Source of the DNA: Pseudomonas sp. MYb185
GTDB lineage: Bacteria; Pseudomonadota; Gammaproteobacteria; Pseudomonadales; Pseudomonadaceae
Direction: 5' to 3'
NCBI RefSeq assembly: GCF_002979975.1
Contig: NZ_PCQD01000007.1
Location: forward strand, 62,001-126,000
DNA: 64,000 nt
The translations under genes and the position numbers were made by a program. Of this stretch, positions 1 through 64,000 are shown in pieces. Position 1 is the first letter of the stretch. Each line of letters opens with the position of its first letter. The notes beneath the pieces were generated by a model, which searched no databases, was not told the DNA's origin, and worked only from the letters and a program-made list of their open reading frames with translations.

Positions 1-279
1 GAACCGGTGGCCCGGGAAATGGCCCTGGGCGCACTGCAGCGCTGTGGCGCCGGCATAACCCTGGCCAATACCGGGCTGGCTGAAGCGCAAGGGGAGATGG
101 ATGGAGTCATCTGCTTCGCCTGCGCCATGCTGCTCGATGGCCAGCCGCGGGTGCTGAGCGAAACCCGCAAGTTCGATGGCAGGCGTAATGAGGTAAGGGC
201 CAAGGCCGCACGTCACGCTCTGCTGTCGCTGGAAAGATATGTGGACGAGCTGCGCCAGACACCGCCCCGCCAGAACTGA
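1..279 (+). CDS. CinA C-terminal domain protein, 3' part
   Basis: The frame is open from base 1, so the start lies outside the window; 92 residues are visible. The text GALQRCGAGITLANTGLA followed by a FDGRRNEVR stretch matches the end of the CinA/PncC fold, whose members deamidate nicotinamide mononucleotide in pyridine-nucleotide recycling. The family usually has a TGIAGP motif here; this copy has NTGLAEAQGE, so it may be a divergent paralogue rather than the canonical PncC next to recA. It converges on the gene at 284 with only 4 bases between them. Family call is good, enzyme activity is inferred. Confidence 0.6.
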   Translation, partial: EPVAREMALGALQRCGAGITLANTGLAEAQGEMDGVICFACAMLLDGQPRVLSETRKFDGRRNEVRAKAARHALLSLERYVDELRQTPPRQN

Positions 280-283
280 GCGG

Positions 284-691
284 CTACCAGAACCCGGCGG
301 GGTGACGCTCTGCCACCGCCGGCAGGGTCAGCGCGAAGCCGTCGTGAAACAAGGTGGCCAGCTGGGTATCGAGCACCATGCTGTTGATCGAGTCGAGGCC
401 GGCCTCGAGGGTGCGGGTAGTGCCATCGGTGACGAAATACAACTGGTGACGCACCTGTCCACGGCTGGTATCGGCGGCGATACGGTAGTGGCTGGCATGG
501 CCGTGCTCGACGGCACTGACCTCCAGGCACAGCTCGGGCGGGCTGCCTGCTGTATGCACCACGGCATTCAGGCCGGCCTGGCGCGCCGCCAGCGCGGCCT
601 GTTCGAACAGGGGGGCTGCTCTGGCCAGCAATATTTCGCCATAGCGACGGGGAAAACCATCTGCAGCGGATGGCAGGGCGGATTCGGTCAT
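284..691 (-). CDS. Conserved-looking hypothetical protein
   Basis: A 135-residue soluble protein of unknown function. I chose ATG at 691 because GAGG lies seven bases upstream; a longer frame to 763 exists but has no ribosome site. No membrane segment, signal peptide or catalytic motif is apparent. The C-terminus is PAVAERHPAGFW. It converges with the CinA-like gene and faces away from the KGG-repeat gene at 876. It could be a small lineage-specific protein; I do not recognise the family. Confidence 0.55.
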   Translation of the reverse strand: MTESALPSAADGFPRRYGEILLARAAPLFEQAALAARQAGLNAVVHTAGSPPELCLEVSAVEHGHASHYRIAADTSRGQVRHQLYFVTDGTTRTLEAGLDSINSMVLDTQLATLFHDGFALTLPAVAERHPAGFW

Positions 692-875
692 GGCATACCT
701 CGCTGGCGCAGGGAATGAAGCGGTACAGTGTTGGACAGGTGAATTCCCCGGGAGTTGTGTCAACGAGCGTCAGTCCGGATTGGTTAAAAATAACGCGAAC
801 CTCTGTTGCGGCCTGCCCTCCAACTTATCAGGTGCCGTGCACCTGTATGTACAACCCTGAGTGGAGGTCAAGCAG

Positions 876-1040
876 ATGACTCAACGTAGAGGTGGTAAAG
901 GCAATTTCGCCGAAAACCCGCAACGTGCATCGGAAGCCGGCAGAAAGGGCGGTCAAGCCAGCGGTGGTAACTTCAAGAACAATCCGCAGCGTGCTGCGGA
1001 GGCCGGACGCAAGGGTGGCCAGCAAAGCAGACGGACCTGA
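876..1040 (+). CDS. KGG-repeat stress protein (con-10 type)
   Basis: A 54-residue basic, glycine-rich protein. It contains two near-identical units: GNFAENPQRASEAGRKGG and GNFKNNPQRAAEAGRKGG. This is the stress-induced bacterial acidophilic repeat motif (KGG family), known from general stress proteins such as YciG. A strong TGGAGGTC ribosome site precedes the ATG by about eight bases and a rho-independent terminator follows at once, so it is monocistronic. Function is unknown; family members are induced by acid, stationary phase or desiccation. Confidence 0.85.
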   Translation: MTQRRGGKGNFAENPQRASEAGRKGGQASGGNFKNNPQRAAEAGRKGGQQSRRT

Positions 1041-1058
1041 CGCAATGCAACGGCGAAG

Positions 1059-1083
1059 CGGGGGCTGCGGCCCCCGTTCTTTT
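1059..1083 (+). terminator. Terminator of the KGG-repeat gene
   Basis: Perfect 7-bp stem CGGGGGC/GCCCCCG with a TGCG loop followed by TTCTTTT, 19 bases after the stop codon of the KGG gene. Confidence 0.85.
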
Positions 1084-1262
1084 GGCCTGCCATCCATGGC
1101 GGCCACCTTTGCTGACTGCCGCTGCGCGACGCGAAAAATCGCTGCCGGCGATTTTTTGCTTCCAGTTCGCGTCAAGCCGTTCTCCCCGGTAGCCGGGCTT
1201 TGTCCGCACTGTTATGCTTCGTGCTTTATTTTCGCCCGTACGGGCTAGTCGAAGAGGTAAGC

Positions 1263-1964
1263 ATGAAGCGGAATCTGCTGGCAGCCAGTGTTGCACTCAG
1301 TATCTTTACTTTGGTGGGTTGCAGTGAAAAGGAACCCGAACTCACCACTTCCATCCAGCAGGCGTCCTACGGTATCGGCCTGAACATGGGCCAGAGCCTG
1401 TTGCAGGATGGTCTGGATGATGTGGATACCCAGGCCCTGGCGCTGGGTATGCAGGACGCGCTGTCGGGCAGCGAAGCCCGGGTCAGCGAAAAGGACCTGA
1501 TCGCCGCCTTCGGTGAGCTGCAGACCCGTGCCGAAGAGCGTGCCAATACCCAGAATGTCGAAGCCCTCGAAGCCAACACGGCCTACCTGGTGGAAAATGC
1601 CGAGCGTGATGGGGTGATCACCACCGAATCCGGTCTGCAGTACGAAGTGATCGAGTCCGGCGACGCCGACGGCGCCCAGCCGAAGGTCAGTGACGTGGTC
1701 TCCGTTCACTACGAAGGCAAGCTCACCGATGGCACCGTCTTCGACAGCTCCATCAGCCGTGGCGAGCCGATCGACCTGCCGGTCAGCGGTGTGATCCCCG
1801 GTTGGGTCGAGGCGCTGCAACTGATGCGTGTCGGTGACAAGTGGAAGGTGACCATTCCCAGTGATCTGGCCTACGGCCCGGGTAGCCCCAGCCCGCTGAT
1901 TCCGCCGAACTCGGTGCTGGTGTTCGACATGGAACTGCTGGGTATTCAGCAGGACGAAGAATAA
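1263..1964 (+). CDS. FKBP-type peptidyl-prolyl isomerase lipoprotein
   Basis: A 233-residue isomerase of the FkpA/FklB/Mip type. Residues 1-20 form a lipoprotein signal ending in the lipobox LVGC (Cys20), so the protein is exported and lipid-anchored, probably facing the periplasm. An alpha-helical dimerisation domain (about 25-120) precedes the FKBP domain (about 125-228), which has VHYEGKLTDGTVFDSS, VIPGWVEAL, IPSDLAYG and IPPNSVLVFDMELL. I chose ATG at 1263, with AAGAGG upstream, rather than 1200 because it gives a proper signal sequence. It is flanked by its own hairpin at 1981 and is likely single-gene. It should assist folding of periplasmic proteins. Confidence 0.92.
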   Translation: MKRNLLAASVALSIFTLVGCSEKEPELTTSIQQASYGIGLNMGQSLLQDGLDDVDTQALALGMQDALSGSEARVSEKDLIAAFGELQTRAEERANTQNVEALEANTAYLVENAERDGVITTESGLQYEVIESGDADGAQPKVSDVVSVHYEGKLTDGTVFDSSISRGEPIDLPVSGVIPGWVEALQLMRVGDKWKVTIPSDLAYGPGSPSPLIPPNSVLVFDMELLGIQQDEE

Positions 1965-1980
1965 GTTCTATCTGCGCTAG

Positions 1981-2032
1981 GGTAACACTCGCCGGGGCCC
2001 GGGACAGACGCTGCGGGCCTCGGAGTGTTACC
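1981..2032. repeat. Long imperfect hairpin after the FKBP gene
   Basis: GGTAACACTC (1981-1990) pairs with GAGTGTTACC (2023-2032), and inside them CCGGGGCCCG pairs with CGGGCCTCGG with one wobble, giving about 20 base pairs around a 12-base loop. No T-tract follows, so it could be a transcript-stabilising or rho-associated structure rather than a simple terminator. Confidence 0.6.
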
Positions 2033-2209
2033 GTTATGCACATTTCGCCGGTAACAGGCAAGCGACAATTTGCCACTTCCCCGCCTAATTTCCTGTCTCG
2101 TAAATACCTGTTTTTTAAGGTTTTTGTGACTGATCAAAAAATGTGCAGGGCAGCCGGGAGCGCATCCTGACGGGTGTTTGCCTCCCTTGTGCAGGCCTTG
2201 TTCACAGAG

Positions 2210-2218
2210 TTATCCACA
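2210..2218 (+). promoter_or_regulatory. Isolated DnaA-box match
   Basis: TTATCCACA is an exact match to the consensus DnaA box. It stands alone inside the stop-codon end of a decayed gene, so chance is a real possibility. Confidence 0.25.
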
Positions 2219-2458
2219 GGAATTGTGGGTAACCGGCGCAACCCCGCTGCGGGCCGCCATGAGGCCACTCCAGACCTGGGGGCGACCCAGCCAGAAACCC
2301 TGCACCATCTGTGCGCCGAGTTGCTCCAGCACCTCCAGTTCTTCCCCCAGCTCCCGCCACTGTCGAGAATCTCGCACAGTGCGGCCGGTTGTTCGGAGAG
2401 AGTCATAGGGTGCCCAGGCATGCGAAAACCGCCTTGCCCGGGGGGACAACCAAGGCAA
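2210..2458 (-). pseudogene. C-terminal remnant of an EAL-domain protein
   Basis: The leftward frame reads EELEVLEQLGAQMVQGFWLG then RP, which resembles the last part of an EAL phosphodiesterase domain (L-x-x-LG-x-x-x-VQG-[FY]-x-x-x-[RK]P). Only about 60 residues of EAL-like sequence exist. Nothing EAL-like precedes it up to the end of prc at 2540, and the first part has no family signal. In P. aeruginosa a CBS/EAL protein gene is a neighbour of prc, as I recall, so deletion of most of that gene is a plausible history. A short functional protein is less likely. The assignment rests on one motif. Confidence 0.4.
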
Positions 2459-2539
2459 GTTTCCAGCCCGGATTGTCCGCTTGATGGGTGACGAAAATGT
2501 GACCCGGGGGCTCTATCCCTTCGCTACCCCGGGAAAGCC

Positions 2540-4663
2540 TTAGCCTGCTCTGGCGACCTGTTGGCGCTTGATCTCCAGCAGGTCGATGAGGATATGGCCG
2601 GTTTCGGCGAGGAATGGATCGTCCTTGTCGTCGGTATCCTCTTCTTCAAGCGGCGAGGGCAGGCCGCTGCCGTCCATCAACGGGTCTTCCCTGTCCAGGG
2701 CGTCGAGCGGCTCTTCGCCCAGTGCCTTGCGCCGGGTATTCTCCATGGCCAGCAGTTTGTCCTCGAACTCCTTCTGCTCGGCGCGGCGCTTGGCCTCATT
2801 CAGCGGCAGATACTCACGCTCCTGCATGCTCCGGTTCAGGTCGATCCGCGCCAGGGTATAAACGAACTGCGGGTCGTTGGCGGCGCGCGCCTTGTGCCTG
2901 TCGGTCAATTGCGGGATCAGCGGCTGCAGACCGGTGTCGGCCTGGTAGCGGGCCGGCGGGATGGTATCCCAGGGCAGTGCGCGGGGCAGGCTGCTTTCGC
3001 CGATCTCGGCGGTTTCCAGCAGCGACGGGTAGGCGATGTCCGGCACCACGCCACGGTTCTGCGTGCTCTGGCCGGAAACGCGGTAGAACTTGGCCAGGGT
3101 GAATTTCAGTTCGCCATGGTTGAGCGGCTGGATGGACTGCACCGTGCCCTTGCCGAAGGTCGGTTCACCGATCACCAGGCCGCGGCCATAGTCCTGTATC
3201 GCACCGGCGAAGATCTCCGAGGCGGAGGCGGACAGGCGGTTGACGATCACCGCCAGCGGGCCGTTGTAGGCCACTCCGGCATTCGGGTCATCCAGCACCT
3301 GCACGTCGCCCTTGCTGTCGCGTACCAGCACGCTGGGTCCCTGGCCGATGAACAGGCCGGTCAGCTCGGTGGCTTCCTGTAGCGAGCCGCCACCGTTGTT
3401 GCGCAGGTCCAGCACGATGCCGTCGATGTCCTGCTTCTGCAGTTCGCCGAGCAGGCGACGTACGTCGCGGGTAGTGCTGCGGTAGTCCGCATCGCCACGA
3501 CGGTAGGCCTTGAAGTCGATATAGAAGCCGGGCACCTCGATGACGCCGATGCGGTAATCGTTGCCGTGTTCGTTGAACTCCAGCACCGAGGACTTGGCAG
3601 CCTGGTCTTCCAGCTTCACTGCCTCGCGCACCAGTGCCACCTCACGGCTGGTCATGTCGCTCGGGGGGTTGCTCGCCGGGATCACCTCCAGGCGTACCGA
3701 GGAACCCTTGGGACCACGGATCAGCTTGACCACCTCATCCAGGCGCCAGCCGACCACGTCGACCATCTCACCCTTGTCCTGGGCAACGCCGATGATGCGG
3801 TCGGCGGTGGACAGCTGCTTGCTCTTTTCCGCCGGACCGGCCGGCACCAGGCGGACGATCTTGGTGTAGTCGTTGTCGCTCTGCAGTACCGCGCCGATAC
3901 CTTCCAGCGACAGGCTCATGTTGATGTCGAAGTTCTCCGCGTTATCCGGAGACAGGTACTGGGTATGCGGGTCGTAGACCTGCGCCAGGGCGTTGATGTA
4001 GTTCTGGAAGATATCTTCGCTGCGGGTCTGGTACAGGCGCTTCTGCTGATTGGCATAGCGCTTCTCCAGCAGATCCTGGATGGCATCGGTTTCACGTCCG
4101 GCCAGCTTCAGGCGCAATACCTCATCCTTGATCTGCTGGCGCCACAGGGTATGCAGGGCCTTTTCATCGGTCGGCCAGTCGGCTTCCTCCCGGTCGATCA
4201 GGATGCTCTGGTCACCGGTGAAATCCAGTTTGTCGACGCCTTCGCGCAGCAACTGCCGGGCGTAGGCCATGCGCTGGTCGGCGCGCTGAATCTGCCGGGT
4301 GTGCATGGCGAAGCCGATGCTCAGATCGCCGGCCAGCAGCAGGTCGTCGAGCTTGTGGCGATACTCTTCGAAGGTATCGATATCGGCCGCGGTGAACAGG
4401 CTGCGCTGCGGATCGAGCTGGCGCAGGTAGGTATCGAACACTTCGCTGGAGAGCGCGTCATCCAGGCGAATGCGGTTGTAGTGATGGCGCCGCAGCAACT
4501 CCACGGTATTGAGGCTGGCGATCATCTGCTCACGGGTCGGCTGCAGACTCTCCAGATCGAGAATGGGCATCGCGCTGTCGACCGTGTCTGCAGCGAAGGC
4601 ACTGGCGCCAAGGCTGAGCAGAGCGATCAGGCAGGACTTGCGCAGGATGTTGGAAACTTTCAT
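2540..4663 (-). CDS. prc: Tail-specific C-terminal processing protease Prc (AlgO/Tsp)
   Basis: A 707-residue periplasmic serine protease of family S41. It has a signal peptide (CLIALLSLGASAFA, about 10-24), a long helical N-terminal domain, a PDZ domain near 260-350, the S41 protease domain and a charged C-terminal DUF3340-type tail. The catalytic pair is visible: Ser480 in SASASEIFAG and Lys505 in FGKGTVQ, 25 residues apart as in E. coli Prc. The start at 4663 gives the signal peptide; an open frame extends further to 5746 but only as antisense of qor. In Pseudomonas, Prc degrades regulatory proteins marked by C-terminal tails and affects alginate control through MucA. It is divergent from qor (102-bp gap). 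Confidence 0.95.
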   Translation of the reverse strand: MKVSNILRKSCLIALLSLGASAFAADTVDSAMPILDLESLQPTREQMIASLNTVELLRRHHYNRIRLDDALSSEVFDTYLRQLDPQRSLFTAADIDTFEEYRHKLDDLLLAGDLSIGFAMHTRQIQRADQRMAYARQLLREGVDKLDFTGDQSILIDREEADWPTDEKALHTLWRQQIKDEVLRLKLAGRETDAIQDLLEKRYANQQKRLYQTRSEDIFQNYINALAQVYDPHTQYLSPDNAENFDINMSLSLEGIGAVLQSDNDYTKIVRLVPAGPAEKSKQLSTADRIIGVAQDKGEMVDVVGWRLDEVVKLIRGPKGSSVRLEVIPASNPPSDMTSREVALVREAVKLEDQAAKSSVLEFNEHGNDYRIGVIEVPGFYIDFKAYRRGDADYRSTTRDVRRLLGELQKQDIDGIVLDLRNNGGGSLQEATELTGLFIGQGPSVLVRDSKGDVQVLDDPNAGVAYNGPLAVIVNRLSASASEIFAGAIQDYGRGLVIGEPTFGKGTVQSIQPLNHGELKFTLAKFYRVSGQSTQNRGVVPDIAYPSLLETAEIGESSLPRALPWDTIPPARYQADTGLQPLIPQLTDRHKARAANDPQFVYTLARIDLNRSMQEREYLPLNEAKRRAEQKEFEDKLLAMENTRRKALGEEPLDALDREDPLMDGSGLPSPLEEEDTDDKDDPFLAETGHILIDLLEIKRQQVARAG

Positions 4664-4765
4664 CAAAGGTATCGTGTCCGGAGAGGTGAGGGTATTCTTT
4701 AGTGCTCGACAGGGGCCCGAGGGTTCCCTTTTCAAACCGATTCGACTGATAACTATGGGGGCACC

Positions 4766-5716
4766 GTGAAAGGATTGCAAGCTGATGGCGGGGTACTGAG
4801 CTGGCGTACGGAAGGCTCGGCGGCGCTGGCGCCGGGGCAAGTCCGGGTGGCTGTTCGCGCCGCCGGAATCAACCGCGCCGACCTGTTGCAGAAGGCCGGC
4901 CATTATCCGCCACCGCCAGGCACCACCGATATTCTCGGCCTGGAGTGCGCTGGCGAGGTTGTCGAAGTCAGCGGCGAGACCCGCTGGCAGGTGGGCGACC
5001 GGGTTTGCGCGCTGCTGGCTGGCGGTGGCATGGCTGACGAGGTGGTCGTCGATGCCCGGCACCTGCTGCCGGTGCCCCAGGGCATGAGCTGGGAGGACGC
5101 GGCGGCGATTCCCGAAGTATTCAGTACCGCCTGGCTGAACGTCTTCGAACTGGGCGCTGCGCAGCCCGGCGAGAAGGTGCTTATCCATGCCGGCGCCAGT
5201 GGCGTGGGCACTGCCGCCATCCAGCTGTGCAAGGCCTTCGGCAACCCGTGCTGGGTGAGCCTGGGCACCCAGGAGAAACTGGACACCTGCAAGGCGCTGG
5301 GCGCACAGGGTGGTGTACTGCGCCATGATGGCATTACCGCGTTGAGGGATGCGGGGCCCTTCGATGTGGTGCTGGACCCGGTGGGTGCCAACTATGCACC
5401 GGATCACCTGGATCTGATGGCGGTGGACGGCCGCTGGGTGATGATCGGACTGATGGGCGGTCGTCAGGCCACCCTGGATCTGGCCAAGGTGTTGGTCAAG
5501 CGCCTGCAACTGACCGGCTCGACCCTGCGCACCCGCAACGCCGACTTCAAGGCCGGCTTGCTGGTGCGCATGGAGCAGCGTCTGTGGCCGCTGTTCGAGT
5601 CCGGCCAGTTGAAGCCATTGGTGGCCAGAACCTACTCCTTTGATCAGGCCGAAGAAGCCTTTGCCGAACTGGCCAAGGATCAGATCGTCGGCAAGATCGT
5701 CTTGGTAAACAGCTGA
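4766..5716 (+). CDS. NAD(P)H:quinone oxidoreductase, PIG3/zeta-crystallin type
   Basis: A 316-residue zinc-free member of the medium-chain dehydrogenase family. It has the quinone-oxidoreductase signature INRADLLQKAGHYPPPPG, followed by LGLECAGEVVEVG-like text, and the nucleotide-binding loop HAGASGVGTAAIQ near residues 138-150. The start is GTG at 4766. It probably reduces quinones with NADPH in the cytoplasm. It is divergent from prc, as in Pseudomonas generally, and is followed by a palindrome-rich intergenic region. Confidence 0.9.
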   Translation: MKGLQADGGVLSWRTEGSAALAPGQVRVAVRAAGINRADLLQKAGHYPPPPGTTDILGLECAGEVVEVSGETRWQVGDRVCALLAGGGMADEVVVDARHLLPVPQGMSWEDAAAIPEVFSTAWLNVFELGAAQPGEKVLIHAGASGVGTAAIQLCKAFGNPCWVSLGTQEKLDTCKALGAQGGVLRHDGITALRDAGPFDVVLDPVGANYAPDHLDLMAVDGRWVMIGLMGGRQATLDLAKVLVKRLQLTGSTLRTRNADFKAGLLVRMEQRLWPLFESGQLKPLVARTYSFDQAEEAFAELAKDQIVGKIVLVNS

Positions 5717-5802
5717 CTCGAGCGCACGGAGCCCCCTCGGGGACACCGAGCTCCGAGATGTACGAGCGGTGCTCTAGCCTCCCAGGAAGAGAGGGGCTGG
5801 GA

Positions 5803-5868
5803 GTGACGAGTTCCATCTCGTCACAGCGTACTGGCTGTGGCCTCCGAAGGCCGAGATGGAACTCGGCC
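5803..5868. repeat. Pair of inverted palindromic units (REP/BIME-like)
   Basis: GTGACGAG-TTCCAT-CTCGTCAC (5803-5824) and GGCCGAG-ATGGAA-CTCGGCC (5849-5868) are two hairpins whose cores CGAGTTCCATCTCG and CGAGATGGAACTCG are exact reverse complements. Two shorter hairpins lie between them. A TGTGGGAGCGAC string near 5888, similar to the start of many Pseudomonas REP units, follows. The whole 5717-5913 gap holds no gene. Confidence 0.7.
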
Positions 5869-5913
5869 TTCCATTAAGCGGCTTTCTTGTGGGAGCGACG
5901 AGCGGAATGGACG

Positions 5914-7206
5914 TTATATCTGTGGGCAATCCAGAAATGCCGTCAACACCCGCTGCAGATACTCCACATCCCTGACCCCCGCCAGCTCGCGGATCGAATG
6001 CATGGCGAAGGTCGGGGCGCCGATATCCACGGTGCGTACGCCCAGCCGGCTGGAGGTGATCGGGCCGATGGTGCTGCCACAACCCATGTCACTTCGCACA
6101 ACGAAGCTCTGTACCGGCACGTCGACCTGTTGGCAGAGATGGCGGAACAGTGCGGCGGTTTCGCTGGTGGTGGCGTAGCGCTGGTTGCTGTTGATCTTGA
6201 TTACCGGGCCGGCATTGAGCTGCGGGCCGTGATTGCCATCATGGCGGTCGGCGTAGTTGGGGTGAATGGCATGGGCGTTGTCCGCCGAGACCAGTACCGA
6301 GCGCTGGATGGCGCGAATGCGCTCGATCTCATTCGGCAGCAGACGCTTGAGTACGTCTTCAAGGAACGGGCCGTCGGCGCCACAGGCGGAGCTGGAGCCG
6401 ACTTCCTCGTGGTCGGTGCAGACCAGCAGGCAGGCTTGCCTGGTATCGCTCGCCAGCAGGGCTTCGAGACCAGCATGACAGGACAGCAGGTTGTCCAGCC
6501 TCGCGGCGGCCAGGAAGTCGCCATCCAGTCCGATCATCGCCGGTGGCTGGGTGTCATAGAAGCTCAGTTCGTAGTCCAGTACCTGCAGCTGTCCGCGTTC
6601 CGGATAGCGCTGGCTCAGCTCGCTGGCGAGCAGCGCGCGCAGATCCCGGTTGGGCTCGATGCTGTGTGCCAGTACCGGCGGCAGGTCGGTCTGCGGGTTC
6701 ACCGCAAAACCGCTGTTGACGTCCCGGTTCAGGTGGATGGCCAGGCTGGGGATGATGGCGATCGGGCGCTTGAAGTCCAGCATCAGGTTGTGCAGCTGAC
6801 CGTTGTCATCGCGGCAGGTGACGCGACCAGCCAGTGACAGGTCGCGGTCGAACCAGGGGGCCAGCAGTGCGCCGCCGTAGACTTCCACGCCCAGTTGCCA
6901 CAGGCCGTGGCGGCTGAGTTCCGGTTGGGGCTTGACCCGCAGGCAGGGGCTGTCGGTATGCGCGCCGATCATGCGCAGGCCGTTGTCCAGCGCACCGGGC
7001 TGGCCCAGGCTGAAGGCGATCAACGATGACTGGTTGCGCAGGACATAGTAGCGCCCGCCCTGTTGCAGGGACCACTCATCACGCTCATCCAGCTGCTGGT
7101 AGCCGGCGGCCTGCAGGCGTGCGGCCAGGCTGGCGGCGGCGTGGAAGGGGGTGGGCGAGGCCTGGATGAAATCGGCCAGGGCCAGGCTGGCGGCACTGTG
7201 AGGCAT
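5914..7206 (-). CDS. apeB: M18 family aspartyl aminopeptidase
   Basis: A 430-residue cytoplasmic metallo-aminopeptidase that removes N-terminal Asp/Glu from peptides. The family zinc ligands and catalytic residues are visible: His83 in GAHTDSP, Asp in AARLDNL, the Glu pair in [12 protein letters not shown], Asp in SADNAHA and His in [10 protein letters not shown] near the C-terminus. Length matches the family. It is followed leftward only by the palindrome region. The rluA gene lies 15 bp upstream in the same direction, so the two are likely cotranscribed, an order kept in Pseudomonas. Confidence 0.94.
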
Positions 7207-7221
7207 GCGAACTCCTGTACG

Positions 7222-7857
7222 TCAGAATGGGGCGGGGCAGTCGAAGACCATGCGCTCACCGCTACGCGGATGGTTGATCTCCAGCCGAGCGGCGTGCAAG
7301 GCCAGTCGCGGACAGGCGGCCAGCGCTGCCTCATGGGCATACAGCCGGTCGCCGAGCAGTGGGTGACCGATACTGAGCATGTGCACGCGCAACTGGTGCG
7401 AGCGACCGGTGATCGGCGTCAGCTCGACCCGGCAGTGATCGGCGTGACGCTCCAGCACCCGCCAGAAGGTCTGCGCCGGTTTGCCCAGTTCATGGTCAAC
7501 GATATGCCGTGGCTTGTTGGGTGGATCATAACGCAAAGGCAGGTCGATATGCCCGGCGTCCGCCGGCGGCTGGCCCCAGCACAGGGCGATATAGGTCTTG
7601 CCGGTCTCCCGGTCCTGGAACTGGCGCGACAGCTCACGGTGGCTGTCCGGGTCACGGGCGATCACCAGGATGCCGGAGGTTTCCCAGTCCAGGCGATGGA
7701 CGATGCGCGCCTCCGGGTAGCCGTTGTCCTGCAGGCGGGTGATCAGGCAGTCCTTGTTGTCCTCGGCACGACCGGGGACCGACAGCAGCAGGGTGGGTTT
7801 GTTGACGATCAGAAACGCTGGATCCTCGTGGAGGATACCGATATGGGTCAGGGGCAT
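7222..7857 (-). CDS. rluA: RluA-type RNA pseudouridine synthase
   Basis: A 211-residue compact pseudouridine synthase without an S4 domain, the size of RluA, which modifies 23S rRNA U746 and tRNA U32. The catalytic Asp57 lies in RIVHRLDWETSG, and RSHQLRVHMLSIGHPLLGDRLY is the conserved RluA C-terminal motif. It sits between minE (40 bp upstream) and apeB in one leftward cluster, as in other Pseudomonas. Substrate is inferred from family. Confidence 0.93.
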   Translation of the reverse strand: MPLTHIGILHEDPAFLIVNKPTLLLSVPGRAEDNKDCLITRLQDNGYPEARIVHRLDWETSGILVIARDPDSHRELSRQFQDRETGKTYIALCWGQPPADAGHIDLPLRYDPPNKPRHIVDHELGKPAQTFWRVLERHADHCRVELTPITGRSHQLRVHMLSIGHPLLGDRLYAHEAALAACPRLALHAARLEINHPRSGERMVFDCPAPF

Positions 7858-7896
7858 GGGGTTACCACGGCACCGCCAGAGGGCGGTGCCTGTCTG

Positions 7897-8154
7897 TCAG
7901 CGTTCGGGCAGGGTGATGTTCAGTTCCAGGATCGAGCAGTCGTCCTGGTTGTCCAGGGCGACATGTACCTGCTCGCGATCGATCGGCACGTACTTGCTGA
8001 TCACATCGATGATTTCCTGCTGCAACTGCGGCAGATAATCCGGCTGGCTGCGCTGGCCACGCTCGTGGGCAACGATGATCTGCAGGCGTTCCTTGGCCAT
8101 GGAGGCGGGGGAGTCCTGCTTCTTCTTGCGGCTGAAATAGTCGAAAAGGCTCAT
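7897..8154 (-). CDS. minE: Cell division topological specificity factor MinE
   Basis: An 85-residue MinE. The N-terminal [12 protein letters not shown] is the membrane- and MinD-contacting region; [14 protein letters not shown] is the highly conserved anti-MinCD segment; the rest is the dimerising topological specificity domain. Two adjacent ATGs exist; I chose the second (8154) because GGAGG then stands six bases away, whereas it is three bases from the first, which overlaps the minD stop as TAATG. MinE stimulates MinD ATPase and drives pole-to-pole oscillation. Confidence 0.95.
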
Positions 8155-8156
8155 CA

Positions 8157-8963
8157 TTATCCTCCGAACAGGCGCTTGAGCAGCCCTTTCTTCTGGGCTT
8201 CGAGGAAGCGGTGGGGCACTTCCTTGCCAAGCAGACGTTCGACGGCATCGCTATAGGCCTGACCTGCGTCGCTCTTGTCATCCATGATTACCGGGATGCC
8301 CTGGTTGGAAGCCTTGAGCACCGCCTGGGATTCGGGGATCACGCCGAGCAGCGGAATCGACAGGATGTCCTCGACATCGCTGACCGACAGCATCTCGCCA
8401 TTTTCCACGCGCTCGGGGCTGTAGCGGGTCAGCAGCAGGTGTTCCTTGATCTTCTCGCCCTGTTCGGAGCGGCGTGACTTGCTCGACAGCAGGCCGAGCA
8501 TGCGGTCGGAGTCACGTACCGAGGAGACTTCCGGGTTGGTCACGACGATGGCCTCGTCGGCGAAGTACATCGCCAGGTGAGCACCCTTCTCGATCCCGGC
8601 GGGGGAGTCGCAGACGATGAAATCGAAGGTTTCCTTCAACTGATCGAGCACGCCCTGCACGCCTTCCTGGGTCAGTGCATCCTTGTCCCGGGTCTGCGAC
8701 GCGGGGAGGATGTAGAGGTTGTCCGAGCGCTTGTCCTTGATCAGCGTCTGATTGAGATTGGAGTCGCCGTTGATCAGGTTGACGAAGTCATAGACCACGC
8801 GACGCTCGCAACCCATGATCAGGTCGAGGTTGCGTAAGCCCACATCGAAATCGACGATGACTGTCTTGTATCCACGCAGAGCGAGTCCGGTACCGATGGC
8901 AGCGCTGGTAGTGGTTTTGCCAACGCCCCCCTTGCCTGAGGTAATGACTAGGATCTTTGCCAA
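8157..8963 (-). CDS. minD: Septum-site determining ATPase MinD
   Basis: A 268-residue deviant-Walker ATPase. GKGGVGKTT at residues 10-18 has the signature Lys11 and Lys16; the C-terminal [18 protein letters not shown] is the amphipathic membrane-targeting helix. The best start is TTG at 8963, giving the canonical [13 protein letters not shown]-terminus, with AGGAAGG five bases upstream; a longer frame to 9008 lacks a ribosome site. It recruits MinC to the membrane to block FtsZ ring formation at poles. It is translationally coupled to minE, and minC lies 145 bp upstream. Confidence 0.95.
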
Positions 8964-9108
8964 AATGACCTTCCTGACTGATCTTGAATGTAATTGTGCA
9001 GCGCGCAAAAAGCGCTATTGGGCGCTGTTTTCGTTGACGTGTCCGGGTCCCGCTAATCGACCCCAAGCCACGGCATACGGGTGTCTCCGAATGGTTGAAC
9101 AGTATCTG

Positions 9109-9879
9109 TCAAAGGGCGGCTATCTTCAAGCTGTCACCTTCCAGAGATATCTGTACTGCCTCCTTCCATTGCTGCCGGCGCAGGTCCTCGGCGACCTTGT
9201 ACTGACCGGCCACCGAGACCAGTTCGGCCTCCAGTGACTGGCAGAAGATGCGCGCGCTGGTATCCCCGCGTACCCCTGCCAGCGCTCTGCCGCGCAGCGG
9301 GCCGTAGACATGGATATGACCATCGGCCAGCAGCTCCGACCCGGCGCTCACCGGCGCCAGTACGATAAGGTCGCCGCCGGGAGCGTATACCTGCTGCCCC
9401 GAACGTACCGGCTGGGTAATCACCCGGGTCGGCGTGGACTGGGCGGGCTGGGTCGGCTCAGCGGGCTTTTGCGCCGCGGCTGGTTGTTGGGCAACAGCTT
9501 GCGCTTCTGGTTCCGGAGCTTCCAGTACTTTCTCGCGGCCGCGGCCGGGCGGCAGCAATACCAGGCTGGCCTGCTGGGCCAGGGGGCGAAAATCCTCCGC
9601 GCCGCGCAGGGCCACCGGTAGCAGGCCGTGGTCCCGGCAGATACGCAGCAGGGCGATCAGGCCGGCGATATCCAGGTGATCATCGAGCTTTTCCAGGCTG
9701 ATCAGTACCGGCGTGTCCTGAAAGAAGTTCGGTGCCTGCTCGACTTTTTCCGCCAGTTGAATGGCAAAGCGTTCCGGTGCCTGGCGTACCAGTTCCACCA
9801 CGGTCATGGTCAGCATGCCGCCCTTCAGATGGAATACCGGGTCGTTATCGAGAAGGTCGAGGTTTGAGTCGGAAGTCAT
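9109..9879 (-). CDS. minC: Septum-site determining inhibitor MinC
   Basis: A 256-residue FtsZ polymerisation inhibitor. The N-terminal domain (about 1-105; PVFHLKGGMLTMTVVEL) binds FtsZ. A long Ala/Pro/Gln linker (about 120-150) follows, then the C-terminal beta-helix domain (QQVYAPGGDLIVLAPVSAGSELLADG), which binds MinD. The start at 9879 (MTSDSNLD) excludes a basic extension to 10014 that has no family support. It heads the minCDE operon; the gene is divergent from lpxL with 156 bp between them, where both promoters must lie. Confidence 0.94.
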   Translation of the reverse strand: MTSDSNLDLLDNDPVFHLKGGMLTMTVVELVRQAPERFAIQLAEKVEQAPNFFQDTPVLISLEKLDDHLDIAGLIALLRICRDHGLLPVALRGAEDFRPLAQQASLVLLPPGRGREKVLEAPEPEAQAVAQQPAAAQKPAEPTQPAQSTPTRVITQPVRSGQQVYAPGGDLIVLAPVSAGSELLADGHIHVYGPLRGRALAGVRGDTSARIFCQSLEAELVSVAGQYKVAEDLRRQQWKEAVQISLEGDSLKIAAL

Positions 9880-10035
9880 GATGGATCCATAGAGCGTTTG
9901 GTGGGCACACTTATATAGCCTGAAAAGAGCGACCGCAAGCCGAATCCGGAAAAGCACCGGGCGTGCGGTTTCCCCTCCGACCCGCTGCTTGGGTAGAATG
10001 GGCCTTTTCGTCATTCACCCTGTATGGTCCCGCTG

Positions 10036-10998
10036 ATGACTCGCCCCGGCTTCAAACCTGCATTGCTGCATCCCCGCTATTGGCTCATGTGGTTCGGGCT
10101 CGGCCTGCTGTGGCTGGTGGTGCTGTTGCCTTATCCGCTGTTGCTGCGCCTTGGTCGGTTGCTTGGCTGGGCAATGTACCTGGCAATGCGCGAGCGCCGC
10201 GAGATCGCCCGGATCAACCTGGAATTGTGTTTTCCGCAGTGGAGCGCTGCCAGGCGTGCAGCAGTATTGCGTGAGAACTTTGCCTCCAACGGCATCGCCC
10301 TGTTCGAAATGGCCATGGCCTGGTGGTGGCCGCCGCGGCGGCTGGCGAAGCTGGCACGGATCGAGGGGTTGGAACATCTGCAGCAGGCGGCTGCGGCAGG
10401 GCAGGGTGTGGTACTGATGTCGCTGCACTTCACCACCCTGGAAATCGGCGCCGCGCTGCTCGGTCAGCGGGTGACCATCGATGGCATGTACCGTGAGCAT
10501 CGCAATGCGGCATTCGACTATGTGCAGCGGCGGGGCCGTGAACGGCACAACGCCGACGCCATTGCGGTGGAGCGGGAGGATGTGCGCAGCATGCTCAAGT
10601 CGCTGCGCAAGGGCCGCGGCATCTGGTACGCCCCTGATCAGGACTATGGCCGCAAGGCCAGCGTGTTCGTACCGCTGTTCGGTGTTACCGCGGCGACCGT
10701 CACTGCCACCGCGACCTTCGCGCGACTGGGCAAGGCGCTGGTGGTGCCTTTTACCCAGACACGCCTGCCCGGTGCCCAGGGCTATCTGCTGACCGTGCAT
10801 CCGCCGCTGGAGAACTTCCCGATGGGTGACGAGGAGGCCGATGCCCTTCGCATCAACCAGTGGGTGGAGCAGCAGATCCTGCTGCAGCCGGAGCAATATA
10901 TGTGGGTGCACCGGCGCTTCAAGACCCGCCCTGAAGGCGAGCCCAGGTTCTATCCCAAGCGCCAGCGCAGGAAACGCAGGCGGCGGAGCGCTGACTGA
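10036..10998 (+). CDS. Lipid A biosynthesis acyltransferase (LpxL/HtrB family)
   Basis: A 320-residue inner-membrane late acyltransferase that adds a secondary acyl chain (lauroyl or 2-hydroxylauroyl in Pseudomonas) to Kdo2-lipid IVA. A single N-terminal membrane helix (about 16-34) precedes the catalytic H-x4-E motif, His131 to Glu136 in LHFTTLE. The start at 10036 (MTRPGFKPALLHPRYW) fits homologues; an ATG four codons earlier is possible. The C-terminus is strongly basic (KRQRRKRRRRSAD). Its stop overlaps the start of the patatin gene as TGATG, implying coupling. Confidence 0.92.
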   Translation: MTRPGFKPALLHPRYWLMWFGLGLLWLVVLLPYPLLLRLGRLLGWAMYLAMRERREIARINLELCFPQWSAARRAAVLRENFASNGIALFEMAMAWWWPPRRLAKLARIEGLEHLQQAAAAGQGVVLMSLHFTTLEIGAALLGQRVTIDGMYREHRNAAFDYVQRRGRERHNADAIAVEREDVRSMLKSLRKGRGIWYAPDQDYGRKASVFVPLFGVTAATVTATATFARLGKALVVPFTQTRLPGAQGYLLTVHPPLENFPMGDEEADALRINQWVEQQILLQPEQYMWVHRRFKTRPEGEPRFYPKRQRRKRRRRSAD

Positions 10999-12176
10999 TG
11001 GTCGAAGCCGGCCCCTGCAAGGATGATTGCCTGGCGTTGATATTGTCCGGCGGCGGTGCCCGCGCGGCGTATCAGGTCGGGGTGATGACGGCGCTTGCCG
11101 AGCTGACCCCACCCGGTACGCCGAATCCGTTTCCCATTATCTGCGGCACCTCGGCCGGAGCGATCAATGCCCTGGCGCTGGCGACCCACGCCGGTAATCT
11201 GCACCAGGCGGTCGACAGCATGCTGGAGGTCTGGTCGGAGTTTCGCAGCCACCATGTGATGCGTACCGACTGGCCGGGCCTGCTCGGGCAGGCCTGGCGC
11301 TGGAGCCGCACCAACCTGCTCGGTAGAACCAGCGAGCTGACCACCGCGATGCTGGACAATGGACCGTTGCGGGAGCTGCTGGAGTCGCGCATGCGCTTCG
11401 GCTGCATCGAGGAAGCCTTGCAGGCCGGGCAGCTGCGGGCCATTTCGGTCAGTGCCTTTGACTACCAGGCTTCGCAGTCGGTGTACTTCTACCAGGGGCG
11501 TGGGCGCATCACGCCGTGGCGCCGTCACCGCCGCATCGGTGTGCAGACGCGCCTGGGGCTGGATCATCTGATGGCCTCGACCGCCATCCCGCTGCTGTTT
11601 CCGCCGGTGCTGCTCAACCGCACCTGGTATGGTGACGGCGCGGTACGCCAGCAATCGCCGCTGAGCCCGGCCCTGCACCTGGGAGCGAACAAGGTGCTGG
11701 TGATCGGAGTGACGCACCATACATCCGAGATACCGGTCGCCGGCCAGCCTGGCCCGATACTGAAAACGCCACCACCGCCGAGCCTGGCGCAGTTGGGTGG
11801 GCACCTGTTGCACAGCACCTTCATCGACAGTCTGGAAAGCGATCTGGAACAGCTGGAGCGGATGAACCGGCTGGCAGCCTATCAGCCCTTCGCCATGCGT
11901 ACCGGCGCCAATGGCATCCGCCATGTGGATGTGCTGGTGATCTCGCCCAGCGAGCCGGTGGACAGGATCGCCGCCCGGCACCGGGACGCTCTGCCGGCAG
12001 GACTGAGGCTGTTCCTGCGGGGCAGCGGTGCCACCCGCTCCTCGGGCAGCGATCTGCTGAGCTACCTGCTGTTCGAGGCGGAATACTGCAACGAGCTGAT
12101 CGCCCTGGGGCGTCGTGACGCCCTGGCCCGCGCGGATGACCTGCGGCGTTTTCTGGATATTCCTGTCACGGCGTAA
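10998..12176 (+). CDS. Patatin-like phospholipase
   Basis: A 392-residue patatin-fold lipid hydrolase. The oxyanion loop SGGGARAAYQ (about 17-26), the nucleophile Ser52 in GTSAG and the catalytic Asp near 213 in YGDGAVRQ form the Ser-Asp dyad. No signal peptide is present, so it acts in the cytoplasm or at the inner face of the membrane. Coupling to the lipid A acyltransferase suggests a role in lipid turnover, but the substrate is not known. It converges on rapA with 14 bp between stops. Confidence 0.88.
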   Translation: MVEAGPCKDDCLALILSGGGARAAYQVGVMTALAELTPPGTPNPFPIICGTSAGAINALALATHAGNLHQAVDSMLEVWSEFRSHHVMRTDWPGLLGQAWRWSRTNLLGRTSELTTAMLDNGPLRELLESRMRFGCIEEALQAGQLRAISVSAFDYQASQSVYFYQGRGRITPWRRHRRIGVQTRLGLDHLMASTAIPLLFPPVLLNRTWYGDGAVRQQSPLSPALHLGANKVLVIGVTHHTSEIPVAGQPGPILKTPPPPSLAQLGGHLLHSTFIDSLESDLEQLERMNRLAAYQPFAMRTGANGIRHVDVLVISPSEPVDRIAARHRDALPAGLRLFLRGSGATRSSGSDLLSYLLFEAEYCNELIALGRRDALARADDLRRFLDIPVTA

Positions 12177-12190
12177 TGGGTGGGGCGCGG

Positions 12191-15037
12191 TTAGCCCACC
12201 ACCAGAATACGCAGCGCGTCCAGGCGGATCTTCGCCTGGCCCAGCACCTCGATGCCCTGGGTGCGCTGGCGTTCCAGCGCATCGATCTCGCTCTGGCGCA
12301 CCAGCGGGTTGACCTGCTGCAGGGCCTTCAACCGGTCGATCTCCTCGGCCATGTCACTGGTGAAGCGTTGCGAGGCCTGTGCGACCAGCTCGTCGTGCTG
12401 CACGTCGGCCAGTGCCTCGGCACGGTCGAGCAGGCGCTCGACGGTCTCGCGCTGGCTCTTGGCGACCTTGCTGGCCAGGTGCTTGGGCAGCCCGTCGATC
12501 TGCGCCTCCAGGGTTTCGAAGGCGACCTTGGCGGCCAGGTCGTTGCCATTGATGTCGAGCAGGCAGCGTACCGGGGTCGGCGGCAGATAGCGCTGCAGCT
12601 GCAGGTTGCGCGGGGCGATCGCCTCGCTGACGAACAGACACTCCAGCAGCATGGTGCCGGGCTTGAGTACCTTGTTCTTCAATAGCGCGACCGAGCTGTT
12701 GCCCATGCTGCTGGACAGTACCAGGTCCATGCCGCCCTGCAGCATGGGGTGCTCCCAGGTGATGAACTGCATGTCCTCGCGGGACAGTGCGGTGTCGCGA
12801 TCATAGGTGATGGTCACGCCTTCCTCGTCACCGAGCGGGAAGCCGGCGTCGAGCATGCGCTCGCCCGGGCGCAGCACCAGGGCGTTATCGGAATGATCCT
12901 CGCTGTCGACACCGAACACATCGAACAGGCGCTCCATATAGATAGGTAGCTGGAAATCATTATCCTGCGCGCTGATGGCATCGATCATGCGCTGGGCGTC
13001 GCCCGTCTGTCCGCGTGAATGCAGTTCCAGCAGGCGGTCGCGGCCCTCGTGCAGCTCGGCTTCCAGTTCGCTGCGGGACTGTTGCACCTGTTCGATGAGT
13101 TGCTGCCATGCCTCCGCCTGCGGATTATCCAGCTGCTGCAGCAAGGCCGAGCCATAGCGGTGCTGCAGCGCGTTACCGGTCGGGCAGGTGGCGCGGAAGG
13201 CATTCAGTGCCTGGTCGTACCATTGGAACAGCCGCTCCTGGGCGGACTCTTCCAGATAGGGTACGTGCAACTGGATGGTCTGCCGCTGACCGATACGGTC
13301 GAGGCGGCCGATACGCTGCTCCAGCAGGTCGGGATGCCCCGGCAGATCGAACATCACCAGGTGGTGGGCAAACTGGAAGTTGCGCCCTTCGCTGCCGATT
13401 TCCGAACAGATCATCACCTGGGCGCCGAACTCCTCGTCAGCGAAGAACGCAGCGGCCCGGTCGCGTTCGATGATGCTCATACCCTCATGGAATACGGTGG
13501 CCGGAATGCCGCTGCGGATGCGCAGCGCATCGTCCAGGTCCAGGGCGGTCTCGGCATGCGCGCAGATCACCAGTACCTTGCTGTGCTTGAGCATCTTCAG
13601 CGTGTCGATCAACCAGTCGACCCGCGGATCGTCCTGCCACCAGGCGGTTTCCGCCGGCTCGAACTCATCCTGCAGGCCGACTTCCGGGTACAGCGCGGCA
13701 CGGCCTTCCAGATCCTGATAGATCGGCGGGCAGGGCAGTGGGTAGGCATGCAACTGGCGCTCGGGGAAGCCGCTGATCACCGCGCGGGTATTGCGGTACA
13801 GCACCCGGCCGGTGCCATGGCGGTCCAGCAACTGGCGGATCAGGCTGCGGCGGGCATCATCTGCGGCGTTTTCGTCATCGGCCTGAAGGGCATCGAGCAA
13901 TGGCGCAGCGCTGTCGCCGAGCCATTGGCTGATGGCCTGGCGGTCGGCGTCAGCCAACTGCCGGGTATCCAGCAGATGCTGCACGGCCTCGGCCACGGGC
14001 TGGTAGCGCTCTGCCTCCTGGCGAAACGCCTGCAGATCATGGAAGCGGTCAGGGTCGAGCAGGCGCAGGCGGGCGAAATGGCTGGCCTGGCCCAGTTGTT
14101 CGGGTGTTGCGGTCAGCAGCAGCACGGCGGGGATCTGTCCGGCCAGTTGCTCGACCAGGGTGTATTCGGGGCTGGCACCCTCTTCATGCCAGACCAGGTG
14201 GTGGGCTTCGTCGACCACCAGCAGATCCCAGTCGCTGGCCTGCAACCAGTCGGCGGCCTTGGCATCTTCCAGCAGGAATTCCAGCGACACCAGGGCCAGT
14301 TGCTCTTCTTCGAAGGGGTTCTGCTCGGCGCCCTGGCAACGCTCGCTGTTGAACAGTGCAAAGCGCAGGTTGAAACGGCGCAGCATTTCCACCAGCCACT
14401 GATGCTGCAGGTTCTCCGGCACCACGATCAGCACGCGGCGCACGCGGCCGGTCTGCAACTGACGGTGGATGACCAGACCCGCCTCGATGGTCTTGCCCAG
14501 GCCGACCTCGTCGGCGAGCAGCACCCGGGGCGCCACCCGGTCGGCGACGTCCTGGGCGATATGCAATTGATGGGCAATCGGCTGGGTGCGTACCCCTGCC
14601 AGACCGAGCAGTGGTGAACGCTGGATGCGGCAATAATGACGCAGGCTTTCGTAGCGCAGGCCGAACCAGGGCAGGGGATCGACCTGGCTGGCGAACAGGC
14701 GGTCGCTGGCCAGGCGGAACTGGATGAAGTTGTCCAGCATGGTTTCGCTGAACTCGTCGCGGCTACCGTCTTCGCGCAGGCCACGGTAATGCAGCAGGCC
14801 ATCCTGCTCGCTGACGTCGCTGACCGTCAGGCTCCAGCCTTCATGGTGGCTGATGCTGTCGCCGGGGCTGAAGCGCACCCGGGTCAGCGGCGCCGTGCGG
14901 ATGGCGTAGTGCCGGGTCTCGCCACTGGCGGGAAACAACATGACGACCAGGCGACCATCCTGTGATAACACCGTACCCAATCCCAGTTCCGATTCGCTGT
15001 CACTGACCCAGCGTTGTCCCGGGGTAAATACTGTCAT
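12191..15037 (-). CDS. rapA: RNA polymerase-associated ATPase RapA (HepA)
   Basis: A 948-residue Swi2/Snf2-type ATPase that binds core RNA polymerase and helps it recycle after transcription. The N-terminal tandem Tudor-like domains begin with the family signature [16 protein letters not shown]; Walker A is [13 protein letters not shown] (Lys182) and the DEAH box is [10 protein letters not shown]. The C-terminal helicase lobe has [18 protein letters not shown] and [10 protein letters not shown]. The start at 15037 has AGGAG upstream and matches the family N-terminus; a frame to 15178 is open but unsupported. The 233 bp upstream to 15270 hold no clear gene and must carry its promoter. Confidence 0.95.
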
Positions 15038-15270
15038 GTTCCACTCCTGCCCGTGCGTAAAGGGCGCTATGGTAACCGATACGGGTGTGCTCACAAACCG
15101 TTGATGCTGCGCTTTCGAGTACGCGGCAGAAAGTGCCTTGACTGACTGCGGATAGCCCGATTTTGTGATGGCGATCACGACATGATTAGTAAAAAAGGCC
15201 TGTTGACGGCCGATACCATCAGTACCAAGCTGATTATGTTGGCATCGATTGATCGACCACAGGTGTTCCC

Positions 15271-15549
15271 ATGCTCATTCCCGGTTTACCGCCGGCAGGC
15301 GCCCAGCAGGAAGTGTTCAAGCCGGATCGACAGGTCAGGACCACGGCTGCCGAAGGGCTGGCCCACGATCCGCTGTCCGAATTGCCGGTCGAGGAGCAAG
15401 CCTCGGCGCAGTACCATGGCCAGCACTCCGGGGGCGAGCAGTCCCCGCCACAGGACACCGAAGCAGCAGCGGCAGAAGTGACTGCGGAGGCGCCCGCGGG
15501 CTCGCCGGAGCTGCCGCGCAAGGGGTTGCTGGTTGATATCAGGGCCTGA
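15271..15549 (+). CDS. Small hypothetical protein, low complexity
   Basis: A 92-residue protein rich in Ala, Glu, Gln and Pro, with no recognised domain: [18 protein letters not shown] at the start, then a probably disordered middle, ending [12 protein letters not shown]. The ribosome site is weak (AGGTG). It lies in a run of three tiny rightward genes upstream of the ThDP enzyme and behind the divergent rapA. It could be a real disordered protein or a chance frame in GC-rich DNA. Confidence 0.45.
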
Positions 15550-15614
15550 GGTGGTTGCGAGGCAAGGGCAACAGACCCTAGACTGGCAACCGTCTTGAGT
15601 CTGGGGGTATCTGC

Positions 15615-15797
15615 GTGTCCGAGCCATCCGAATCTGCCGCGGTTATCGATCTTGCCGAAGCGCGACGCGAGCGGCTGCACGATATCCACGAAGCCCGCCT
15701 GGCCAAAGTGCGTGACGCCTTCGAGAAAGCCTTTCCCCTGCCTGCGGCTCCCGCTGCCAAAAAACGCTCGAAGAAGAAAAAGCCGAAAAAGCGCTGA
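15615..15797 (+). CDS. Small Lys-rich C-terminal tail protein
   Basis: A 60-residue protein starting at GTG (15615) with a GGGGGT-type ribosome site. The N-terminal part is a charged helix (DLAEARRERLHDIHEARLAKVRDAFEKAF), and the last 13 residues are almost all Lys/Arg (KKRSKKKKPKKR). Such a tail suggests binding to nucleic acid or the ribosome, but no function is known to me. It is the second of three small consecutive genes. Confidence 0.6.
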   Translation: MSEPSESAAVIDLAEARRERLHDIHEARLAKVRDAFEKAFPLPAAPAAKKRSKKKKPKKR

Positions 15798-15883
15798 AAA
15801 CTTCTGCTTAATTGATCCTGGTCAATTACCCGGATAAAGCCAATGGGTATTCTGCAGTCATACACGGATGCGGAGATGCCCAG

Positions 15884-16006
15884 ATGTTTATTGATGACGC
15901 TGTGATTGCCGGTTTACTGACAGTCGGCCTGATGGTGGTTTTCCTGGCTGGGGTGGGCGTATTCATCTACAAGGACGCACAGAAAACCCGCAACCGGAAT
16001 TCCTGA
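15884..16006 (+). CDS. 40-residue single-pass membrane protein
   Basis: MFIDDAVIAGLLTVGLMVVF begins this 40-residue protein, which has one hydrophobic helix (about 5-28) and a basic tail KDAQKTRNRNS. GGAG lies seven bases before the ATG. It resembles the DUF3149-like tiny membrane proteins of gammaproteobacteria in size and layout; that match is from memory. A strong terminator follows at 16046. Confidence 0.6.
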   Translation: MFIDDAVIAGLLTVGLMVVFLAGVGVFIYKDAQKTRNRNS

Positions 16007-16045
16007 ATTTCTCGATTTTTAACGTGCATGGCTCGCAAGGCCTTC

Positions 16046-16076
16046 AGCGGTTGCTCTCGGGTAACCGCTTTTTTTT
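16046..16076 (+). terminator. Rho-independent terminator
   Basis: AGCGGTT/AACCGCT stem with a ten-base loop followed by TTTTTTTT, 39 bases after the small membrane gene. Confidence 0.85.
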
Positions 16077-16279
16077 ATTTCTTTCCCTCCCGAATTTTCC
16101 GTACCGCCTGTAGCAGGCAGCCATGCTGTGCCTGCGCCCGGCTCGGCCATGTCGAGCTCCCGAAAGTCTAAACCAATGAATCCTGCTCCGGTCACAATCT
16201 TGACAGCCAGTGCACCACGGCGTTGAGCCGCAGCAACCCTGCGCTGGCGACAGAACACCCACGCCAAGCGAGGTTTCCC

Positions 16280-18073
16280 ATGGCTATGACTGTGAGTGAG
16301 TACATTGTCGACCGTCTCTATGAATGGGGCATACGGCGTATCTATGGTTATCCCGGTGACGGCATCAACGGGGTCTTCGGCGCGCTCAATCGTGCCGATG
16401 GCAAGATTCGCTTCATCCAGGCCCGGCACGAGGAAATGGCGGCCTTCATGGCCTCGGCGGAGTCCAAGTTCAGCGGCGGCCTGGGGGTGTGCATCGCTAC
16501 CTCCGGCCCGGGCGCCTCGCACTTGTTGACCGGGCTGTATGATGCCCGGCTGGATCACATGCCCCTGCTGGCCATCACCGGCCAGCAGGCCCGTACTGCA
16601 CTGGGTGGCCATTATCAGCAGGAACTCGATCTGACCTCGATGTTCAAGGATGTCGCCGGCTCCTTCGTGCAGCAGGCCAGCGCGCCGGCCCAGGTGCGCC
16701 ATCTGATCGACCGGGCGATCCGTACCGCCTATGGTGAGCGCCGGGTGGCGGTGATCATCCTGCCCAACGATCTGCAGGAGGAAGAGTACCAGGAGCCGCC
16801 CCGTGCCCATGGCACCGTGCATTCCGGGATGGGGTACAGCCGCCCCCGGGTCGTTCCCCATGAAGAGGATCTGGAGCTGGCGGCTGAGGTGCTCAATGCC
16901 GGGAACAAGGTAGGCATTCTGGTCGGTGCCGGTGCCCTGGGGGCGACCGATGAGGTGATCCAGGTCGCGGAAAGGCTCGGCGCCGGGGTGGCCAAGGCGC
17001 TGCTCGGCAAGGCGGCGTTGCCCGACGATCTGCCCTGGGTGACCGGCAGCATCGGTCTGTTGGGCACCGAGCCCAGCTACAAGCTGATGACCGAGTGCGA
17101 TACCCTGCTGATGATCGGCTCGGGCTTTCCCTATTCCGAATTTCTTCCCGAGGAAGGGCAGGCCCGGGGTGTGCAGATCGATATCAAGGCGGACATGCTC
17201 GGCCTGCGCTATCCGATGGAGGTGAACCTGCAGGGCGACTCGGCGCAGACCCTGCGTCTGCTATTGCCGCTATTGAAGGAAAAGACCGACCGTAGCTGGC
17301 GCCAGGACATAGAAAGCTGGCGTGCCGACTGGGACAAGGCGCTGGAAAAACGTGCCATGGTCTCGGCCAATCCGATCAATCCCCAGCGCGTCGCCTTCGA
17401 ACTCTCACCGCGTCTGCCTGATCGCTGCATCATCACCTGCGACTCGGGCTCCTGCGCCAACTGGTATGCCCGCGACCTGAAGATCCGCCGCGACATGATG
17501 TGTTCGCTGTCCGGTGGTCTGGCTTCGATGGGGGCAGCGGTGCCCTACGCCATCGCGGCGAAGTTCTGCCATCCGGAGCGTCCGGTCATCGCTCTGGTCG
17601 GTGATGGCGCCATGCAGATGAACAACATGGCGGAACTGATCACCGTCGCCAAGTATTGGCAGGAATGGGAGAACCCGCGCTGGATCTGTGCGGTATTCAA
17701 CAACGAGGATCTCAACCAGGTCACCTGGGAGCAGCGGGTGATGGAGGGTGACCCGAAGTTCGAAGCCTCGCAGAACATTCCCAATGTGCCTTACCACAAG
17801 TTTGCCGAGCTGATCGGCCTCAAGGGGATCTACGTCGATAGCGAGGACGCCGTGGCCGGCGCCTGGGAGCAGGCACTGGCCAGTGATCGGCCGGTATTGA
17901 TCGAGTTCAAGACCGACCCGGACGTACCGCCGCTGCCGCCGCACATCAAGCTGGAACAGGCCAGGGCCTTCGCCTCGACCCTGCTGCAGGGCGACCCGGA
18001 CCAGATGGGCATCATCAAGCAGACGGCCAAGCAGGTGCTGAGTCGTATCCTGCCGACCAGCGGGGACAAGTGA
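16280..18073 (+). CDS. Thiamine diphosphate-dependent enzyme, pyruvate oxidase/acetolactate synthase family
   Basis: A 597-residue ThDP enzyme with the three usual domains: Pyr domain (1-about 180) with the catalytic glutamate in RHEEMAAFMASAESK (Glu51), a central FAD/regulatory-type domain, and a PP domain with the ThDP-Mg motif GDGAMQMNN followed by the second metal-binding Asn. It is closest in style to PoxB, the quinone-linked pyruvate dehydrogenase, but lacks an obvious PoxB membrane-binding C-terminal helix. The start at 16280 (MAMTVSEYIVDRL) fits the family; the frame upstream is open but unlike it. It stands alone; the true substrate is uncertain. Confidence 0.85.
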   Translation: MAMTVSEYIVDRLYEWGIRRIYGYPGDGINGVFGALNRADGKIRFIQARHEEMAAFMASAESKFSGGLGVCIATSGPGASHLLTGLYDARLDHMPLLAITGQQARTALGGHYQQELDLTSMFKDVAGSFVQQASAPAQVRHLIDRAIRTAYGERRVAVIILPNDLQEEEYQEPPRAHGTVHSGMGYSRPRVVPHEEDLELAAEVLNAGNKVGILVGAGALGATDEVIQVAERLGAGVAKALLGKAALPDDLPWVTGSIGLLGTEPSYKLMTECDTLLMIGSGFPYSEFLPEEGQARGVQIDIKADMLGLRYPMEVNLQGDSAQTLRLLLPLLKEKTDRSWRQDIESWRADWDKALEKRAMVSANPINPQRVAFELSPRLPDRCIITCDSGSCANWYARDLKIRRDMMCSLSGGLASMGAAVPYAIAAKFCHPERPVIALVGDGAMQMNNMAELITVAKYWQEWENPRWICAVFNNEDLNQVTWEQRVMEGDPKFEASQNIPNVPYHKFAELIGLKGIYVDSEDAVAGAWEQALASDRPVLIEFKTDPDVPPLPPHIKLEQARAFASTLLQGDPDQMGIIKQTAKQVLSRILPTSGDK

Positions 18074-18145
18074 CCCCGGGTCTGCGGGTGCAGGAAGCTG
18101 CAACAGGGCTTAGACTTGCCCCACCCTGACCACCGGTTTCGTCTC

Positions 18146-18787
18146 ATGCCTGATTCATCCATCCCGTCCCGCTGCAGCTCTGTGCGACCGCGTTGCGCCC
18201 TGTGCCAGCGCCCGCCAGGGCATTGCCTGTGTCATCTGCTGCCGAGTATCGCCAGCCATACGCAGGTACTGGTGGTGCAGCACCCGGATGAGCGGAAACA
18301 TGCCCTCAATACCGCCCGGTTGCTGGTGGGTGGGCTGCTCCAGGCCGAACTGCTGGTCGCCGAGCGATTGCCCGCATCCTGGTGCGCCCGGCTGGCCGAT
18401 CCGGAGTGGCGCACCGAACTGCTGTTCCCCGGTCAGGATGTGCCGGTGGTCCAGGCCCCCGGGGAGGATCTGCGCCCCCGCCGCCTGGTACTGCTCGACG
18501 GCACCTGGCGCAAGGCGCGCAAGCTGCTGTATCTCAACCCGGTACTGCAGGGGTTGCCACAGGTGTCGTTGCCCGCTGGGCTGAGTAGTCGTTACCGGTT
18601 GCGCAAGGCGCCCATGGCAGAGGGACTGTCCACCATCGAGGCGGGCATGCATGCGCTGCAGGTCATCGAGCCACAGACCGACTTCAGCGCCTTGCTGCGG
18701 CCCTTCGATGCGCTGATCGAGGGGCAGATCCAGGCCATGGGGCAGGCGGTATATCAGCGCAATCACGCAGGACCACGCCCGCGCTGA
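18146..18787 (+). CDS. DTW-domain tRNA aminocarboxypropyltransferase (TapT-like)
   Basis: A 213-residue protein with the N-terminal cysteine cluster CALCQRPPGHCLC and the DTW motif in LLDGTWRKARKLLYLNP. TapT/YfiP proteins of this family transfer the aminocarboxypropyl group of SAM to U47 of tRNA (acp3U). The start ATG at 18146 lacks a good ribosome site; TTG at 18116 is an alternative. It is a single rightward gene between the ThDP enzyme and the SDR gene. Confidence 0.85.
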   Translation: MPDSSIPSRCSSVRPRCALCQRPPGHCLCHLLPSIASHTQVLVVQHPDERKHALNTARLLVGGLLQAELLVAERLPASWCARLADPEWRTELLFPGQDVPVVQAPGEDLRPRRLVLLDGTWRKARKLLYLNPVLQGLPQVSLPAGLSSRYRLRKAPMAEGLSTIEAGMHALQVIEPQTDFSALLRPFDALIEGQIQAMGQAVYQRNHAGPRPR

Positions 18788-18925
18788 GTTGTCCCCATTC
18801 GTAACAGTGATTTTGGTGTTTTCCGCTCCTCGCCGATTCCCGGGCCCGCTAGACTGGGCGATATGAGGATTTTGATACAAAAACAAAAAGTGACTCGATC
18901 CGACGGCGTGGTGACTGGAGGCGGT

Positions 18926-19744
18926 ATGCACAAGACAGGTTTGCGGGTGGTGGTGACGGGGGCGGGTAGCGGGCTGGGGCGTGAACTGGCATTGCGTTAC
19001 GCGCAGGAGGGTGCGCGGCTGGCCCTGGCTGATATTCAGGAGGAGGGGCTGGGAGAAACCCTGCGTCTGGTCGAAGCGGCGGGTGGCAGCGGCTTCACCC
19101 GACGCTGTGATGTGCGTGATTACAGTCAGTTGGCGGCACTGGCGCAGAGCTGCGAGGAGACCATGCACGGCGTCGACGTGCTGATCAACAACGCCGGCGT
19201 GGCCTCCGGTGGCTGGTTCGAGGATCTGTCGCTGGAGGACTGGGACTGGCAGATCAGTATCAACCTGATGGGGGTGGTCAAGGGCTGCAAGGCGTTCATG
19301 CCGCTGCTGCTGTCCCAGGAGGGTGGCCGGATCATCAATATCGCCTCCATGGCGGCGTTGATGCAGGCCCCTGGCATGAGCAACTACAACGTGGCCAAGG
19401 CCGGCGTGCTGGCACTCTCGGAAAGCCTGCTGTGCGAGCTGCAGCCCAAGGGCGTGCAGGTGCATGTGGTATGCCCGTCGTTCTTCCAGACCAACCTGCT
19501 CAACTCCTACCGTGGGCCGGACAATGCCTCGAAGGAGGACATCGCCAAGCTGCTTGAGGGCTCGCCGATCTCGGCGGCGGATATCGCCGATACCATCTAC
19601 CGGGAAAGCCAGGCCGGCCACTTCATGATCCTGCCCCACGACAAGGGTCGCGAAGCCTGGGCGATCAAGCAGGCCAATCCGCAGGTGATCTACGACGAGA
19701 TGACCCATCTGGCAGTGAAGAAGCTGGCAACCGCCGGCCGCTGA
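18926..19744 (+). CDS. Short-chain dehydrogenase/reductase
   Basis: A 272-residue classical SDR. The cofactor loop TGAGSGLG is at residues 11-18, NNAG follows near 90, and the catalytic Tyr-Lys pair lies in SNYNVAKAG near 153-158 with a Ser in NIASMAAL. An Asp-Ile after the second strand (LALADIQ) suggests NAD preference. ATG at 18926 has GGAGG six bases upstream and is preferred over an earlier ATG at 18863. The substrate is unknown. A terminator follows directly. Confidence 0.88.
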   Translation: MHKTGLRVVVTGAGSGLGRELALRYAQEGARLALADIQEEGLGETLRLVEAAGGSGFTRRCDVRDYSQLAALAQSCEETMHGVDVLINNAGVASGGWFEDLSLEDWDWQISINLMGVVKGCKAFMPLLLSQEGGRIINIASMAALMQAPGMSNYNVAKAGVLALSESLLCELQPKGVQVHVVCPSFFQTNLLNSYRGPDNASKEDIAKLLEGSPISAADIADTIYRESQAGHFMILPHDKGREAWAIKQANPQVIYDEMTHLAVKKLATAGR

Positions 19745-19760
19745 CAGGGTTCTACCGGGA

Positions 19761-19796
19761 AAAGGGAGAGGGCATCCGCCCGTCTCCCTTTTTTCC
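19761..19796 (+). terminator. Rho-independent terminator of the SDR gene
   Basis: AAAGGGAGA/TCTCCCTTT outer stem with a nested GGGC/GCCC hairpin, and a T-run after it. Confidence 0.85.
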
Positions 19797-19917
19797 ATCC
19801 GCTGCATTCCCTCCCGGTGTCACGCGCTACGGCATGTGGCACAATGCGCCATTGACTATCGAATTACGGGATCAGACGGGAACATGGGCGTTTCTACTGC
19901 CACAGGCGGGTCGTCGG

Positions 19918-20904
19918 ATGACAGCTGAAGTGCGTCGCATGGCGTTCCTGCTGTGGCCCGGGTGTCATCCGGCGATTCTGATGCCGGCGCTGGCGGTGTT
20001 GCGTTCGGCCAATCGCATGGCCGAGACCACGCACTACCAGATGGACTGCTTCACCCTGGACGATAACCCCATTCTTTCTCCAGAGGGCTGGCAACTGCCG
20101 GCGCGGCGCTGGACTGGTCCTGTGCAGGAACTGTCTCATCTGTGGTTGGTCGCTGACGTGGCGCAATTGCCGGTGTCGCTGAGCCCAGCACTGACATTGC
20201 AGCTCCGTTCGCTGGCGCGTGATGGCGTGCTGCTTGGTGGCCTGGAGGAAGGGGTGTTCCCCTTGGCCATGGCCGGACTGCTGGACGGCCACCGCTGTGC
20301 GGTGCACTGGCGCATGCTCGAGGAGTTTCGCGAGCGGTTTCCCGCGGTGCAGGCCGGAACCCGGCTGTTCGAGCAGGACCAGGGGCGACTGAGCAGCAGC
20401 GGCTGCGCGATTACCGATCTGTTCCTGACCCTGGTCGGAGAGCATCATGGCGCGGATCTGGCGGCGCTGGTGGCGGAGGAGCTCAATGTCGAGCGGGTCC
20501 GCGATGGCACCGAGCAGCAACGGGTGCCGCTGCGCAACCGTCTGGGCAGCACCCATCCCAAGCTCACCCAGGCGGTGATCCTGATGGAGTCGAATATCGA
20601 GGAGCCGCTGACCACCGACGAGATCGCCCGGCATGTGTGCGTATCGCGACGGCAGCTGGAGCGTATCTTCAAGCAGTATCTGAACAGCGTACCGTCGCAG
20701 TATTATCTCGAGTTGCGCCTGAACCGGGCGCGGCAGATGCTGCAGCAGACCAGCAAGTCGATCATCCAGATCGGTCTGTCCTGCGGCTTTTCATCGGGCC
20801 CGCATTTTTCCAGTGCCTACCGCAACTGTTTTGGTGTCACTCCCCGCGAGGATCGAAACCAGTACCGTGCCCAGCAGGCGCAGGACGGCCGGGTCAGTAT
20901 GTAA
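19918..20904 (+). CDS. argR: AraC-family arginine regulator ArgR (Pseudomonas type)
   Basis: A 328-residue regulator with an N-terminal DJ-1/PfpI-like domain (about 5-190) and a C-terminal AraC HTH (about 225-325; [20 protein letters not shown] and [25 protein letters not shown]). Pseudomonas ArgR has this size and architecture, is unrelated to E. coli ArgR, and activates the aru genes that here follow directly. The start at 19918 ([15 protein letters not shown]) gives the family N-terminus; the ribosome site is weak. A 65-bp gap separates it from aruC. Confidence 0.9.
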
Positions 20905-20969
20905 CATCGGCATGCCCAGGCATGCCATATTCACTATCCGCCTTTGGCGAATACAGGAGAGTTGAGGAA

Positions 20970-22184
20970 ATGTCGCAGTCAATGCAGGTCAGCCGCGCCG
21001 ATTTCGACCGGCTAATGGTGCCCAATTACGCCCCCGTGGACATGATTCCGGTGCGCGGCAAGGGTTCGCGCCTGTGGGATCAGCAGGGCCGAGAATACAT
21101 CGACCTGGCCGGCGGCATCGCAGTCAACTCTCTGGGCCATGCCCACCCCGAGCTGGTGGAGGTGTTGACCGAGCAGGCGCACAAGCTCTGGCACGTGTCC
21201 AACATCATGACCAACGAGCCAGCGCTGCGCCTGGCCAGCAAGCTGGTGGCGGCGACCTTCGCCGATCGGGTACTGTTCGTCAACTCCGGTGCCGAGGCCA
21301 ACGAGTCGGCCTTCAAGCTGGCCCGGCGCTGGGCGCATGACAATGTCGGCCCGGACAAGCACGAGATCATCGCCTGCAGCAACAGCTTTCATGGCCGTAC
21401 CCTGTTCACCGTCAGTGTCGGCGGTCAGCCGAAGTACTCCCAGGGCTTCGGTCCGGCCATCGCCGGTATCAGCCACGTGCCCTACAATGATATTGCTGCC
21501 CTGGCGGCGCAGATCTCCGAGCGCACCTGTGCCGTGGTGCTGGAGCCGCTGCAGGGGGAGGGGGGAGTGATCCCGGCTTCGACCGAGTACCTGCAGGCAG
21601 TACGGGAGCTGTGCGACAAGCACGGCGCACTGCTGATCTTCGACGAGGTGCAGAGCGGTATGGGCCGTACCGGCAAGCTGTTTGCCTATATGCACAGCGG
21701 TGTGACACCGGACATCCTGACCAGCGCCAAGGGTATTGGCGGGGGCTTCCCGATCGCCGCGATGCTGACCACTGACCGGGTTGCCCCGGCGTTGAGTGTC
21801 GGCAGCCACGGCAGTACCTACGGCGGCAACCCGCTGGGTTGTGCCGTAGCCGAACGGGTGCTGGATATCATCAACACCCCGCAGGTGCTCGACGGCGTGG
21901 CGCAGCGCCATGCGCTGCTGACCGACGGCCTGCGCGCACTGGCCGACGAGCTGGGTGTGTTTTCCTCCATCCGTGGCCAGGGTCTGCTGGTCGGTGCGGT
22001 ATTGGCCGAACGCTGGCGCGGCCAGGCCGGGCAGGTCATGCAGCTGGCCCAGCAGGAAGGATTGCTGGTACTGCAGGCCGGTGCTGATGTGGTGCGGCTG
22101 GCGCCGAGCCTGATCATTCCCGAGGCGGATATCCGCGAGGCGCTCGGGCGGTTGCGCTCGGCCTTGCAGAAGCTCGCCGAGTAA
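20970..22184 (+). CDS. aruC: Succinylornithine/acetylornithine aminotransferase AruC
   Basis: A 404-residue class III PLP aminotransferase. The PLP-lysine lies in [16 protein letters not shown] (near 255), [13 protein letters not shown] is the cofactor Asp motif, and [14 protein letters not shown] binds the phosphate. In Pseudomonas AruC acts in both arginine synthesis (N-acetylornithine) and the succinyltransferase catabolic route. The start at 20970 is preceded by GAGG; a frame to 20637 is open but overlaps argR. It is followed by aruF after 12 bp. Confidence 0.94.
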
Positions 22185-22196
22185 CCGGAGAACCCC

Positions 22197-23216
22197 ATGC
22201 TTATCCAGCGCCTGTGCACCCCGGCCGATCTGCCTGAAATAGAACGTCTTGCCATTGCCAGTCCGGTGGGGATCACTTCCCTGCCGGCTGACAGCGAACG
22301 TCTGTCGGTGATTATCGAGGGCACCGAGGCGGCGATGGATGAGGGGGTCACCTTCACCGGCGAGGAGCGCTACTTCTTCGTGCTGGAGGATGTCGACAGC
22401 GGGCGGCTGGTGGGGTGCAGCAGCATCATTTCCGCGGCGGGCTTCAGCCAGCCGTTCTACACCTTTCGCAACGAGATGTTCGTGCATGCCTCGCGGGAGC
22501 TGGGGCTGCACAATCGCATCCACGTGCTGTCGCTGTGTCATGACCTGACCGGGCACAGCCTGCTGACCGGGTTCTACCTGGATCCGACCTGGCGCAGTTA
22601 CCAGGCGCTCAAGCTCAATGCCTGCGGGCGGCTGCTGTTCATTGCCTCGCATCCGCAGCGGTTCGCCGAGTCGATCGCGGTGGAAATCTCCGGTATCAGC
22701 TATGAGGATGGTAATTCGCCGTTCTGGGATGGCGTGTGCCGACACTTCTTCGACGTCGACTATGCCGAGGCGGAGCGTCTGGGCAGCAGTCTCGGGCGCA
22801 GCGTGCTGGCCGAGCTGTTGCCAGGCTATCCGCTGTACGTGCCGATGCTTCCCGATGCCGCCCAGGAAGTCATCGGCCAGGTACGACCTGCCTCGCAGAT
22901 GGTCTATGACATCCTCATGAAGGAAGGTTTCGAGAGTGACAATTATATCGATATCTTCGACGCTGGCCCGGTGGTGCAGACCAAGACCGCGGAGCTGACC
23001 TCGGTGCGCTGTAGCGAGGTGGCCACCGTCAGCATCGGCCAGCCGCCAGCCCCCACCGGCACCTGGCTGGTGGCCAACGAGCGGGTGCGGGACTTCCGTG
23101 CCTGCCTGTGCGAACTGGCCTGGACACCCGGCGAGCCGCTGGTGCTGGAGGCACGGCTGGCGCAACTGCTGAAGGTTACCGAGGGTGACAGCCTCAGATT
23201 GATTGGAGGAGATTGA
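22197..23216 (+). CDS. aruF: Arginine/ornithine N-succinyltransferase alpha subunit AruF
   Basis: A 339-residue subunit of the AstA/AruFG family, a GNAT-like fold enzyme that transfers succinyl-CoA to arginine in the first step of the AST pathway. Family signatures include PVGITSLPADSERL, SYEDGNSPFWDGVCRHFFDVDYAEAERL and YVPMLPDAAQEVIGQV. It is homologous along its length to the next gene, and the two stops and starts are separated by one base, consistent with a heteromeric enzyme. Confidence 0.94.
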   Translation: MLIQRLCTPADLPEIERLAIASPVGITSLPADSERLSVIIEGTEAAMDEGVTFTGEERYFFVLEDVDSGRLVGCSSIISAAGFSQPFYTFRNEMFVHASRELGLHNRIHVLSLCHDLTGHSLLTGFYLDPTWRSYQALKLNACGRLLFIASHPQRFAESIAVEISGISYEDGNSPFWDGVCRHFFDVDYAEAERLGSSLGRSVLAELLPGYPLYVPMLPDAAQEVIGQVRPASQMVYDILMKEGFESDNYIDIFDAGPVVQTKTAELTSVRCSEVATVSIGQPPAPTGTWLVANERVRDFRACLCELAWTPGEPLVLEARLAQLLKVTEGDSLRLIGGD

Positions 23217-23217
23217 C

Positions 23218-24267
23218 ATGCTGGTACGTGCGGCGCGCACCGAAGACCTGCCGGCACTGCTCCAGCTGGCGCTGGAGGCCGGGTCGGGGTTGACCAGCCT
23301 GCCGGCCAGCGATGAGCGTCTGGGGCGGCGCCTGCAGACGGTGGCCGCGAGCTTTGCCGGCGAACTGCCGGCAGCCGATGCCGACTATCTGTTCGTGCTG
23401 GAGGATGAGCACGGGCAGGTGGTCGGTACCAGTGGCGTGCTCGCTGCCGCCGGGCTGCGCGAGCCCTGGTACAGCTATCGCATGGGCTTGACGGTCACCG
23501 CCAGCCGCGAGTTGAGCGTGTATCGCCAGCAGCCAACGCTGTTTCTGACCAATGATCTGACCGGGGCCTCGGCGCTGTGCTCGCTGTACCTGAGTCTGCC
23601 GCACCGGCACAGCGTGAATGGCCGGCTGCTGTCCAAGGCGCGGTTCATCCACATGGCCGAGTTCGCCACCGATTTTGCTCCGCGGGTGATTGCCGAAATG
23701 CGCGGCCTGTCGGACCGCCAGGGGCGTTCGCCGTTCTGGGACAGCCTCGGGCAGCATTTCTTCCGCATGGACTTCGCCCACGCCGACTACCTCACCGGTA
23801 CCGGCAGCAAGGCCTTCATCGCCGAGATGATGCCGAAGTTCCCGCTGTATGCCTGCTTCCTCAGTCAGGAAGCGCGCGATGCCATGGGCCGGGTGCATCC
23901 GGATTCGGAGCCGGCGCTGGCGATGCTCACCGAGGAAGGGCTGCAATACCAGGGCTATATCGATATCTTCGATGGTGGCATCACCATCGAGGCGCCGCCC
24001 GGCCAGATTCGCAGCATCCGGGAAAGCCAGCAACTGGTACTGGCGGTGGGCACACCGGGAGATGAAGCGCAGACCTACCTGGTTCACAACCGCGGCCGTG
24101 CGGACTGCCGCATCACGGCCGCGCCCGGGCGCATCGCCGCCGGCACCCTGGTGGTGGCGGCGCAAACCGCCGAACTGCTGCGGGTGCGTGCCGGTACGCC
24201 GGTACGCGCGGTGGCGCTGGTCGGCGGACCGGGCGTCGCCGATCCCTATGCGGTTGCCGCTCCCTGA
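23218..24267 (+). CDS. aruG: Arginine N-succinyltransferase beta subunit AruG
   Basis: A 349-residue partner of AruF with the same landmarks: GLTSLPASDERL, GRSPFWDSLGQHFFRMDFAHADYL and LYACFLSQEARDAMGRVHPDS. The ATG at 23218 has GGAGGAG seven bases upstream and follows the aruF stop by one base. In P. aeruginosa aruD, aruB and aruE come next; here 149 bp of non-coding DNA and alaS follow instead. Confidence 0.93.
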   Translation: MLVRAARTEDLPALLQLALEAGSGLTSLPASDERLGRRLQTVAASFAGELPAADADYLFVLEDEHGQVVGTSGVLAAAGLREPWYSYRMGLTVTASRELSVYRQQPTLFLTNDLTGASALCSLYLSLPHRHSVNGRLLSKARFIHMAEFATDFAPRVIAEMRGLSDRQGRSPFWDSLGQHFFRMDFAHADYLTGTGSKAFIAEMMPKFPLYACFLSQEARDAMGRVHPDSEPALAMLTEEGLQYQGYIDIFDGGITIEAPPGQIRSIRESQQLVLAVGTPGDEAQTYLVHNRGRADCRITAAPGRIAAGTLVVAAQTAELLRVRAGTPVRAVALVGGPGVADPYAVAAP

Positions 24268-24416
24268 CAGACCGGAGCGGTGGTCGGTGGGATATCCAAT
24301 CGCACCGATAGACAGAATCGCGCAGAGCAGGTAATGCATGCTGTCTTGCTATACCTATATAATGACGAACTTTGCCCGGCGTGAGCCTGGCCGACCTGAT
24401 CCGTGGTAAGGGACCT

Positions 24417-27038
<2,622 letters not shown>

Positions 27039-27118
27039 CAGTGAACAGGGTCAGGCGTCCCAGGGCGCCTGGCGCAACGATCGGGTAACCGATTTCTGCA
27101 TGGGGGTTGGTGCGACAA

Positions 27119-28363
27119 ATGGCACTTATTGTCCAGAAGTTTGGTGGTACCTCGGTTGGCAGTGTGGAACGCATTGCTCAGGTGGCCGAGAAAATCAAGG
27201 CGTTCAAGGCCCAGGGGAATGATCTGGTCATCGTGGTTTCGGCCATGAGTGGTGAAACCAATCGGCTGATCGGGCTGGCGCGGGAAATCTGTGCCGATCC
27301 GGACCCACGGGAAATGGACGTGATCCTGTCCACCGGTGAGCAGGTGACCATCGGCCTGTTGGCCATGGCGCTCAAGTCCATCGATGTACCCGCCGTATCC
27401 TATACTGGCGCCCAGGTGCGCATCGAGACCGACAATGCCTTCGGCAAGGCGCGTATCCAGCGTATCGATGAGCAGAAGCTGCGCGGTGAACTGGAGGCCG
27501 GGAAGGTGGTGATCGTGGCCGGCTTCCAGGGCATGGACGGCAACGGCAATATCACCACCCTCGGCCGTGGTGGCTCGGATACCACGGCGGTGGCCCTGGC
27601 GGCGGCGCTCAAGGCTGACGAGTGCCAGATCTATACCGATGTGGATGGCGTCTATACCACCGATCCACGGGTGGTCGACAGTGCCCGTCGGCTGGACAAG
27701 GTCACCTTCGAGGAAATGCTCGAGATGGCCAGCCTGGGCTCCAAGGTGCTGCAGATTCGCGCGGTCGAGTTCGCCGGCAAATACAACGTGCCACTGCGTG
27801 TGTTGCACAGTTTCAAAGAGGGTCCCGGGACCCTGATTACCCTTGAGGAAGATCTTTCAATGGAACAGCCCGTCATTTCCGGCATTGCTTTCAATCGTGA
27901 CGAAGCCAAGCTGACTATCCGCGGTGTGCCGGATACCCCCGGCGTGGCATACAAGATCCTGGGGCCGGTCAGCTCGGCGAACATCGAAATCGACATGATC
28001 GTGCAGAACGTTTCCCAGGATCAGACCACCGACTTCACCTTCACCGTCAATCGCATCGACCAGCGTCGCACCGAAGAAATTCTGCGCAAGGTGGCGACTG
28101 AAATCGGTGCCCGGGAAGTGGCTGGCGACAGTGCTATTGCCAAGGTCTCGATCGTGGGTGTGGGCATGCGTTCGCATGCCGGTGTGGCCAGCAAGATGTT
28201 CGAGGCGCTGGCGCAGCATGGCATCAACATCCTGATGATCTCCACCTCGGAGATCAAGATTTCCGTGGTCATCGACGAGAAGTACCTGGAACTGGCCGTA
28301 CGTACCCTGCATTCTGCCTTCGAGCTGGATGCGCCTGCTGAAGAGGCCGACCAGATCGGCTGA
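27119..28363 (+). CDS. lysC: Aspartate kinase
   Basis: A 414-residue monofunctional aspartokinase, the first step to lysine, threonine and methionine. KFGGTSVGS (7-15) is the kinase signature; VVSAMSGETNRL and GRGGSDTTAVALAAAL follow. Two ACT domains occupy about 265-400 (IRGVPDTPGVAYKILGPV and VSIVGVGMRSHAGVASKMFEAL), where lysine/threonine feedback occurs in Pseudomonas. The alaS-lysC-rsmA order is conserved in the genus. An internal start for the beta subunit is listed separately. Confidence 0.95.
   Translation: MALIVQKFGGTSVGSVERIAQVAEKIKAFKAQGNDLVIVVSAMSGETNRLIGLAREICADPDPREMDVILSTGEQVTIGLLAMALKSIDVPAVSYTGAQVRIETDNAFGKARIQRIDEQKLRGELEAGKVVIVAGFQGMDGNGNITTLGRGGSDTTAVALAAALKADECQIYTDVDGVYTTDPRVVDSARRLDKVTFEEMLEMASLGSKVLQIRAVEFAGKYNVPLRVLHSFKEGPGTLITLEEDLSMEQPVISGIAFNRDEAKLTIRGVPDTPGVAYKILGPVSSANIEIDMIVQNVSQDQTTDFTFTVNRIDQRRTEEILRKVATEIGAREVAGDSAIAKVSIVGVGMRSHAGVASKMFEALAQHGINILMISTSEIKISVVIDEKYLELAVRTLHSAFELDAPAEEADQIG
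27845..27862 (+). promoter_or_regulatory. Internal translation start for the LysC beta subunit
   Basis: GAGGAA at 27845-27850 stands nine bases before an in-frame ATG at 27860 (MEQPVISGIAFNRDEAKL). It would give a 167-residue protein containing both ACT domains. Aspartokinases with alpha2-beta2 structure made from one gene by such an internal start are known in Pseudomonas and other bacteria; use here is inferred. Confidence 0.65.
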
Positions 28364-28574
28364 CACCCGGCGGTGGTCTGTTGATCATCGCGGCGGGCAC
28401 GATTGCTAACGGTCGTGCCTGCTGACAGGTCCAGTTAGTGTGAATTGTCGCATCGATATCGAACGCCTGATGCCCGTTGTGGTCACATTTATGCAAACGT
28501 GACGGCTGAACAGGCACCAGGCCGATTTTTTTATTGCAGAGCTGTGTCCTGATTAATGAGCAAGGAGAAATGGA

Positions 28575-28760
28575 ATGCTTATTCTGACTCGCAGGGTTGG
28601 TGAAACCCTGATGGTAGGTGATGAAGTAACAGTAACGGTCCTGGGCGTGAAGGGTAATCAGGTGCGTATTGGCGTCAATGCCCCGAAAGAAGTGGCTGTG
28701 CACCGCGAAGAAATCTACCAGCGCATCCAGAAAGAGAAGGATGATGCATCAAACGATTAA
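28575..28760 (+). CDS. rsmA: Carbon storage regulator CsrA/RsmA
   Basis: A 61-residue RNA-binding dimer that blocks or changes translation of target mRNAs by binding GGA motifs. The sequence [18 protein letters not shown] with [13 protein letters not shown] near the end is the canonical CsrA fold including Arg44-type residues. AAGGAG precedes the ATG. It follows lysC by 211 bp that holds no gene and should carry its promoters, and lies 60 bp before tRNA-Ser, as in P. aeruginosa. Confidence 0.97.
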
Positions 28761-28820
28761 TTTTCTTAAATTTTTCATTGCATTAGCGCAGCCGCGCAGT
28801 TAATATTCTGCGCGTGTTAC

Positions 28821-28911
28821 GGAGAGGTGGCCGAGAGGCCGAAGGCGCTCCCCTGCTAAGGGAGTACACCTCAAAAGGGTGTCGAGGGTTCGAATCCCTC
28901 CCTCTCCGCCA
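28821..28911 (+). tRNA. tRNA-Ser (GCT)
   Basis: 91 bases with encoded CCA. The acceptor GGAGAGG/CCTCTCC pairs perfectly, the anticodon loop CTGCTAA gives GCT (codons AGC/AGU), and a long variable arm typical of tRNA-Ser is present. Confidence 0.96.
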
Positions 28912-28968
28912 CTTTTGTGTTATAGAGTTGTCAAGAGATAGTTTCTTGAATTTAAAAGAAAAAATCGT

Positions 28969-28996
28969 TTGACAGGCAGAAAAAAGACTCTATAAT
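28969..28996 (+). promoter_or_regulatory. Strong sigma-70 promoter of tRNA-Arg
   Basis: TTGACA (28969-28974) and TATAAT (28991-28996), both exact consensus with a 16-bp spacer, placing the start of transcription a few bases before the tRNA at 29010. Confidence 0.9.
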
Positions 28997-29009
28997 ACGC
29001 ACCCACAAC

Positions 29010-29086
29010 GCACTCGTAGCTCAGCTGGATAGAGTACTCGGCTACGAACCGAGCGGTCGGAGGTTCGAATCCTCCCGAGTGCGCCA
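29010..29086 (+). tRNA. tRNA-Arg (ACG)
   Basis: 77 bases with encoded CCA. Acceptor GCACTCG/CGAGTGC pairs perfectly; the anticodon loop CTACGAA gives ACG, read as inosine-CG for CGU/CGC/CGA. It has its own promoter and terminator. Confidence 0.97.
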
Positions 29087-29092
29087 CTTTGA

Positions 29093-29124
29093 AAAGCCCA
29101 TTGCTCATACAGTGGGTTTTTTTT
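29093..29124 (+). terminator. Terminator after tRNA-Arg
   Basis: AAGCCCATTG pairs with CAGTGGGTTT through two G-U wobbles around a short loop, followed by eight T residues. Confidence 0.8.
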
Positions 29125-29282
29125 CGTCCCGCAAAAATCGCAGTCATCACACCTGCGCAAAAGCCTGCCAGACTGGCTAAAGGGCCGGTTGCTGTCGCGT
29201 CGCCAGGGCCCTTCCTGCGGCTGCTGCGAAACGGCAGCTGCCCCTGGTGGCAGGCCGATCTTGTCTTGTCGGAGGACGTACC

Positions 29283-30722
29283 ATGTCAGAGCTGAACAGA
29301 AAGTCCCCAGAGCGTCTGCAGGACCGCCTCGAGCAGGTCATCCAGCTGCTTGAGCGACACCGGCTGGTCGACTCGCTGCTGGACAGGACCGATAGCGACA
29401 GACAGGACCAGGCCGATGATCTGGTGTACCGGCAGAACCGGGCCGAGTTGCAGAACAAGCTCAGCGAGCTGCACCCGGCCGACGTCGCCTATATCCTCGA
29501 ATCCCTGCCGCTGGACGAGCGTCTGGCGGTCTGGCAACTGGTCAAGTCCGATCACGACGGCGATATCCTGCTCGAAGTGTCCGATGCGGTGCGTGAAACC
29601 CTGATCGCCGACATGGACAGCCACGAAATCATCGCGGCGGCCAATGCACTGGATGCCGACGAACTGGCGGACCTGGCGCCGGACCTGCCGCGCGACGTAG
29701 TGCGCGAGCTGATGGACAGTCTGGATGCCCAGCGTCGCGAGCGGTTGCGCTCGGCCCTGTCCTATGATGAGGACGAGGTTGGCGCGCTGATGGACTTCGA
29801 CATGGTCACTATCCGTGATGATGTCACCCTGGAGGTCGTCAGCCGTTACCTGCGGCGCTTCGATAGCTTGCCGGACCATACCGACAAGTTGTTCGTGGTC
29901 GACAGCGAAGGTCGCCTCCAGGGCGTTCTGCCGATCCACAAGCTGCTGGTGAGTTCACCGGATGCCGTGGTGGCCGATGTCATGGCCACCGACCCGGTGG
30001 TGTTCGACCCGCATGCCGAGGCAGGGGAGGCCGCCCAGGCGTTCGAGCGCTATGACCTGGTCACCGCGCCGGTGGTGGATGCCGATGGCAAGCTCTGCGG
30101 TCGGGTGACCATTGATGAAGTGGTCGACTACATTCGCGAAGAAAGCGAGGCCGAAGTACTCAGCTCGGCAGGTCTGCGCGAGGAGGAAGACATTTTCGCC
30201 TCGGTCTGGAAATCCGTGCGCAACCGCTGGGCCTGGCTGGCCATCAACCTGTGTACGGCGCTGGTTGCCTCCCGGGTGATCGGCCTGTTCGAGCATTCCA
30301 TCGAGCAACTGGTGGCATTGGCGGCGCTGATGCCGATTGTCGCCGGTATTGGTGGTAATTCCGGTAACCAGACCATTACCATGATCGTTCGTGGTATCGC
30401 CACCGGCCAGGTTCAGGTAGCCCATGGTCGCCGACTGATCCGCAAGGAGGCGGGTGTGGCTATGATCAACGGGCTGTTCTGGGGCTTGGTGTTGGCGGTA
30501 ATCGCCTGGGTTCTCTATGACAGTGCGGCGCTATCGGTGGTGCTGATGGCGGCCATGCTGTTGAATATGCTGCTGGCGGCGCTGATGGGCGTGTTCATTC
30601 CGCTGCTGCGGCTGCGCTCGGGCAAGGACCCGGCGCTGGGCTCCAGTGTGATGATCACGGGTATCACCGACAGTGGTGGTTTCTTCATTTTCCTCGGCCT
30701 GGCGACATTGTTTCTGTTATGA
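29283..30722 (+). CDS. mgtE: Magnesium transporter MgtE
   Basis: A 479-residue Mg2+ channel. The cytoplasmic MgtE N-domain of helical repeats (about 30-150; HPADVAYILESLPLDERL) and a CBS pair (about 160-290; VMATDPVVFDPHAEAGEAAQ) sense internal Mg2+. Five membrane helices (about 310-479) with the pore-type sequence PIVAGIGGNSGNQ follow. ATG at 29283 has GGAGG seven bases upstream. It is a single gene between tRNA-Arg and the oad leader. Confidence 0.94.
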   Translation: MSELNRKSPERLQDRLEQVIQLLERHRLVDSLLDRTDSDRQDQADDLVYRQNRAELQNKLSELHPADVAYILESLPLDERLAVWQLVKSDHDGDILLEVSDAVRETLIADMDSHEIIAAANALDADELADLAPDLPRDVVRELMDSLDAQRRERLRSALSYDEDEVGALMDFDMVTIRDDVTLEVVSRYLRRFDSLPDHTDKLFVVDSEGRLQGVLPIHKLLVSSPDAVVADVMATDPVVFDPHAEAGEAAQAFERYDLVTAPVVDADGKLCGRVTIDEVVDYIREESEAEVLSSAGLREEEDIFASVWKSVRNRWAWLAINLCTALVASRVIGLFEHSIEQLVALAALMPIVAGIGGNSGNQTITMIVRGIATGQVQVAHGRRLIRKEAGVAMINGLFWGLVLAVIAWVLYDSAALSVVLMAAMLLNMLLAALMGVFIPLLRLRSGKDPALGSSVMITGITDSGGFFIFLGLATLFLL

Positions 30723-30747
30723 GTCGTTGATCTGGACGATTGCCAGT

Positions 30748-30850
30748 CCCGGCAATGTAAGGTTACATTGAGCCGGCTTTGCCGGGGCGGAGTGTCGATG
30801 CAGTCCGCCAGTACGCCAGAAGCGCATTCACACAGGTGGTGCGCTTTTTT
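30748..30850 (+). promoter_or_regulatory. Structured leader with terminator in front of oadG
   Basis: CCCGGCAA (30748-30755) can pair with TTGCCGGG (30779-30786), but AATGTAA/TTACATT (30754-30769) and CCGGC/GCCGG (30773-30785) form competing hairpins. An intrinsic terminator, AAGCGCA/TGCGCTT plus TTTTTT (30820-30850), ends seven bases before the GGAGG ribosome site of oadG. This arrangement could be an attenuator of the oad operon or the mgtE terminator with overlapping structures; no trans-acting ligand is known. Confidence 0.5.
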
Positions 30851-30871
30851 GATAATGGAGGCATGAAAACA

Positions 30872-31132
30872 ATGAGTTCGACTGAACTGCTGATGGAAGG
30901 TGTGGATTTGATGTTGATGGGCATGGGAGCGGTCTTCGTGTTTCTGCTGCTGCTGATCGCCTGCATCAACCTGATGTCGTGGCTGGTAATCCGCTTCGTG
31001 CCGGAAGAGATGCCGGTGACCGCGGCGCCCAAGCGGGTGCCTGTGTCAGCTACCGCGCCGGTTGAACCCGAGCTGCTTGCTGCAATCGGTGCCGCTGTGC
31101 GACTGCACCGTGCCAAGCGCGCTGCCAGCTGA
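30872..31132 (+). CDS. oadG: Oxaloacetate decarboxylase gamma chain OadG
   Basis: An 86-residue membrane subunit with one helix (about 12-36; [22 protein letters not shown]) and a charged soluble tail that holds the alpha and beta subunits together and binds zinc in known enzymes. GGAGG (30857-30861) is only one base from the ATG at 30863 but ten bases from the ATG at 30872, so I chose the latter; both give the same helix. It is first of the oadGAB operon. Confidence 0.85.
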
Positions 31133-31176
31133 AACGCAATCCTGACAATCTGAATAACAACACAGGCCGTACATTC

Positions 31177-32970
31177 ATGACCATCATGAAAGCTAATCCA
31201 TTAGGAATTACCGACGTCATCCTGCGTGACGCTCACCAATCCATTCTTGCCACCCGCATGCGCCTTGAAGACATGTTGCCGATCGCCGGCAAGCTGGATC
31301 AGGTGGGCTTCTGGTCCGTGGAGTCCTGGGGTGGGGCGACCTTCGATGCGTGCATCCGCTATCTTGGCGAAGATCCCTGGGAGCGTATCCGCGCCCTCAA
31401 GAAGGCGATGCCCAATACCCGTCAGCAGATGTTGTTGCGCGGTCAGAACCTGCTGGGTTACCGGCATTACGCCGATGATGTGGTGGAGAAATTCGTCGAG
31501 CGGGCAGCCTCCAATGGGGTGGACGTATTCCGCGTATTCGACGCGATGAACGACCCGCGCAATCTGCAGACGGCGCTCAAGGCGGTCAAGCAGGTCGGTA
31601 AGCACGCCCAGGGCACGATCTCCTATACCACCAGCCCGGTGCATACGCTGGACATGTGGGTCGATCTGGCCAAGCAGATCGAGGACATGGGCGCCGAATC
31701 CATCGCCATCAAGGATATGGCCGGCATTCTGACGCCCTATGTGTCATTCGAGCTGGTATCCCGATTGAAGCAGACGCTGAGCATTCCAGTGCACATGCAG
31801 TGTCATGCTACCGCCGGCCTGTCCACGGCTGCGATTCTCAAAGCGGCCGAGGCGGGCATCGACAATGTCGATACGGCCATCTCGTCGATGTCGATGACCT
31901 ATGGCCATTCGCCGACCGAGTCGGTGGTGGCGATCTTCCAGAACACCGAGCGTGATACCGGCCTTGATCTGGAACTGCTGGAAGAAGTGGCCGCCTACTT
32001 TCGCGAGGTGCGGAAGAAGTACGCCAAGTTCGAAGGCAACCTCAAAGGGGTGGATTCGCGCATCCTCGTCGCCCAGGTGCCGGGTGGCATGTTGACCAAT
32101 ATGGAGAGTCAGCTGAAAGAGCAGGGCGCCGGGGATCGCTTCGATGAAGTGCTCGCCGAGATCCCACGAGTGCGCGAAGACCTGGGCTTCATCCCGCTGG
32201 TCACGCCCACCTCGCAGATCGTCGGGACCCAGGCGGTGATCAACGTGCTGACCGGTGAGCGCTACAAGTCCATTACCAAGGAAACCGCCGGTGTGCTCAA
32301 AGGTGAGTATGGCGCAGCGCCTGCCCCCTTCAATGCCGCGTTGCAGGCCCGTGTGCTGGATGGTACTGACGCGATCAGCTGTCGCCCGGCGGATCTGCTG
32401 GAACCGGAAATGGACAAGCTGACGCTCGAGTTGCAAGAGCTGGCAGCGGAAAAGGGATTCTCACTGGCGGATAACGAAGTTGATGACGTGCTTACCTATG
32501 CGTTGTTCCCGCAGATCGGTCTGAAATTCCTGGAAAACCGTGGCAATCCCGAAGCATTCGAACCGGCACCGACTGGCCAGGCGCCAGCTGCGGTTAGCGG
32601 ACAGCGGGGCGAGTCGGAGGTCTACACCGTATCAGTGGGTGGCAGGGATTTCGTCGTCCAGGTCACCGATGGTGGCGACATCAGCGGTATCAAGCCGTTG
32701 GGCGAATCGTCGGCGGTCGGCGCGGCCAGCGTCAGCCCACAGGTGGCCCCGACGGCAGGTGAGCCGCAGGTGGCTCCACTGGCCGGTAATATCTTCAAGG
32801 TACTGGTGCAGCCTGGCGACCAGGTACAGGAAGGGGAGTTGGTGCTGATCCTGGAGGCGATGAAGATGGAAACGGAAATCCGCGCCATCAGCTCCGGAGT
32901 GATCGGCTCGGTCAATGTGAAGGTTGGCGATGCGGTATCGGTCGGTGACACCTTGTTGACCATCGGCTAA
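31177..32970 (+). CDS. oadA: Oxaloacetate decarboxylase alpha chain OadA
   Basis: A 597-residue carboxyltransferase plus biotin carrier. The N-terminal TIM barrel has [16 protein letters not shown] and the metal-site region around KDMAGIL and HMQCHATAG. The C-terminal biotinyl domain carries the acceptor Lys near 563 in LEAMKMET. A low-complexity Pro/Ala linker (about 460-530) joins them. It moves CO2 from oxaloacetate to biotin for the membrane pump. The ribosome site is weak; an ATG three codons later is possible. It lies 44 bp after oadG and 10 bp before oadB. Confidence 0.94.
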
Positions 32971-32980
32971 GGAGAGCTCC

Positions 32981-34117
32981 ATGGAAAAGTTGTTCCTGCT
33001 GTGGCAGACCACAGGCCTGTATCATCTGGCAGCGGGTCAGTTGCTGATGATCCTGGTGTGTCTGTTGCTGATTTACCTGGCTATCCGCAAGGGCTTCGAG
33101 CCGCTGTTGCTGATCCCGATCGGCTTTGGCGGTATCCTGGCCAACCTGCCGGTGGCGGGTATGGCGGAAGTGGGTGGGCTGCTCAGGCTCATCTATGATG
33201 TCGGCATACCGACCAGTGTCTTTCCCCTGCTGATTTTCATGGGGGTCGGTGCCATGACCGATTTCGGTCCGATGCTGGCCAACCCGCGTACCCTGTTGCT
33301 GGGTGCGGCAGCACAGGTTGGCATCTTTGGCACCTTGCTTGGGGCGCTGGCACTGACGGCCTGGGGTGTTCCCGGGTTCGATTTCACCCTGCGTGAAGCT
33401 GCCTCTATCGCGATCATCGGCGGGGCCGACGGCCCCACCTCGATCTTCGTGACCTCCAAGCTGGCACCCGATCTGCTGGGACCGATTGCGGTGGCGGCCT
33501 ATTCCTATATGGCGCTGGTACCGCTGATCCAGCCGCCGATCATGCGTGCCCTGACGACGGAAAAGGAACGTGCCATCGTCATGACCCAGCTGCGGGTAGT
33601 CAGCAAGGTCGAGAAGATAGCCTTCCCCCTGGTATTGCTTCTGCTCATTTCGCTGCTGTTGCCCGATGCCGCACCGCTGGTGGGCATGTTCTGCTTTGGC
33701 AACCTGATGCGTGAGAGCGGCGTGGTTGAGCGCCTGGCGGATACGACGCGCAATGCCTTGATCAATATCGTGACCATTGCGCTGGGGTTGGCGGTGGGTT
33801 CCAAGCTGTCGGCCGATTCCTTCCTGCAGATGAAGACCCTGGGCATTCTGGTGCTGGGGATGGTGGCGTTCTGCATGGGAACGGCCGGTGGGGTGTTGAT
33901 GGCCAAGCTGATGAACAAGTTCAGCAAGCACCCGATCAACCCGCTGATTGGTTCGGCTGGTGTGTCAGCGGTGCCGATGGCGGCCCGGGTATCCAACAAG
34001 GTTGGCCTGGAAGCCAATCCGCATAACTTCCTGCTGATGCATGCCATGGGGCCCAACGTGGCGGGTGTGATCGGCTCGGCGGTGGCTGCGGGTATTCTGC
34101 TGGCGTTCGTTGGTTGA
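32981..34117 (+). CDS. oadB: Oxaloacetate decarboxylase beta chain OadB, sodium pump
   Basis: A 378-residue polytopic membrane protein with about nine to eleven helices. It decarboxylates carboxybiotin and exports Na+. Conserved motifs include [39 protein letters not shown] (with the sodium-binding Asp) and [19 protein letters not shown] ribosome site AAGGAG precedes the ATG. Presence of a primary Na+ pump supports a marine or salt-adapted host. Confidence 0.95.
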
Positions 34118-34148
34118 TCCACGGCTCGATGTAGCTGGGAGAGTATCC

Positions 34149-34190
34149 CACTAAAAAACCCGCTCAGTTCGCTGAGCGGGTTTTTTAGTG
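34149..34190. terminator. Bidirectional terminator between oadB and amrZ
   Basis: A perfect 19-bp stem beginning CACTAAAAAACCCGCTCAG with a TTCG tetraloop; both strands end in a T-run, serving oadB (+) and amrZ (-). Confidence 0.95.
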
Positions 34191-34238
34191 GCAACGGGCC
34201 GGGACTAACGCAGGCGCTGGAGCAGCGCCTGTCTCGGC

Positions 34239-34559
34239 TCAGGCCTGCTGTTCGCCTGCCAGCAGGGCAAGCAGGGCATTCTGCTGGCGACGACTCATTT
34301 CCCTGAAACGCAGCAGCAATTCGCGTTCAGGGTGGTTCAGGTCTTCCAGCCGCTGCTCATTGAGAGCCTGGCGCGAAGGCTGTTCAGGCAGGCTGGGGAG
34401 GTCCAGCAGGCTGTGTTCCAACCGAGCGATGATCTCTGAGTTCATGCTGCGGTGGTGTTGCTTGGCAACCTCGGCAATGCGGTCACGCATGCCTTCGGGG
34501 AGGCGGACGACAAACTTGTCGGCTGTTCGACTGGTGTAGCTCTGGAGTGCAGTTTTCAT
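34239..34559 (-). CDS. amrZ: Ribbon-helix-helix regulator AmrZ
   Basis: A 106-residue Arc-like DNA-binding protein. The segment [20 protein letters not shown] and [18 protein letters not shown] is nearly identical to what I recall of P. aeruginosa AmrZ/AlgZ, and the C-terminal tetramerisation part ([25 protein letters not shown]) also matches. AmrZ controls alginate, flagella, twitching and c-di-GMP genes and represses itself. The start at 34559 gives the family N-terminus; the longer frame to 34640 is unsupported. Confidence 0.9.
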
Positions 34560-34871
34560 GGGCAACAATAATCGCTTTAGCTGATGAATCGATCCCGGCC
34601 AGTTGGAATCCGTATGGCTTCCTGCCATCCAAACCGCCATCTCGTCAGGAGTTCAAAAAAACCCTGACACATTGACAATGGATAAAGGCATTTTGCTCAA
34701 TTCCATACCCATTTTTTCAACGGCTCAGAGGTGTGCCGGAATTACGTCTCGTTTTTGCGACGGGTTTCCGGCGCTGGCCATTTGAAATCGAACTTTGGCA
34801 GTATTTGTCAAGGTGGTCAAGCCCAGTTGTGATCAGGTAATATGCGCGGCACGAAAATCGATACTGTCATT
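34560..34871. other. amrZ upstream region without a gene
   Basis: The 312 bp between amrZ and tRNA-Arg(CCU) carry no convincing gene. They should contain the amrZ promoter (leftward) and the tRNA promoter (rightward). I see no clear consensus promoter for the tRNA. Confidence 0.5.
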
Positions 34872-34948
34872 GCGCTTGTAGCTCAGCTGGATAGAGCAAC
34901 CGCCTCCTAAGCGGTAGGTCCCCGGTTCGAATCCGGGCTCGCGCACCA
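34872..34948 (+). tRNA. tRNA-Arg (CCT), probable prophage attachment gene
   Basis: 77 bases with encoded CCA; the anticodon loop CTCCTAA gives CCT (codon AGG). D, anticodon (ACCGC/GCGGT) and T (CCCGG/CCGGG) stems are intact. The acceptor pairs GCGCTTG with CTCGCGC, leaving T-C and T-T mismatches at positions 5-68 and 6-67. Phage genes begin immediately downstream, and tRNA-Arg(CCU) is a common integration target. A 3' end supplied by phage attP would explain the mismatches. Confidence 0.85.
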
Positions 34949-35095
34949 TATAAATCAAGGGCTTGCGTGGCATATGGTCTGCAGGCCTTTCGTTTTTCAG
35001 GGGAATGGTCCCTATATTGGTCCCTACTTCTCCCGCGCTACGCTTTCTGGGGGGGGCTTGGTGCCTTGTGCTTGCCCGGTCTGGTTGTTACTCCA
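34949..35095. other. Non-coding stretch at the prophage edge
   Basis: No start-to-stop gene is present. The leftward frame beginning after a stop near 35085 reads KRSAGEVGTNIGTIPLKNER and continues into the tRNA; Gly-Thr-Asn/Gly-Thr tails of this type occur at the ends of some tRNA-linked phage integrases as I recall, so this could be a vestige of int. The evidence is weak. Confidence 0.25.
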
Positions 35096-35133
35096 GAAAA
35101 AACAAAGGCTTACAGTGTGTCAGCTGTAAGCCT
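35096..35133 (-). terminator. Terminator of the leftward early operon
   Basis: Perfect 10-bp stem AGGCTTACAG/CTGTAAGCCT with an eight-base loop; on the minus strand it is followed by TTTGTTTTTT. Confidence 0.85.
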
Positions 35134-35167
35134 GTGGGGGTGCTTTTGGTGGTGTTACCAAGAGGTG

Positions 35168-35416
35168 CTAGGCCGCCTCGCTTGAGGGTGTCCCCAGCTC
35201 GAATGTCCCCGATGTAACCTTGCGGATCTCGCCCAGACGCCAGCGCGGGGATGCCGGCCCGATAGGTACTGATGCAGGGTACCGGCCTGTTTTGATCCCC
35301 GCATACCATGTCGATCGCGATATTCGCACCAGGGCCAATACCTCACCGATTGACAGCATTGCACTATCCGGCAGTTGGTCCAGGTAGCGGTAATCCTTCT
35401 CCTCATTCTTCTTCAT
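35168..35416 (-). CDS. AlpA-family excisionase/regulator
   Basis: An 82-residue protein with an AlpA/MerR-type winged helix: MLSIGEVLALVRISRSTWYAGIKTGRYPASVPIGP, followed by the typical SPRWRLGEIRKV. AlpA proteins act as excisionases or regulators of integrase in prophages and satellites. GGGGGAATC precedes the ATG. It is the last gene of the leftward early operon, ending 35 bp before the terminator and facing the tRNA, where an integrase gene would normally be. Confidence 0.85.
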   Translation of the reverse strand: MKKNEEKDYRYLDQLPDSAMLSIGEVLALVRISRSTWYAGIKTGRYPASVPIGPASPRWRLGEIRKVTSGTFELGTPSSEAA

Positions 35417-35493
35417 GATTCCCCCTTCGCATACTTCTGCAGATCGGTTTGGTCGATATTTGATGCGGCAATATGCCGCACACTTGAGTTGTG

Positions 35494-35856
35494 TCAGTCA
35501 TGGTTATCACCACCTCGCTGAGCGCTATTTGCGATCAAGCTCAGCAGCGCCTCACCTTCACCGGGTTTAAACAAGGTTTCTCGCGGCGGCTCCGGCGTGT
35601 GAGGCATGTGATCAATGCGTATCACGTCACTGTCATAGAAGGTCCGCGCCTTGCCGGTCTTGGTGTTCACTCCCACCATCTGGCCGGGGCATGTCCAGTA
35701 CGCGCCGCGGATGCCTGTCACCTTGAGCTGCAGCATGTGCCCGCCGAGTTCGACCGTGACGATCGTGTCTTTTGGATATGCAGCTGCTGTAGCGGCTTCG
35801 AGGTCCTGCTGAGCACGACTGAGGCGTTCTTTTGCCGCTTCGACTGATCGGATCAT
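35494..35856 (-). CDS. Phage early protein of unknown function
   Basis: A 120-residue protein: a short N-terminal helix (SVEAAKERLSRAQQDLEAAT) followed by a beta-rich region (DTIVTVELGGHMLQLKVTGIRG) and GKARTFYDSDVIRIDHMP. Its ATG overlaps the stop of the previous gene by four bases (ATGA). Unknown function; position suggests a nonessential early left-arm gene. Confidence 0.7.
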   Translation of the reverse strand: MIRSVEAAKERLSRAQQDLEAATAAAYPKDTIVTVELGGHMLQLKVTGIRGAYWTCPGQMVGVNTKTGKARTFYDSDVIRIDHMPHTPEPPRETLFKPGEGEALLSLIANSAQRGGDNHD

Positions 35857-36230
35857 GCTTCACCCCCTGGCAGCGTGCGGTAGAGCTCCAGCGCCGCATC
35901 TATCTTGTCGCGCAACACCTCCATGCTGTCTGCTGGCATAGGGGTTTCGGCTTCGAGATAGGCTTGAAGGCGGAGCAGGGTGGCTTCCAGGGCGTCTACC
36001 AGTTCGCCAACAAGGTGCTCATACCCCTCGGCAAGCTGCGCGGGCAGCGGCTCCCTGGGCTGCTGTGCAGTGGCACAAGATGGCGGCGCGGCGCACGCTT
36101 GTGGTGGGGTATGAGCGCTTTCGTCGGCTGACGCATTGTCGATAAGGCCTGCCCCTGCGGGGCAGACGCTCTTTGTTGTCGGGCGGGCAGGGCATGCGTG
36201 AGTCGTCGCTTTTGCGTTGTTGATGGTCAT
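35853..36230 (-). CDS. Phage early protein, disordered N-terminus
   Basis: A 125-residue protein with a Pro/Ala/Cys-rich, probably disordered first half and a helical second half (LAEGYEHLVGELVDALEATLLRLQ). ATGA overlaps at both ends tie it to the left-arm operon. No known domain. Confidence 0.65.
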   Translation of the reverse strand: MTINNAKATTHACPARPTTKSVCPAGAGLIDNASADESAHTPPQACAAPPSCATAQQPREPLPAQLAEGYEHLVGELVDALEATLLRLQAYLEAETPMPADSMEVLRDKIDAALELYRTLPGGEA

Positions 36231-36424
36231 GCGGCCGCCCTCCCTGCGTAGCGGCCCAGCTGAGCTTCAATGGCGCTGATCTGTTGCTTCAGGTTGGCAA
36301 TCGTCTGGGCGGCCCGGGCGGCGGCGTCCGACTCCAGCCTTGGCGCGCGGGCTTTGAGCATTGCAACATTAGCCAGGTGGGCCTTGCGTTCGGCGATGAG
36401 GGTGTTGGTATGGGCGTGGCTCAT
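36227..36424 (-). CDS. Small coiled-coil phage protein
   Basis: A 65-residue, mostly helical protein (LKARAPRLESDAAARAAQTI then LKQQISAIEAQL), likely a short coiled coil. Its start and stop overlap the neighbouring genes by four bases each. Unknown function. Confidence 0.65.
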   Translation of the reverse strand: MSHAHTNTLIAERKAHLANVAMLKARAPRLESDAAARAAQTIANLKQQISAIEAQLGRYAGRAAA

Positions 36425-36879
36425 GCGGCTTTCTCCATTTGCTCCACCGGGGCGTCCGGTGCTTCAGGTGTAGGTGTGGCAGCTTTATAGCGTCCGGCCA
36501 TCGCATAGCACTCCCGGCTCAAAGCGCTGGCCGTCATGGCATGGCTACTGCGCATAGCCTGGAATGTCTCGCTGGCCAGGTGCAGCTCCTGGCCTGCCCG
36601 GAGCAGGGTGTAGTGGTCCTCGAGGGACTGATCGGCCTGGCTGCTTAGCTGACGGCGCAGCTCGGCGTTTTCAGCGGTCAGGTCGGCGACAGTCTGCTGG
36701 AGCCGGAATATCGTCCGGTGGTGAGCCCGGCATTTGGCGCGCAGCGCTTCCAGTGGTGCTGCTTGCTTGATCTCATGTTCCCGCCTGGCCACATACTGGC
36801 CGTAAAAGTACATGCCGATTGCAAGCGCAGCGGCAAGGCTGATGATCACCGCATCGATCGCGGCATGAAGGTTTGTCAT
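36421..36879 (-). CDS. Membrane-anchored coiled-coil phage protein
   Basis: A 152-residue protein with one N-terminal membrane helix (AVIISLAAALAIGMYFYG, about 9-27) followed by a long coiled coil (CRAHHRTIFRLQQTVADL, TAENAELRRQL) and an Ala/Pro tail. The topology recalls i-spanin-like or inner-membrane scaffold proteins, but its place in the early left arm argues against a lysis role. Function unknown. Confidence 0.65.
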   Translation of the reverse strand: MTNLHAAIDAVIISLAAALAIGMYFYGQYVARREHEIKQAAPLEALRAKCRAHHRTIFRLQQTVADLTAENAELRRQLSSQADQSLEDHYTLLRAGQELHLASETFQAMRSSHAMTASALSRECYAMAGRYKAATPTPEAPDAPVEQMEKAA

Positions 36880-36915
36880 GGGTATTTCCTCGCTGTGGTC
36901 GACCGGTGGTGGCGG

Positions 36916-37242
36916 TCAGGTAGTTTGGCCGGGCGGATTGTTCCGATCGGCCAGTTGCTGGTCCGCCTCCCAGGCTCGGTACTCGATGTACGCGGCCAAG
37001 GCGCGGATGTGGACGAAGCGGTCTGCTTTCTGGCTCAGTGCCAGGGTGGTTACCGGTAGCGGTATCCGCTCGGTACCCAGCGCACCCTTGAACGTTTCGG
37101 CATTCATGCTGCGGAAATACCGGACGCGGATATCCTCGACCGGTATCAGCTCATCGCCGAACACCCGGAACAGGCGATCAAGCGTGTCACGGGCTGGAGC
37201 CAGCGGCAGGCGTATGGGCATTTGGTTTTCTCGGTCACTCAT
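36916..37242 (-). CDS. PrtN-like pyocin activator family protein
   Basis: A 108-residue protein whose central part, LIPVEDIRVRYFRSMNAETF, LPVTTLALSQKADRFVHIRA and LAAYIEYRAWEADQ, matches the PrtN family: an N-terminal helix-turn-helix segment, SQK motif and HI-x-x-LAxYIxxR ending. PrtN activates pyocin genes in P. aeruginosa after DNA damage; related proteins are common in Pseudomonas prophages. The start at 37242 overlaps the previous gene's stop as ATGA, which decides it over GTG at 37311. Confidence 0.75.
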   Translation of the reverse strand: MSDRENQMPIRLPLAPARDTLDRLFRVFGDELIPVEDIRVRYFRSMNAETFKGALGTERIPLPVTTLALSQKADRFVHIRALAAYIEYRAWEADQQLADRNNPPGQTT

Positions 37243-37397
37243 CTTGCTTTCCCGTTTCTCGCTGGGTGGTGCCAGCTGTTCAGAACGTGGGTTTTTATGA
37301 GGTCGCGCCACTCGGGCGGGACCTGTTCCAACGCTCGCTTGCGCGCTTCCTTGTCGGGCAATGCGAGGATCTGGGCGGCCTATTGCCTAGGTGACAC
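37239..37397 (-). pseudogene. Small conserved phage gene interrupted by an amber codon
   Basis: The leftward frame starts at GTG 37397 inside the end of the KilAC-like gene and ends as ATGA on the PrtN-like gene, the coupling pattern of this operon. It reads MSPRQ, then TAG (37380-37382), then AAQILALPDKEARKRALEQV and RDLIKTHVLNSWHH. The helical text resembles short phage proteins with a ALPDKxxRxxALxQVP motif. Either the gene is broken at codon 6, or translation starts at TTG 37361 giving 40 residues, or the amber is read through. Confidence 0.5.
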
Positions 37398-37674
37398 CTC
37401 TCCGGTCCTCCGGTACCGGTGGAAGCTCCAGATCGAGCTTGCTGGCCAGCCAGTTGAGTCCGGCCTGGGTGACCCTGGTGGACTGGCTGTACTGCATGCC
37501 GCACACCGGGTGGTACCACTGGCCCTGCTTGATCTGCAGGTAGCAACGATCGCGCACCGGGCTTGCCGGCAGGTTCTCGCTGTCAAGCAGGCCGGCATTG
37601 CGCATGCGTTGGATCAGATCCTGGCGGGATATGCCGAAGTAGCGGGCAGCTTGGGCGAGGGAGCGGTTAGCCAT
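37387..37674 (-). CDS. KilAC-like phage antirepressor C-terminal domain protein
   Basis: A 95-residue protein. SLAQAARYFGISRQDLIQRM looks like a helix-turn-helix and RCYLQIKQGQWYHPVCGMQY plus TRVTQAGLNWLASKL fits the KilAC domain found at the end of phage antirepressors (Ant, KilA). Here the KilAC-like unit stands alone without the N-terminal BRO/KilA part. It overlaps its neighbours. DNA binding is inferred. Confidence 0.65.
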   Translation of the reverse strand: MANRSLAQAARYFGISRQDLIQRMRNAGLLDSENLPASPVRDRCYLQIKQGQWYHPVCGMQYSQSTRVTQAGLNWLASKLDLELPPVPEDRRGVT

Positions 37675-37903
37675 GGCTGGCCTCCCGTTGCTGTGTGTCC
37701 CGTCGGGCGCAGTTACTGGCGTTGAGCGCTAGATCGTAAAGTCGGTCTGCCTCCTCGGTATCTATCAGCTTTGCCAAATGGGCCATGCTGATTCGCCCCA
37801 GGGCCGCCCCGTATTCGATGGATGCGCAGTGCCGATCGGTGATTGATCGCAGGCTTCCCAAGCCCCGCTGAATGGCTTTAATGGCTTCGGTGCGCCGTGT
37901 CAT
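37667..37903 (-). CDS. Small helical phage early protein
   Basis: A 78-residue protein (MTRRTEAIKAIQRGLGSL, ending RRDTQQREASHG) with no recognised domain. ATG at 37903 overlaps the upstream gene's stop as ATGA and its own stop overlaps the KilAC-like gene by eight bases. Confidence 0.65.
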   Translation of the reverse strand: MTRRTEAIKAIQRGLGSLRSITDRHCASIEYGAALGRISMAHLAKLIDTEEADRLYDLALNASNCARRDTQQREASHG

Positions 37904-38178
37904 GCCGCACGCTCCAGCTGGCCATTGGCGCAGTCGGTGAGCCATTGCTCGGCGCGGTCTCGCAGGGACTTGCTGCTTGTTGCGCCGTTCAGGGTGCAGC
38001 TGTTGAAGCTATCCGCTGCCCGCAAGGTGAGGCGCACGCCGGTACCAGGTATTGGCTCGACAGTGAGTTCAGCCGGGGTGCGGCGACCGTGCGGGCCTTC
38101 AAAGAACAAGCGGAAGCGCCCGTGTAATGCAATCCAGCTGGCCAGCAGCTGGGTGCTGGTGGGAGTGAGTTTGATCAT
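37900..38178 (-). CDS. Phage early protein of unknown function
   Basis: A 92-residue protein with a beta-rich middle (RFRLFFEGPHGRRTPAEL) and the hydrophobic start QLLASWIALHG. Part of the overlapping left-arm operon (ATGA at both ends). Unknown function. Confidence 0.65.
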   Translation of the reverse strand: MIKLTPTSTQLLASWIALHGRFRLFFEGPHGRRTPAELTVEPIPGTGVRLTLRAADSFNSCTLNGATSSKSLRDRAEQWLTDCANGQLERAA

Positions 38179-38351
38179 GCCGCATGCCCTCCGTCATTCG
38201 GATCGAAGGGATAGGGGCGCGGCTGCGCTTTCAGGTGGGGCTTGCCGCCGCCAACAACAACCAGGCAGCCGGTACGCTGCTGGATTGCCTCAACGGCGGC
38301 AGGGGAGTGTGTGCACGCGGGGTGCACGTGGATTTTTGCGGTGGTGCGCAT
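38175..38351 (-). CDS. 58-residue first gene of the left-arm operon
   Basis: Begins MRTTAKIHVHPACTHSPAAV and ends PRPYPFDPNDGGHAA, with CLVVVGGGKPHL in the middle. GAGG precedes the ATG and the stop overlaps the next ATG as ATGA, so it is real although very short. The HVHPACTHSP and PRPYPFDP ends look like motifs, but I do not recognise a function. It is the first gene after the left operators and so would be among the earliest expressed on induction. Confidence 0.7.
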   Translation of the reverse strand: MRTTAKIHVHPACTHSPAAVEAIQQRTGCLVVVGGGKPHLKAQPRPYPFDPNDGGHAA

Positions 38352-38403
38352 GGTGTTTGCCTCGTCTCTGTGGTGGAGATAAGTGCTTGCGGTCGCAGAA
38401 TAT

Positions 38404-38458
38404 CAAGCAAGCTTGCAAATATAAAAGCATGCTTGTGGTTTTAATGCAAGAATGCTTG
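38404..38458. promoter_or_regulatory. Left operator array (three CI/Cro sites)
   Basis: Three 12-bp partial palindromes, CAAGCAAGCTTG (38404-38415), AAAGCATGCTTG (38424-38435) and CAAGAATGCTTG (38447-38458), lie upstream of the leftward operon. They match the sites in front of cro. Center spacings are about 20 and 23 bp. By position this is the equivalent of lambda OL; the leftward promoter should overlap it. Confidence 0.8.
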
Positions 38459-38475
38459 AAGTTTCTGTGTGGACG

Positions 38476-38503
38476 TTGACGTGTGTATCTCTACGGATAC
38501 AAT
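38476..38503 (+). promoter_or_regulatory. Promoter of the higBA-type pair
   Basis: TTGACG (38476-38481) and TACAAT (38498-38503) with a 16-bp spacer. The expected transcription start falls within a base or two of the ATG at 38509, so the toxin mRNA may be leaderless. Confidence 0.6.
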
Positions 38504-38508
38504 GAGGC

Positions 38509-38805
38509 ATGGCTTATATAATCCAGAAAACCGAGATCTTTGACCGCTGGCTTTCCCGCTTGAAGGATGCAAAAGGCAAGGTTGCCATCCTGCGGCGCAT
38601 AAGCCGTGCAAAAGGCGGCAACTTGGGTGATATCAAGCCGGTAGGCGGCGATGTTACGGAGATGCGCCTGGATGTGGGGCCGGGCTACCGGCTGTACTTT
38701 ACGCGCCGCGGTGAAGCGATAATCTTGCTGCTATGTGGCGGAGACAAGCCGTCTCAGTCGCGTGACATTAAGCTGGCCAAGAAGCTGGTGGGAGAACTTG
38801 AATGA
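38509..38805 (+). CDS. HigB/RelE-type addiction module toxin
   Basis: A 98-residue RelE-fold protein of the phage-derived addiction killer type: FDRWLSRLKDAKGKVAILRR, the signature GNLGDIKPVGGDVTEMRLDV, GPGYRLYFTRRG and LLLCGGDKPSQSRDIKLAKKL. Such toxins cut mRNA at the ribosome. It overlaps the antitoxin gene by four bases (ATGA). It lies between the left operators and the cI-linked cassette, on the strand opposite to both, so it has its own promoter and can help maintain the prophage. Confidence 0.88.
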   Translation: MAYIIQKTEIFDRWLSRLKDAKGKVAILRRISRAKGGNLGDIKPVGGDVTEMRLDVGPGYRLYFTRRGEAIILLLCGGDKPSQSRDIKLAKKLVGELE

Positions 38806-39092
38806 AACCTGTGATTACAGAATTTGACCTGGCTGACTACCTCGACAGCGAGGAGATGATTGCCGAGTATCTGTCCCAGGTGCTGGCGGAAGGTGACACC
38901 GAGGAGCTGCTGCAAGCCATCGGCCATGTGGCCAAGGCTCGGGGCATGACGCAGATTGCCAAGGAAACCGGTCTGGGTCGGGAAAGTCTGTATAAAGCGT
39001 TTGCTCCTGGGGCGAAGCCGCGCTTTGAAACGGTGGTCAAGGTGATGAATGCGCTGGGTGTGGAGCTTCATGCACATCCCGTACGCCTGTAA
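38802..39092 (+). CDS. HigA-type antitoxin
   Basis: A 96-residue antidote. The N-terminal FDLADYLDSEEMIAEYLSQV is the toxin-binding part typical of the family, and the C-terminal HTH reads ARGMTQIAKETGLGRESLYKAF followed by FETVVKVMNALGVELHAHP. It neutralises the toxin encoded just upstream and probably represses the pair. Toxin-first order is that of higBA modules. Confidence 0.88.
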   Translation: MKPVITEFDLADYLDSEEMIAEYLSQVLAEGDTEELLQAIGHVAKARGMTQIAKETGLGRESLYKAFAPGAKPRFETVVKVMNALGVELHAHPVRL

Positions 39093-39115
39093 CTGGTAGG
39101 GAAGGAGATGCAGAA

Positions 39116-39137
39116 AAGCCCGCGCGGGCGCGGGCTT
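39116..39137 (-). terminator. Terminator of the cI-linked cassette
   Basis: AAGCCCGC/GCGGGCTT stem with a six-base loop; on the minus strand TTTTCT follows. It lies three bases after the stop of the beta-protein gene and also ends the rightward higBA transcript region. Confidence 0.75.
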
Positions 39138-39140
39138 GGA

Positions 39141-39578
39141 TTATTCGGCTGCGGTGGGAAGGGGTGGGGCAGTGCCCTCTTTTACATCCAGACCGACACA
39201 CGGTACGAGGTTTCCATCTGCGAGGATGTTAACTTTCAGATAGCCAGGCTCGTTGAAAAGATAGTTCTGGGCAATGAACTCCATTCTAATGCAGTGCATA
39301 GGCTCGCCAGCTGATGAGATGACTGGCTGCAGGTCGGCAGTATCGATATCAATATCGATGGCGAAGGACTGCTGGTCATTGAAAACAATTTCGAGCTTCG
39401 CTTTGCTGATGGGCTCTGCAGCTGGCGTATACAACTGAACCGACACGCATAGCTTGATCATGTGGAAAGGGAAGCGTGGAACCATCATTGCATCAGTGTA
39501 CATGCCGATGTACATCAGCTTGCCGTTATCCTCGCGCCGAATATCATCGGAAAATACAGCTACAGCGTAACGCTTCAT
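39141..39578 (-). CDS. Beta-rich protein, third gene of the cI-linked cassette
   Basis: A 145-residue protein. The start MKRYAVAVFSDDIRREDNGK then LMYIGMYTD resembles the DUF6941-type family as I recall it; the rest is predicted beta-strand (IKLCVSVQLYTPAAEPISKAK, SFAIDIDIDTADL). No catalytic motif is obvious. The ATG overlaps the XRE gene's stop as ATGA, so the two are translationally coupled. A terminator follows. It may modulate the adjacent toxin-antitoxin pair or act against superinfecting phage; both ideas are inference. Confidence 0.7.
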   Translation of the reverse strand: MKRYAVAVFSDDIRREDNGKLMYIGMYTDAMMVPRFPFHMIKLCVSVQLYTPAAEPISKAKLEIVFNDQQSFAIDIDIDTADLQPVISSAGEPMHCIRMEFIAQNYLFNEPGYLKVNILADGNLVPCVGLDVKEGTAPPLPTAAE

Positions 39579-39904
39579 GCCTGTTTCCTCGATGATTCCC
39601 ATACAGCAAATAGCTGATCCAGGCTGACATTCAAAGCTTTGGATAGCAGGGCGGCAGTCTCAAGCATCATGTTCTGTTTGCCGTTCTCTATGTTGGCGAT
39701 ATGCGGTTGAGAGGTGTTTACAGCCTTAGCCAGGGCCTGCTGTGATAGACCCGCCTTCAGCCTAAGCGTCTTCAGACTGGTAGGGGCGTCCTTGTAGTAG
39801 GTGTCTGCTATTTGTTGACGGGCGTTTGCCAGTGCAGCGGCTCCCTCCTGGTTGCCCTCCAGTTTGGAAAGCAGGTCGGAAAATTTGCTATGTTTCCGAG
39901 CCAT
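39575..39904 (-). CDS. XRE-family antitoxin-like regulator
   Basis: A 109-residue protein with an N-terminal helical region (MARKHSKFSDLLSKLEGNQEG) and a clear HTH_3 domain (LKTLRLKAGLSQQALAKAVN, TSQPHIANIENGKQN). Its layout is that of HigA-like antitoxins encoded after a RelE-like toxin. The start at 39904 is my choice; the frame is open to 40090, overlapping the upstream gene, and ATG 40045 is an alternative. It is coupled to the beta-protein gene by ATGA. Confidence 0.8.
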   Translation of the reverse strand: MARKHSKFSDLLSKLEGNQEGAAALANARQQIADTYYKDAPTSLKTLRLKAGLSQQALAKAVNTSQPHIANIENGKQNMMLETAALLSKALNVSLDQLFAVWESSRKQA

Positions 39905-39980
39905 AGCCGACTTAGGGCTGGGGATATCAAATGACAATACTCGCCCAGGGGTAGAGGTCGTTGGAGCTTTGGTTTTCCCA

Positions 39981-40418
39981 CTACTCTTCCATAAGCTGCC
40001 GGTAGGCTGCTTGGATTCTGAGTGAAAGATCGCTGTCGAGCTCATAGTCAAACTCTTCAATTTTGGTTGCTGTGTCTGCTTTTCGGCCAATGCCGAGAAT
40101 CACGTATGTATCGATGAGTGGCTGGAAGGCGTAAATGCACCTGTAGTCGCTGCATTCGTCGTCGAAGCCGCGCAGACGCCACATGTTCATATTGTGGATC
40201 TGTGCTTGACCCCATGTCCTCACGTTGAATTTTGCTGTTCTTGGTTGGGGGTGTGCCGGTCTTCCTCCAAATCCGTTTTGGGTAAGCCTATCCAGCAAGT
40301 CTTGGTCGCACTCCAGTTGCTCGAGCAAGGCTATCAGCAGTACGCCGGCAGGCGGGTCATGCTCCAGTATGCGAGCCAGGTCATCTGCGGCATCATCATG
40401 CACAATCAGCTCATACAC
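39981..40418 (-). CDS. RelE-superfamily toxin-like protein
   Basis: About 145 residues starting at GTG 40418 (YELIVHDDAADDLARILEHD). The middle FNVRTWGQAQIHNMNMWRLR and YRCIYAFQPLIDTYVILGIG then RKADTATKIEEFDYE fit the core strands of RelE/HigB-like toxins, here larger than usual because of an insert between helices and sheet. TTG at 40445 is another possible start. AT-rich DNA precedes it, suggesting its own promoter. With the XRE and beta-protein genes it forms a leftward cassette immediately downstream of cI. Confidence 0.65.
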   Translation of the reverse strand: MYELIVHDDAADDLARILEHDPPAGVLLIALLEQLECDQDLLDRLTQNGFGGRPAHPQPRTAKFNVRTWGQAQIHNMNMWRLRGFDDECSDYRCIYAFQPLIDTYVILGIGRKADTATKIEEFDYELDSDLSLRIQAAYRQLMEE

Positions 40419-40562
40419 TATATAAGACCGTATATAACAATTCAACGGATAGACGAAAACCGCTCGGCAGATCAGGCTTACCTTTCAGAGCAACATCCCT
40501 GTCTGCCATGCTGCCTTGCGGCAGTATGGGGCTCGTGACGGCTCCATTTAGGTGTAAGGTGT

Positions 40563-41288
40563 TCATAGTCTTTGCGACCGCCAAGCCAGCAATACACGCG
40601 CATGAATAATCAGGTTGTCCAGATCCTTCCCAGTCACCTCATAGGGCGGATATGCCTCGTTGTCCGATAGCACGCGGACGCCGTTGGGCAAGATCTGTAG
40701 GCGTTTGACCATCAGGGCGCCACTGAGGCTGAACAGGTAGACACCATCAGTCGTTACGGTCTTGATGCCCTGATCGATAATCAGTGGATCGCCTGACTTG
40801 AACGTCTTGTTCATCGACTCGCCAAAGCCGGTGATCATGGCGAGGTTGTCTGGCTGGGTGCAGGAGATTCCCTGGCTGCGCATGAAGTCGAGGCTGATGG
40901 TTACGTGCCTGATGGTCTCGATGTAATCGCTGGGTAGCACCTGGCCGGTGCCCATGGCGGCCCGAACATCGTAATGCGGTATATCAATCTCGCCTGGCCG
41001 CGCCCGGGCTTTGGAGAAATTTGCAGCGATCACATTACTTTCGGAGTCCTTCTCCGCTTTGGATCTGTGCATTTCTCCTTTCCCGGTGAGCAGCCAGTCT
41101 ACGGTGCTTTCATACTCCGCAGCGATGGCGGTCAGGTTTTCATTCTTAATATTCCCTGTTTCACCAGTAAACCATTGGCTTACAGCCTGATGGCTTATGC
41201 CACAGGTCTTCGCTAGGGCTGAACGAACCTTCCGTGGCTGTACGCCTCGGGATTTCAGCAGCTGCTCAATGCGGTCTGTAATCGTCAT
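40563..41288 (-). CDS. CI-type phage repressor
   Basis: A 241-residue LexA-like repressor. The N-terminal HTH spans about 5-65 (ALAKTCGISHQAVSQWFTGE); the C-terminal S24 peptidase domain has the cleavage-region sequence AAMGTGQ, the Ser nucleophile in GFGESMNKTFKSGDPLIID and the Lys in ALMVKRLQ. RecA-stimulated self-cleavage should induce the prophage. ATG at 41288 lies 60 bases from the last right operator. It should bind the CAAGCATGCTTG sites at 38404-38458 and 41301-41349. Confidence 0.93.
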   Translation of the reverse strand: MTITDRIEQLLKSRGVQPRKVRSALAKTCGISHQAVSQWFTGETGNIKNENLTAIAAEYESTVDWLLTGKGEMHRSKAEKDSESNVIAANFSKARARPGEIDIPHYDVRAAMGTGQVLPSDYIETIRHVTISLDFMRSQGISCTQPDNLAMITGFGESMNKTFKSGDPLIIDQGIKTVTTDGVYLFSLSGALMVKRLQILPNGVRVLSDNEAYPPYEVTGKDLDNLIIHARVLLAWRSQRL

Positions 41289-41300
41289 AGCAAAAACATA

Positions 41301-41349
41301 CAAGCAATCTTGCAAAGCATGCTTGCGTTTATATGCTCAAGCATGCTTG
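41301..41349. promoter_or_regulatory. Right operator array (three CI/Cro sites)
   Basis: CAAGCAATCTTG (41301-41312), AAAGCATGCTTG (41314-41325) and the perfect palindrome CAAGCATGCTTG (41338-41349) fill the cI-cro gap. Same consensus as the left array. The perfect site is nearest cro and is the probable highest-affinity OR1. Confidence 0.85.
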
Positions 41350-41377
41350 AATGTGATGACTTGAATTGGAGGCTCAT

Positions 41378-41584
41378 ATGAAACGCTCCGAAGCTATAGA
41401 TTTTTTCGGTGGTATTTCTGCGGTAGCAAAAGTGTTAGGGGTCAGTTACGAGGCGGTGAGGCAATGGCCGGAGGAGGGCATACCTTTACTGCGCCAGTAT
41501 CAGCTCGCTGATATTTCTGGGGGAGTCCTGTCCGTCAGTGGCTCGTCAAGAGTATCGCCAGCAGCTGAAACCAAAGCAGCATAG
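41378..41584 (+). CDS. Cro-like repressor
   Basis: A 68-residue HTH protein: KRSEAIDFFGGISAVAKVLG then VSYEAVRQWPEEGIP and LLRQYQLADISGG. This is the YdaS/Cro layout of lambdoid phages. GGAGG lies five bases before ATG 41378, which I prefer to 41366. It is divergent from cI across the operators and starts the rightward early transcript. Confidence 0.88.
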   Translation: MKRSEAIDFFGGISAVAKVLGVSYEAVRQWPEEGIPLLRQYQLADISGGVLSVSGSSRVSPAAETKAA

Positions 41585-41918
41585 TGAGCGCCGGGCATGC
41601 CCGGCTATCACCGGCCCAGCACCACCTGGGCCTTGTCGGCTGTTCCACCACGAACTGCCGGCCGTTGGGTGCAAGGGGTGACCACAGCATGAGCAACCCT
41701 TGCACGTTCGTCCCGACACGGATGCCGGGGCTTGCCAGTCTCTCCACCACAGAGTGGCTGGCGGTTTGAGGGCAGGGCGCGGGGTAGCGCCCTGCCCTCG
41801 GAGCCGGGGGCTTTTCCACCACAGAGCGGCCCCCTTTGTGACCACAGCGATGTGTCCACGCCGCAACTGTATCAAACCAGATGCGCCGTGGCACTGGCAT
41901 ACTTTTGGAGTTACTGCC
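41585..41918. other. Intergenic region with recurring CCAC motifs and hairpins
   Basis: No convincing gene in 334 bp. It has a 14-bp palindrome CCGGGCATGCCCGG (41591-41604), a 13-bp perfect inverted repeat starting GAGGGCAGGGCGC (41768-41799, loop GGGGTA), three copies of TCCACCAC near 41644, 41741 and 41815, and two copies of GTGACCACAGC near 41677 and 41838. Open frames here are low-confidence and may be degenerate relatives of Icd/Ash-type phage peptides. Confidence 0.5.
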
Positions 41919-42440
41919 ATGAGCCGAGCGCCCATGAGTTGTACCGAGCGTGCGCAGCGGGAGATATTGCCGCTGCGCCTGGCCCTCTACCACGGCACGC
42001 GGGACTTTCCCGGCGGTGCCGCTGCCATCGCCGCCATCTATGGCCGCAATCCCACCACCTTGCAGCACAAGCTGAGCCCCACTAACACCAGCCACTCGCT
42101 CAACCCCGACGAGATCGAGGAGATCACTACGGCAACGCGCGACCCACGCATCCTGGACTCAATGGTCGAGGCGTATGGTGATGCCGCCTGGGTTGACCTA
42201 CGCAAGGTTGCAGGCGCACAGACGGCAGAGTTGCCGCTCGGTACGGTGTTGCAATCCACGGGAGTGACGCTGCGAAAGCAATCTGCACTGATGGATGTTA
42301 TCGCGCAGCATCTGGCCGATGACGGCCGCATTGATCGCCATGAACTGCTGGAGTGCAAGCTGCATTTGCGTCGTGCCCAGGGGGCGCTGCTGGCATTGGA
42401 GCGGGCGATGGAGCGCGATGCGGAGGTGTGCAATGGCTGA
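41919..42440 (+). CDS. Phage CII-type regulatory protein (PF06892-like)
   Basis: A 173-residue regulator. ALYHGTRDFPGGAAAIAAIY and GRNPTTLQHKLSPTNTSHSL, then NPDEIEEITTATRDPRILDS, match the phage regulatory protein CII (CP76) family. GGAG is eight bases before the ATG, which I prefer to the much longer open frame starting 41700. Its stop overlaps the zinc-finger gene by eight bases. In such phages it activates lysogeny promoters or early replication genes. Confidence 0.85.
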   Translation: MSRAPMSCTERAQREILPLRLALYHGTRDFPGGAAAIAAIYGRNPTTLQHKLSPTNTSHSLNPDEIEEITTATRDPRILDSMVEAYGDAAWVDLRKVAGAQTAELPLGTVLQSTGVTLRKQSALMDVIAQHLADDGRIDRHELLECKLHLRRAQGALLALERAMERDAEVCNG

Positions 42441-42651
42441 TGCGGCTGATATTGCGGGTGACTACACCGAGCGCTGGTTGGATGACGCGCTGGCCGCGGC
42501 AGTGCCAAAGGCGGCTTCAGTAGCCTTGTCGCGTTTCTTCTGCATTGATTGCGATGACCCGATCCCGTTGGGGCGGCGTGAAGCTGTGCCTGGGTGTGTG
42601 CGTTGTACGGACTGTGAAGAGGTAGTGACGGGAGGGTTGCGGCGTGGATGA
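42433..42651 (+). CDS. TraR/DksA-type C4 zinc-finger protein
   Basis: A 72-residue protein. FFCIDCDDPIPLGRREAVPG and CVRCTDCEEV give the CxxC...CxxC finger of the TraR family, without the long DksA coiled coil. TraR-like phage proteins bind RNA polymerase in the secondary channel and act without ppGpp. It overlaps both neighbours (8 bases each). Confidence 0.88.
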   Translation: MADAADIAGDYTERWLDDALAAAVPKAASVALSRFFCIDCDDPIPLGRREAVPGCVRCTDCEEVVTGGLRRG

Positions 42652-44878
42652 AGTGATCGATGAGGTATTGAGCCAGTTTACCGACTATGGCCTGGACGTG
42701 GATCTGCCGCTTGTTTTCGGCAAGCTGACTCGGGTCAAAGCAGAAGGCGATCGAGGTGCGGAGAAGACTGGTTGGTATGTTGCGTATGAGCATCGTACCG
42801 ACAGCGGGCAGACACTGATCCTGGGTTCTTTCGGCAATTGGCGGCTGGGCGAAAAGCAGAACATCAAGCCCAAGGGTATCAAGCTGACGAACGAAGACCG
42901 CGAGCTGATGCGGGCCAGGCAGGAGGAAGCCAAGCGCAAACAGGCCGAGGCACAGGAGCGGGCTGCTGGCAGGGCGGCGAAGCGGGCGGCGGCAATGTGG
43001 AACCGGCTGCCGGAGAAGGGCGAAAGCGCTTACCTGCAGCGCAAGCAGATTGTCGGTTTCGGCGTTCGCTATGCGGCGCGATCCGGCGCCGTGCTGATCC
43101 CAATGCGCAATGCCAAAAGCAAGCTGGTGGGCCTGCAGGTGATCTATCCCAAGGTGCGGGAAGACCTGGGGCGTGACAAGACGTATTGGCCCTACGGGGT
43201 GGCGAAAGAGGGCGCCTATCACCTGATCGGCCCGCATCCCGAGCCGGGTGAGCCGATCCTGATTACCGAGGGCTATGCGACTGGAGCCAGTCTGCATATG
43301 GCGACGGGGCTGGCGGTGGCCATGGCATTCGACGCGGGCAACCTGTTGGCGGTGGGCAAGGCCCTGCGCGAGCTATTCCCGGCGCGGCCGCTGATCTTCT
43401 GTGCGGATGATGATTGGCTGACCAAGCGGCCCAATGGAGAACCATGGAATCCGGGCGTGGAAAAGGCGGAGAAGGCGGCAACCATTCTCGGTGGTCAGGT
43501 GGTGGTGCCGGTCTGGCCAGGCCAGCGCGGCGACAAGGAAACCGATTTCAACGACTTGCACGTCACGGCAGGTATGGAAGAGGTGCGGCGCCAGGTGATG
43601 GCGGTTGTGCGCCCGGCAGCGCAGGGCGGCTGGAAGGACAAGCTGCAGCGCAGCGAAAGCGGCGCATTGCATCCGCATGCCTACAACGTACAACTGATAC
43701 TCGGTAACGACGAGCGCTGGGCCGGCGTGATCGCCATCAATGAGTTCAGCAGCAAGATCGTCAAGCGCCGGACGCCGCCCTATGGCGGGTCGGCCAGTGA
43801 GTGGAGCGACCTGGACGATGCCAGGGTGGTGATGTGGCTGGCCGAGCAGTACAACTTGCGGGTGAGAGCGCCGGCTGTTGTCGAGGCGGTTGCGGTGGTT
43901 GCGGCAGAGAATGCATGGCATCCGGTGCGGCAGTACCTGGAGGGGCTGGAATGGGATCGACAGGGCCGGCTGGATTTCTGGTTGACTGCCGGGCTTGGTG
44001 TTGAGTCTTCCAGCTACACGCTCAAGGTCGGCGTGCGCTGGATGATATCTGCCGTCGCCCGGATCATGGAGCCGGGCTGCAAGGCGGACTCCGTGCTGAT
44101 TCTGGAGGGTGCGCAGGGAGCGGGTAAGTCCACCGCGCTATCGGTGCTGGCCGGTGAGTGGTTCATGGACTCGCCTTTCGCGCTTGGTGACAAGGAAGCG
44201 TACCAGGCGATTCGGGGCAAATGGGTCGTTGAGCTGGGTGAGCTGGATGCCTTCAACAAGGCGGAGTCGACCAAGGCGAAGCAGTTCTTCTCGGCCTATA
44301 TCGATACCTACCGCGAGAGCTATGGCCGCAGAACGATTGACGTGCCACGCCAGTGTGTTTTCGCTGGCACCACCAACCAGGATGAGTACCTGAAAGACAC
44401 CACCGGCAACCGGCGTTACTGGCCGGTGCTCTGTACTCAGGTGGATATCGAATACCTGCGTGAGGTGCGCGACCAACTGTGGGCTGAGGCGTTGGCCCGA
44501 TATCGCGCTGGTGAGCGCTGGTGGGTGGAGCGGCATGAGGCAGACGAGTTTGCGGAGCAGCAGGATGCGCGTTACATGGTTGATGCCTGGGAACACCCGA
44601 TCCGCGAATGGCTGGAGCAACCAGACCGCCATGACGTTATCACCGGCGACCAGATATTTGCCAGCGCGCTCAAGCTGGACCTGGGCCACTGGGGCAAGCC
44701 GGAGCAGATGCGGGTCGGCCACATCATGCACCGGTTGGGCTGGAAGCGTAAGCGCCTGCCGGCGGCAGGGCGCAGTGGGATCAGGCCGTGGGGCTACCAG
44801 CGGCCCAGGAGCTGGACGGCGGCAGCAGCGGTGGCCGATGCCGAAGCTGAGGCCAGGCGGAAGGAGGAGCCGTTTTGA
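42644..44878 (+). CDS. Toprim primase fused to VapE-type helicase
   Basis: A 744-residue replication protein beginning at GTG. After a charged region it has a toprim domain (ILITEGYATGASL near 205, ADDD near 250). The C-terminal half is a superfamily 3/VapE-like P-loop ATPase: Walker A EGAQGAGKST near 487, Walker B WVVELGELDAFNKAE, then VPRQCVFAGTTNQDEYLKD. Such fusions prime and unwind phage DNA from an origin. It overlaps the zinc-finger gene and is followed by the gene at 44875 with a TTGA overlap. Confidence 0.9.
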   Translation: MDEVIDEVLSQFTDYGLDVDLPLVFGKLTRVKAEGDRGAEKTGWYVAYEHRTDSGQTLILGSFGNWRLGEKQNIKPKGIKLTNEDRELMRARQEEAKRKQAEAQERAAGRAAKRAAAMWNRLPEKGESAYLQRKQIVGFGVRYAARSGAVLIPMRNAKSKLVGLQVIYPKVREDLGRDKTYWPYGVAKEGAYHLIGPHPEPGEPILITEGYATGASLHMATGLAVAMAFDAGNLLAVGKALRELFPARPLIFCADDDWLTKRPNGEPWNPGVEKAEKAATILGGQVVVPVWPGQRGDKETDFNDLHVTAGMEEVRRQVMAVVRPAAQGGWKDKLQRSESGALHPHAYNVQLILGNDERWAGVIAINEFSSKIVKRRTPPYGGSASEWSDLDDARVVMWLAEQYNLRVRAPAVVEAVAVVAAENAWHPVRQYLEGLEWDRQGRLDFWLTAGLGVESSSYTLKVGVRWMISAVARIMEPGCKADSVLILEGAQGAGKSTALSVLAGEWFMDSPFALGDKEAYQAIRGKWVVELGELDAFNKAESTKAKQFFSAYIDTYRESYGRRTIDVPRQCVFAGTTNQDEYLKDTTGNRRYWPVLCTQVDIEYLREVRDQLWAEALARYRAGERWWVERHEADEFAEQQDARYMVDAWEHPIREWLEQPDRHDVITGDQIFASALKLDLGHWGKPEQMRVGHIMHRLGWKRKRLPAAGRSGIRPWGYQRPRSWTAAAAVADAEAEARRKEEPF

Positions 44879-45249
44879 TAAAAGTCATTGATGAGTTGTT
44901 GCGGGAGTGGGCAGAGTGGCACTGGCGGGAACTGCGCGGGGAGGCGGTCGGGCCGATGAGCCTGGATTGCCCCTTGGGACGTGCCATTGATAGCAAAGGT
45001 GTCATGATCCCGGGTACGAGAAGGAGCGGTGCCGGATGTGATCCGCGCTACCCAGAGACGGACTTAGTGATTAACATGCTGCGCTATGACTTGGAGAGGC
45101 TGGTGAAGATGCACTATCTGACTCATCCGCATCAGCATGCCGGGAACGCCCGGGCGCTGGGCTATGGGGCGGTCAAGTCCTATTACCGAGCTTTGGACGA
45201 GGCTCACCGTCGCATTCGTGACAGCCTGTATCAACGGCTGGCGGCTTGA
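44875..45249 (+). CDS. Possible late antiterminator Q-like protein
   Basis: A 124-residue protein starting at TTG, overlapping the primase stop. The C-terminal AGNARALGYGAVKSYYRALD then EAHRRIRDSLYQRL looks like the sigma-region-4-like helix-turn-helix of short Q-type antiterminators; a DNA-binding regulator of late genes would fit its place just before the non-coding gap and lysis/head genes. The assignment is by position and one motif. Confidence 0.5.
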   Translation: MIKVIDELLREWAEWHWRELRGEAVGPMSLDCPLGRAIDSKGVMIPGTRRSGAGCDPRYPETDLVINMLRYDLERLVKMHYLTHPHQHAGNARALGYGAVKSYYRALDEAHRRIRDSLYQRLAA

Positions 45250-45683
45250 TGGGCGTCATTGCGTCCCGCCGTCCCGCTGCTGTCCTGCCGGGTTTTGCCT
45301 CGGCAGGTCAGCGCAAAGCCGCGCCGCCGCTCGCTCTGTCCTACCGTCCCGCCGTTTCCGCAATTCCCCACACATACACATGCGCACATATGCGCGCCCA
45401 CGCGCACGCGCTCGCCCGCACATTATTTATTATTACTAAGATAGTCAGTCAGTAGGACAATACTATATAGAACAGGGGGTTACGCTGTCCCACCAGCAGA
45501 GCAGCAGGCGGGGCAGCAGGACAACAAACCAGCCGACAAAGATATTAGCCGTTCTTTGCCGGGGTATTATGGGGATTTTAAGGGGGCTTTGCAGGATGGC
45601 AGCTTAAAGCGCTTGCTGCCATGACAATCGAGGGGTACAAATACGTCATTCTAGTTTTCGTGCGTCCACAGCGGATGCCATCC

Positions 45684-45712
45684 AAGCCCGGCCATTGCGC
45701 CGGGCTTTCTGT
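45684..45712 (+). terminator. Rho-independent terminator before the late genes
   Basis: AAGCCCGGC/GCCGGGCTT stem (9 bp), loop CATTGC, followed by TCTGTTT. Confidence 0.75.
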
Positions 45713-45766
45713 TTCTGGCGCCAGGCCGGTGGTCACCCGGTCATGGAATGGCGCCGCCCCTTCATG

Positions 45767-45793
45767 GCCCTGCATCTGCGGGGCTTTGTTTTT
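45767..45793 (+). terminator. Second terminator before the late genes
   Basis: GCCCTGC/GCGGGGC stem with one wobble, loop ATCT, followed by TTTGTTTTT. Two tandem terminators before the late genes would fit control by antitermination. Confidence 0.7.
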
Positions 45794-45831
45794 CCCAACG
45801 ACACAACCAGGCGCAGCGCCGGGGGTGCCAT

Positions 45832-46233
45832 ATGAAATCAGGTGTAACCATGTCTGAGCCGGGTCCGCTGACTGCTGCAGGTGGTATCGCGTTGTACAAA
45901 CTCGGCGCGTTTGGGCTGATGGCGGTGCTGGCGGCCATTGTGGTCATGGCCATGACCCTGCCGCGAACGGTGCGGGAGTTCATCGTGGCGATGATCAGCA
46001 CGGTGGTGTCCAGCATTGCTGGCGGCGCGTTCATCGTCCGCTGGTTCGAGATCGCGCATTGGGTGCATGACGACATGGGCATGATCGCCATCGGCGGCAT
46101 CGTGTTCGTCTGCGGCCTGCCAGCCTGGGTGCTGGTGCGCGCCGGGTTCGCCTGGAGCGAGGCGAAGAAGGACCGGCAGCTCAACGAGATCATCAGCGCG
46201 GTGATCGAGGCCAAGCGGCGGGCAGGGTTGTGA
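45832..46233 (+). CDS. Phage holin
   Basis: A 133-residue protein with three to four membrane segments (LYKLGAFGLMAVLAAIVVMA, REFIVAMISTVVSSIAGGAF, MGMIAIGGIVFVCGLPAWVL) and a charged C-terminal tail (SEAKKDRQLNEIISAVIEAK). This is the pattern of LydA-like and related holins. ATG 45832 has GGGGGTG upstream; ATG 45850 is an alternative. No endolysin gene is adjacent. It overlaps the next gene as GTGA. Confidence 0.75.
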   Translation: MKSGVTMSEPGPLTAAGGIALYKLGAFGLMAVLAAIVVMAMTLPRTVREFIVAMISTVVSSIAGGAFIVRWFEIAHWVHDDMGMIAIGGIVFVCGLPAWVLVRAGFAWSEAKKDRQLNEIISAVIEAKRRAGL

Positions 46234-46973
46234 GGGCCAGCCTCAACACCTTTGGCATGGACGATGCGGTGGAGTCTCTGCAGCAGCTCAAGGGGAACGC
46301 GCCAACGCATGCCTTGGTCCAGGTGCTGAACAACATGGCCACGGATGCTATCGCACCGCTGCAGGCCGAAGCGGCCTCGGTGTTCGATCGCCCCACACCG
46401 TTCACCCTGAACGCATTCCGTATCGACTACGCCAAGCCGAGTTCGCTGGAGGCGGCGGTGTCGGTCAAGGATGAGAAGTCGGGCAGCTCGAAGGGGCAGG
46501 CACCGGAGGCGTGGTTCGAGCCGCAGGTGTACGGCGGTGAGCGGCAGCTCAAGGCATCCGAGAAGTGGTTGCGCCAGGCGGGGATACTGCCGGCGGGTCT
46601 TTATGCTGTGCCAGGCCCGGGGGCGCGGCTGGACGCCTACGGCAACATGAGCCGGGGCCATATCCAGCAACTGCTGTCGGGGCTCAAGGCGTTCGACCTG
46701 TCCGGCTCCGATCACAACGCGACGGACAGCAAGCGTTCCCAAGCCAAGGGCCATGCTCGCGCCTTCTTCGTGCTGCGGCGTGGCAAGCGGGCGCTGGGTA
46801 TTGCCGAGCGGCGCGGCAAGACAATGCAACTGGTGTTGATCTTCGTGCGTGAACCGAACTACGCGCCGCGCTTCGACTTCCACAAGGTGGTGCGACAGAT
46901 CGCGGAGAACGATGCGCTGTTCGAGTCGTACGTTGACGAGGCGTTGGCCACGGCCCTGCGGCGTGGGTGGTAA
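46230..46973 (+). CDS. Phage structural-type protein of unknown function
   Basis: A 247-residue protein starting at GTG. The start RASLNTFGMDDAVESLQQLK, the RPTPFTLNAFRIDYAKPS segment and the end FDFHKVVRQIAENDALFESY with VDEALATALRRGW resemble proteins encoded near tail or head-completion genes of lambda-like prophages (minor-tail Z-like layout). It lies between holin and terminase, an unusual place for a tail gene. Role is not assigned. Confidence 0.6.
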   Translation: MRASLNTFGMDDAVESLQQLKGNAPTHALVQVLNNMATDAIAPLQAEAASVFDRPTPFTLNAFRIDYAKPSSLEAAVSVKDEKSGSSKGQAPEAWFEPQVYGGERQLKASEKWLRQAGILPAGLYAVPGPGARLDAYGNMSRGHIQQLLSGLKAFDLSGSDHNATDSKRSQAKGHARAFFVLRRGKRALGIAERRGKTMQLVLIFVREPNYAPRFDFHKVVRQIAENDALFESYVDEALATALRRGW

Positions 46974-47099
46974 CCCTGCGGGATAAGTTGATGCGATCCG
47001 TTCGCATTTGCGGAAAGGCAGCCGGGGGCCCCTGGAGGATCGACCCGCCAAGGGTAATTCGAACCGTGTTTTCGTACTAGCGGCTGGGTCTGGAGGTTA

Positions 47100-47146
47100 G
47101 TTAACAGGGTTAATTCTGTTAACTGTCAGTGGTTTACGGTTAACAG
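47100..47146. repeat. GTTAACAG repeat cluster upstream of terminase
   Basis: GTTAACAG at 47100-47107, its inverted copy CTGTTAAC at 47116-47123 and a third direct copy at 47139-47146, the last ending eight bases before the terminase small subunit start. They could be terminase recognition (cosB-like) sites or operators. Confidence 0.6.
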
Positions 47147-47154
47147 GTGGTGCC

Positions 47155-47733
47155 ATGTCGTCGGTTACCAAGTCTGAATTCGCTGCGCTGATGGGCTGGT
47201 CGCGGGCGTATGTGTCCAAGCTCGGCAAGCAGGAACGGCTGGTGCTGGATGCTGCCGGTAAGGTGCTGGTGGCCGAGACCCAGGCGCTGCTTGATCGTAC
47301 AGCCGACCCCAGCAAAACGGCGGTTGCCGACCGGCATCAGCAGGATCGTATCGAGAAGGGCGTGGGCGCCCATGTCGCTCCAACGGCGCCGGCTGAAGCT
47401 GATCCGGCGCCACCTGCCGGCGGCAAGTACGACTACCAGTCATCCCGCGCCCAGCGCGAACACTACCTGGCACAGCTGGCCGAGAGCGAGGCCCGTAAAG
47501 CGGCGGGGGATCTGGTCGAGCGGGAGGCAGTGGAAGACGCTGCCTTTGCCGCCGGCCGCATGCTGCGCGATCTGGTGCTGGGCTTGCCCAAGCAGATAGC
47601 TCCCAGCTTGGCCGCCATCAGCGACCCTTGGGAGCTGGAACGAACCCTGACAACCCACCTGCGGCGCGTGCTGGAGGATGCCAGCCGCCTGAGTGTGGCC
47701 GACCTGGAGCACGTGCTGAACCCTGAGAAGTGA
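47155..47733 (+). CDS. Terminase small subunit (Nu1-like)
   Basis: A 192-residue protein. The N-terminal winged-helix SVTKSEFAALMGWSRAYVSK and LDAAGKVLVAETQALLDR binds DNA in the Nu1 manner. An Ala/Pro linker leads to a helical part (DYQSSRAQREHYLAQLAESE and VEDAAFAAGRMLRDLVLGLP) that contacts the large subunit. It recognises the packaging site; candidate sites lie directly upstream. Four bases separate it from the large subunit. Confidence 0.88.
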   Translation: MSSVTKSEFAALMGWSRAYVSKLGKQERLVLDAAGKVLVAETQALLDRTADPSKTAVADRHQQDRIEKGVGAHVAPTAPAEADPAPPAGGKYDYQSSRAQREHYLAQLAESEARKAAGDLVEREAVEDAAFAAGRMLRDLVLGLPKQIAPSLAAISDPWELERTLTTHLRRVLEDASRLSVADLEHVLNPEK

Positions 47734-47737
47734 TGCC

Positions 47738-49738
47738 ATGAACCTCAAGTATGCCGACGGTGCCGAGCAGTACCGCTCGGCGTACTGTCGGGGCCTGCAG
47801 CCGGACCCAGAGCTGTGGATCGATGAGTGGGCGGACCAGTACATGCGCATCCCGGCGGACACCGGCGCGGCAGAGCCCGGCCCGTACCGCACCGAGCGCA
47901 CCCCCTATGCCAGGGAGCCCATGCGCTGCCTGTCGCCGGCACACCCGGCCAAGCGCGTGGTGACCAAGGTCGCCTCGCAGATGATGAAAACGCAGATCGC
48001 CCTGAACTGGATCGGCGGCTGCATTCACATGGCCCCGGCCAACATCCTGACGTTGCTGCCCAGCCTGGGGTTGGCCAAGCGCGTCAGTGGCCGGATCGAC
48101 AAGACAGTGAAGGCCACGCCGGTATTGCGTGAGCGCATGGCTGAAGCGCGCTCGCGTGACTCCCGCAACACACTGGATACCAAAGAGTTCGAGGGCGGCA
48201 CCCTGTATGCAACCACCGCCGGCTCCGCAGCCAACCTGGCTGAGCTGGCCGCCCGGTATGTGTACGGCGACGAGATCGACCGTTGGGACGTGAACGTCGA
48301 CAACGAAGGTGACCCGATCGAGCTGGCCGAGACCCGGGGCACGACCTTCGGGCGCAACGCCAAGTTCTATTTTTCCAGCTCGCCCACGATCAAGGGCGTG
48401 TCGCGGATCGATGACCTGTTCATGCAGGGCGACCAGCGGCACTACTACGTGGCTTGCCCCTACTGCGGCGAGCACCAGGTGCTGGAATGGCAGAACCTGA
48501 AATGGTCAGCTGACTACAGCTGGGCCGGGTACCAATGCTGCAACCCTGACTGCAGCGGCAACGGCGCCCTGATCGAGGAGTACCACAAGGAACAACTGCT
48601 GGCTGGCGGGGAATGGCGGGCGCATGCCGAGGGTGATGGCGAGACCGTCAGCTTTACCCTGTCGGCGCTGTATATGCCGCCCGGCTGGCTGGGCTGGACC
48701 GACCTGGCCAAGCAGTACGACAAGGCCGCTGAGGCCATGGCCAAGGGCGACCTGGAACCCATGCAGGTGTTCTACAACACCCGCCTGGCTCTGGTATGGG
48801 ACTCGGCGCAGGAGATGACCAAGGCCGAGGAGTTGAAGGCGCGGGCCGAAGACTACCGGCTCGGCACAGTGCCGGCCTGCGGGTTGATACTCACCGCAGC
48901 GGTGGACACCCAGGGGGATCGCCTGGAACTGATGGTGATCGCCTGGGGTGAAGGCATGGAGCGCTGGGTGGTCGATCACCAGATCATCCAGGGCAGCCCG
49001 TCTGACGAACGCACCTGGAAGGCGCTGGATGAAAGGCTGCAACGCCGGTATCTGCATGCCTCCGGCATAGAGTTGTCTATCCGGGCGACGGCCATCGATT
49101 CCGGCGGTCACCACACCGATGAGGTTTATCAGTTCTGCCGGCTGCGCCGGTGGCGCAACGTGTTTGCCGTCAAAGGCGCCAGTAAGCCTGGACGGCCCGT
49201 CATTGCACAGCGCCCGTCCAAGGTGGACGTGACCTGGAAGGGGACAACCGAGAAGGACGGCGCCGAGCTGTGGCTGCTTGGTACCGACACCGCCAAGGAC
49301 TGGATCTACAACCGTTATGGTTTGTCGGAAGGCCCCGGCACGCTGCACTTCTCCAACGATCTGCCTGACGACTTTTACGACCAGTGCGTAGCGGAACGCA
49401 AGATCACCCGCTACGTGAAAGGCTACAAGCGGCAGGAGTGGGTCAAGGCCAAGGCAGACCGCAACGAAGCGCTGGACCTGCTGGTGTACAACCTGGCCAT
49501 GGCGCAGTACCTGGGCATCCATCGGTACAGCACGCTGGACTGGGACAACCTGCGCGCCGCGTTCACCCAGCGCAGTCTGTTTGCTGAGCCGATCAAGCCC
49601 GCGCCGGAAGCCACAGCCGAGGAAGCGGACGAGCCGCAACCAGAGCAGCAGGCGCTGCGAACACCACCTATCCCCGCTGTCCCGGCCCAGCCGGCCAGAC
49701 GGCGCACATCCCGCAGCGGGTACCTGTCCCGCCGCTAA
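47738..49738 (+). CDS. Terminase large subunit (GpA family)
   Basis: A 666-residue packaging motor of the lambda gpA type. The ATPase part includes the adenine/Walker-A-like SPAHPAKRVVTKVASQMMKT and the Walker B-like AARYVYGDEIDRWD. A zinc-finger-like CPYCGEHQ...CCNPDC segment lies in the middle. The nuclease half has LTAAVDTQGDRLELMVIAWG and AIDSGGHHTDEVYQFC. The C-terminus is Pro/Arg-rich. It cuts and translocates concatemeric DNA into proheads. Confidence 0.95.
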   Translation: MNLKYADGAEQYRSAYCRGLQPDPELWIDEWADQYMRIPADTGAAEPGPYRTERTPYAREPMRCLSPAHPAKRVVTKVASQMMKTQIALNWIGGCIHMAPANILTLLPSLGLAKRVSGRIDKTVKATPVLRERMAEARSRDSRNTLDTKEFEGGTLYATTAGSAANLAELAARYVYGDEIDRWDVNVDNEGDPIELAETRGTTFGRNAKFYFSSSPTIKGVSRIDDLFMQGDQRHYYVACPYCGEHQVLEWQNLKWSADYSWAGYQCCNPDCSGNGALIEEYHKEQLLAGGEWRAHAEGDGETVSFTLSALYMPPGWLGWTDLAKQYDKAAEAMAKGDLEPMQVFYNTRLALVWDSAQEMTKAEELKARAEDYRLGTVPACGLILTAAVDTQGDRLELMVIAWGEGMERWVVDHQIIQGSPSDERTWKALDERLQRRYLHASGIELSIRATAIDSGGHHTDEVYQFCRLRRWRNVFAVKGASKPGRPVIAQRPSKVDVTWKGTTEKDGAELWLLGTDTAKDWIYNRYGLSEGPGTLHFSNDLPDDFYDQCVAERKITRYVKGYKRQEWVKAKADRNEALDLLVYNLAMAQYLGIHRYSTLDWDNLRAAFTQRSLFAEPIKPAPEATAEEADEPQPEQQALRTPPIPAVPAQPARRRTSRSGYLSRR

Positions 49739-49753
49739 CCCAAGGGGCACAAC

Positions 49754-49978
49754 ATGAGCACTGCACAGCAGCGCCTGGACGGTGTCCGGGCACAAATTGC
49801 CGAGGTCCTGGAACAGGGCCAGCGCATGCGCAAGGGCGACCGCGAGCTGCAACGCGCCGAGCTGGCCAGCCTGCGGATGCTGGAAACCGAGTATGCCAAG
49901 CAGGCCCACCGCGAGGCGGCGGCCAAGTCCGGCCGCTCCCGCATCACCCGCCTGCGGCATGGCGGCAAGGGGATCTGA
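49754..49978 (+). CDS. Head-tail joining protein gpW-like
   Basis: A 74-residue helical protein (QRLDGVRAQIAEVLEQGQRM then RELQRAELASLRMLETEYAK) with a basic end. Size and position between large terminase and portal match lambda gpW. Its stop overlaps the portal ATG as TGATG. Confidence 0.75.
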   Translation: MSTAQQRLDGVRAQIAEVLEQGQRMRKGDRELQRAELASLRMLETEYAKQAHREAAAKSGRSRITRLRHGGKGI

Positions 49979-51450
49979 TGAGCAGACACATTTACATCTC
50001 CAAGCGCATCCGCAACAGCTACGAGGGCGCCGGTACCGGCCGTAGGGCCAAGGACTGGGAGGCCCCGGCAGCCGCCATCAACAGCGTTGCCCTGCCGGCG
50101 CTGCCGCTGTTGCGGCGACGCAGCCGGGCAGCGGTACGCAATGACCCCTATGCCGGCGCAGCCATCAGCAAACGGGTCACCAACCTTATCGGTACCGGCA
50201 TCGTGCCGCACCCGCAGATCCAGGATAAGGACGTGCGGGCAGCCCTGCAGGAGCTGTGGGAAGACTGGGTGGACGAGGCGGACGCCGATGGCCGTACCGA
50301 CTTCTACGGCCTGCAGGCGTTGATCGGGCGCATGGTCGAGGAGTCCGGCGAATGCTTCGTCCGGGTCCGCCATCGGCGCGACGAGGATGGGCTGGCGGTG
50401 CCCCTGCAACTGCAGGTGCTGCCGCCGGAGTTCGTCCCCATCGAGCGCAACTTCAAGACCCGGCGCGGCAACATCGTCCGCGCCGGTATCGAGTTCGACG
50501 CCATCGGTCGCCGGGTCGCCTACTGGATGTACCAGCAGAACCCGGGTGACTCCGGCGCGCAACTGACCGGCTACAACACCTTGCACCGGATACCAGCTGA
50601 CCAGGTACTGCACGTTTACGAAGTGCTGGAAGCGGGGCAACTGCGTGGTGTCCCGCGCCTGGCATCCGTGCTGCTGCGCCTCAAGTCGCTGGATAACTAC
50701 GACGACGCCGTACTGTTTCGCCAGGAGGTCAGCAACCTGTTTGCCGGTTTCATCAAGAAGCCATTGCCCGAAGGGCCGCCGCAGGTGGATGCGGTTACTG
50801 GCGAGCCGCTGGTCACTGATCACGATGGCACGCCGATGGCGGCACTCGAACCGGGCTCGATGCATGAGCTGCTGGAAGGGGAGGAGGTGCAGTTCTCCGA
50901 CCCACCCGACGCGGGCAACACCTACATCGACTTCATGCGGCAGCAACTGCAGGCCGCTGCCGTCGGCGTAGAGCTGCCCTATGAACTGCTGACCGGCGAC
51001 ATGAAGGACATCAGCGACCGCGTGCTGCGCATCCTGCTCAACGACTTCCGCCGGCGCATTGAGCAGCTGCAGTTCTCGGTGTACGTGCATCAGCTGTGCC
51101 GACCGGTACGGGCAGTCTGGATGGATGCGGCGGTGCTGTCCGGGGCGATCGACCTGCCGGGTTACGCCGAGCGCAAACAGCGCCGTGCTTATCTGCGCAC
51201 CCGCTGGATACCGCAGGGCTACGCCTACCACCACCCGGTACAGGACGTGCAAGGCAAGGTCCTGGAAATCGGCGCCGGCCTGCTCAGCCGCAGCGAGCAT
51301 GTGCTGCGCACCGGCTACGACGCCGAAGTGATCGACCGGGAAAACGCCCAGGACAACGACCGCGCCCGGGGGCTGGGCCTGTCCTACAAAACCGACACCT
51401 CCAGCCAGCAGGCCGAGGGCAACACCGACAACGAGGAAGACAAACCATGA
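49978..51450 (+). CDS. Portal protein (lambda gpB family)
   Basis: A 490-residue portal. Landmarks: NDPYAGAAISKRVTNLIGTG, IVPHPQIQDKDVRAALQELW, GECFVRVRHRRDEDGLAVPL and the C-terminal VGVELPYELLTGDMKDISDR, typical of the lambda portal family. It forms the dodecameric DNA channel at one capsid vertex. Coupled at both ends (TGATG, ATGA). Confidence 0.95.
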   Translation: MSRHIYISKRIRNSYEGAGTGRRAKDWEAPAAAINSVALPALPLLRRRSRAAVRNDPYAGAAISKRVTNLIGTGIVPHPQIQDKDVRAALQELWEDWVDEADADGRTDFYGLQALIGRMVEESGECFVRVRHRRDEDGLAVPLQLQVLPPEFVPIERNFKTRRGNIVRAGIEFDAIGRRVAYWMYQQNPGDSGAQLTGYNTLHRIPADQVLHVYEVLEAGQLRGVPRLASVLLRLKSLDNYDDAVLFRQEVSNLFAGFIKKPLPEGPPQVDAVTGEPLVTDHDGTPMAALEPGSMHELLEGEEVQFSDPPDAGNTYIDFMRQQLQAAAVGVELPYELLTGDMKDISDRVLRILLNDFRRRIEQLQFSVYVHQLCRPVRAVWMDAAVLSGAIDLPGYAERKQRRAYLRTRWIPQGYAYHHPVQDVQGKVLEIGAGLLSRSEHVLRTGYDAEVIDRENAQDNDRARGLGLSYKTDTSSQQAEGNTDNEEDKP

Positions 51451-52634
51451 AGAAACACTGGCAGCACATCATCGCCATGGCAATGGCCGCTGCGGCCTTG
51501 TTGCCGTGGCGCATCATGAACAAGGGCTCCGGCACCCGCAGCTCAGACGGCAGCTGGTACCGGATCAACAACGCCGCCGAGGGGGATACCAGTCAGCCGC
51601 TGGAGATCGAGATCTACGGCGAGATTGGAGACTGGGGCAAATCGGCTGAGCAGTTCCTGGCTGAACTGAAAAACGCCGACGATGGCCAGCGCCCCATTGT
51701 AATCGCCATCAACAGCATCGGCGGGGAGGTGGGCGACGGGTTCGCCATCCACAACGCCCTGCAGCGCCTGGGCGAACGGGTCACCGCTCGCATTGACGGC
51801 TTCGCCCTCAGTTCGGCTGGCATCGTGGCTATGGGCGCCCACCGGGTGCAGATGCATGACAACGCCATGCTGATGATGCACAACCCCTGGACCTGGGCTG
51901 CCGGTGACAGCGAGGAGTTCCGCAAGATCGCCGACATCATGGATCAGATGGTGGAAGGAATCGTCGCCAGTTTCCAGCACCGCCAGCTGAGTATCGATGA
52001 AGCCGAGCTGCGGCGCATGATCAATGCCGAGACCTGGCTCACCGCCAGCGAAGCCAAGGACATGGGCTTTGTTGACGAGGTGCTCACCGGTACCGGCAGC
52101 GTCAGCAACACCACCAGCCTGCGCATTCTCAACCGCTACCGCAACATGCCGGCGGCGGTGAAGGCGCAGATGGACCAGCAGCCGGATGCAGATCCTGATC
52201 CAGCCCCTGAAGCTGATCCGCCGGCAGAGGAGGAAGACGCACCTGACATGGTAGCCCTGGCTGCTCTGGCCACTGCCGAGTGCGCCAAGGCCGGCATCGC
52301 CAACCATGCCGAGCACGTCATCAAGGCCAGTGGCCTGAAGGATGAAGCCGCCGTGCGGGCCGCTATCAAGCGGGCCAAGGACATCAAGGATCTATGCATC
52401 GTCGCCAAGCAGCTAGATATGGCCGGCGAACTGATCCAGGGCAACGGGTCGGCAGACGAAGCCCGCGCCAAACTCTTCGACAAGATGGTCGCCAACAGCG
52501 GCCAGGTCGAGATCATCAACCACCCCCAGGTGGATGACCAGCCGGCACCCAGTGCCAGGGCAGTCAACCCAGGCGACGTGTATGCCAAGCGTCGTAATCA
52601 GCAACAAGCGGCCTCGAAAGGAGCACGCACATGA
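51447..52634 (+). CDS. ClpP-type prohead protease with scaffold-like tail
   Basis: A 395-residue Clp-fold protease. The catalytic Ser lies in DGFALSSAGIVAMGAHRV and the His in AMLMMHNPWTWAAGD; INSIGGEVGDGFAIHNAL precedes them. The C-terminal third (VAALATAECAKAGIANHAE onward) may work as scaffold. It processes the portal and head proteins during maturation. ATG overlaps the portal stop; its own stop overlaps the decoration gene as ATGA. Confidence 0.92.
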   Translation: MKKHWQHIIAMAMAAAALLPWRIMNKGSGTRSSDGSWYRINNAAEGDTSQPLEIEIYGEIGDWGKSAEQFLAELKNADDGQRPIVIAINSIGGEVGDGFAIHNALQRLGERVTARIDGFALSSAGIVAMGAHRVQMHDNAMLMMHNPWTWAAGDSEEFRKIADIMDQMVEGIVASFQHRQLSIDEAELRRMINAETWLTASEAKDMGFVDEVLTGTGSVSNTTSLRILNRYRNMPAAVKAQMDQQPDADPDPAPEADPPAEEEDAPDMVALAALATAECAKAGIANHAEHVIKASGLKDEAAVRAAIKRAKDIKDLCIVAKQLDMAGELIQGNGSADEARAKLFDKMVANSGQVEIINHPQVDDQPAPSARAVNPGDVYAKRRNQQQAASKGART

Positions 52635-53260
52635 GTATCAAGACCGAAGGCGTACACGCCGGAGAATTCCTCCTTTCGGAGGCCAATGGTTCCCGCAGTC
52701 GCGAGAACATCGTCATTGCCGCCGGTGCTGGGCAGCTCGTCGCCGGTACCGTGCTGGCGATCATCACAGCCGCCAACGCGGTGGTCGCCACCGCCGCGCC
52801 CGGCAACACCGGTGACGGTACGGTGGGCAGCACCTCCGCGCAGAGCGAGGCGGTGTCGGGCGACTACACCTTGATCATTACCAGTGCAGAAGAAGGTGAG
52901 TTCGAGTTGATCGGGCCATCAGGCGGGACGATTGATTCTGGCATGGTCGGGCAGGCATTCAACGCCCTGGGTATTGGTTTCACTGTAACTGCTGGTGAAA
53001 CCGACTTTGCCGATGGCGACAGCTTCACCCTGTCGGTCAACGCCAACCTCGGCGAATACGTCGCCTATGACGCCGACGGCGCCAACGATGGCCGCCGCAC
53101 TGCCTCGGCCATCCTGTACGGCCCGGTGGATGCCACCGACACCGACGTGCTGGCGGTGGGCATTGTCCGCGATGCCGAGGTTATCGCCCGCTTGCTCACC
53201 GGCCTGGATGACAACGGCGTGGACGATCTCGAAGCCCGGGGTCTCGTCATCCGCCCCTGA
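52631..53260 (+). CDS. Head decoration protein (gpD-like) with inserted domain
   Basis: A 209-residue capsid-stabilising protein, about twice lambda gpD. The gpD-like parts are residues 1-57 (EGVHAGEFLLSEANGSRSRE, GTVLAIIT) and 139-209 (GEYVAYDADGANDGRRTASA, DAEVIARL). Residues 58-136 form an inserted beta domain beginning GNTGDGTVG, with GDYTLIITS and ending DFADGDSFTLSV. The same domain type occurs inside the tail protein at 55139. Confidence 0.88.
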   Translation: MSIKTEGVHAGEFLLSEANGSRSRENIVIAAGAGQLVAGTVLAIITAANAVVATAAPGNTGDGTVGSTSAQSEAVSGDYTLIITSAEEGEFELIGPSGGTIDSGMVGQAFNALGIGFTVTAGETDFADGDSFTLSVNANLGEYVAYDADGANDGRRTASAILYGPVDATDTDVLAVGIVRDAEVIARLLTGLDDNGVDDLEARGLVIRP

Positions 53261-53287
53261 TCCACCACCTGGCCTGAACCATTCCAA

Positions 53288-53308
53288 CCTCGCATCAGCG
53301 GGGTTTTT
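53288..53308 (+). terminator. Attenuating terminator before the capsid gene
   Basis: CCTCGC/GCGGGG stem (one wobble), loop ATCA, followed by TTTTT, 20 bases before the capsid start. It may tune the amount of transcript or process mRNA in the head operon. Confidence 0.6.
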
Positions 53309-53327
53309 ATTTGAAGGAGCCTATCCC

Positions 53328-54326
53328 ATGGCTGAGATTTCCATTTTTGAAGATGAAGCGTTCAGCGTTGATACGCTGCTGGCTGTCATCAACGACGAAC
53401 CAGTGATTGCCGGACAGATCGGTCGCTCTGGATTGTTTGAAGAAGAGGGCGTGTCCACCACGACCGTTCAGATCGAGAAGGACGGCACGACCCTGGCACT
53501 GGTCCCTGCTGCCTCCCGTGGCGGCGTTGGCCTCTCGGTGCTGGCTGACAAGCGCAGCCTGATCCCATTCAACACTGTGCACCTGCCGCAGATCTTCAGC
53601 ATCTTGGCTGATGAGATTCAGGGCATCCGCGCAGTGGGCAGCATGACCGAACTGCAATCTGCCCAGCGGGTTGTGCAGCGCCGCTTAGACAAATGCCAGC
53701 AGCAGCTGGACCTGACCCATGAGTTTCAGCGGGTCGGTGCGATCGACGGGCTGGTGATCGATGCTGACGGCAAGTCCACACTGCTGGACATCTACCAACG
53801 CTTCGGTCTGAAGAAGCTCCAGGCGTTCAGCTTCGAGCTGAACAATCCGGAGACGGATGTCAGCGTCAAATGTGTGGAAGCGCTGGACCAGCAGGAGGAC
53901 GCCCTCGGCAACGTCACCGGTACCGGGGCCCGCGCCTGGTGCGGCAAGCTGTTCTGGAACAAGCTCATCTCGCACCCCAAAGTCCGCGATACCTACCTCG
54001 CCAGCGAGGCCGCCAGTGCCCTGCGTGGCGATCGGCGCCTGGCCTTCGAGTTCGGTGGCATCCTGTGGGAGCGCTACCGGGGCAAGCACAACAAGAAACC
54101 GTTCGTTGCTGACGGCGCCGCCAAGCTGGTACCGGAAGGGGTGTCGGGCCTGTTTATCACCGCCTTCGCCCCAGCGGACTATATGGAGACCGTCAACACC
54201 GAGGGCTTGCCGTACTACGCCAAGCTCGAACGCATGCCGTTCGACAAGGGCATCATGGGCGAGGCGCAGTCCAACCCGCTGCACCTGTGCACCAAGCCAC
54301 TGGCCGTGCGCGAGCTGACCATCTGA
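53328..54326 (+). CDS. Major capsid protein (lambda gpE family)
   Basis: A 332-residue HK97-fold capsid protein. Family landmarks are the N-terminal IFEDEAFSVDTLLAVINDEP, IPFNTVHLPQIFSILADEIQ and the C-terminal FAPADYMETVNTEGLPYYAK plus PLHLCTKPLAVRELTI. ATG 53328 is preceded by AAGGAG. A longer frame from 52995 is a shadow of the decoration gene. Confidence 0.95.
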   Translation: MAEISIFEDEAFSVDTLLAVINDEPVIAGQIGRSGLFEEEGVSTTTVQIEKDGTTLALVPAASRGGVGLSVLADKRSLIPFNTVHLPQIFSILADEIQGIRAVGSMTELQSAQRVVQRRLDKCQQQLDLTHEFQRVGAIDGLVIDADGKSTLLDIYQRFGLKKLQAFSFELNNPETDVSVKCVEALDQQEDALGNVTGTGARAWCGKLFWNKLISHPKVRDTYLASEAASALRGDRRLAFEFGGILWERYRGKHNKKPFVADGAAKLVPEGVSGLFITAFAPADYMETVNTEGLPYYAKLERMPFDKGIMGEAQSNPLHLCTKPLAVRELTI

Positions 54327-54328
54327 GC

Positions 54329-54670
54329 ATGGCCAGCTTCGACTCACTGGTGAGCCGGATGGACGCCAAGCTGATGGCCGGCCTCAATGACGGTCGTGTC
54401 GACTACTTCACCGCCAGTGGCCAGCCGCTGGCGGCGGGGATCGAGGCGATCGTCGAGCGGGAGGTCGAGCGGGTGAATGACGTCACCGGCGCGATCGATC
54501 GGCTCATCACCATTTGCGTGCTCAAGTCCCAACTGGGCCAGATCGCTCGCCAGGGCATCTTCCGCAGCAATGCGGATGCGCCCGTTGCGGCGCTGGCCGG
54601 GCGCGACTGGATTGTCGATGGCATCGAGAGCGACGACGGCAGCCTGATTACCTTCTACGTGGTGCCCTGA
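54329..54670 (+). CDS. Head-tail connector FII-like protein
   Basis: A 113-residue protein. The start MASFDSLVSRMDAKLMAGLN and the end GRDWIVDGIESDDGSLITFY resemble lambda gpFII, and it has the same position after the capsid gene. It is predicted to complete the head-tail junction. Confidence 0.7.
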   Translation: MASFDSLVSRMDAKLMAGLNDGRVDYFTASGQPLAAGIEAIVEREVERVNDVTGAIDRLITICVLKSQLGQIARQGIFRSNADAPVAALAGRDWIVDGIESDDGSLITFYVVP

Positions 54671-54671
54671 C

Positions 54672-55112
54672 ATGAGCTTACGAGATATTCAGAGCGAGAT
54701 CATCGCCGCGCTGCAGGCCTTGCTGGCCCCGCTGGGGCAGGTGGAAGAGGGCGATGTGCGAAGCATGTTCGATGCGGACGATGACGGGCTGCCGGATAGC
54801 ATCATCATCCTGCAGCCCGGTGACACTGTCGAACTCACCCAACAGGGCAGTCCGCGCATGCCCGGCAGCCTGCGTGAGCAGGTCACCATCAACCTTATAC
54901 CGGCCACCCGCAAACGGCAGTACGCCGCTGAGCTGCGTGCGTTGCGGCTGGCGATCAAGGTCGCCACCGCAGGGCCCAAGGCTGGGCTGCATGTTCAGGG
55001 CGTCCAGCTTGCAACGTTCGCCACGCAAACCACTGTCCCGCCCGAGCCGGGCAGGCGCTGGGCATTCCATGTCATGCCCCTGCAAATCACTTACGTCCAA
55101 CCGCTCGCCTGA
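54672..55112 (+). CDS. Tail terminator/completion protein (gpU/gpZ-like)
   Basis: A 146-residue protein (LRDIQSEIIAALQALLAPLG, then a beta-rich part ending FHVMPLQITYVQPLA). Position before the tail tube gene and size fit a lambda gpU- or Z-type tail completion protein. Which of the two is not decided. One base separates it from the FII-like gene, and a terminator overlaps its end. Confidence 0.6.
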   Translation: MSLRDIQSEIIAALQALLAPLGQVEEGDVRSMFDADDDGLPDSIIILQPGDTVELTQQGSPRMPGSLREQVTINLIPATRKRQYAAELRALRLAIKVATAGPKAGLHVQGVQLATFATQTTVPPEPGRRWAFHVMPLQITYVQPLA

Positions 55113-55122
55113 GCGGTTTTTT
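55100..55122 (+). terminator. Terminator overlapping the end of the tail completion gene
   Basis: ACCGCTC/GAGCGGT stem, loop GCCT, followed by TTTTT; the stop codon TGA lies inside the hairpin. Confidence 0.75.
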
Positions 55123-55138
55123 ACATCAGGAGATCACC

Positions 55139-56164
55139 ATGATCCACGCACCAGACCGCTCGTTTATCGGCGTTGGCGTACTGTCGTCCAAGCGCTACCA
55201 GGCGCCCACCGGGTTGCTCGAGGTTGGTAACTGCAACACCCTGGCCATCCAGCACGCCACCGAAGACCGTGCCCTGCCGAACTACCGTACCGGCATCGGC
55301 AACAACAACTCCCAGACCCGCGTCACCGCCGTGACCGGCTCGTTCAACCTGCACGACGTTACCCCGGCCAACCTGGCCTTCCTGCTCAATGCCACCATCA
55401 ACAGCGTGGCAGCCGGCACGGTGCCCGACGAGGTGCACGGCTGCGGCGGCCAACCCCGCGAGCTGATCGTGTTCAAGTACCTGCCGGACCCGACCCAGCC
55501 CATCACGCTGACGGCCATGGCCAAAAGCGCCACGGCCAGCGCCGCCAGCGGCAACGCAGGCGATGGGGCCATCACTGGCCTGAGCGGCGTAGCCGCGGCG
55601 GTGGGTGTGTATACCGTCACCCTCACCAGCCCCACAGCATTCAGCGTGACGGATGCAGCGGATGCGCTGGTCGGCACCGGCACGGTGGGTACCGCCTTCA
55701 GCCAGGCCGGGCTCGAGTTCACCCTGGTCGAGGGGGATACCGACTTTGTAGCGGATGACAGCTTCACCATCACCGTCACGGAAGCCAGCACCCCGGTAGG
55801 CGAGCAGGGCACCGACTGGGTTGCCACGCCCTATGGTATTCAGCTCACCGAAGCAACCGGCTTGCCCGCCGGCAGCATCACCGTGAACTACACCCGTCTG
55901 GCGGCGGATGTGACCGAGGTACTGGCCCAGGCCGGAGCAGGGGAGAAGACCCTGCACTTTGCCGGCCTCAACGATGCGCAGAACAGCGAGCCGTTCGACA
56001 TCATGCTGTACCGGGTCAAGTTCCGGCTGATCCAGGAGCTGCCCGTCAGCACCACGGAATACGCCGCCCTGGCCGTCACCTTCGAGGCGCTGCAGGACGT
56101 CACGCGGGTGGGCAATGGTTTGTCGCAGTTCTACACCATCCGGCAGTTGGCGCGGTCAGCCTAA
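55139..56164 (+). CDS. Major tail tube protein with inserted domain
   Basis: A 341-residue protein. The N-terminal part (FIGVGVLSSKRYQAPTGLLE, VTAVTGSFNLHDVTPANLAF) and the end (AALAVTFEALQDVTRVGNGL) are typical of phage tail tube proteins. Residues 138-213 hold an inserted beta domain (GNAGDGAITG, GVYTVTLTS, ending DFVADDSFTITV) related to that in the decoration protein at 52631. AGGAG precedes the ATG. It should polymerise into the tail tube around the tape measure. Confidence 0.8.
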   Translation: MIHAPDRSFIGVGVLSSKRYQAPTGLLEVGNCNTLAIQHATEDRALPNYRTGIGNNNSQTRVTAVTGSFNLHDVTPANLAFLLNATINSVAAGTVPDEVHGCGGQPRELIVFKYLPDPTQPITLTAMAKSATASAASGNAGDGAITGLSGVAAAVGVYTVTLTSPTAFSVTDAADALVGTGTVGTAFSQAGLEFTLVEGDTDFVADDSFTITVTEASTPVGEQGTDWVATPYGIQLTEATGLPAGSITVNYTRLAADVTEVLAQAGAGEKTLHFAGLNDAQNSEPFDIMLYRVKFRLIQELPVSTTEYAALAVTFEALQDVTRVGNGLSQFYTIRQLARSA

Positions 56165-56169
56165 CAGGC

Positions 56170-56532
56170 TCAGCCAAATAGCCGGTCCAGGGCCGCCTCA
56201 GTGAAGTAGCCGGCAAGCCACCAACCGAAGCTGCCAAGGGCAAGCAAAGCGCGGTACCACCAGGTGCTGCGCCGTATCTTGTCCTGCAGCTCATCAGCAA
56301 AGAGGCGGCCTTTGGTGGTGATGCCCTGCCATCGGAGATTGTTGATTTCCAAGGGCGATCGATAGTTAGGCAGGTAGCTGCCACGGGCCATCTGTTCATC
56401 CAGTAACTCGGCTGCCAGCGGGTAGTCATCAGGCGATGCGGGGCCGTTGAGCAAAATGCGCAAATACTCGTTTTTCCATTGGTGGTTTTTCTTCTTGTAT
56501 GCTCTTGGCGTGGTGATGTCGGGTTTTGACAA
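56170..56532 (-). CDS. Reverse-strand cargo gene, membrane-tailed protein
   Basis: A 120-residue protein on the strand opposite to all late genes. The middle (SPDDYPLAAELLDEQMARGS, NNLRWQGITTKGRLFADELQ) looks like a winged-helix of the DUF2513-like kind, and the end (STWWYRALLALGSFGWWLAG) forms one membrane helix. Its position and orientation mark it as a moron, probably expressed in the lysogen. Function unknown; superinfection exclusion is a usual role for such genes. Confidence 0.65.
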   Translation of the reverse strand: MSKPDITTPRAYKKKNHQWKNEYLRILLNGPASPDDYPLAAELLDEQMARGSYLPNYRSPLEINNLRWQGITTKGRLFADELQDKIRRSTWWYRALLALGSFGWWLAGYFTEAALDRLFG

Positions 56533-56671
56533 GATCAGTTTCCTCCCTGAATCAGCCAGCTCTGAGGTGCCCCGCCTGTTAGTGATGGCGCTGGCACTGC
56601 TGCTGGCCTGGTTTGTCTGGATACCGCTGGTGTTGTGGGTGTTACGCCGAATGGGCGTCGACGTTGATTGA
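56516..56671 (+). CDS. Possible small membrane protein
   Basis: A 51-residue frame with one strong membrane helix (LLVMALALLLAWFVWIPLVL) and a basic end. It overlaps the start of the reverse gene by 17 bp and has no good ribosome site, so it may be chance. A longer start at 56447 overlaps that gene further. Confidence 0.3.
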   Translation: MSGFDKISFLPESASSEVPRLLVMALALLLAWFVWIPLVLWVLRRMGVDVD

Positions 56672-56730
56672 GACCGTTGGCAGTTGATGGCTCTATGATA
56701 TGGTAATGCTTGTATTCCGGGAGGGACACC

Positions 56731-57033
56731 ATGAGCATCATTCAGCGCGGTACAGTGGCTGCAACCATGATCGGCGTCGCCATGCTCTATACAGGTGCGA
56801 TATCAGCCGAGTGCCGCACGTTCAACAGCAATGAACTGCGAACGCTGGTCATCCAGAAACTGATCAAGGAAGGCATGACCGCCCAGCAGGTCGAGCGCAG
56901 CTGGGGCAAACCGACCAAGGTACGCCATAACTCCCGTGGCAATACCTGGGAGTACTGGAACCCCGGCGGTGACCAGATTGTGGAGTTTGGCCGGGATGGG
57001 TGTGTTGCCGGCTGGTATACGGCCCGAGATTAA
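56731..57033 (+). CDS. Secreted SmpA/BamE-like small protein (moron)
   Basis: A 100-residue protein with a cleavable signal peptide (GTVAATMIGVAMLYTGAISA, cut near residue 28) and a BamE/SmpA-like core: GMTAQQVERSWGKPTKVRHN then WEYWNPGGDQIVEF. It would be periplasmic; Cys at the mature end is not in a lipobox. GGGAGGG is a strong ribosome site. It carries its own terminator at 57051, so it is an independent cargo gene between the tail tube and tape measure genes. Confidence 0.75.
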   Translation: MSIIQRGTVAATMIGVAMLYTGAISAECRTFNSNELRTLVIQKLIKEGMTAQQVERSWGKPTKVRHNSRGNTWEYWNPGGDQIVEFGRDGCVAGWYTARD

Positions 57034-57050
57034 ATGTTAAGTCCTTTCAC

Positions 57051-57073
57051 AACCCCGCTCCGGCGGGGTTTTT
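57051..57073 (+). terminator. Terminator of the SmpA-like gene
   Basis: AACCCCGC/GCGGGGTT stem with TCCG loop, then TTT; 18 bases after the stop. Confidence 0.85.
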
Positions 57074-57091
57074 CATGCCCGGAGTTTACCC

Positions 57092-60000
57092 ATGGCCATC
57101 AAAGACCGGCTGATTCAGTTTGTATTCCGCGGTAAGAATGAGCTGTCACCGGAAGCCAAGAAGCTGGCCGAGGATCTGGACAAGGTCCGCGTCAAAGGCA
57201 AAGAGCTGACCGATGAGCTGGACAAGGCCAAGGGCGCTCAAGGGCTGCTGATCAACTTTCGCAGCACTGGCGAAGAAGCCGAGCGTATCCGCCGTACGCT
57301 GGAGCGTACTGAGCAGAAAGCCGCTGAACTCCGCGAGGAACTGAACAAGAGCCCCGGTAGTAAAGGGCTGGCCGACTCACTACGTGCAGCCGAGCGCGAT
57401 GCTGCACGCGCTGGCCGCGAGCTGGACAAGCTGACGGTTGAGACCAAGAAAGCCGAGGCCGCCGCGCAGGCTGCCGGTATCGACACCCGCAATCTGGCCG
57501 AAGAAGAAAAGCGCCTGGCTACCGAGGTGGACAAGGCCAAGGCTGCAGTAACCGACAACACCAAACAGCTGCGGGATCTGGAACGCCAGCAGCGTGCTGC
57601 CGCCCGCGCGACTGCTGAACACCAATCGCGGGTGGATGCCGCCCGCAATGCCATGGATTCTGCTGGCAAGCGGGTGCTGGCTTTTGCTGCGGCCTACGTA
57701 TCGCTCAATGCCGCACTGGGGCTGGTACGCCGCGGCTTCGACCTGGTGCGCGGTGGCATCGCCAGAGTGATTGGTGAGGGCAGTGGCGCCGAGAACTCTA
57801 TCGCCCAATTGAATGCGGCGCTGGCCGCCACGGGCAGTGCTGCCGGCTGGAGTGCTGAGCAGCTACTGAAGATGGCTGATGATCTGCGTGACGTCAGCAA
57901 CTTCAGCACTGAGCAGATCATCGACGCTCAGACGCGGCTGCTGTCGTACACGGATGTGGTCGGCGAGCAGTTCCCGGCGGCGATGCAGATCGTGATCGAC
58001 CAGGCGCAACGCCTGGGGATATCCGTCGAGCAGTCAGCCGAAACCGTTGGCCAGGCCCTGCAGAGCCCCAGCAAGGCCATGGCAGCCCTTGGTCGGCAGG
58101 GCTTTACGCTGGAAAAGAGCCAGCAGGATCTGCTCAAGCGGCTGGAAGCGACCGGGCGCATGGCCGAGGCTCAGGCCATCATCATGGACATGCTGACCGA
58201 GTCCTACGGCGGCTCGGCAGCCGCTGCACGGATTGGTACCGCAACCGGTCTGTGGAAAGGCCTGCAGGACCAGATCGGCGACTTCTTCGGCATGATCAGC
58301 AGCGCCGGTGCCTTTGACTACGTCAAGGATAAGCTGCAGGAGTGGACCGACAAGATTATCGAGCTGAAGGACAGCGGCCACCTCAAGCAACTGGCTGAGT
58401 CGCTGTCCAATGCGTTTATCCAGGGCGCAGAAAAGGTTGAGGAGTTTATCAAGTCCCTGGCCGGGGTGGACTTCAAGACGCTGATAGACGACAGCGCGGC
58501 TTGGTTTAACAACTTTGGTCGGCACATCGATGATGCGGTGGTTCGCGTCAACTCGTTTATTCTGCCATTCCGCGCGTTGTTCAACGGCGTTACCTCTGGC
58601 TTTGCTTTGCTGGGAGCCACGGCAACCAGAGTCACCAGCGCTGTGCTTGGCCACTTCGAGTGGATCAGTCGAGCGATTCCGGACCTGTTCGGCGGCGATA
58701 AGGTGCGGGCCAAACTGACCGAAATGAAGGACGCCTCTGATGCAATCAGCTCTGCAATGCTTGCGCAAATTGAGCAGGACGGTGAGGACATCCGTAATGT
58801 CTGGGACAACACCGCTGGCCGTGTAAACGAGTCCCAGAAAACCATCGCCGAAACGGCCAAGTCCACCTCCGAAGAAACCAAGAACCAATGGACGGTTGCT
58901 GCTGAAGCTGCCGCCGCCGCGGCGCAGATGATGGCCAAGGCGATCGATGAGCAGAAGCAAAAGCAGATCGAGGCGCGCGCCGAATACGACGCGGGCAACA
59001 TCACCCTGGAGGAGTACTCGCGACGCCACAATGAGGCGGCCCAGGCCATCGTCGAGTTGGGCAAGGCTGCAGCGGATGCGGCCAAACCCAAAAGCGAACT
59101 GGCCAACCAGATCGAGGAGTTACGCAAACAGCAGGAAGCGGCTCGGGCCGAGTACGACGCCGGTAGTATCTCGCTGGAGGAGTATTCGAAGCGGCACAAC
59201 GAAGCCGACGACGCCATCAAGCAGCTGATCGCCAGCAGCGAGAAAGCCACCTCGGTAGGTAGCGAGCAGGCCAAGGCCGTCGCTCAAATGAAGGAAGAAC
59301 AGGCCAAGCTGTTCGAGGAATACCGCAAGGGCAACCTGACCCTGGAGGAGTACCAGCAGAAACACAACGCGCTGGCGTCTGAGATTGCCAAGCTCGGCAT
59401 CTCGGCCTCCAGTGCCGCCAGTGGCATCGACGAGGTAATCAAAACCCTGGGCGATCTGGCCGACGTGCAGGGCGCCATCAAAAACGCTAAGACCGACGTC
59501 GACATCAACAAGCTCGGTGCTGCTATCCGCAAGATGTACGCCGACGGCAAGCTGACTGCCGACGAATACAAGCAAGCGATGGAGGCGCTGGAAAAGCAGA
59601 AGACCGAACTCAAGAAAGCCACCGACGAGCAGAGCAAGTCGGAGCAGGGCCTGGCCAGCAGCATCGACCTGGTCGCCAAGGCGCTGGAAGAAAAGGCCGC
59701 GAAGGGACGGGCCGCCCAGCAGGCAGCTAGCGAGGCCGCTGCTCAGCGCGCTCAGGAGATGGACAGCTGGGGCGGCTACTTCGACTCGGTCATGACCGCT
59801 GCCCGCGAACCCCTGGCGGCACTTAGCGAGCAGGCCCTGGCGGCGTTCGACTCCATCCGGGGCATCGCCAATACGGACATGACCATCGATACCAGCGGCA
59901 TAGAAGCCACCCGGGCATCGATGGAGCGGCTACGCGAAAGTATGGCTGCCACGCAGCGGGAGCTGGATGACAACCTGCGCAGCCCGTTTGCCAGGTGGGC

Positions 60001-60652
60001 TTCGGAACAGATCCAGCTGAGCCAGCAGATCCGGCAGGACTACCTGCAGCAGAAGCTGTCCCTGCAGGAGCTGATGGACCGCTATGAGCGCGGCACCATC
60101 ACGCTGCAGGGCTTTCGCAACGAAGCCTCCAGGCTCAAGGGTAGTCTGACCCTGCTGGACCAGAGCGACCTGTCACAGCTGGAAAGCGCCATCGCCAGCG
60201 TCAAGCAGCAGATGGAGGCGGTGGGTGACAGCGCCCGCAACACCTTTGACAGCATCCGTGACGAACTGGACCGGCTGCAGGGCGATACCGAGGCCATCGA
60301 GCAGCGCCGCATGGCCAACCGTCGACGCGACCTGCAGGCGCAGATTGCCGAGGCCCGCGCCGCCGGCAATGGCCAGGCGGTGAGCGACCTGACCCAGGCC
60401 TTGGCCATGCTGAAAACCATTGAGGCCGAGCAGCAGCACGCCCGGGAACAGGAGCTGCGGCAGAACCGCCGGGAGGCGCAGCAAGCGGCCGCGCCCGGTA
60501 CCGAGGCTGCAGCCCCCAGCGAGCAGGCCGCACCGACCACGGTCATCCGCCTGGAAAGTGCGCGGGGCAGTGCGGTGGACGTGGCGGTGCCGGATGGGCA
60601 GCAGGATCAGTTTCTGAGCATCCTTGAACAAGCTGGACTGAGGACCATTTGA
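57092..60652 (+). CDS. Tape measure protein
   Basis: An 1186-residue tail length determinant. The first 200 residues are charged coiled coil (SPEAKKLAEDLDKVRVKGKE). Hydrophobic and lambda gpH-like segments follow (LNAALAATGSAAGWSAEQLL and ADDLRDVSNFSTEQIIDAQT then ALGRQGFTLEKSQQDLLKRL). A threefold 56-residue repeat lies near 620-770 (EYDAGNITLEEYSRRHNEA). The C-terminus is helical and Ala/Gln-rich. Its length predicts a tail of roughly 170-180 nm if all helical, by the usual 1.5 angstrom per residue rule. It ends TGATG on the next gene. Confidence 0.93.
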   Translation: MAIKDRLIQFVFRGKNELSPEAKKLAEDLDKVRVKGKELTDELDKAKGAQGLLINFRSTGEEAERIRRTLERTEQKAAELREELNKSPGSKGLADSLRAAERDAARAGRELDKLTVETKKAEAAAQAAGIDTRNLAEEEKRLATEVDKAKAAVTDNTKQLRDLERQQRAAARATAEHQSRVDAARNAMDSAGKRVLAFAAAYVSLNAALGLVRRGFDLVRGGIARVIGEGSGAENSIAQLNAALAATGSAAGWSAEQLLKMADDLRDVSNFSTEQIIDAQTRLLSYTDVVGEQFPAAMQIVIDQAQRLGISVEQSAETVGQALQSPSKAMAALGRQGFTLEKSQQDLLKRLEATGRMAEAQAIIMDMLTESYGGSAAAARIGTATGLWKGLQDQIGDFFGMISSAGAFDYVKDKLQEWTDKIIELKDSGHLKQLAESLSNAFIQGAEKVEEFIKSLAGVDFKTLIDDSAAWFNNFGRHIDDAVVRVNSFILPFRALFNGVTSGFALLGATATRVTSAVLGHFEWISRAIPDLFGGDKVRAKLTEMKDASDAISSAMLAQIEQDGEDIRNVWDNTAGRVNESQKTIAETAKSTSEETKNQWTVAAEAAAAAAQMMAKAIDEQKQKQIEARAEYDAGNITLEEYSRRHNEAAQAIVELGKAAADAAKPKSELANQIEELRKQQEAARAEYDAGSISLEEYSKRHNEADDAIKQLIASSEKATSVGSEQAKAVAQMKEEQAKLFEEYRKGNLTLEEYQQKHNALASEIAKLGISASSAASGIDEVIKTLGDLADVQGAIKNAKTDVDINKLGAAIRKMYADGKLTADEYKQAMEALEKQKTELKKATDEQSKSEQGLASSIDLVAKALEEKAAKGRAAQQAASEAAAQRAQEMDSWGGYFDSVMTAAREPLAALSEQALAAFDSIRGIANTDMTIDTSGIEATRASMERLRESMAATQRELDDNLRSPFARWASEQIQLSQQIRQDYLQQKLSLQELMDRYERGTITLQGFRNEASRLKGSLTLLDQSDLSQLESAIASVKQQMEAVGDSARNTFDSIRDELDRLQGDTEAIEQRRMANRRRDLQAQIAEARAAGNGQAVSDLTQALAMLKTIEAEQQHAREQELRQNRREAQQAAAPGTEAAAPSEQAAPTTVIRLESARGSAVDVAVPDGQQDQFLSILEQAGLRTI
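58982..59380 (+). repeat. Threefold 168-bp repeat in the tape measure gene
   Basis: Starts near 58982, 59150 and 59317 encode EYDAGNITLEEYSRRHNEA, EYDAGSISLEEYSKRHNEA and EYRKGNLTLEEYQQKHNAL. The period is about 168 bp (56 residues). Weaker relatives (MYADGKLTADEYKQAME, RYERGTITLQGFRNEA) occur downstream. Confidence 0.85.
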
Positions 60653-61059
60653 TGTACATCACCCTCGACGATGTGCAGCTGGATGACCAGCTGCAGTGGG
60701 TCAACGAGTTCGACCACAACCCCATCGAGCAGACCCGCGAGCACTCGGTAACCGGCGCGCTGCTGATCCAGGAGGGCGTCAAGCTGTACGGGCGGGAGAT
60801 CGAGCTGCGCAGCAATGGCGGCGTCTGGACGCCGCTGTCTGTCGTTCGTCAGTTGGAGGTCATGAGGGACGAGCCAGGCCGGGTGATGCTGCTGACCCTG
60901 GTTGGTGACCGCCAGTTCCATGTGATCTGGAACCGCACTGGTGGTGCGCCGTTGACGGCTGAACCGATGTTCCGCGAGGTATACCCCACAGCGGATAGCG
61001 TGTACGGCGTCAACCTGCGGCTGCTGACGGTGGCGCCACCCGCTGAGCCGGGGCCCTGA
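60652..61059 (+). CDS. Phage tail-associated protein of unknown function
   Basis: A 135-residue protein beginning MYITLDDVQLDDQLQWVNEF and containing REHSVTGALLIQEGVKLYGR, QLEVMRDEPGRVMLLTLVGD and a hydrophilic Pro-rich end. It directly follows the tape measure, where lambda has gpM/gpL tail-tip genes. Domain not recognised. Confidence 0.7.
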   Translation: MYITLDDVQLDDQLQWVNEFDHNPIEQTREHSVTGALLIQEGVKLYGREIELRSNGGVWTPLSVVRQLEVMRDEPGRVMLLTLVGDRQFHVIWNRTGGAPLTAEPMFREVYPTADSVYGVNLRLLTVAPPAEPGP

Positions 61060-61074
61060 GCGGCCCCGGCATAC

Positions 61075-61371
61075 TCATTGATTGCGCAGCCGCCCGGCCT
61101 CGATGTCGGCACGCAGCAGGTCGTTCACGCGGGTCTGCCAGCCCTTGCCGGTGGCCCTGAGAGCGGCCAGCACGTCCGCATCGATACGGATCGTGGTTGA
61201 CACTTTCAGTGGCTGGGCGGACTTGGGCCGACCGATGCGAGCCTGGGGTTTGGCGGCTGCCCATTCCTCATCAGTGAGCGGAGTGGCATCCGGGTCAGCT
61301 GTGGCTGCCGCAGTGATTGCACGGTCTTCTTCGTTGGTGGGCAGCAGGGTGCCCGGCTTAAGTTTCGGCAT
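61075..61371 (-). CDS. brnA: BrnA-type antitoxin
   Basis: A 98-residue protein. The C-terminal ribbon-helix-helix, LKVSTTIRIDADVLAALRAT and GWQTRVNDLLRADI, follows a disordered acidic part with TPLTDEEWAAAKPQ. This is the BrnA family. It lies on the strand opposite to the tail genes and overlaps the toxin gene by 14 bases. Confidence 0.9.
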   Translation of the reverse strand: MPKLKPGTLLPTNEEDRAITAAATADPDATPLTDEEWAAAKPQARIGRPKSAQPLKVSTTIRIDADVLAALRATGKGWQTRVNDLLRADIEAGRLRNQ

Positions 61372-61624
61372 AGCGTTTTACCTCTCGCTTGTTTGCCTTG
61401 CGCAGGCTGATGACGCGCCGTTCATCGACGCGATCCACGAATGCCATAAAGAACAAACGCAGACCGATATAGCCGAGAGCGCACTGGCGTGGTTCACCGT
61501 AGTCGCGGCGGGTGTCTGGCCATACCACGGCTGTATCCCACTCGAACTCCACAGCCAAGCCAAGGGAAACCCCGTGCTTGTCGAGGTTGATGGCGTCTTT
61601 ACTGGCTGTATAGGTGATGTCCAT
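61358..61624 (-). CDS. brnT: BrnT-type ribonuclease toxin
   Basis: An 88-residue RelE-like toxin: SKDAINLDKHGVSLGLAVEF, ending RRVISLRKANKREVKRYAE. The family motif F-x-W-D-x-x-K-x-x-x-N-x-x-K-H-G is present in reduced form. BrnT cuts mRNA; BrnA blocks it and represses both genes. Placement inside the tail operon on the reverse strand marks it as cargo. Confidence 0.9.
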   Translation of the reverse strand: MDITYTASKDAINLDKHGVSLGLAVEFEWDTAVVWPDTRRDYGEPRQCALGYIGLRLFFMAFVDRVDERRVISLRKANKREVKRYAET

Positions 61625-61703
61625 GCACTTATTGTATTAACAATAAATAGGCGCTGCAAGCGCTCGCGTCAGCACAACTCATAACCTGGACCTGTTATTC
61701 CTG

Positions 61704-61726
61704 CCCACCCCCGTGTGGGTTTTTTT
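61704..61726 (+). terminator. Terminator upstream of the large tail protein gene
   Basis: CCCAC/GTGGG stem with a six-base loop followed by seven T residues, 18 bases before the 61744 start. It would stop rightward readthrough after the BrnTA insertion unless antitermination operates. Confidence 0.65.
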
Positions 61727-61743
61727 ACGCCCGGAGATCCTGC

Positions 61744-63753
61744 ATGACCATCAACGTCGATGACGTAAAGCTGCTCAAGTCACAGCGCCTGACCGATGAG
61801 GAAGACGGCGGTGGCCGGGCTACCGGCGAAGCCGTGGCCGATGGGGAGATGAACAACCTGTTCCCCGACATCAGCCGCCTGGACCGCACCCTGGGCCGCA
61901 TCAGCCTGCGCAAGGTGTTTGCCGGCGTGATGACTGATAACGCCGACCCTTACCTGGGTGTGCACTCGATCGTCACCCAGGCCCCGGAAGACCCCCGGGT
62001 GTCGGTGCTGCTGTTCAATACCAACGACCAGACCGACGAGCGCGCCGATGCGCGGTCGGTCATCGAGGGCTACGTGGTACCCAGTACCTACGCTACCTTC
62101 GAGCTGCTGGGTGATCAGTTCGCTGGCCAGCGGGCCATTACCGGCATCCAGCGCCTGGAGGCGCGCATGCCGGAGATCGGCGAGGTGTACCAGTTGCTCA
62201 ACGGCAGCGTGAGCCAGTACGTGCGCATTCAGGATGTCGAGGCCACCGAGGAGGAGTTCATCAAGGACTACGGCAACGGCAATTTCCTGAACTTCACCCG
62301 GCGCCGCTTGAGCCTGATCATCAGCAGCCCGCTGACCACTCGTTACCCGGGTGGCCAGCCAGAGCCGGCAGGCACATCGGCTACCAACCTGTCGGGGCAG
62401 GCCAAGTCACAGGTCCTGTCTACCCAGGTGGCGGACTCGGCGCGCTACTACGGCATCAGCCCGCTGGCCCAGCCGGCCACGGCGGGGGACATGAGCCTGT
62501 CGGTGGCCTCGGTGTACTCCCAGCTGGTCCCCAGTGCCATGCGCGAGAGCGCGCTGACCAACCAGAACGGCGGCGCTCGCAGCCGCTACATGGTCGCCAG
62601 TGCCAACAGCAACCGCAGCCTGACGCTGAGTTTCACCCAGGTTACCAGCGGCCATAGCCGGGCCTTTCTGACCACCGGGGCGCTGCCGTCATCGGTTGAG
62701 CTGAGCATCAGCAGCGGTGTATATGCCGATAACGGCCAGGGCGAGCTGACGCACCGCAGTGGCTCCAGCAGCTTCAGCCGGATCACCATCGACTATGAGA
62801 CCGGGGAGATCAACGCCTACCGCGCTTCGACCTTCACCGGCAACGCCAGCGTCAGCTACCGCCCAGCGGCGGCCGCGACCGGGCAGGCGATCACCGGCGA
62901 GATCCAGATCGACCTGGGCAGCCGCGGCTTTGCCTACACGCTCAACCTGGCCGATGCCAAGCCGCGCCCCGGTACGTTGGTGGTCAGCTTCATGGCCCTG
63001 GGCAAGTGGTATGAGCTACGCGACCTGGGCAACGGCGAGCTGGCCGGGGAGGGCAGCGGTACCGTGGACTTTGCCAGCGGCGCGGTCAGCATCAGCCTCA
63101 ACGCGCTGCCGGATGTGAATACCAGCCTGATCTACAGCTATATCGGCCAGTGGGACAGCAACCTGCAGGTGCACGCCGGCAGCGGCGATGCGCCGGAAGT
63201 ACGCATCGCCCACCGGCTACCGCATGACGGTATCCAGCCCGGCAGCCTGACGGTGACGGTCACCATGGGCGCTGAGCCGAAAACGCTCACCGACAACGGC
63301 GACGGCACCCTGACCGGCGAGGCAGGTACCGGGCGCATTGTCTACGCCTCCGGCCAGATCACGCTGCTGCTGACCGCCACGCCGGACGCGGGCAGCAATG
63401 TGCAGTTCGGCTATGAACGGGCTGGCCACGATATCGATACGCCGATGACCGCCACGCCGGATACCGGCGGCATCGTCAGCGGGGTGCTGCCCGGTGCGCC
63501 GTTCGAGCCAGGTAGCGTGAATATCCGCTGGCAGTGCCAGCGCCGGCAGACCGCGCCCTCTGCTGTCTACGGCGGCAGTGCCCAGTACACCGGGACCATC
63601 ACCGTCGACCACGAAGCCAACGATGACGGCGCCGGTGGCTGGCAGGGCTATACCGGCAGCATCAACTACGCCACCGGGGCATTCAGCCTGCGGGTGGAGC
63701 AGATCTACGACTGGCGTGAACACACCCTGGTCTACGAGCCCCTGGAGATTTGA
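61744..63753 (+). CDS. Large tail/tip structural protein with repeated beta domains
   Basis: A 669-residue protein. Residues 1-250 (GVMTDNADPYLGVHSIVTQA, YATFELLGDQFAGQRAITGI, FNFTRRRL-like segment) look like a conserved tail module. From about 310 it is built of repeated beta units with the pattern PGxLxVxx ... LxDxGxGxLxGxGxGxxxYxxGxIxL, starting near nt 62680, 62960, 63228 and 63499. It probably forms part of the tail tip or a side fibre. Start ATG 61744 has GGAGATCC upstream. Confidence 0.75.
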   Translation: MTINVDDVKLLKSQRLTDEEDGGGRATGEAVADGEMNNLFPDISRLDRTLGRISLRKVFAGVMTDNADPYLGVHSIVTQAPEDPRVSVLLFNTNDQTDERADARSVIEGYVVPSTYATFELLGDQFAGQRAITGIQRLEARMPEIGEVYQLLNGSVSQYVRIQDVEATEEEFIKDYGNGNFLNFTRRRLSLIISSPLTTRYPGGQPEPAGTSATNLSGQAKSQVLSTQVADSARYYGISPLAQPATAGDMSLSVASVYSQLVPSAMRESALTNQNGGARSRYMVASANSNRSLTLSFTQVTSGHSRAFLTTGALPSSVELSISSGVYADNGQGELTHRSGSSSFSRITIDYETGEINAYRASTFTGNASVSYRPAAAATGQAITGEIQIDLGSRGFAYTLNLADAKPRPGTLVVSFMALGKWYELRDLGNGELAGEGSGTVDFASGAVSISLNALPDVNTSLIYSYIGQWDSNLQVHAGSGDAPEVRIAHRLPHDGIQPGSLTVTVTMGAEPKTLTDNGDGTLTGEAGTGRIVYASGQITLLLTATPDAGSNVQFGYERAGHDIDTPMTATPDTGGIVSGVLPGAPFEPGSVNIRWQCQRRQTAPSAVYGGSAQYTGTITVDHEANDDGAGGWQGYTGSINYATGAFSLRVEQIYDWREHTLVYEPLEI

Positions 63754-63756
63754 TAC

Positions 63757-64000
63757 ATGGCCACATATGGCAGACTGGCACCCAGAACAAGGTCAACCGG
63801 CGGCGGTGGCAGCAACCCGCCCGCCGAGCTGAAACAGGAAATCTTCGGTGGCACGCTGATGGTGCGCGCCCAAGCAGCAGGTACCACCTATGAACCGCAG
63901 ACCGACAGCGTCGGCGCGCCTCCGCTGGAGATCGACCTGCTGCCGCATGTCGCCGACCCGATTGTGCCGGGCAGTCTGATATTCCAGTGGGGCGGCGAAA
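63757..64000 (+). CDS. Tail protein, 5' part
   Basis: Begins MATYGRLAPRTRSTGGGGSN and runs off the window with DPIVPGSLIFQWGGE, the same PGSL unit found in the preceding protein. It starts three bases after the previous stop. Probably the next tail-tip or fibre gene. Confidence 0.75.
   Translation, partial: MATYGRLAPRTRSTGGGGSNPPAELKQEIFGGTLMVRAQAAGTTYEPQTDSVGAPPLEIDLLPHVADPIVPGSLIFQWGGE

Follow-up and report, generated by a model that had tools for sequence, protein, structure and literature searches.

A putative three-gene toxin-antitoxin cassette with a DUF6941 protein downstream of a cI-like repressor gene in Pseudomonas sp. MYb185

Introduction

In phage lambda, the rexAB genes occupy the place directly downstream of the repressor gene cI. 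Toxin-antitoxin systems with a third component have also been described (papers given here by PMC number are cited for the parts of their text that were accessible). SecB-like chaperones serve HigBA, MqsRA and HicAB pairs, in which a short and transferable extension of the antitoxin imposes the dependence on the chaperone (PMC5105189). In CmdTAC, whose antitoxin CmdA ends in LAA, newly synthesized capsid protein sequesters the chaperone, and degradation of the antitoxin then releases the toxin (PMC11618068); in HigBAC the trigger is the lambda major tail protein (PMC11980606). In Pseudomonas phage MD8, the products gp52 and gp51 have been published as a HigB and a HigA (PMC8508860). The word DUF6941 is absent from the literature that we searched, and the accessible parts of the papers found on TAC systems and third components assign no such role to DUF6941.

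The window analysed here is a stretch of 64,000 nucleotides of the genome of Pseudomonas sp. MYb185. It carries a cassette of three genes, referred to below as A, B and C, of which the third encodes a DUF6941 protein, and this cassette was compared with its relatives on phages, plasmids and bacterial genomes.

Results and Discussion

Organization of the cassette

The features of the locus are as follows (positions in the window):

40563..41288, minus strand: cI-like repressor of 241 aa (HTH and peptidase S24), immediately upstream of the cassette; Pfam Peptidase_S24 E 1.5e-14, HTH_3 E 3.9e-6; ATG and TGA ends checked
39981..40418, minus strand: A, candidate toxin of RelE/HigB fold as predicted by AlphaFold2, 145 aa; GTG start, TAG stop
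39575..40045, minus strand: B, 156 aa, candidate XRE antitoxin (HTH_3) extended at its N-terminus; start deduced from a conserved ATG within A
39923..39940, minus strand: VLSFDI, hydrophobic strand motif in the N-terminal extension of B, conserved in position; candidate docking segment for C or the toxin
39611..39775, minus strand: helix-turn-helix domain of B, residues 91-145; Pfam HTH_3 E 2.3e-15
39141..39578, minus strand: C, 145 aa, DUF6941 protein predicted to fold as an Ig-like beta sandwich; ATG start, TAA stop; PF22091 E 1e-10
39116..39137, minus strand: GC-rich hairpin with a short run of T, probably terminating the cassette; -16.8 kcal/mol, z -3.95 versus shuffles

The order on the minus strand is S24/HTH repressor, A, B, C and hairpin. 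The initial annotation had described three leftward genes at these positions, directly downstream of cI on the same strand and with the last two coupled by an ATGA; coordinates, strand and gene ends were checked and agree with this description, the upstream gene is an S24/HTH repressor, and the ATGA overlap joining B and C can be read in the sequence. A 4-nt overlap of B and C is present in 41 of the 62 relatives of the window's type. With the start of B at 40045 (see below), A and B overlap by 65 nt, and the three genes all overlap. The terminator that had been placed at the end of the cassette is a probable one: its hairpin folds, at the energy given above, but its T-run is short, and it is absent from the list returned by an automatic terminator scan. 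A promoter scan yielded nothing above chance. The arrangement is not a product of chance, for distant phages, genomes and plasmids carry the same trio.

Gene A, a candidate toxin

No Pfam or NCBIfam match of A reaches a cut-off, PADLOC-DB 2.0.0 has no match for A or C at E 1 or better, and in PHROGs A belongs to a family of unknown function (E 4e-7). The AlphaFold2 model of A (47-row alignment) has a mean pLDDT of 94.1, and two fold searches of the PDB are headed almost entirely by chains of the RelE/HigB/YoeB/ParE type, with Foldseek E-values that are all above 0.001. The best realigned match is a pneumococcal toxin-antitoxin chain (Z 10.4, rmsd 2.8, 105 aligned); M. tuberculosis HigB1, the toxin of TAC (7awk; Z 9.5, rmsd 3.0, 102 aligned), lies at most one Z unit below the top and is thus tied with it, and ribosome-bound RelE (4v7k) matches at Z 9.3. 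The sequence profile of A gives a weak match to a PDB RelE (E 0.057). A is thereby predicted to adopt the RelE/HigB fold, and its earlier labelling as RelE-like, which Pfam and NCBIfam do not see, is backed by the structure prediction and by the fold matches in the PDB. The gene order and overlap place the toxin candidate first, as in HigBA, with the gene for the DNA-binding antitoxin adjoining.

Gene B, a candidate antitoxin with an N-terminal extension

The HTH_3 domain identifies B as an XRE protein, in line with its first description as XRE antitoxin-like. Across the relatives, a conserved ATG for B is found within A, at the codon of a conserved Tyr near the 3' end of A. This codon is TAT in 38 of the 45 relatives with a readable motif (17 further relatives, having no match to the pattern used, are omitted from the count), compared with a TAT:TAC ratio of 130:161 elsewhere in A (Fisher p 6e-7). 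The TAT bias at the conserved Tyr places the ATG for B inside A; on this basis, B probably starts at 40045 and comprises 156 aa, 90 residues of which precede the HTH.

In the 62 relatives of B, the extension combines a region rich in Ser and Thr, a short strand of hydrophobic residues (in the window, VLSFDI), a region rich in Pro and a segment with a helix-like sequence. The best beta-prone stretch of 6 residues is located 57-63 residues ahead of the HTH in 46 of the 62 relatives (shuffles: mean 9.5, max 21, 1000 rounds) and in 32 of 45 members of a non-redundant set (shuffles: mean 7.0, max 15), a conservation of position that comes partly from common descent. Within single sequences, the strength of the strand is not clearly above that of shuffles (mean p 0.375), so that its position only counts as evidence. 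Seven of the 19 phage records matching B cover the extension, and all seven (four phages) have A and C; the other B-matching phage records are HTH-only in all 8 among the matches listed (of 12). One of the 62 antitoxins of the window's type ends in AA or VA, in contrast to the LAA of CmdA. Two-gene relatives of the window's branch (A-B without C), with which the extension could have been compared, were not found among the viral loci and genomes with A. In a search for natural B-C fusions, the long C frames of L040, L041, L047 and L048 proved to be upstream read-through next to a separate B frame.

Gene C, a DUF6941 protein

C scores above the Pfam gathering cut-off for DUF6941 (PF22091; 42.5 bits versus 27), and in PHROGs it falls into a family of unknown function (E 1e-17). 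Its AlphaFold2 model (21 rows) has a pLDDT of 94.5 and is essentially all beta, in agreement with the beta-rich DUF6941-like protein of the initial annotation. The model matches UNC119, PDE6D, CARDB, CTLA-4 and others, with a best Z of 8.0; these are the matches of common Ig-like sandwiches, and they name no function. By sequence, C has no relation to SecB, the Pfam scan yielding DUF6941 only, and SecB is missing from the fold matches listed for it, an absence that is compatible with a SecB likeness. Since SecB homology was looked for and not found, the DUF6941 trio is placed outside the SecB-defined TAC family.

Co-occurrence of the three genes

Eight phage records contain C, from Pseudomonas phages MD8, phi2, MR13 and MR15 and from Synechococcus phage MinM1. 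The seven Pseudomonas records (four phages) also have A, and all phage records with A have C; in MinM1, an unclassified ORF and an HTH gene are situated between the S24 repressor and C. The scans for C on viral contigs (26 loci) and on genome contigs (best 80 of 150 relatives kept) are samples rather than a census and are biased towards the motif used. The resulting set comprises 116 loci with 98 distinct C genes (genome part best 80 of 150), L007 having been dropped as a partial, sub-threshold match. Three of the 98 distinct loci are uninformative, two being cut off upstream (L035 and L065) and one broken or cut (L080).

In 87 of the 95 informative loci, C is immediately preceded by a pair of toxin-antitoxin layout (genome part again the best 80 of 150): 62 A-B pairs of the window's type, 18 pairs of an unclassified toxin-like ORF and an HTH gene, one pair of Gp49 and an HTH gene, and six HicB loci. 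The profiles of A, of B and of the unclassified gene were built from loci that were then counted with them. Of the HicB loci, L102 alone has HicA and HicB confirmed by Pfam, the others being recognized by similarity to one HicB. The unclassified ORF, roughly 160-230 aa as called, is toxin-like by eye, and a Pfam scan of five members (L004, L028, L095, L096 and L101) gave no match. Its profile sees 16 of the 18 loci, of which 13 are the profile's own rows and three (L095, L096 and L004) are weak; in L031 and L089, the first gene is assigned by position only. The second gene of these pairs has an HTH by Pfam in 16 of the 17 loci scanned (below cut-off in L004 and L091, none in L089; L112 is outside the scan). 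Because a profile comparison of the unclassified gene with A is weak (probability 6%), we claim no RelE fold for it.

The remaining eight of the 95 loci have no recognised pair (five from Acidobacteria, plus L037, L076 and L117; genome part best 80 of 150), and the DUF6941 family is thus not confined to toxin-antitoxin modules. The five Acidobacteria genes are located downstream of a gene that reads as ligA, a label given from its sequence. In a tree of C, the partner types cluster, with 7 changes against a minimum of 4 and a shuffled mean of 30.9 (L076 is omitted, and L035 is labelled pairless although the contig end truncates it upstream), and the HicB partners form one supported group.

Seven plasmid loci with C were found, and the trio is present in all five that were examined: four of the unclassified kind (Rhizobium and Bosea) and one of the window's kind, on a conjugative plasmid of Burkholderia vietnamiensis. 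The plasmid loci are independent of the profile for the unclassified gene, which matches them at E values of about 1e-48 to 1e-51. A single-sequence search for A on plasmids returned nothing; one plasmid nonetheless has a divergent A.

When searched from A alone, the viral loci have both B and C in 15 of 15 cases, a number that includes the near-copies L131-L135 and the window's element, which is present in both the viral and the genome sets; five of these viral contigs had been missed by the search from C. A was found in 4 of 369 genomes of the class, the window's own included, and B and C accompany it in all four; two of the genomes (G270 and G385) carry the trio though unmatched by the Pfam model for C. 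Within 58 near relatives, A is restricted to the window's own genome. Matches to DUF6941 occur in 2 of 58, 4 of 369 and 2 of 398 genomes, and with so few genomes positive the module is sporadic and mobile. No A-B pair without C was observed among the 15 viral loci and the four positive genomes. The unclassified toxin-like gene is present in 6 of 240 genomes, with C adjoining in four, the contigs of the other two (L165 and L167) ending short of the place where C could lie, and no paralogue of it without C was detected in nine genomes searched. Every locus found from A, and most of those found from C, show the three genes together, so the expected co-occurrence elsewhere holds up. Together with the predicted fold of A and the XRE nature of B, this co-occurrence supports well, as far as sequence goes, the earlier proposal of a tripartite toxin-antitoxin system.

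Antitoxin tails in the HicB branch

HicB is the family that offers two-gene relatives for comparison. Tails were measured after the RHH domain on the basis of an alignment, and 43 of 48 loci were usable; those dropped are L141 (C present, no recognisable RHH), L150, L151 and L175 (RHH unaligned) and L154 (no HicB). Eleven HicB have long tails of 39-67 aa, and 32 have short tails of at most 21 residues. The gene after the long-tailed HicB encodes a DUF6941 protein in 7 of 11 loci (five of these seven strict positives being from genomes chosen through C). In the remaining four loci, the match of the next gene stays below the Pfam cut-off: two encode DUF6941-like proteins (PF22091, E 0.002 and 0.008), one a SecB-like protein (PF02556, E 0.0015) whose sole PDB match is Rv1957 (E 0.4), and one a DUF3467-like protein (E 0.002). 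Behind the short-tailed HicB, where the genes were checked for DUF6941 only, DUF6941 comes next in 0 of 32 (p 1e-5 versus the long-tailed). In the 27 usable loci that were not chosen through C, DUF6941 follows two of six long-tailed versus 0 of 21 short-tailed HicB (p 0.04), or four of six long-tailed HicB when the DUF6941-like genes are included (p 0.0009). The short-tailed L170 and L172 are broken genes, and without both the p values are 1.5e-5, 0.05 and 0.001; as the HicB sequences are related, all of these are guides only. An antitoxin extension beyond that of two-gene relatives is seen in this HicB branch.

Position relative to phage repressors

The initial annotation had placed the cassette in the rex position. 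In the window this position is real, the cassette being directly behind cI. Of 19 informative phage/viral representatives, window included, 10 have an S24 repressor immediately upstream in the same orientation; this arrangement is found in MD8, MR15 and Synechococcus phage MinM1, and likewise in phi2, here a near-copy of MD8. Four more phage/viral representatives have the S24 repressor 1.2 to 2.2 kb upstream of A. The position is not general, however, since just 3 of the 67 informative genome representatives have the repressor directly upstream, a count that leaves out L094 and L100 (matches of B itself) and rests on a profile built from four repressors, which others, including repressors without S24, may escape. 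No Rex family is among the Pfam, NCBIfam and PHROGs matches, from libraries that may not hold a Rex model. Rather than a dedicated rex gene set, the cassette is a mobile module, which in phages is often placed behind the repressor.

A TAC-like model for the cassette

The explanation that we favour, and that we hold to be moderately probable, is a tripartite type II toxin-antitoxin system of TAC-like organization, with the DUF6941 Ig-like protein in the slot of SecB. A would be a ribonuclease-type toxin with the predicted RelE/HigB fold, and B an XRE antitoxin and probable autorepressor, whose extension would be prone to aggregation or proteolysis. C would bind this extension and keep the antitoxin soluble and intact. 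Upon loss of the element, or when C is lost or titrated, e.g. by a structural protein of an infecting phage, B would be degraded and A would halt translation. Being behind cI, the trio is probably transcribed in the lysogen, where it may act as an addiction or abortive-infection module.

The view of C as a dedicated chaperone of B derives from the shared gene order, the predicted fold of A with its closeness to the TAC toxin, the presence of this third protein behind different pairs, and the occurrence of a SecB-like protein in the same slot of HicAB; we infer the chaperone activity itself from gene position and antitoxin tails alone. Sensor, chaperone and regulator had all been considered as roles for C, and the comparative sequence data, in particular the HicB tails, favour the SecB-like chaperone slot over the other two. 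Among the features that temper this assignment are the following: the extension in the window's type is N-terminal and not C-terminal, and its strand may bind the toxin instead of C; and in 18 of the 87 pairs the first gene belongs to no recognised toxin family.

The same N-terminal strand can also be read in favour of a three-component toxin-antitoxin system in which C is no chaperone and acts on the A-B complex as a second antitoxin, co-regulator or phage sensor, being needed, for example, for defence and not for neutralisation. Such a role, which is what is reported for the third gene of PD-lambda-2 (PMC9519451, accessible part), would equally agree with our finding no A without C. We regard it as rather unlikely, for C stands behind antitoxins of different classes (XRE extended at the N-terminus, and HTH and HicB each with a C-terminal tail), and every long HicB tail seen precedes a candidate third gene, which in one case is SecB-like; a contact of C with the toxin or the DNA-binding domain alone hardly explains this combination. 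Further removed is the opposite idea that C has no part in the system, the cassette being an ordinary two-gene HigBA followed by an unrelated cargo gene. In its favour, gp52 and gp51 of MD8 were published as HigB and HigA, and the accessible text assigns the third gene no role (PMC8508860). Against it, A without C was found in none of the 15 viral loci, four positive genomes and seven phage records, B and C overlap by 4 nt in most relatives (41/62), and C follows pairs of different toxin families, RelE-type and HicAB. This reading is already disfavoured, and we consider it very improbable.

A prophage immunity or superinfection exclusion function comparable to that of lambda rex would have the genes expressed from the repressor transcript and dedicated to the exclusion of other phages, with the toxin-antitoxin pair as its tool. 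The place directly behind the S24 repressor in the window and in 10 of 19 phage/viral representatives is what this would predict; only 3 of 67 genome representatives share it, and the module is also carried by plasmids, so we judge such a dedication improbable.

If the TAC-like model is extended to the whole family, DUF6941 could be a second class of antitoxin chaperone, unrelated to SecB: an Ig-like clamp on an exposed strand of the antitoxin, added to RelE-XRE, Gp49, HicAB and unclassified pairs, by which prophages, plasmids and bacteria would sense phage proteins through competition for the clamp. This generalization is a tentative one, and we put it forward as possible rather than probable. 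Were it true, these loci would represent a new class of phage-sensing modules that the defence catalogue (PADLOC-DB 2.0.0) misses.

Comparison with known systems

TAC systems (HigBA, HicAB or MqsRA with a SecB-like chaperone, such as Rv1955-Rv1956-Rv1957 of M. tuberculosis) share with the trio the order of toxin, antitoxin and third gene, a toxin fold that is among the closest matches of A (HigB1), and a third gene common to more than one toxin-antitoxin family. Like the DUF6941 branch of HicB, they have an extra antitoxin tail when the third gene is present. In contrast, the third protein of TAC systems is SecB-like and that of the trio a DUF6941 protein predicted to be an Ig-like sandwich, and the extension in the window's branch is N-terminal. 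With CmdTAC and HigBAC, the trio would share the trigger, a phage protein that draws the chaperone from the antitoxin, which is published for those two systems (accessible parts of PMC11618068 and PMC11980606) and proposed here; it differs in that CmdT is an ADP-ribosyltransferase and that the chaperones of CmdTAC and HigBAC are SecB-like. PD-lambda-2 likewise has a HigB-like gene first and an XRE-type gene second, with a third gene needed for defence, whereas its second gene is an XRE-peptidase fusion and its third is related to a P4 antitoxin (PMC9519451, accessible part).

The trio resembles lambda rexAB in its place directly downstream of cI, and departs from it in being common away from S24 repressors as well. 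In Pseudomonas phage MD8, homologues of A (53% identity) and B (36.5%) occupy the same place behind the repressor, and the third gene product, gp50, is annotated in the record as 'putative Ig-domain containing protein' and stands outside the published HigB-HigA pair (PMC8508860, accessible part). Measured against the accessible text of that work, the A-B-type pair was already known, as HigB-HigA of MD8, and what is added here is the third gene as a putative part of the system.

Predicted toxin-antitoxin genes in and around the cassette

Tail to tail with the leftward cassette of the prophage (gene A, a RelE/HigB-fold toxin candidate; gene B, an XRE antitoxin candidate; and gene C, encoding a DUF6941 protein) lies a convergent second toxin-antitoxin pair, separated from it by the hairpin at 39116-39137 (-), the probable terminator of the cassette. 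No DNA similar to this pair was found in the phage collection searched.

38509-39092, +: HI1419/HI1420-type toxin-antitoxin pair (TIGR02683, E 7e-37; TIGR02684, E 3e-37)

Relatives of the cassette genes were also located in plasmid and phage records. In the plasmid record the stretch holding A is annotated with a different gene, oriented the other way, and the phage record splits A and B into several small genes, with single open frames running through.

L199, locus 825-2220: A-B-C trio of the same type as in the window but divergent, carried by the conjugative Burkholderia plasmid pBVIE01
L002, locus 3501-4374: A and B of Pseudomonas phage MR15

Other genes upstream of DUF6941

Toxin-like proteins of about 160 aa that share the motif VWELKT..R.FGWF form a family encoded upstream of C in L088, L091, L098, L100, L101, L103, L112 and others, as well as in the plasmid loci L198 and L200-L202. 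None of the five members scanned matched a Pfam family. Wherever the sequence of an examined locus extends far enough, an HTH gene with a tail and then a DUF6941 gene come after it. In Acidobacteria/Blastocatellia genomes (L104, L107, L108, L110 and L115), DUF6941 genes that lack a toxin-antitoxin pair are present downstream of a gene labelled ligA from sequence reading.

Third genes behind long-tailed HicB

The loci listed here carry a third gene behind a HicB with a long tail (the residues after the RHH domain), and in each the match to the third protein is below the cut-off.

L174, 943-1344, -: divergent DUF6941-like protein (Pfam E 0.002)
L177, 910-1329, -: divergent DUF6941-like protein (Pfam E 0.008)
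L176, 1055-1366, +: DUF3467-like protein (E 0.002)
L195, 1462-2429, +: HicB with a 52-residue tail, then SecB-like protein (E 0.0015)

The DUF6941-like genes of L174 and L177, directly 3' of hicB, adjoin large ORFs that, judged by reading the sequence, resemble genes for ABC exporters or type I secretion. In L176 the tail of HicB has 39 residues, and the DUF3467-like protein encoded behind it may represent a further third-component family. The HicB and SecB-like genes of L195, from the same class of bacteria, look like a classical HicAB toxin-antitoxin-chaperone (TAC) system.
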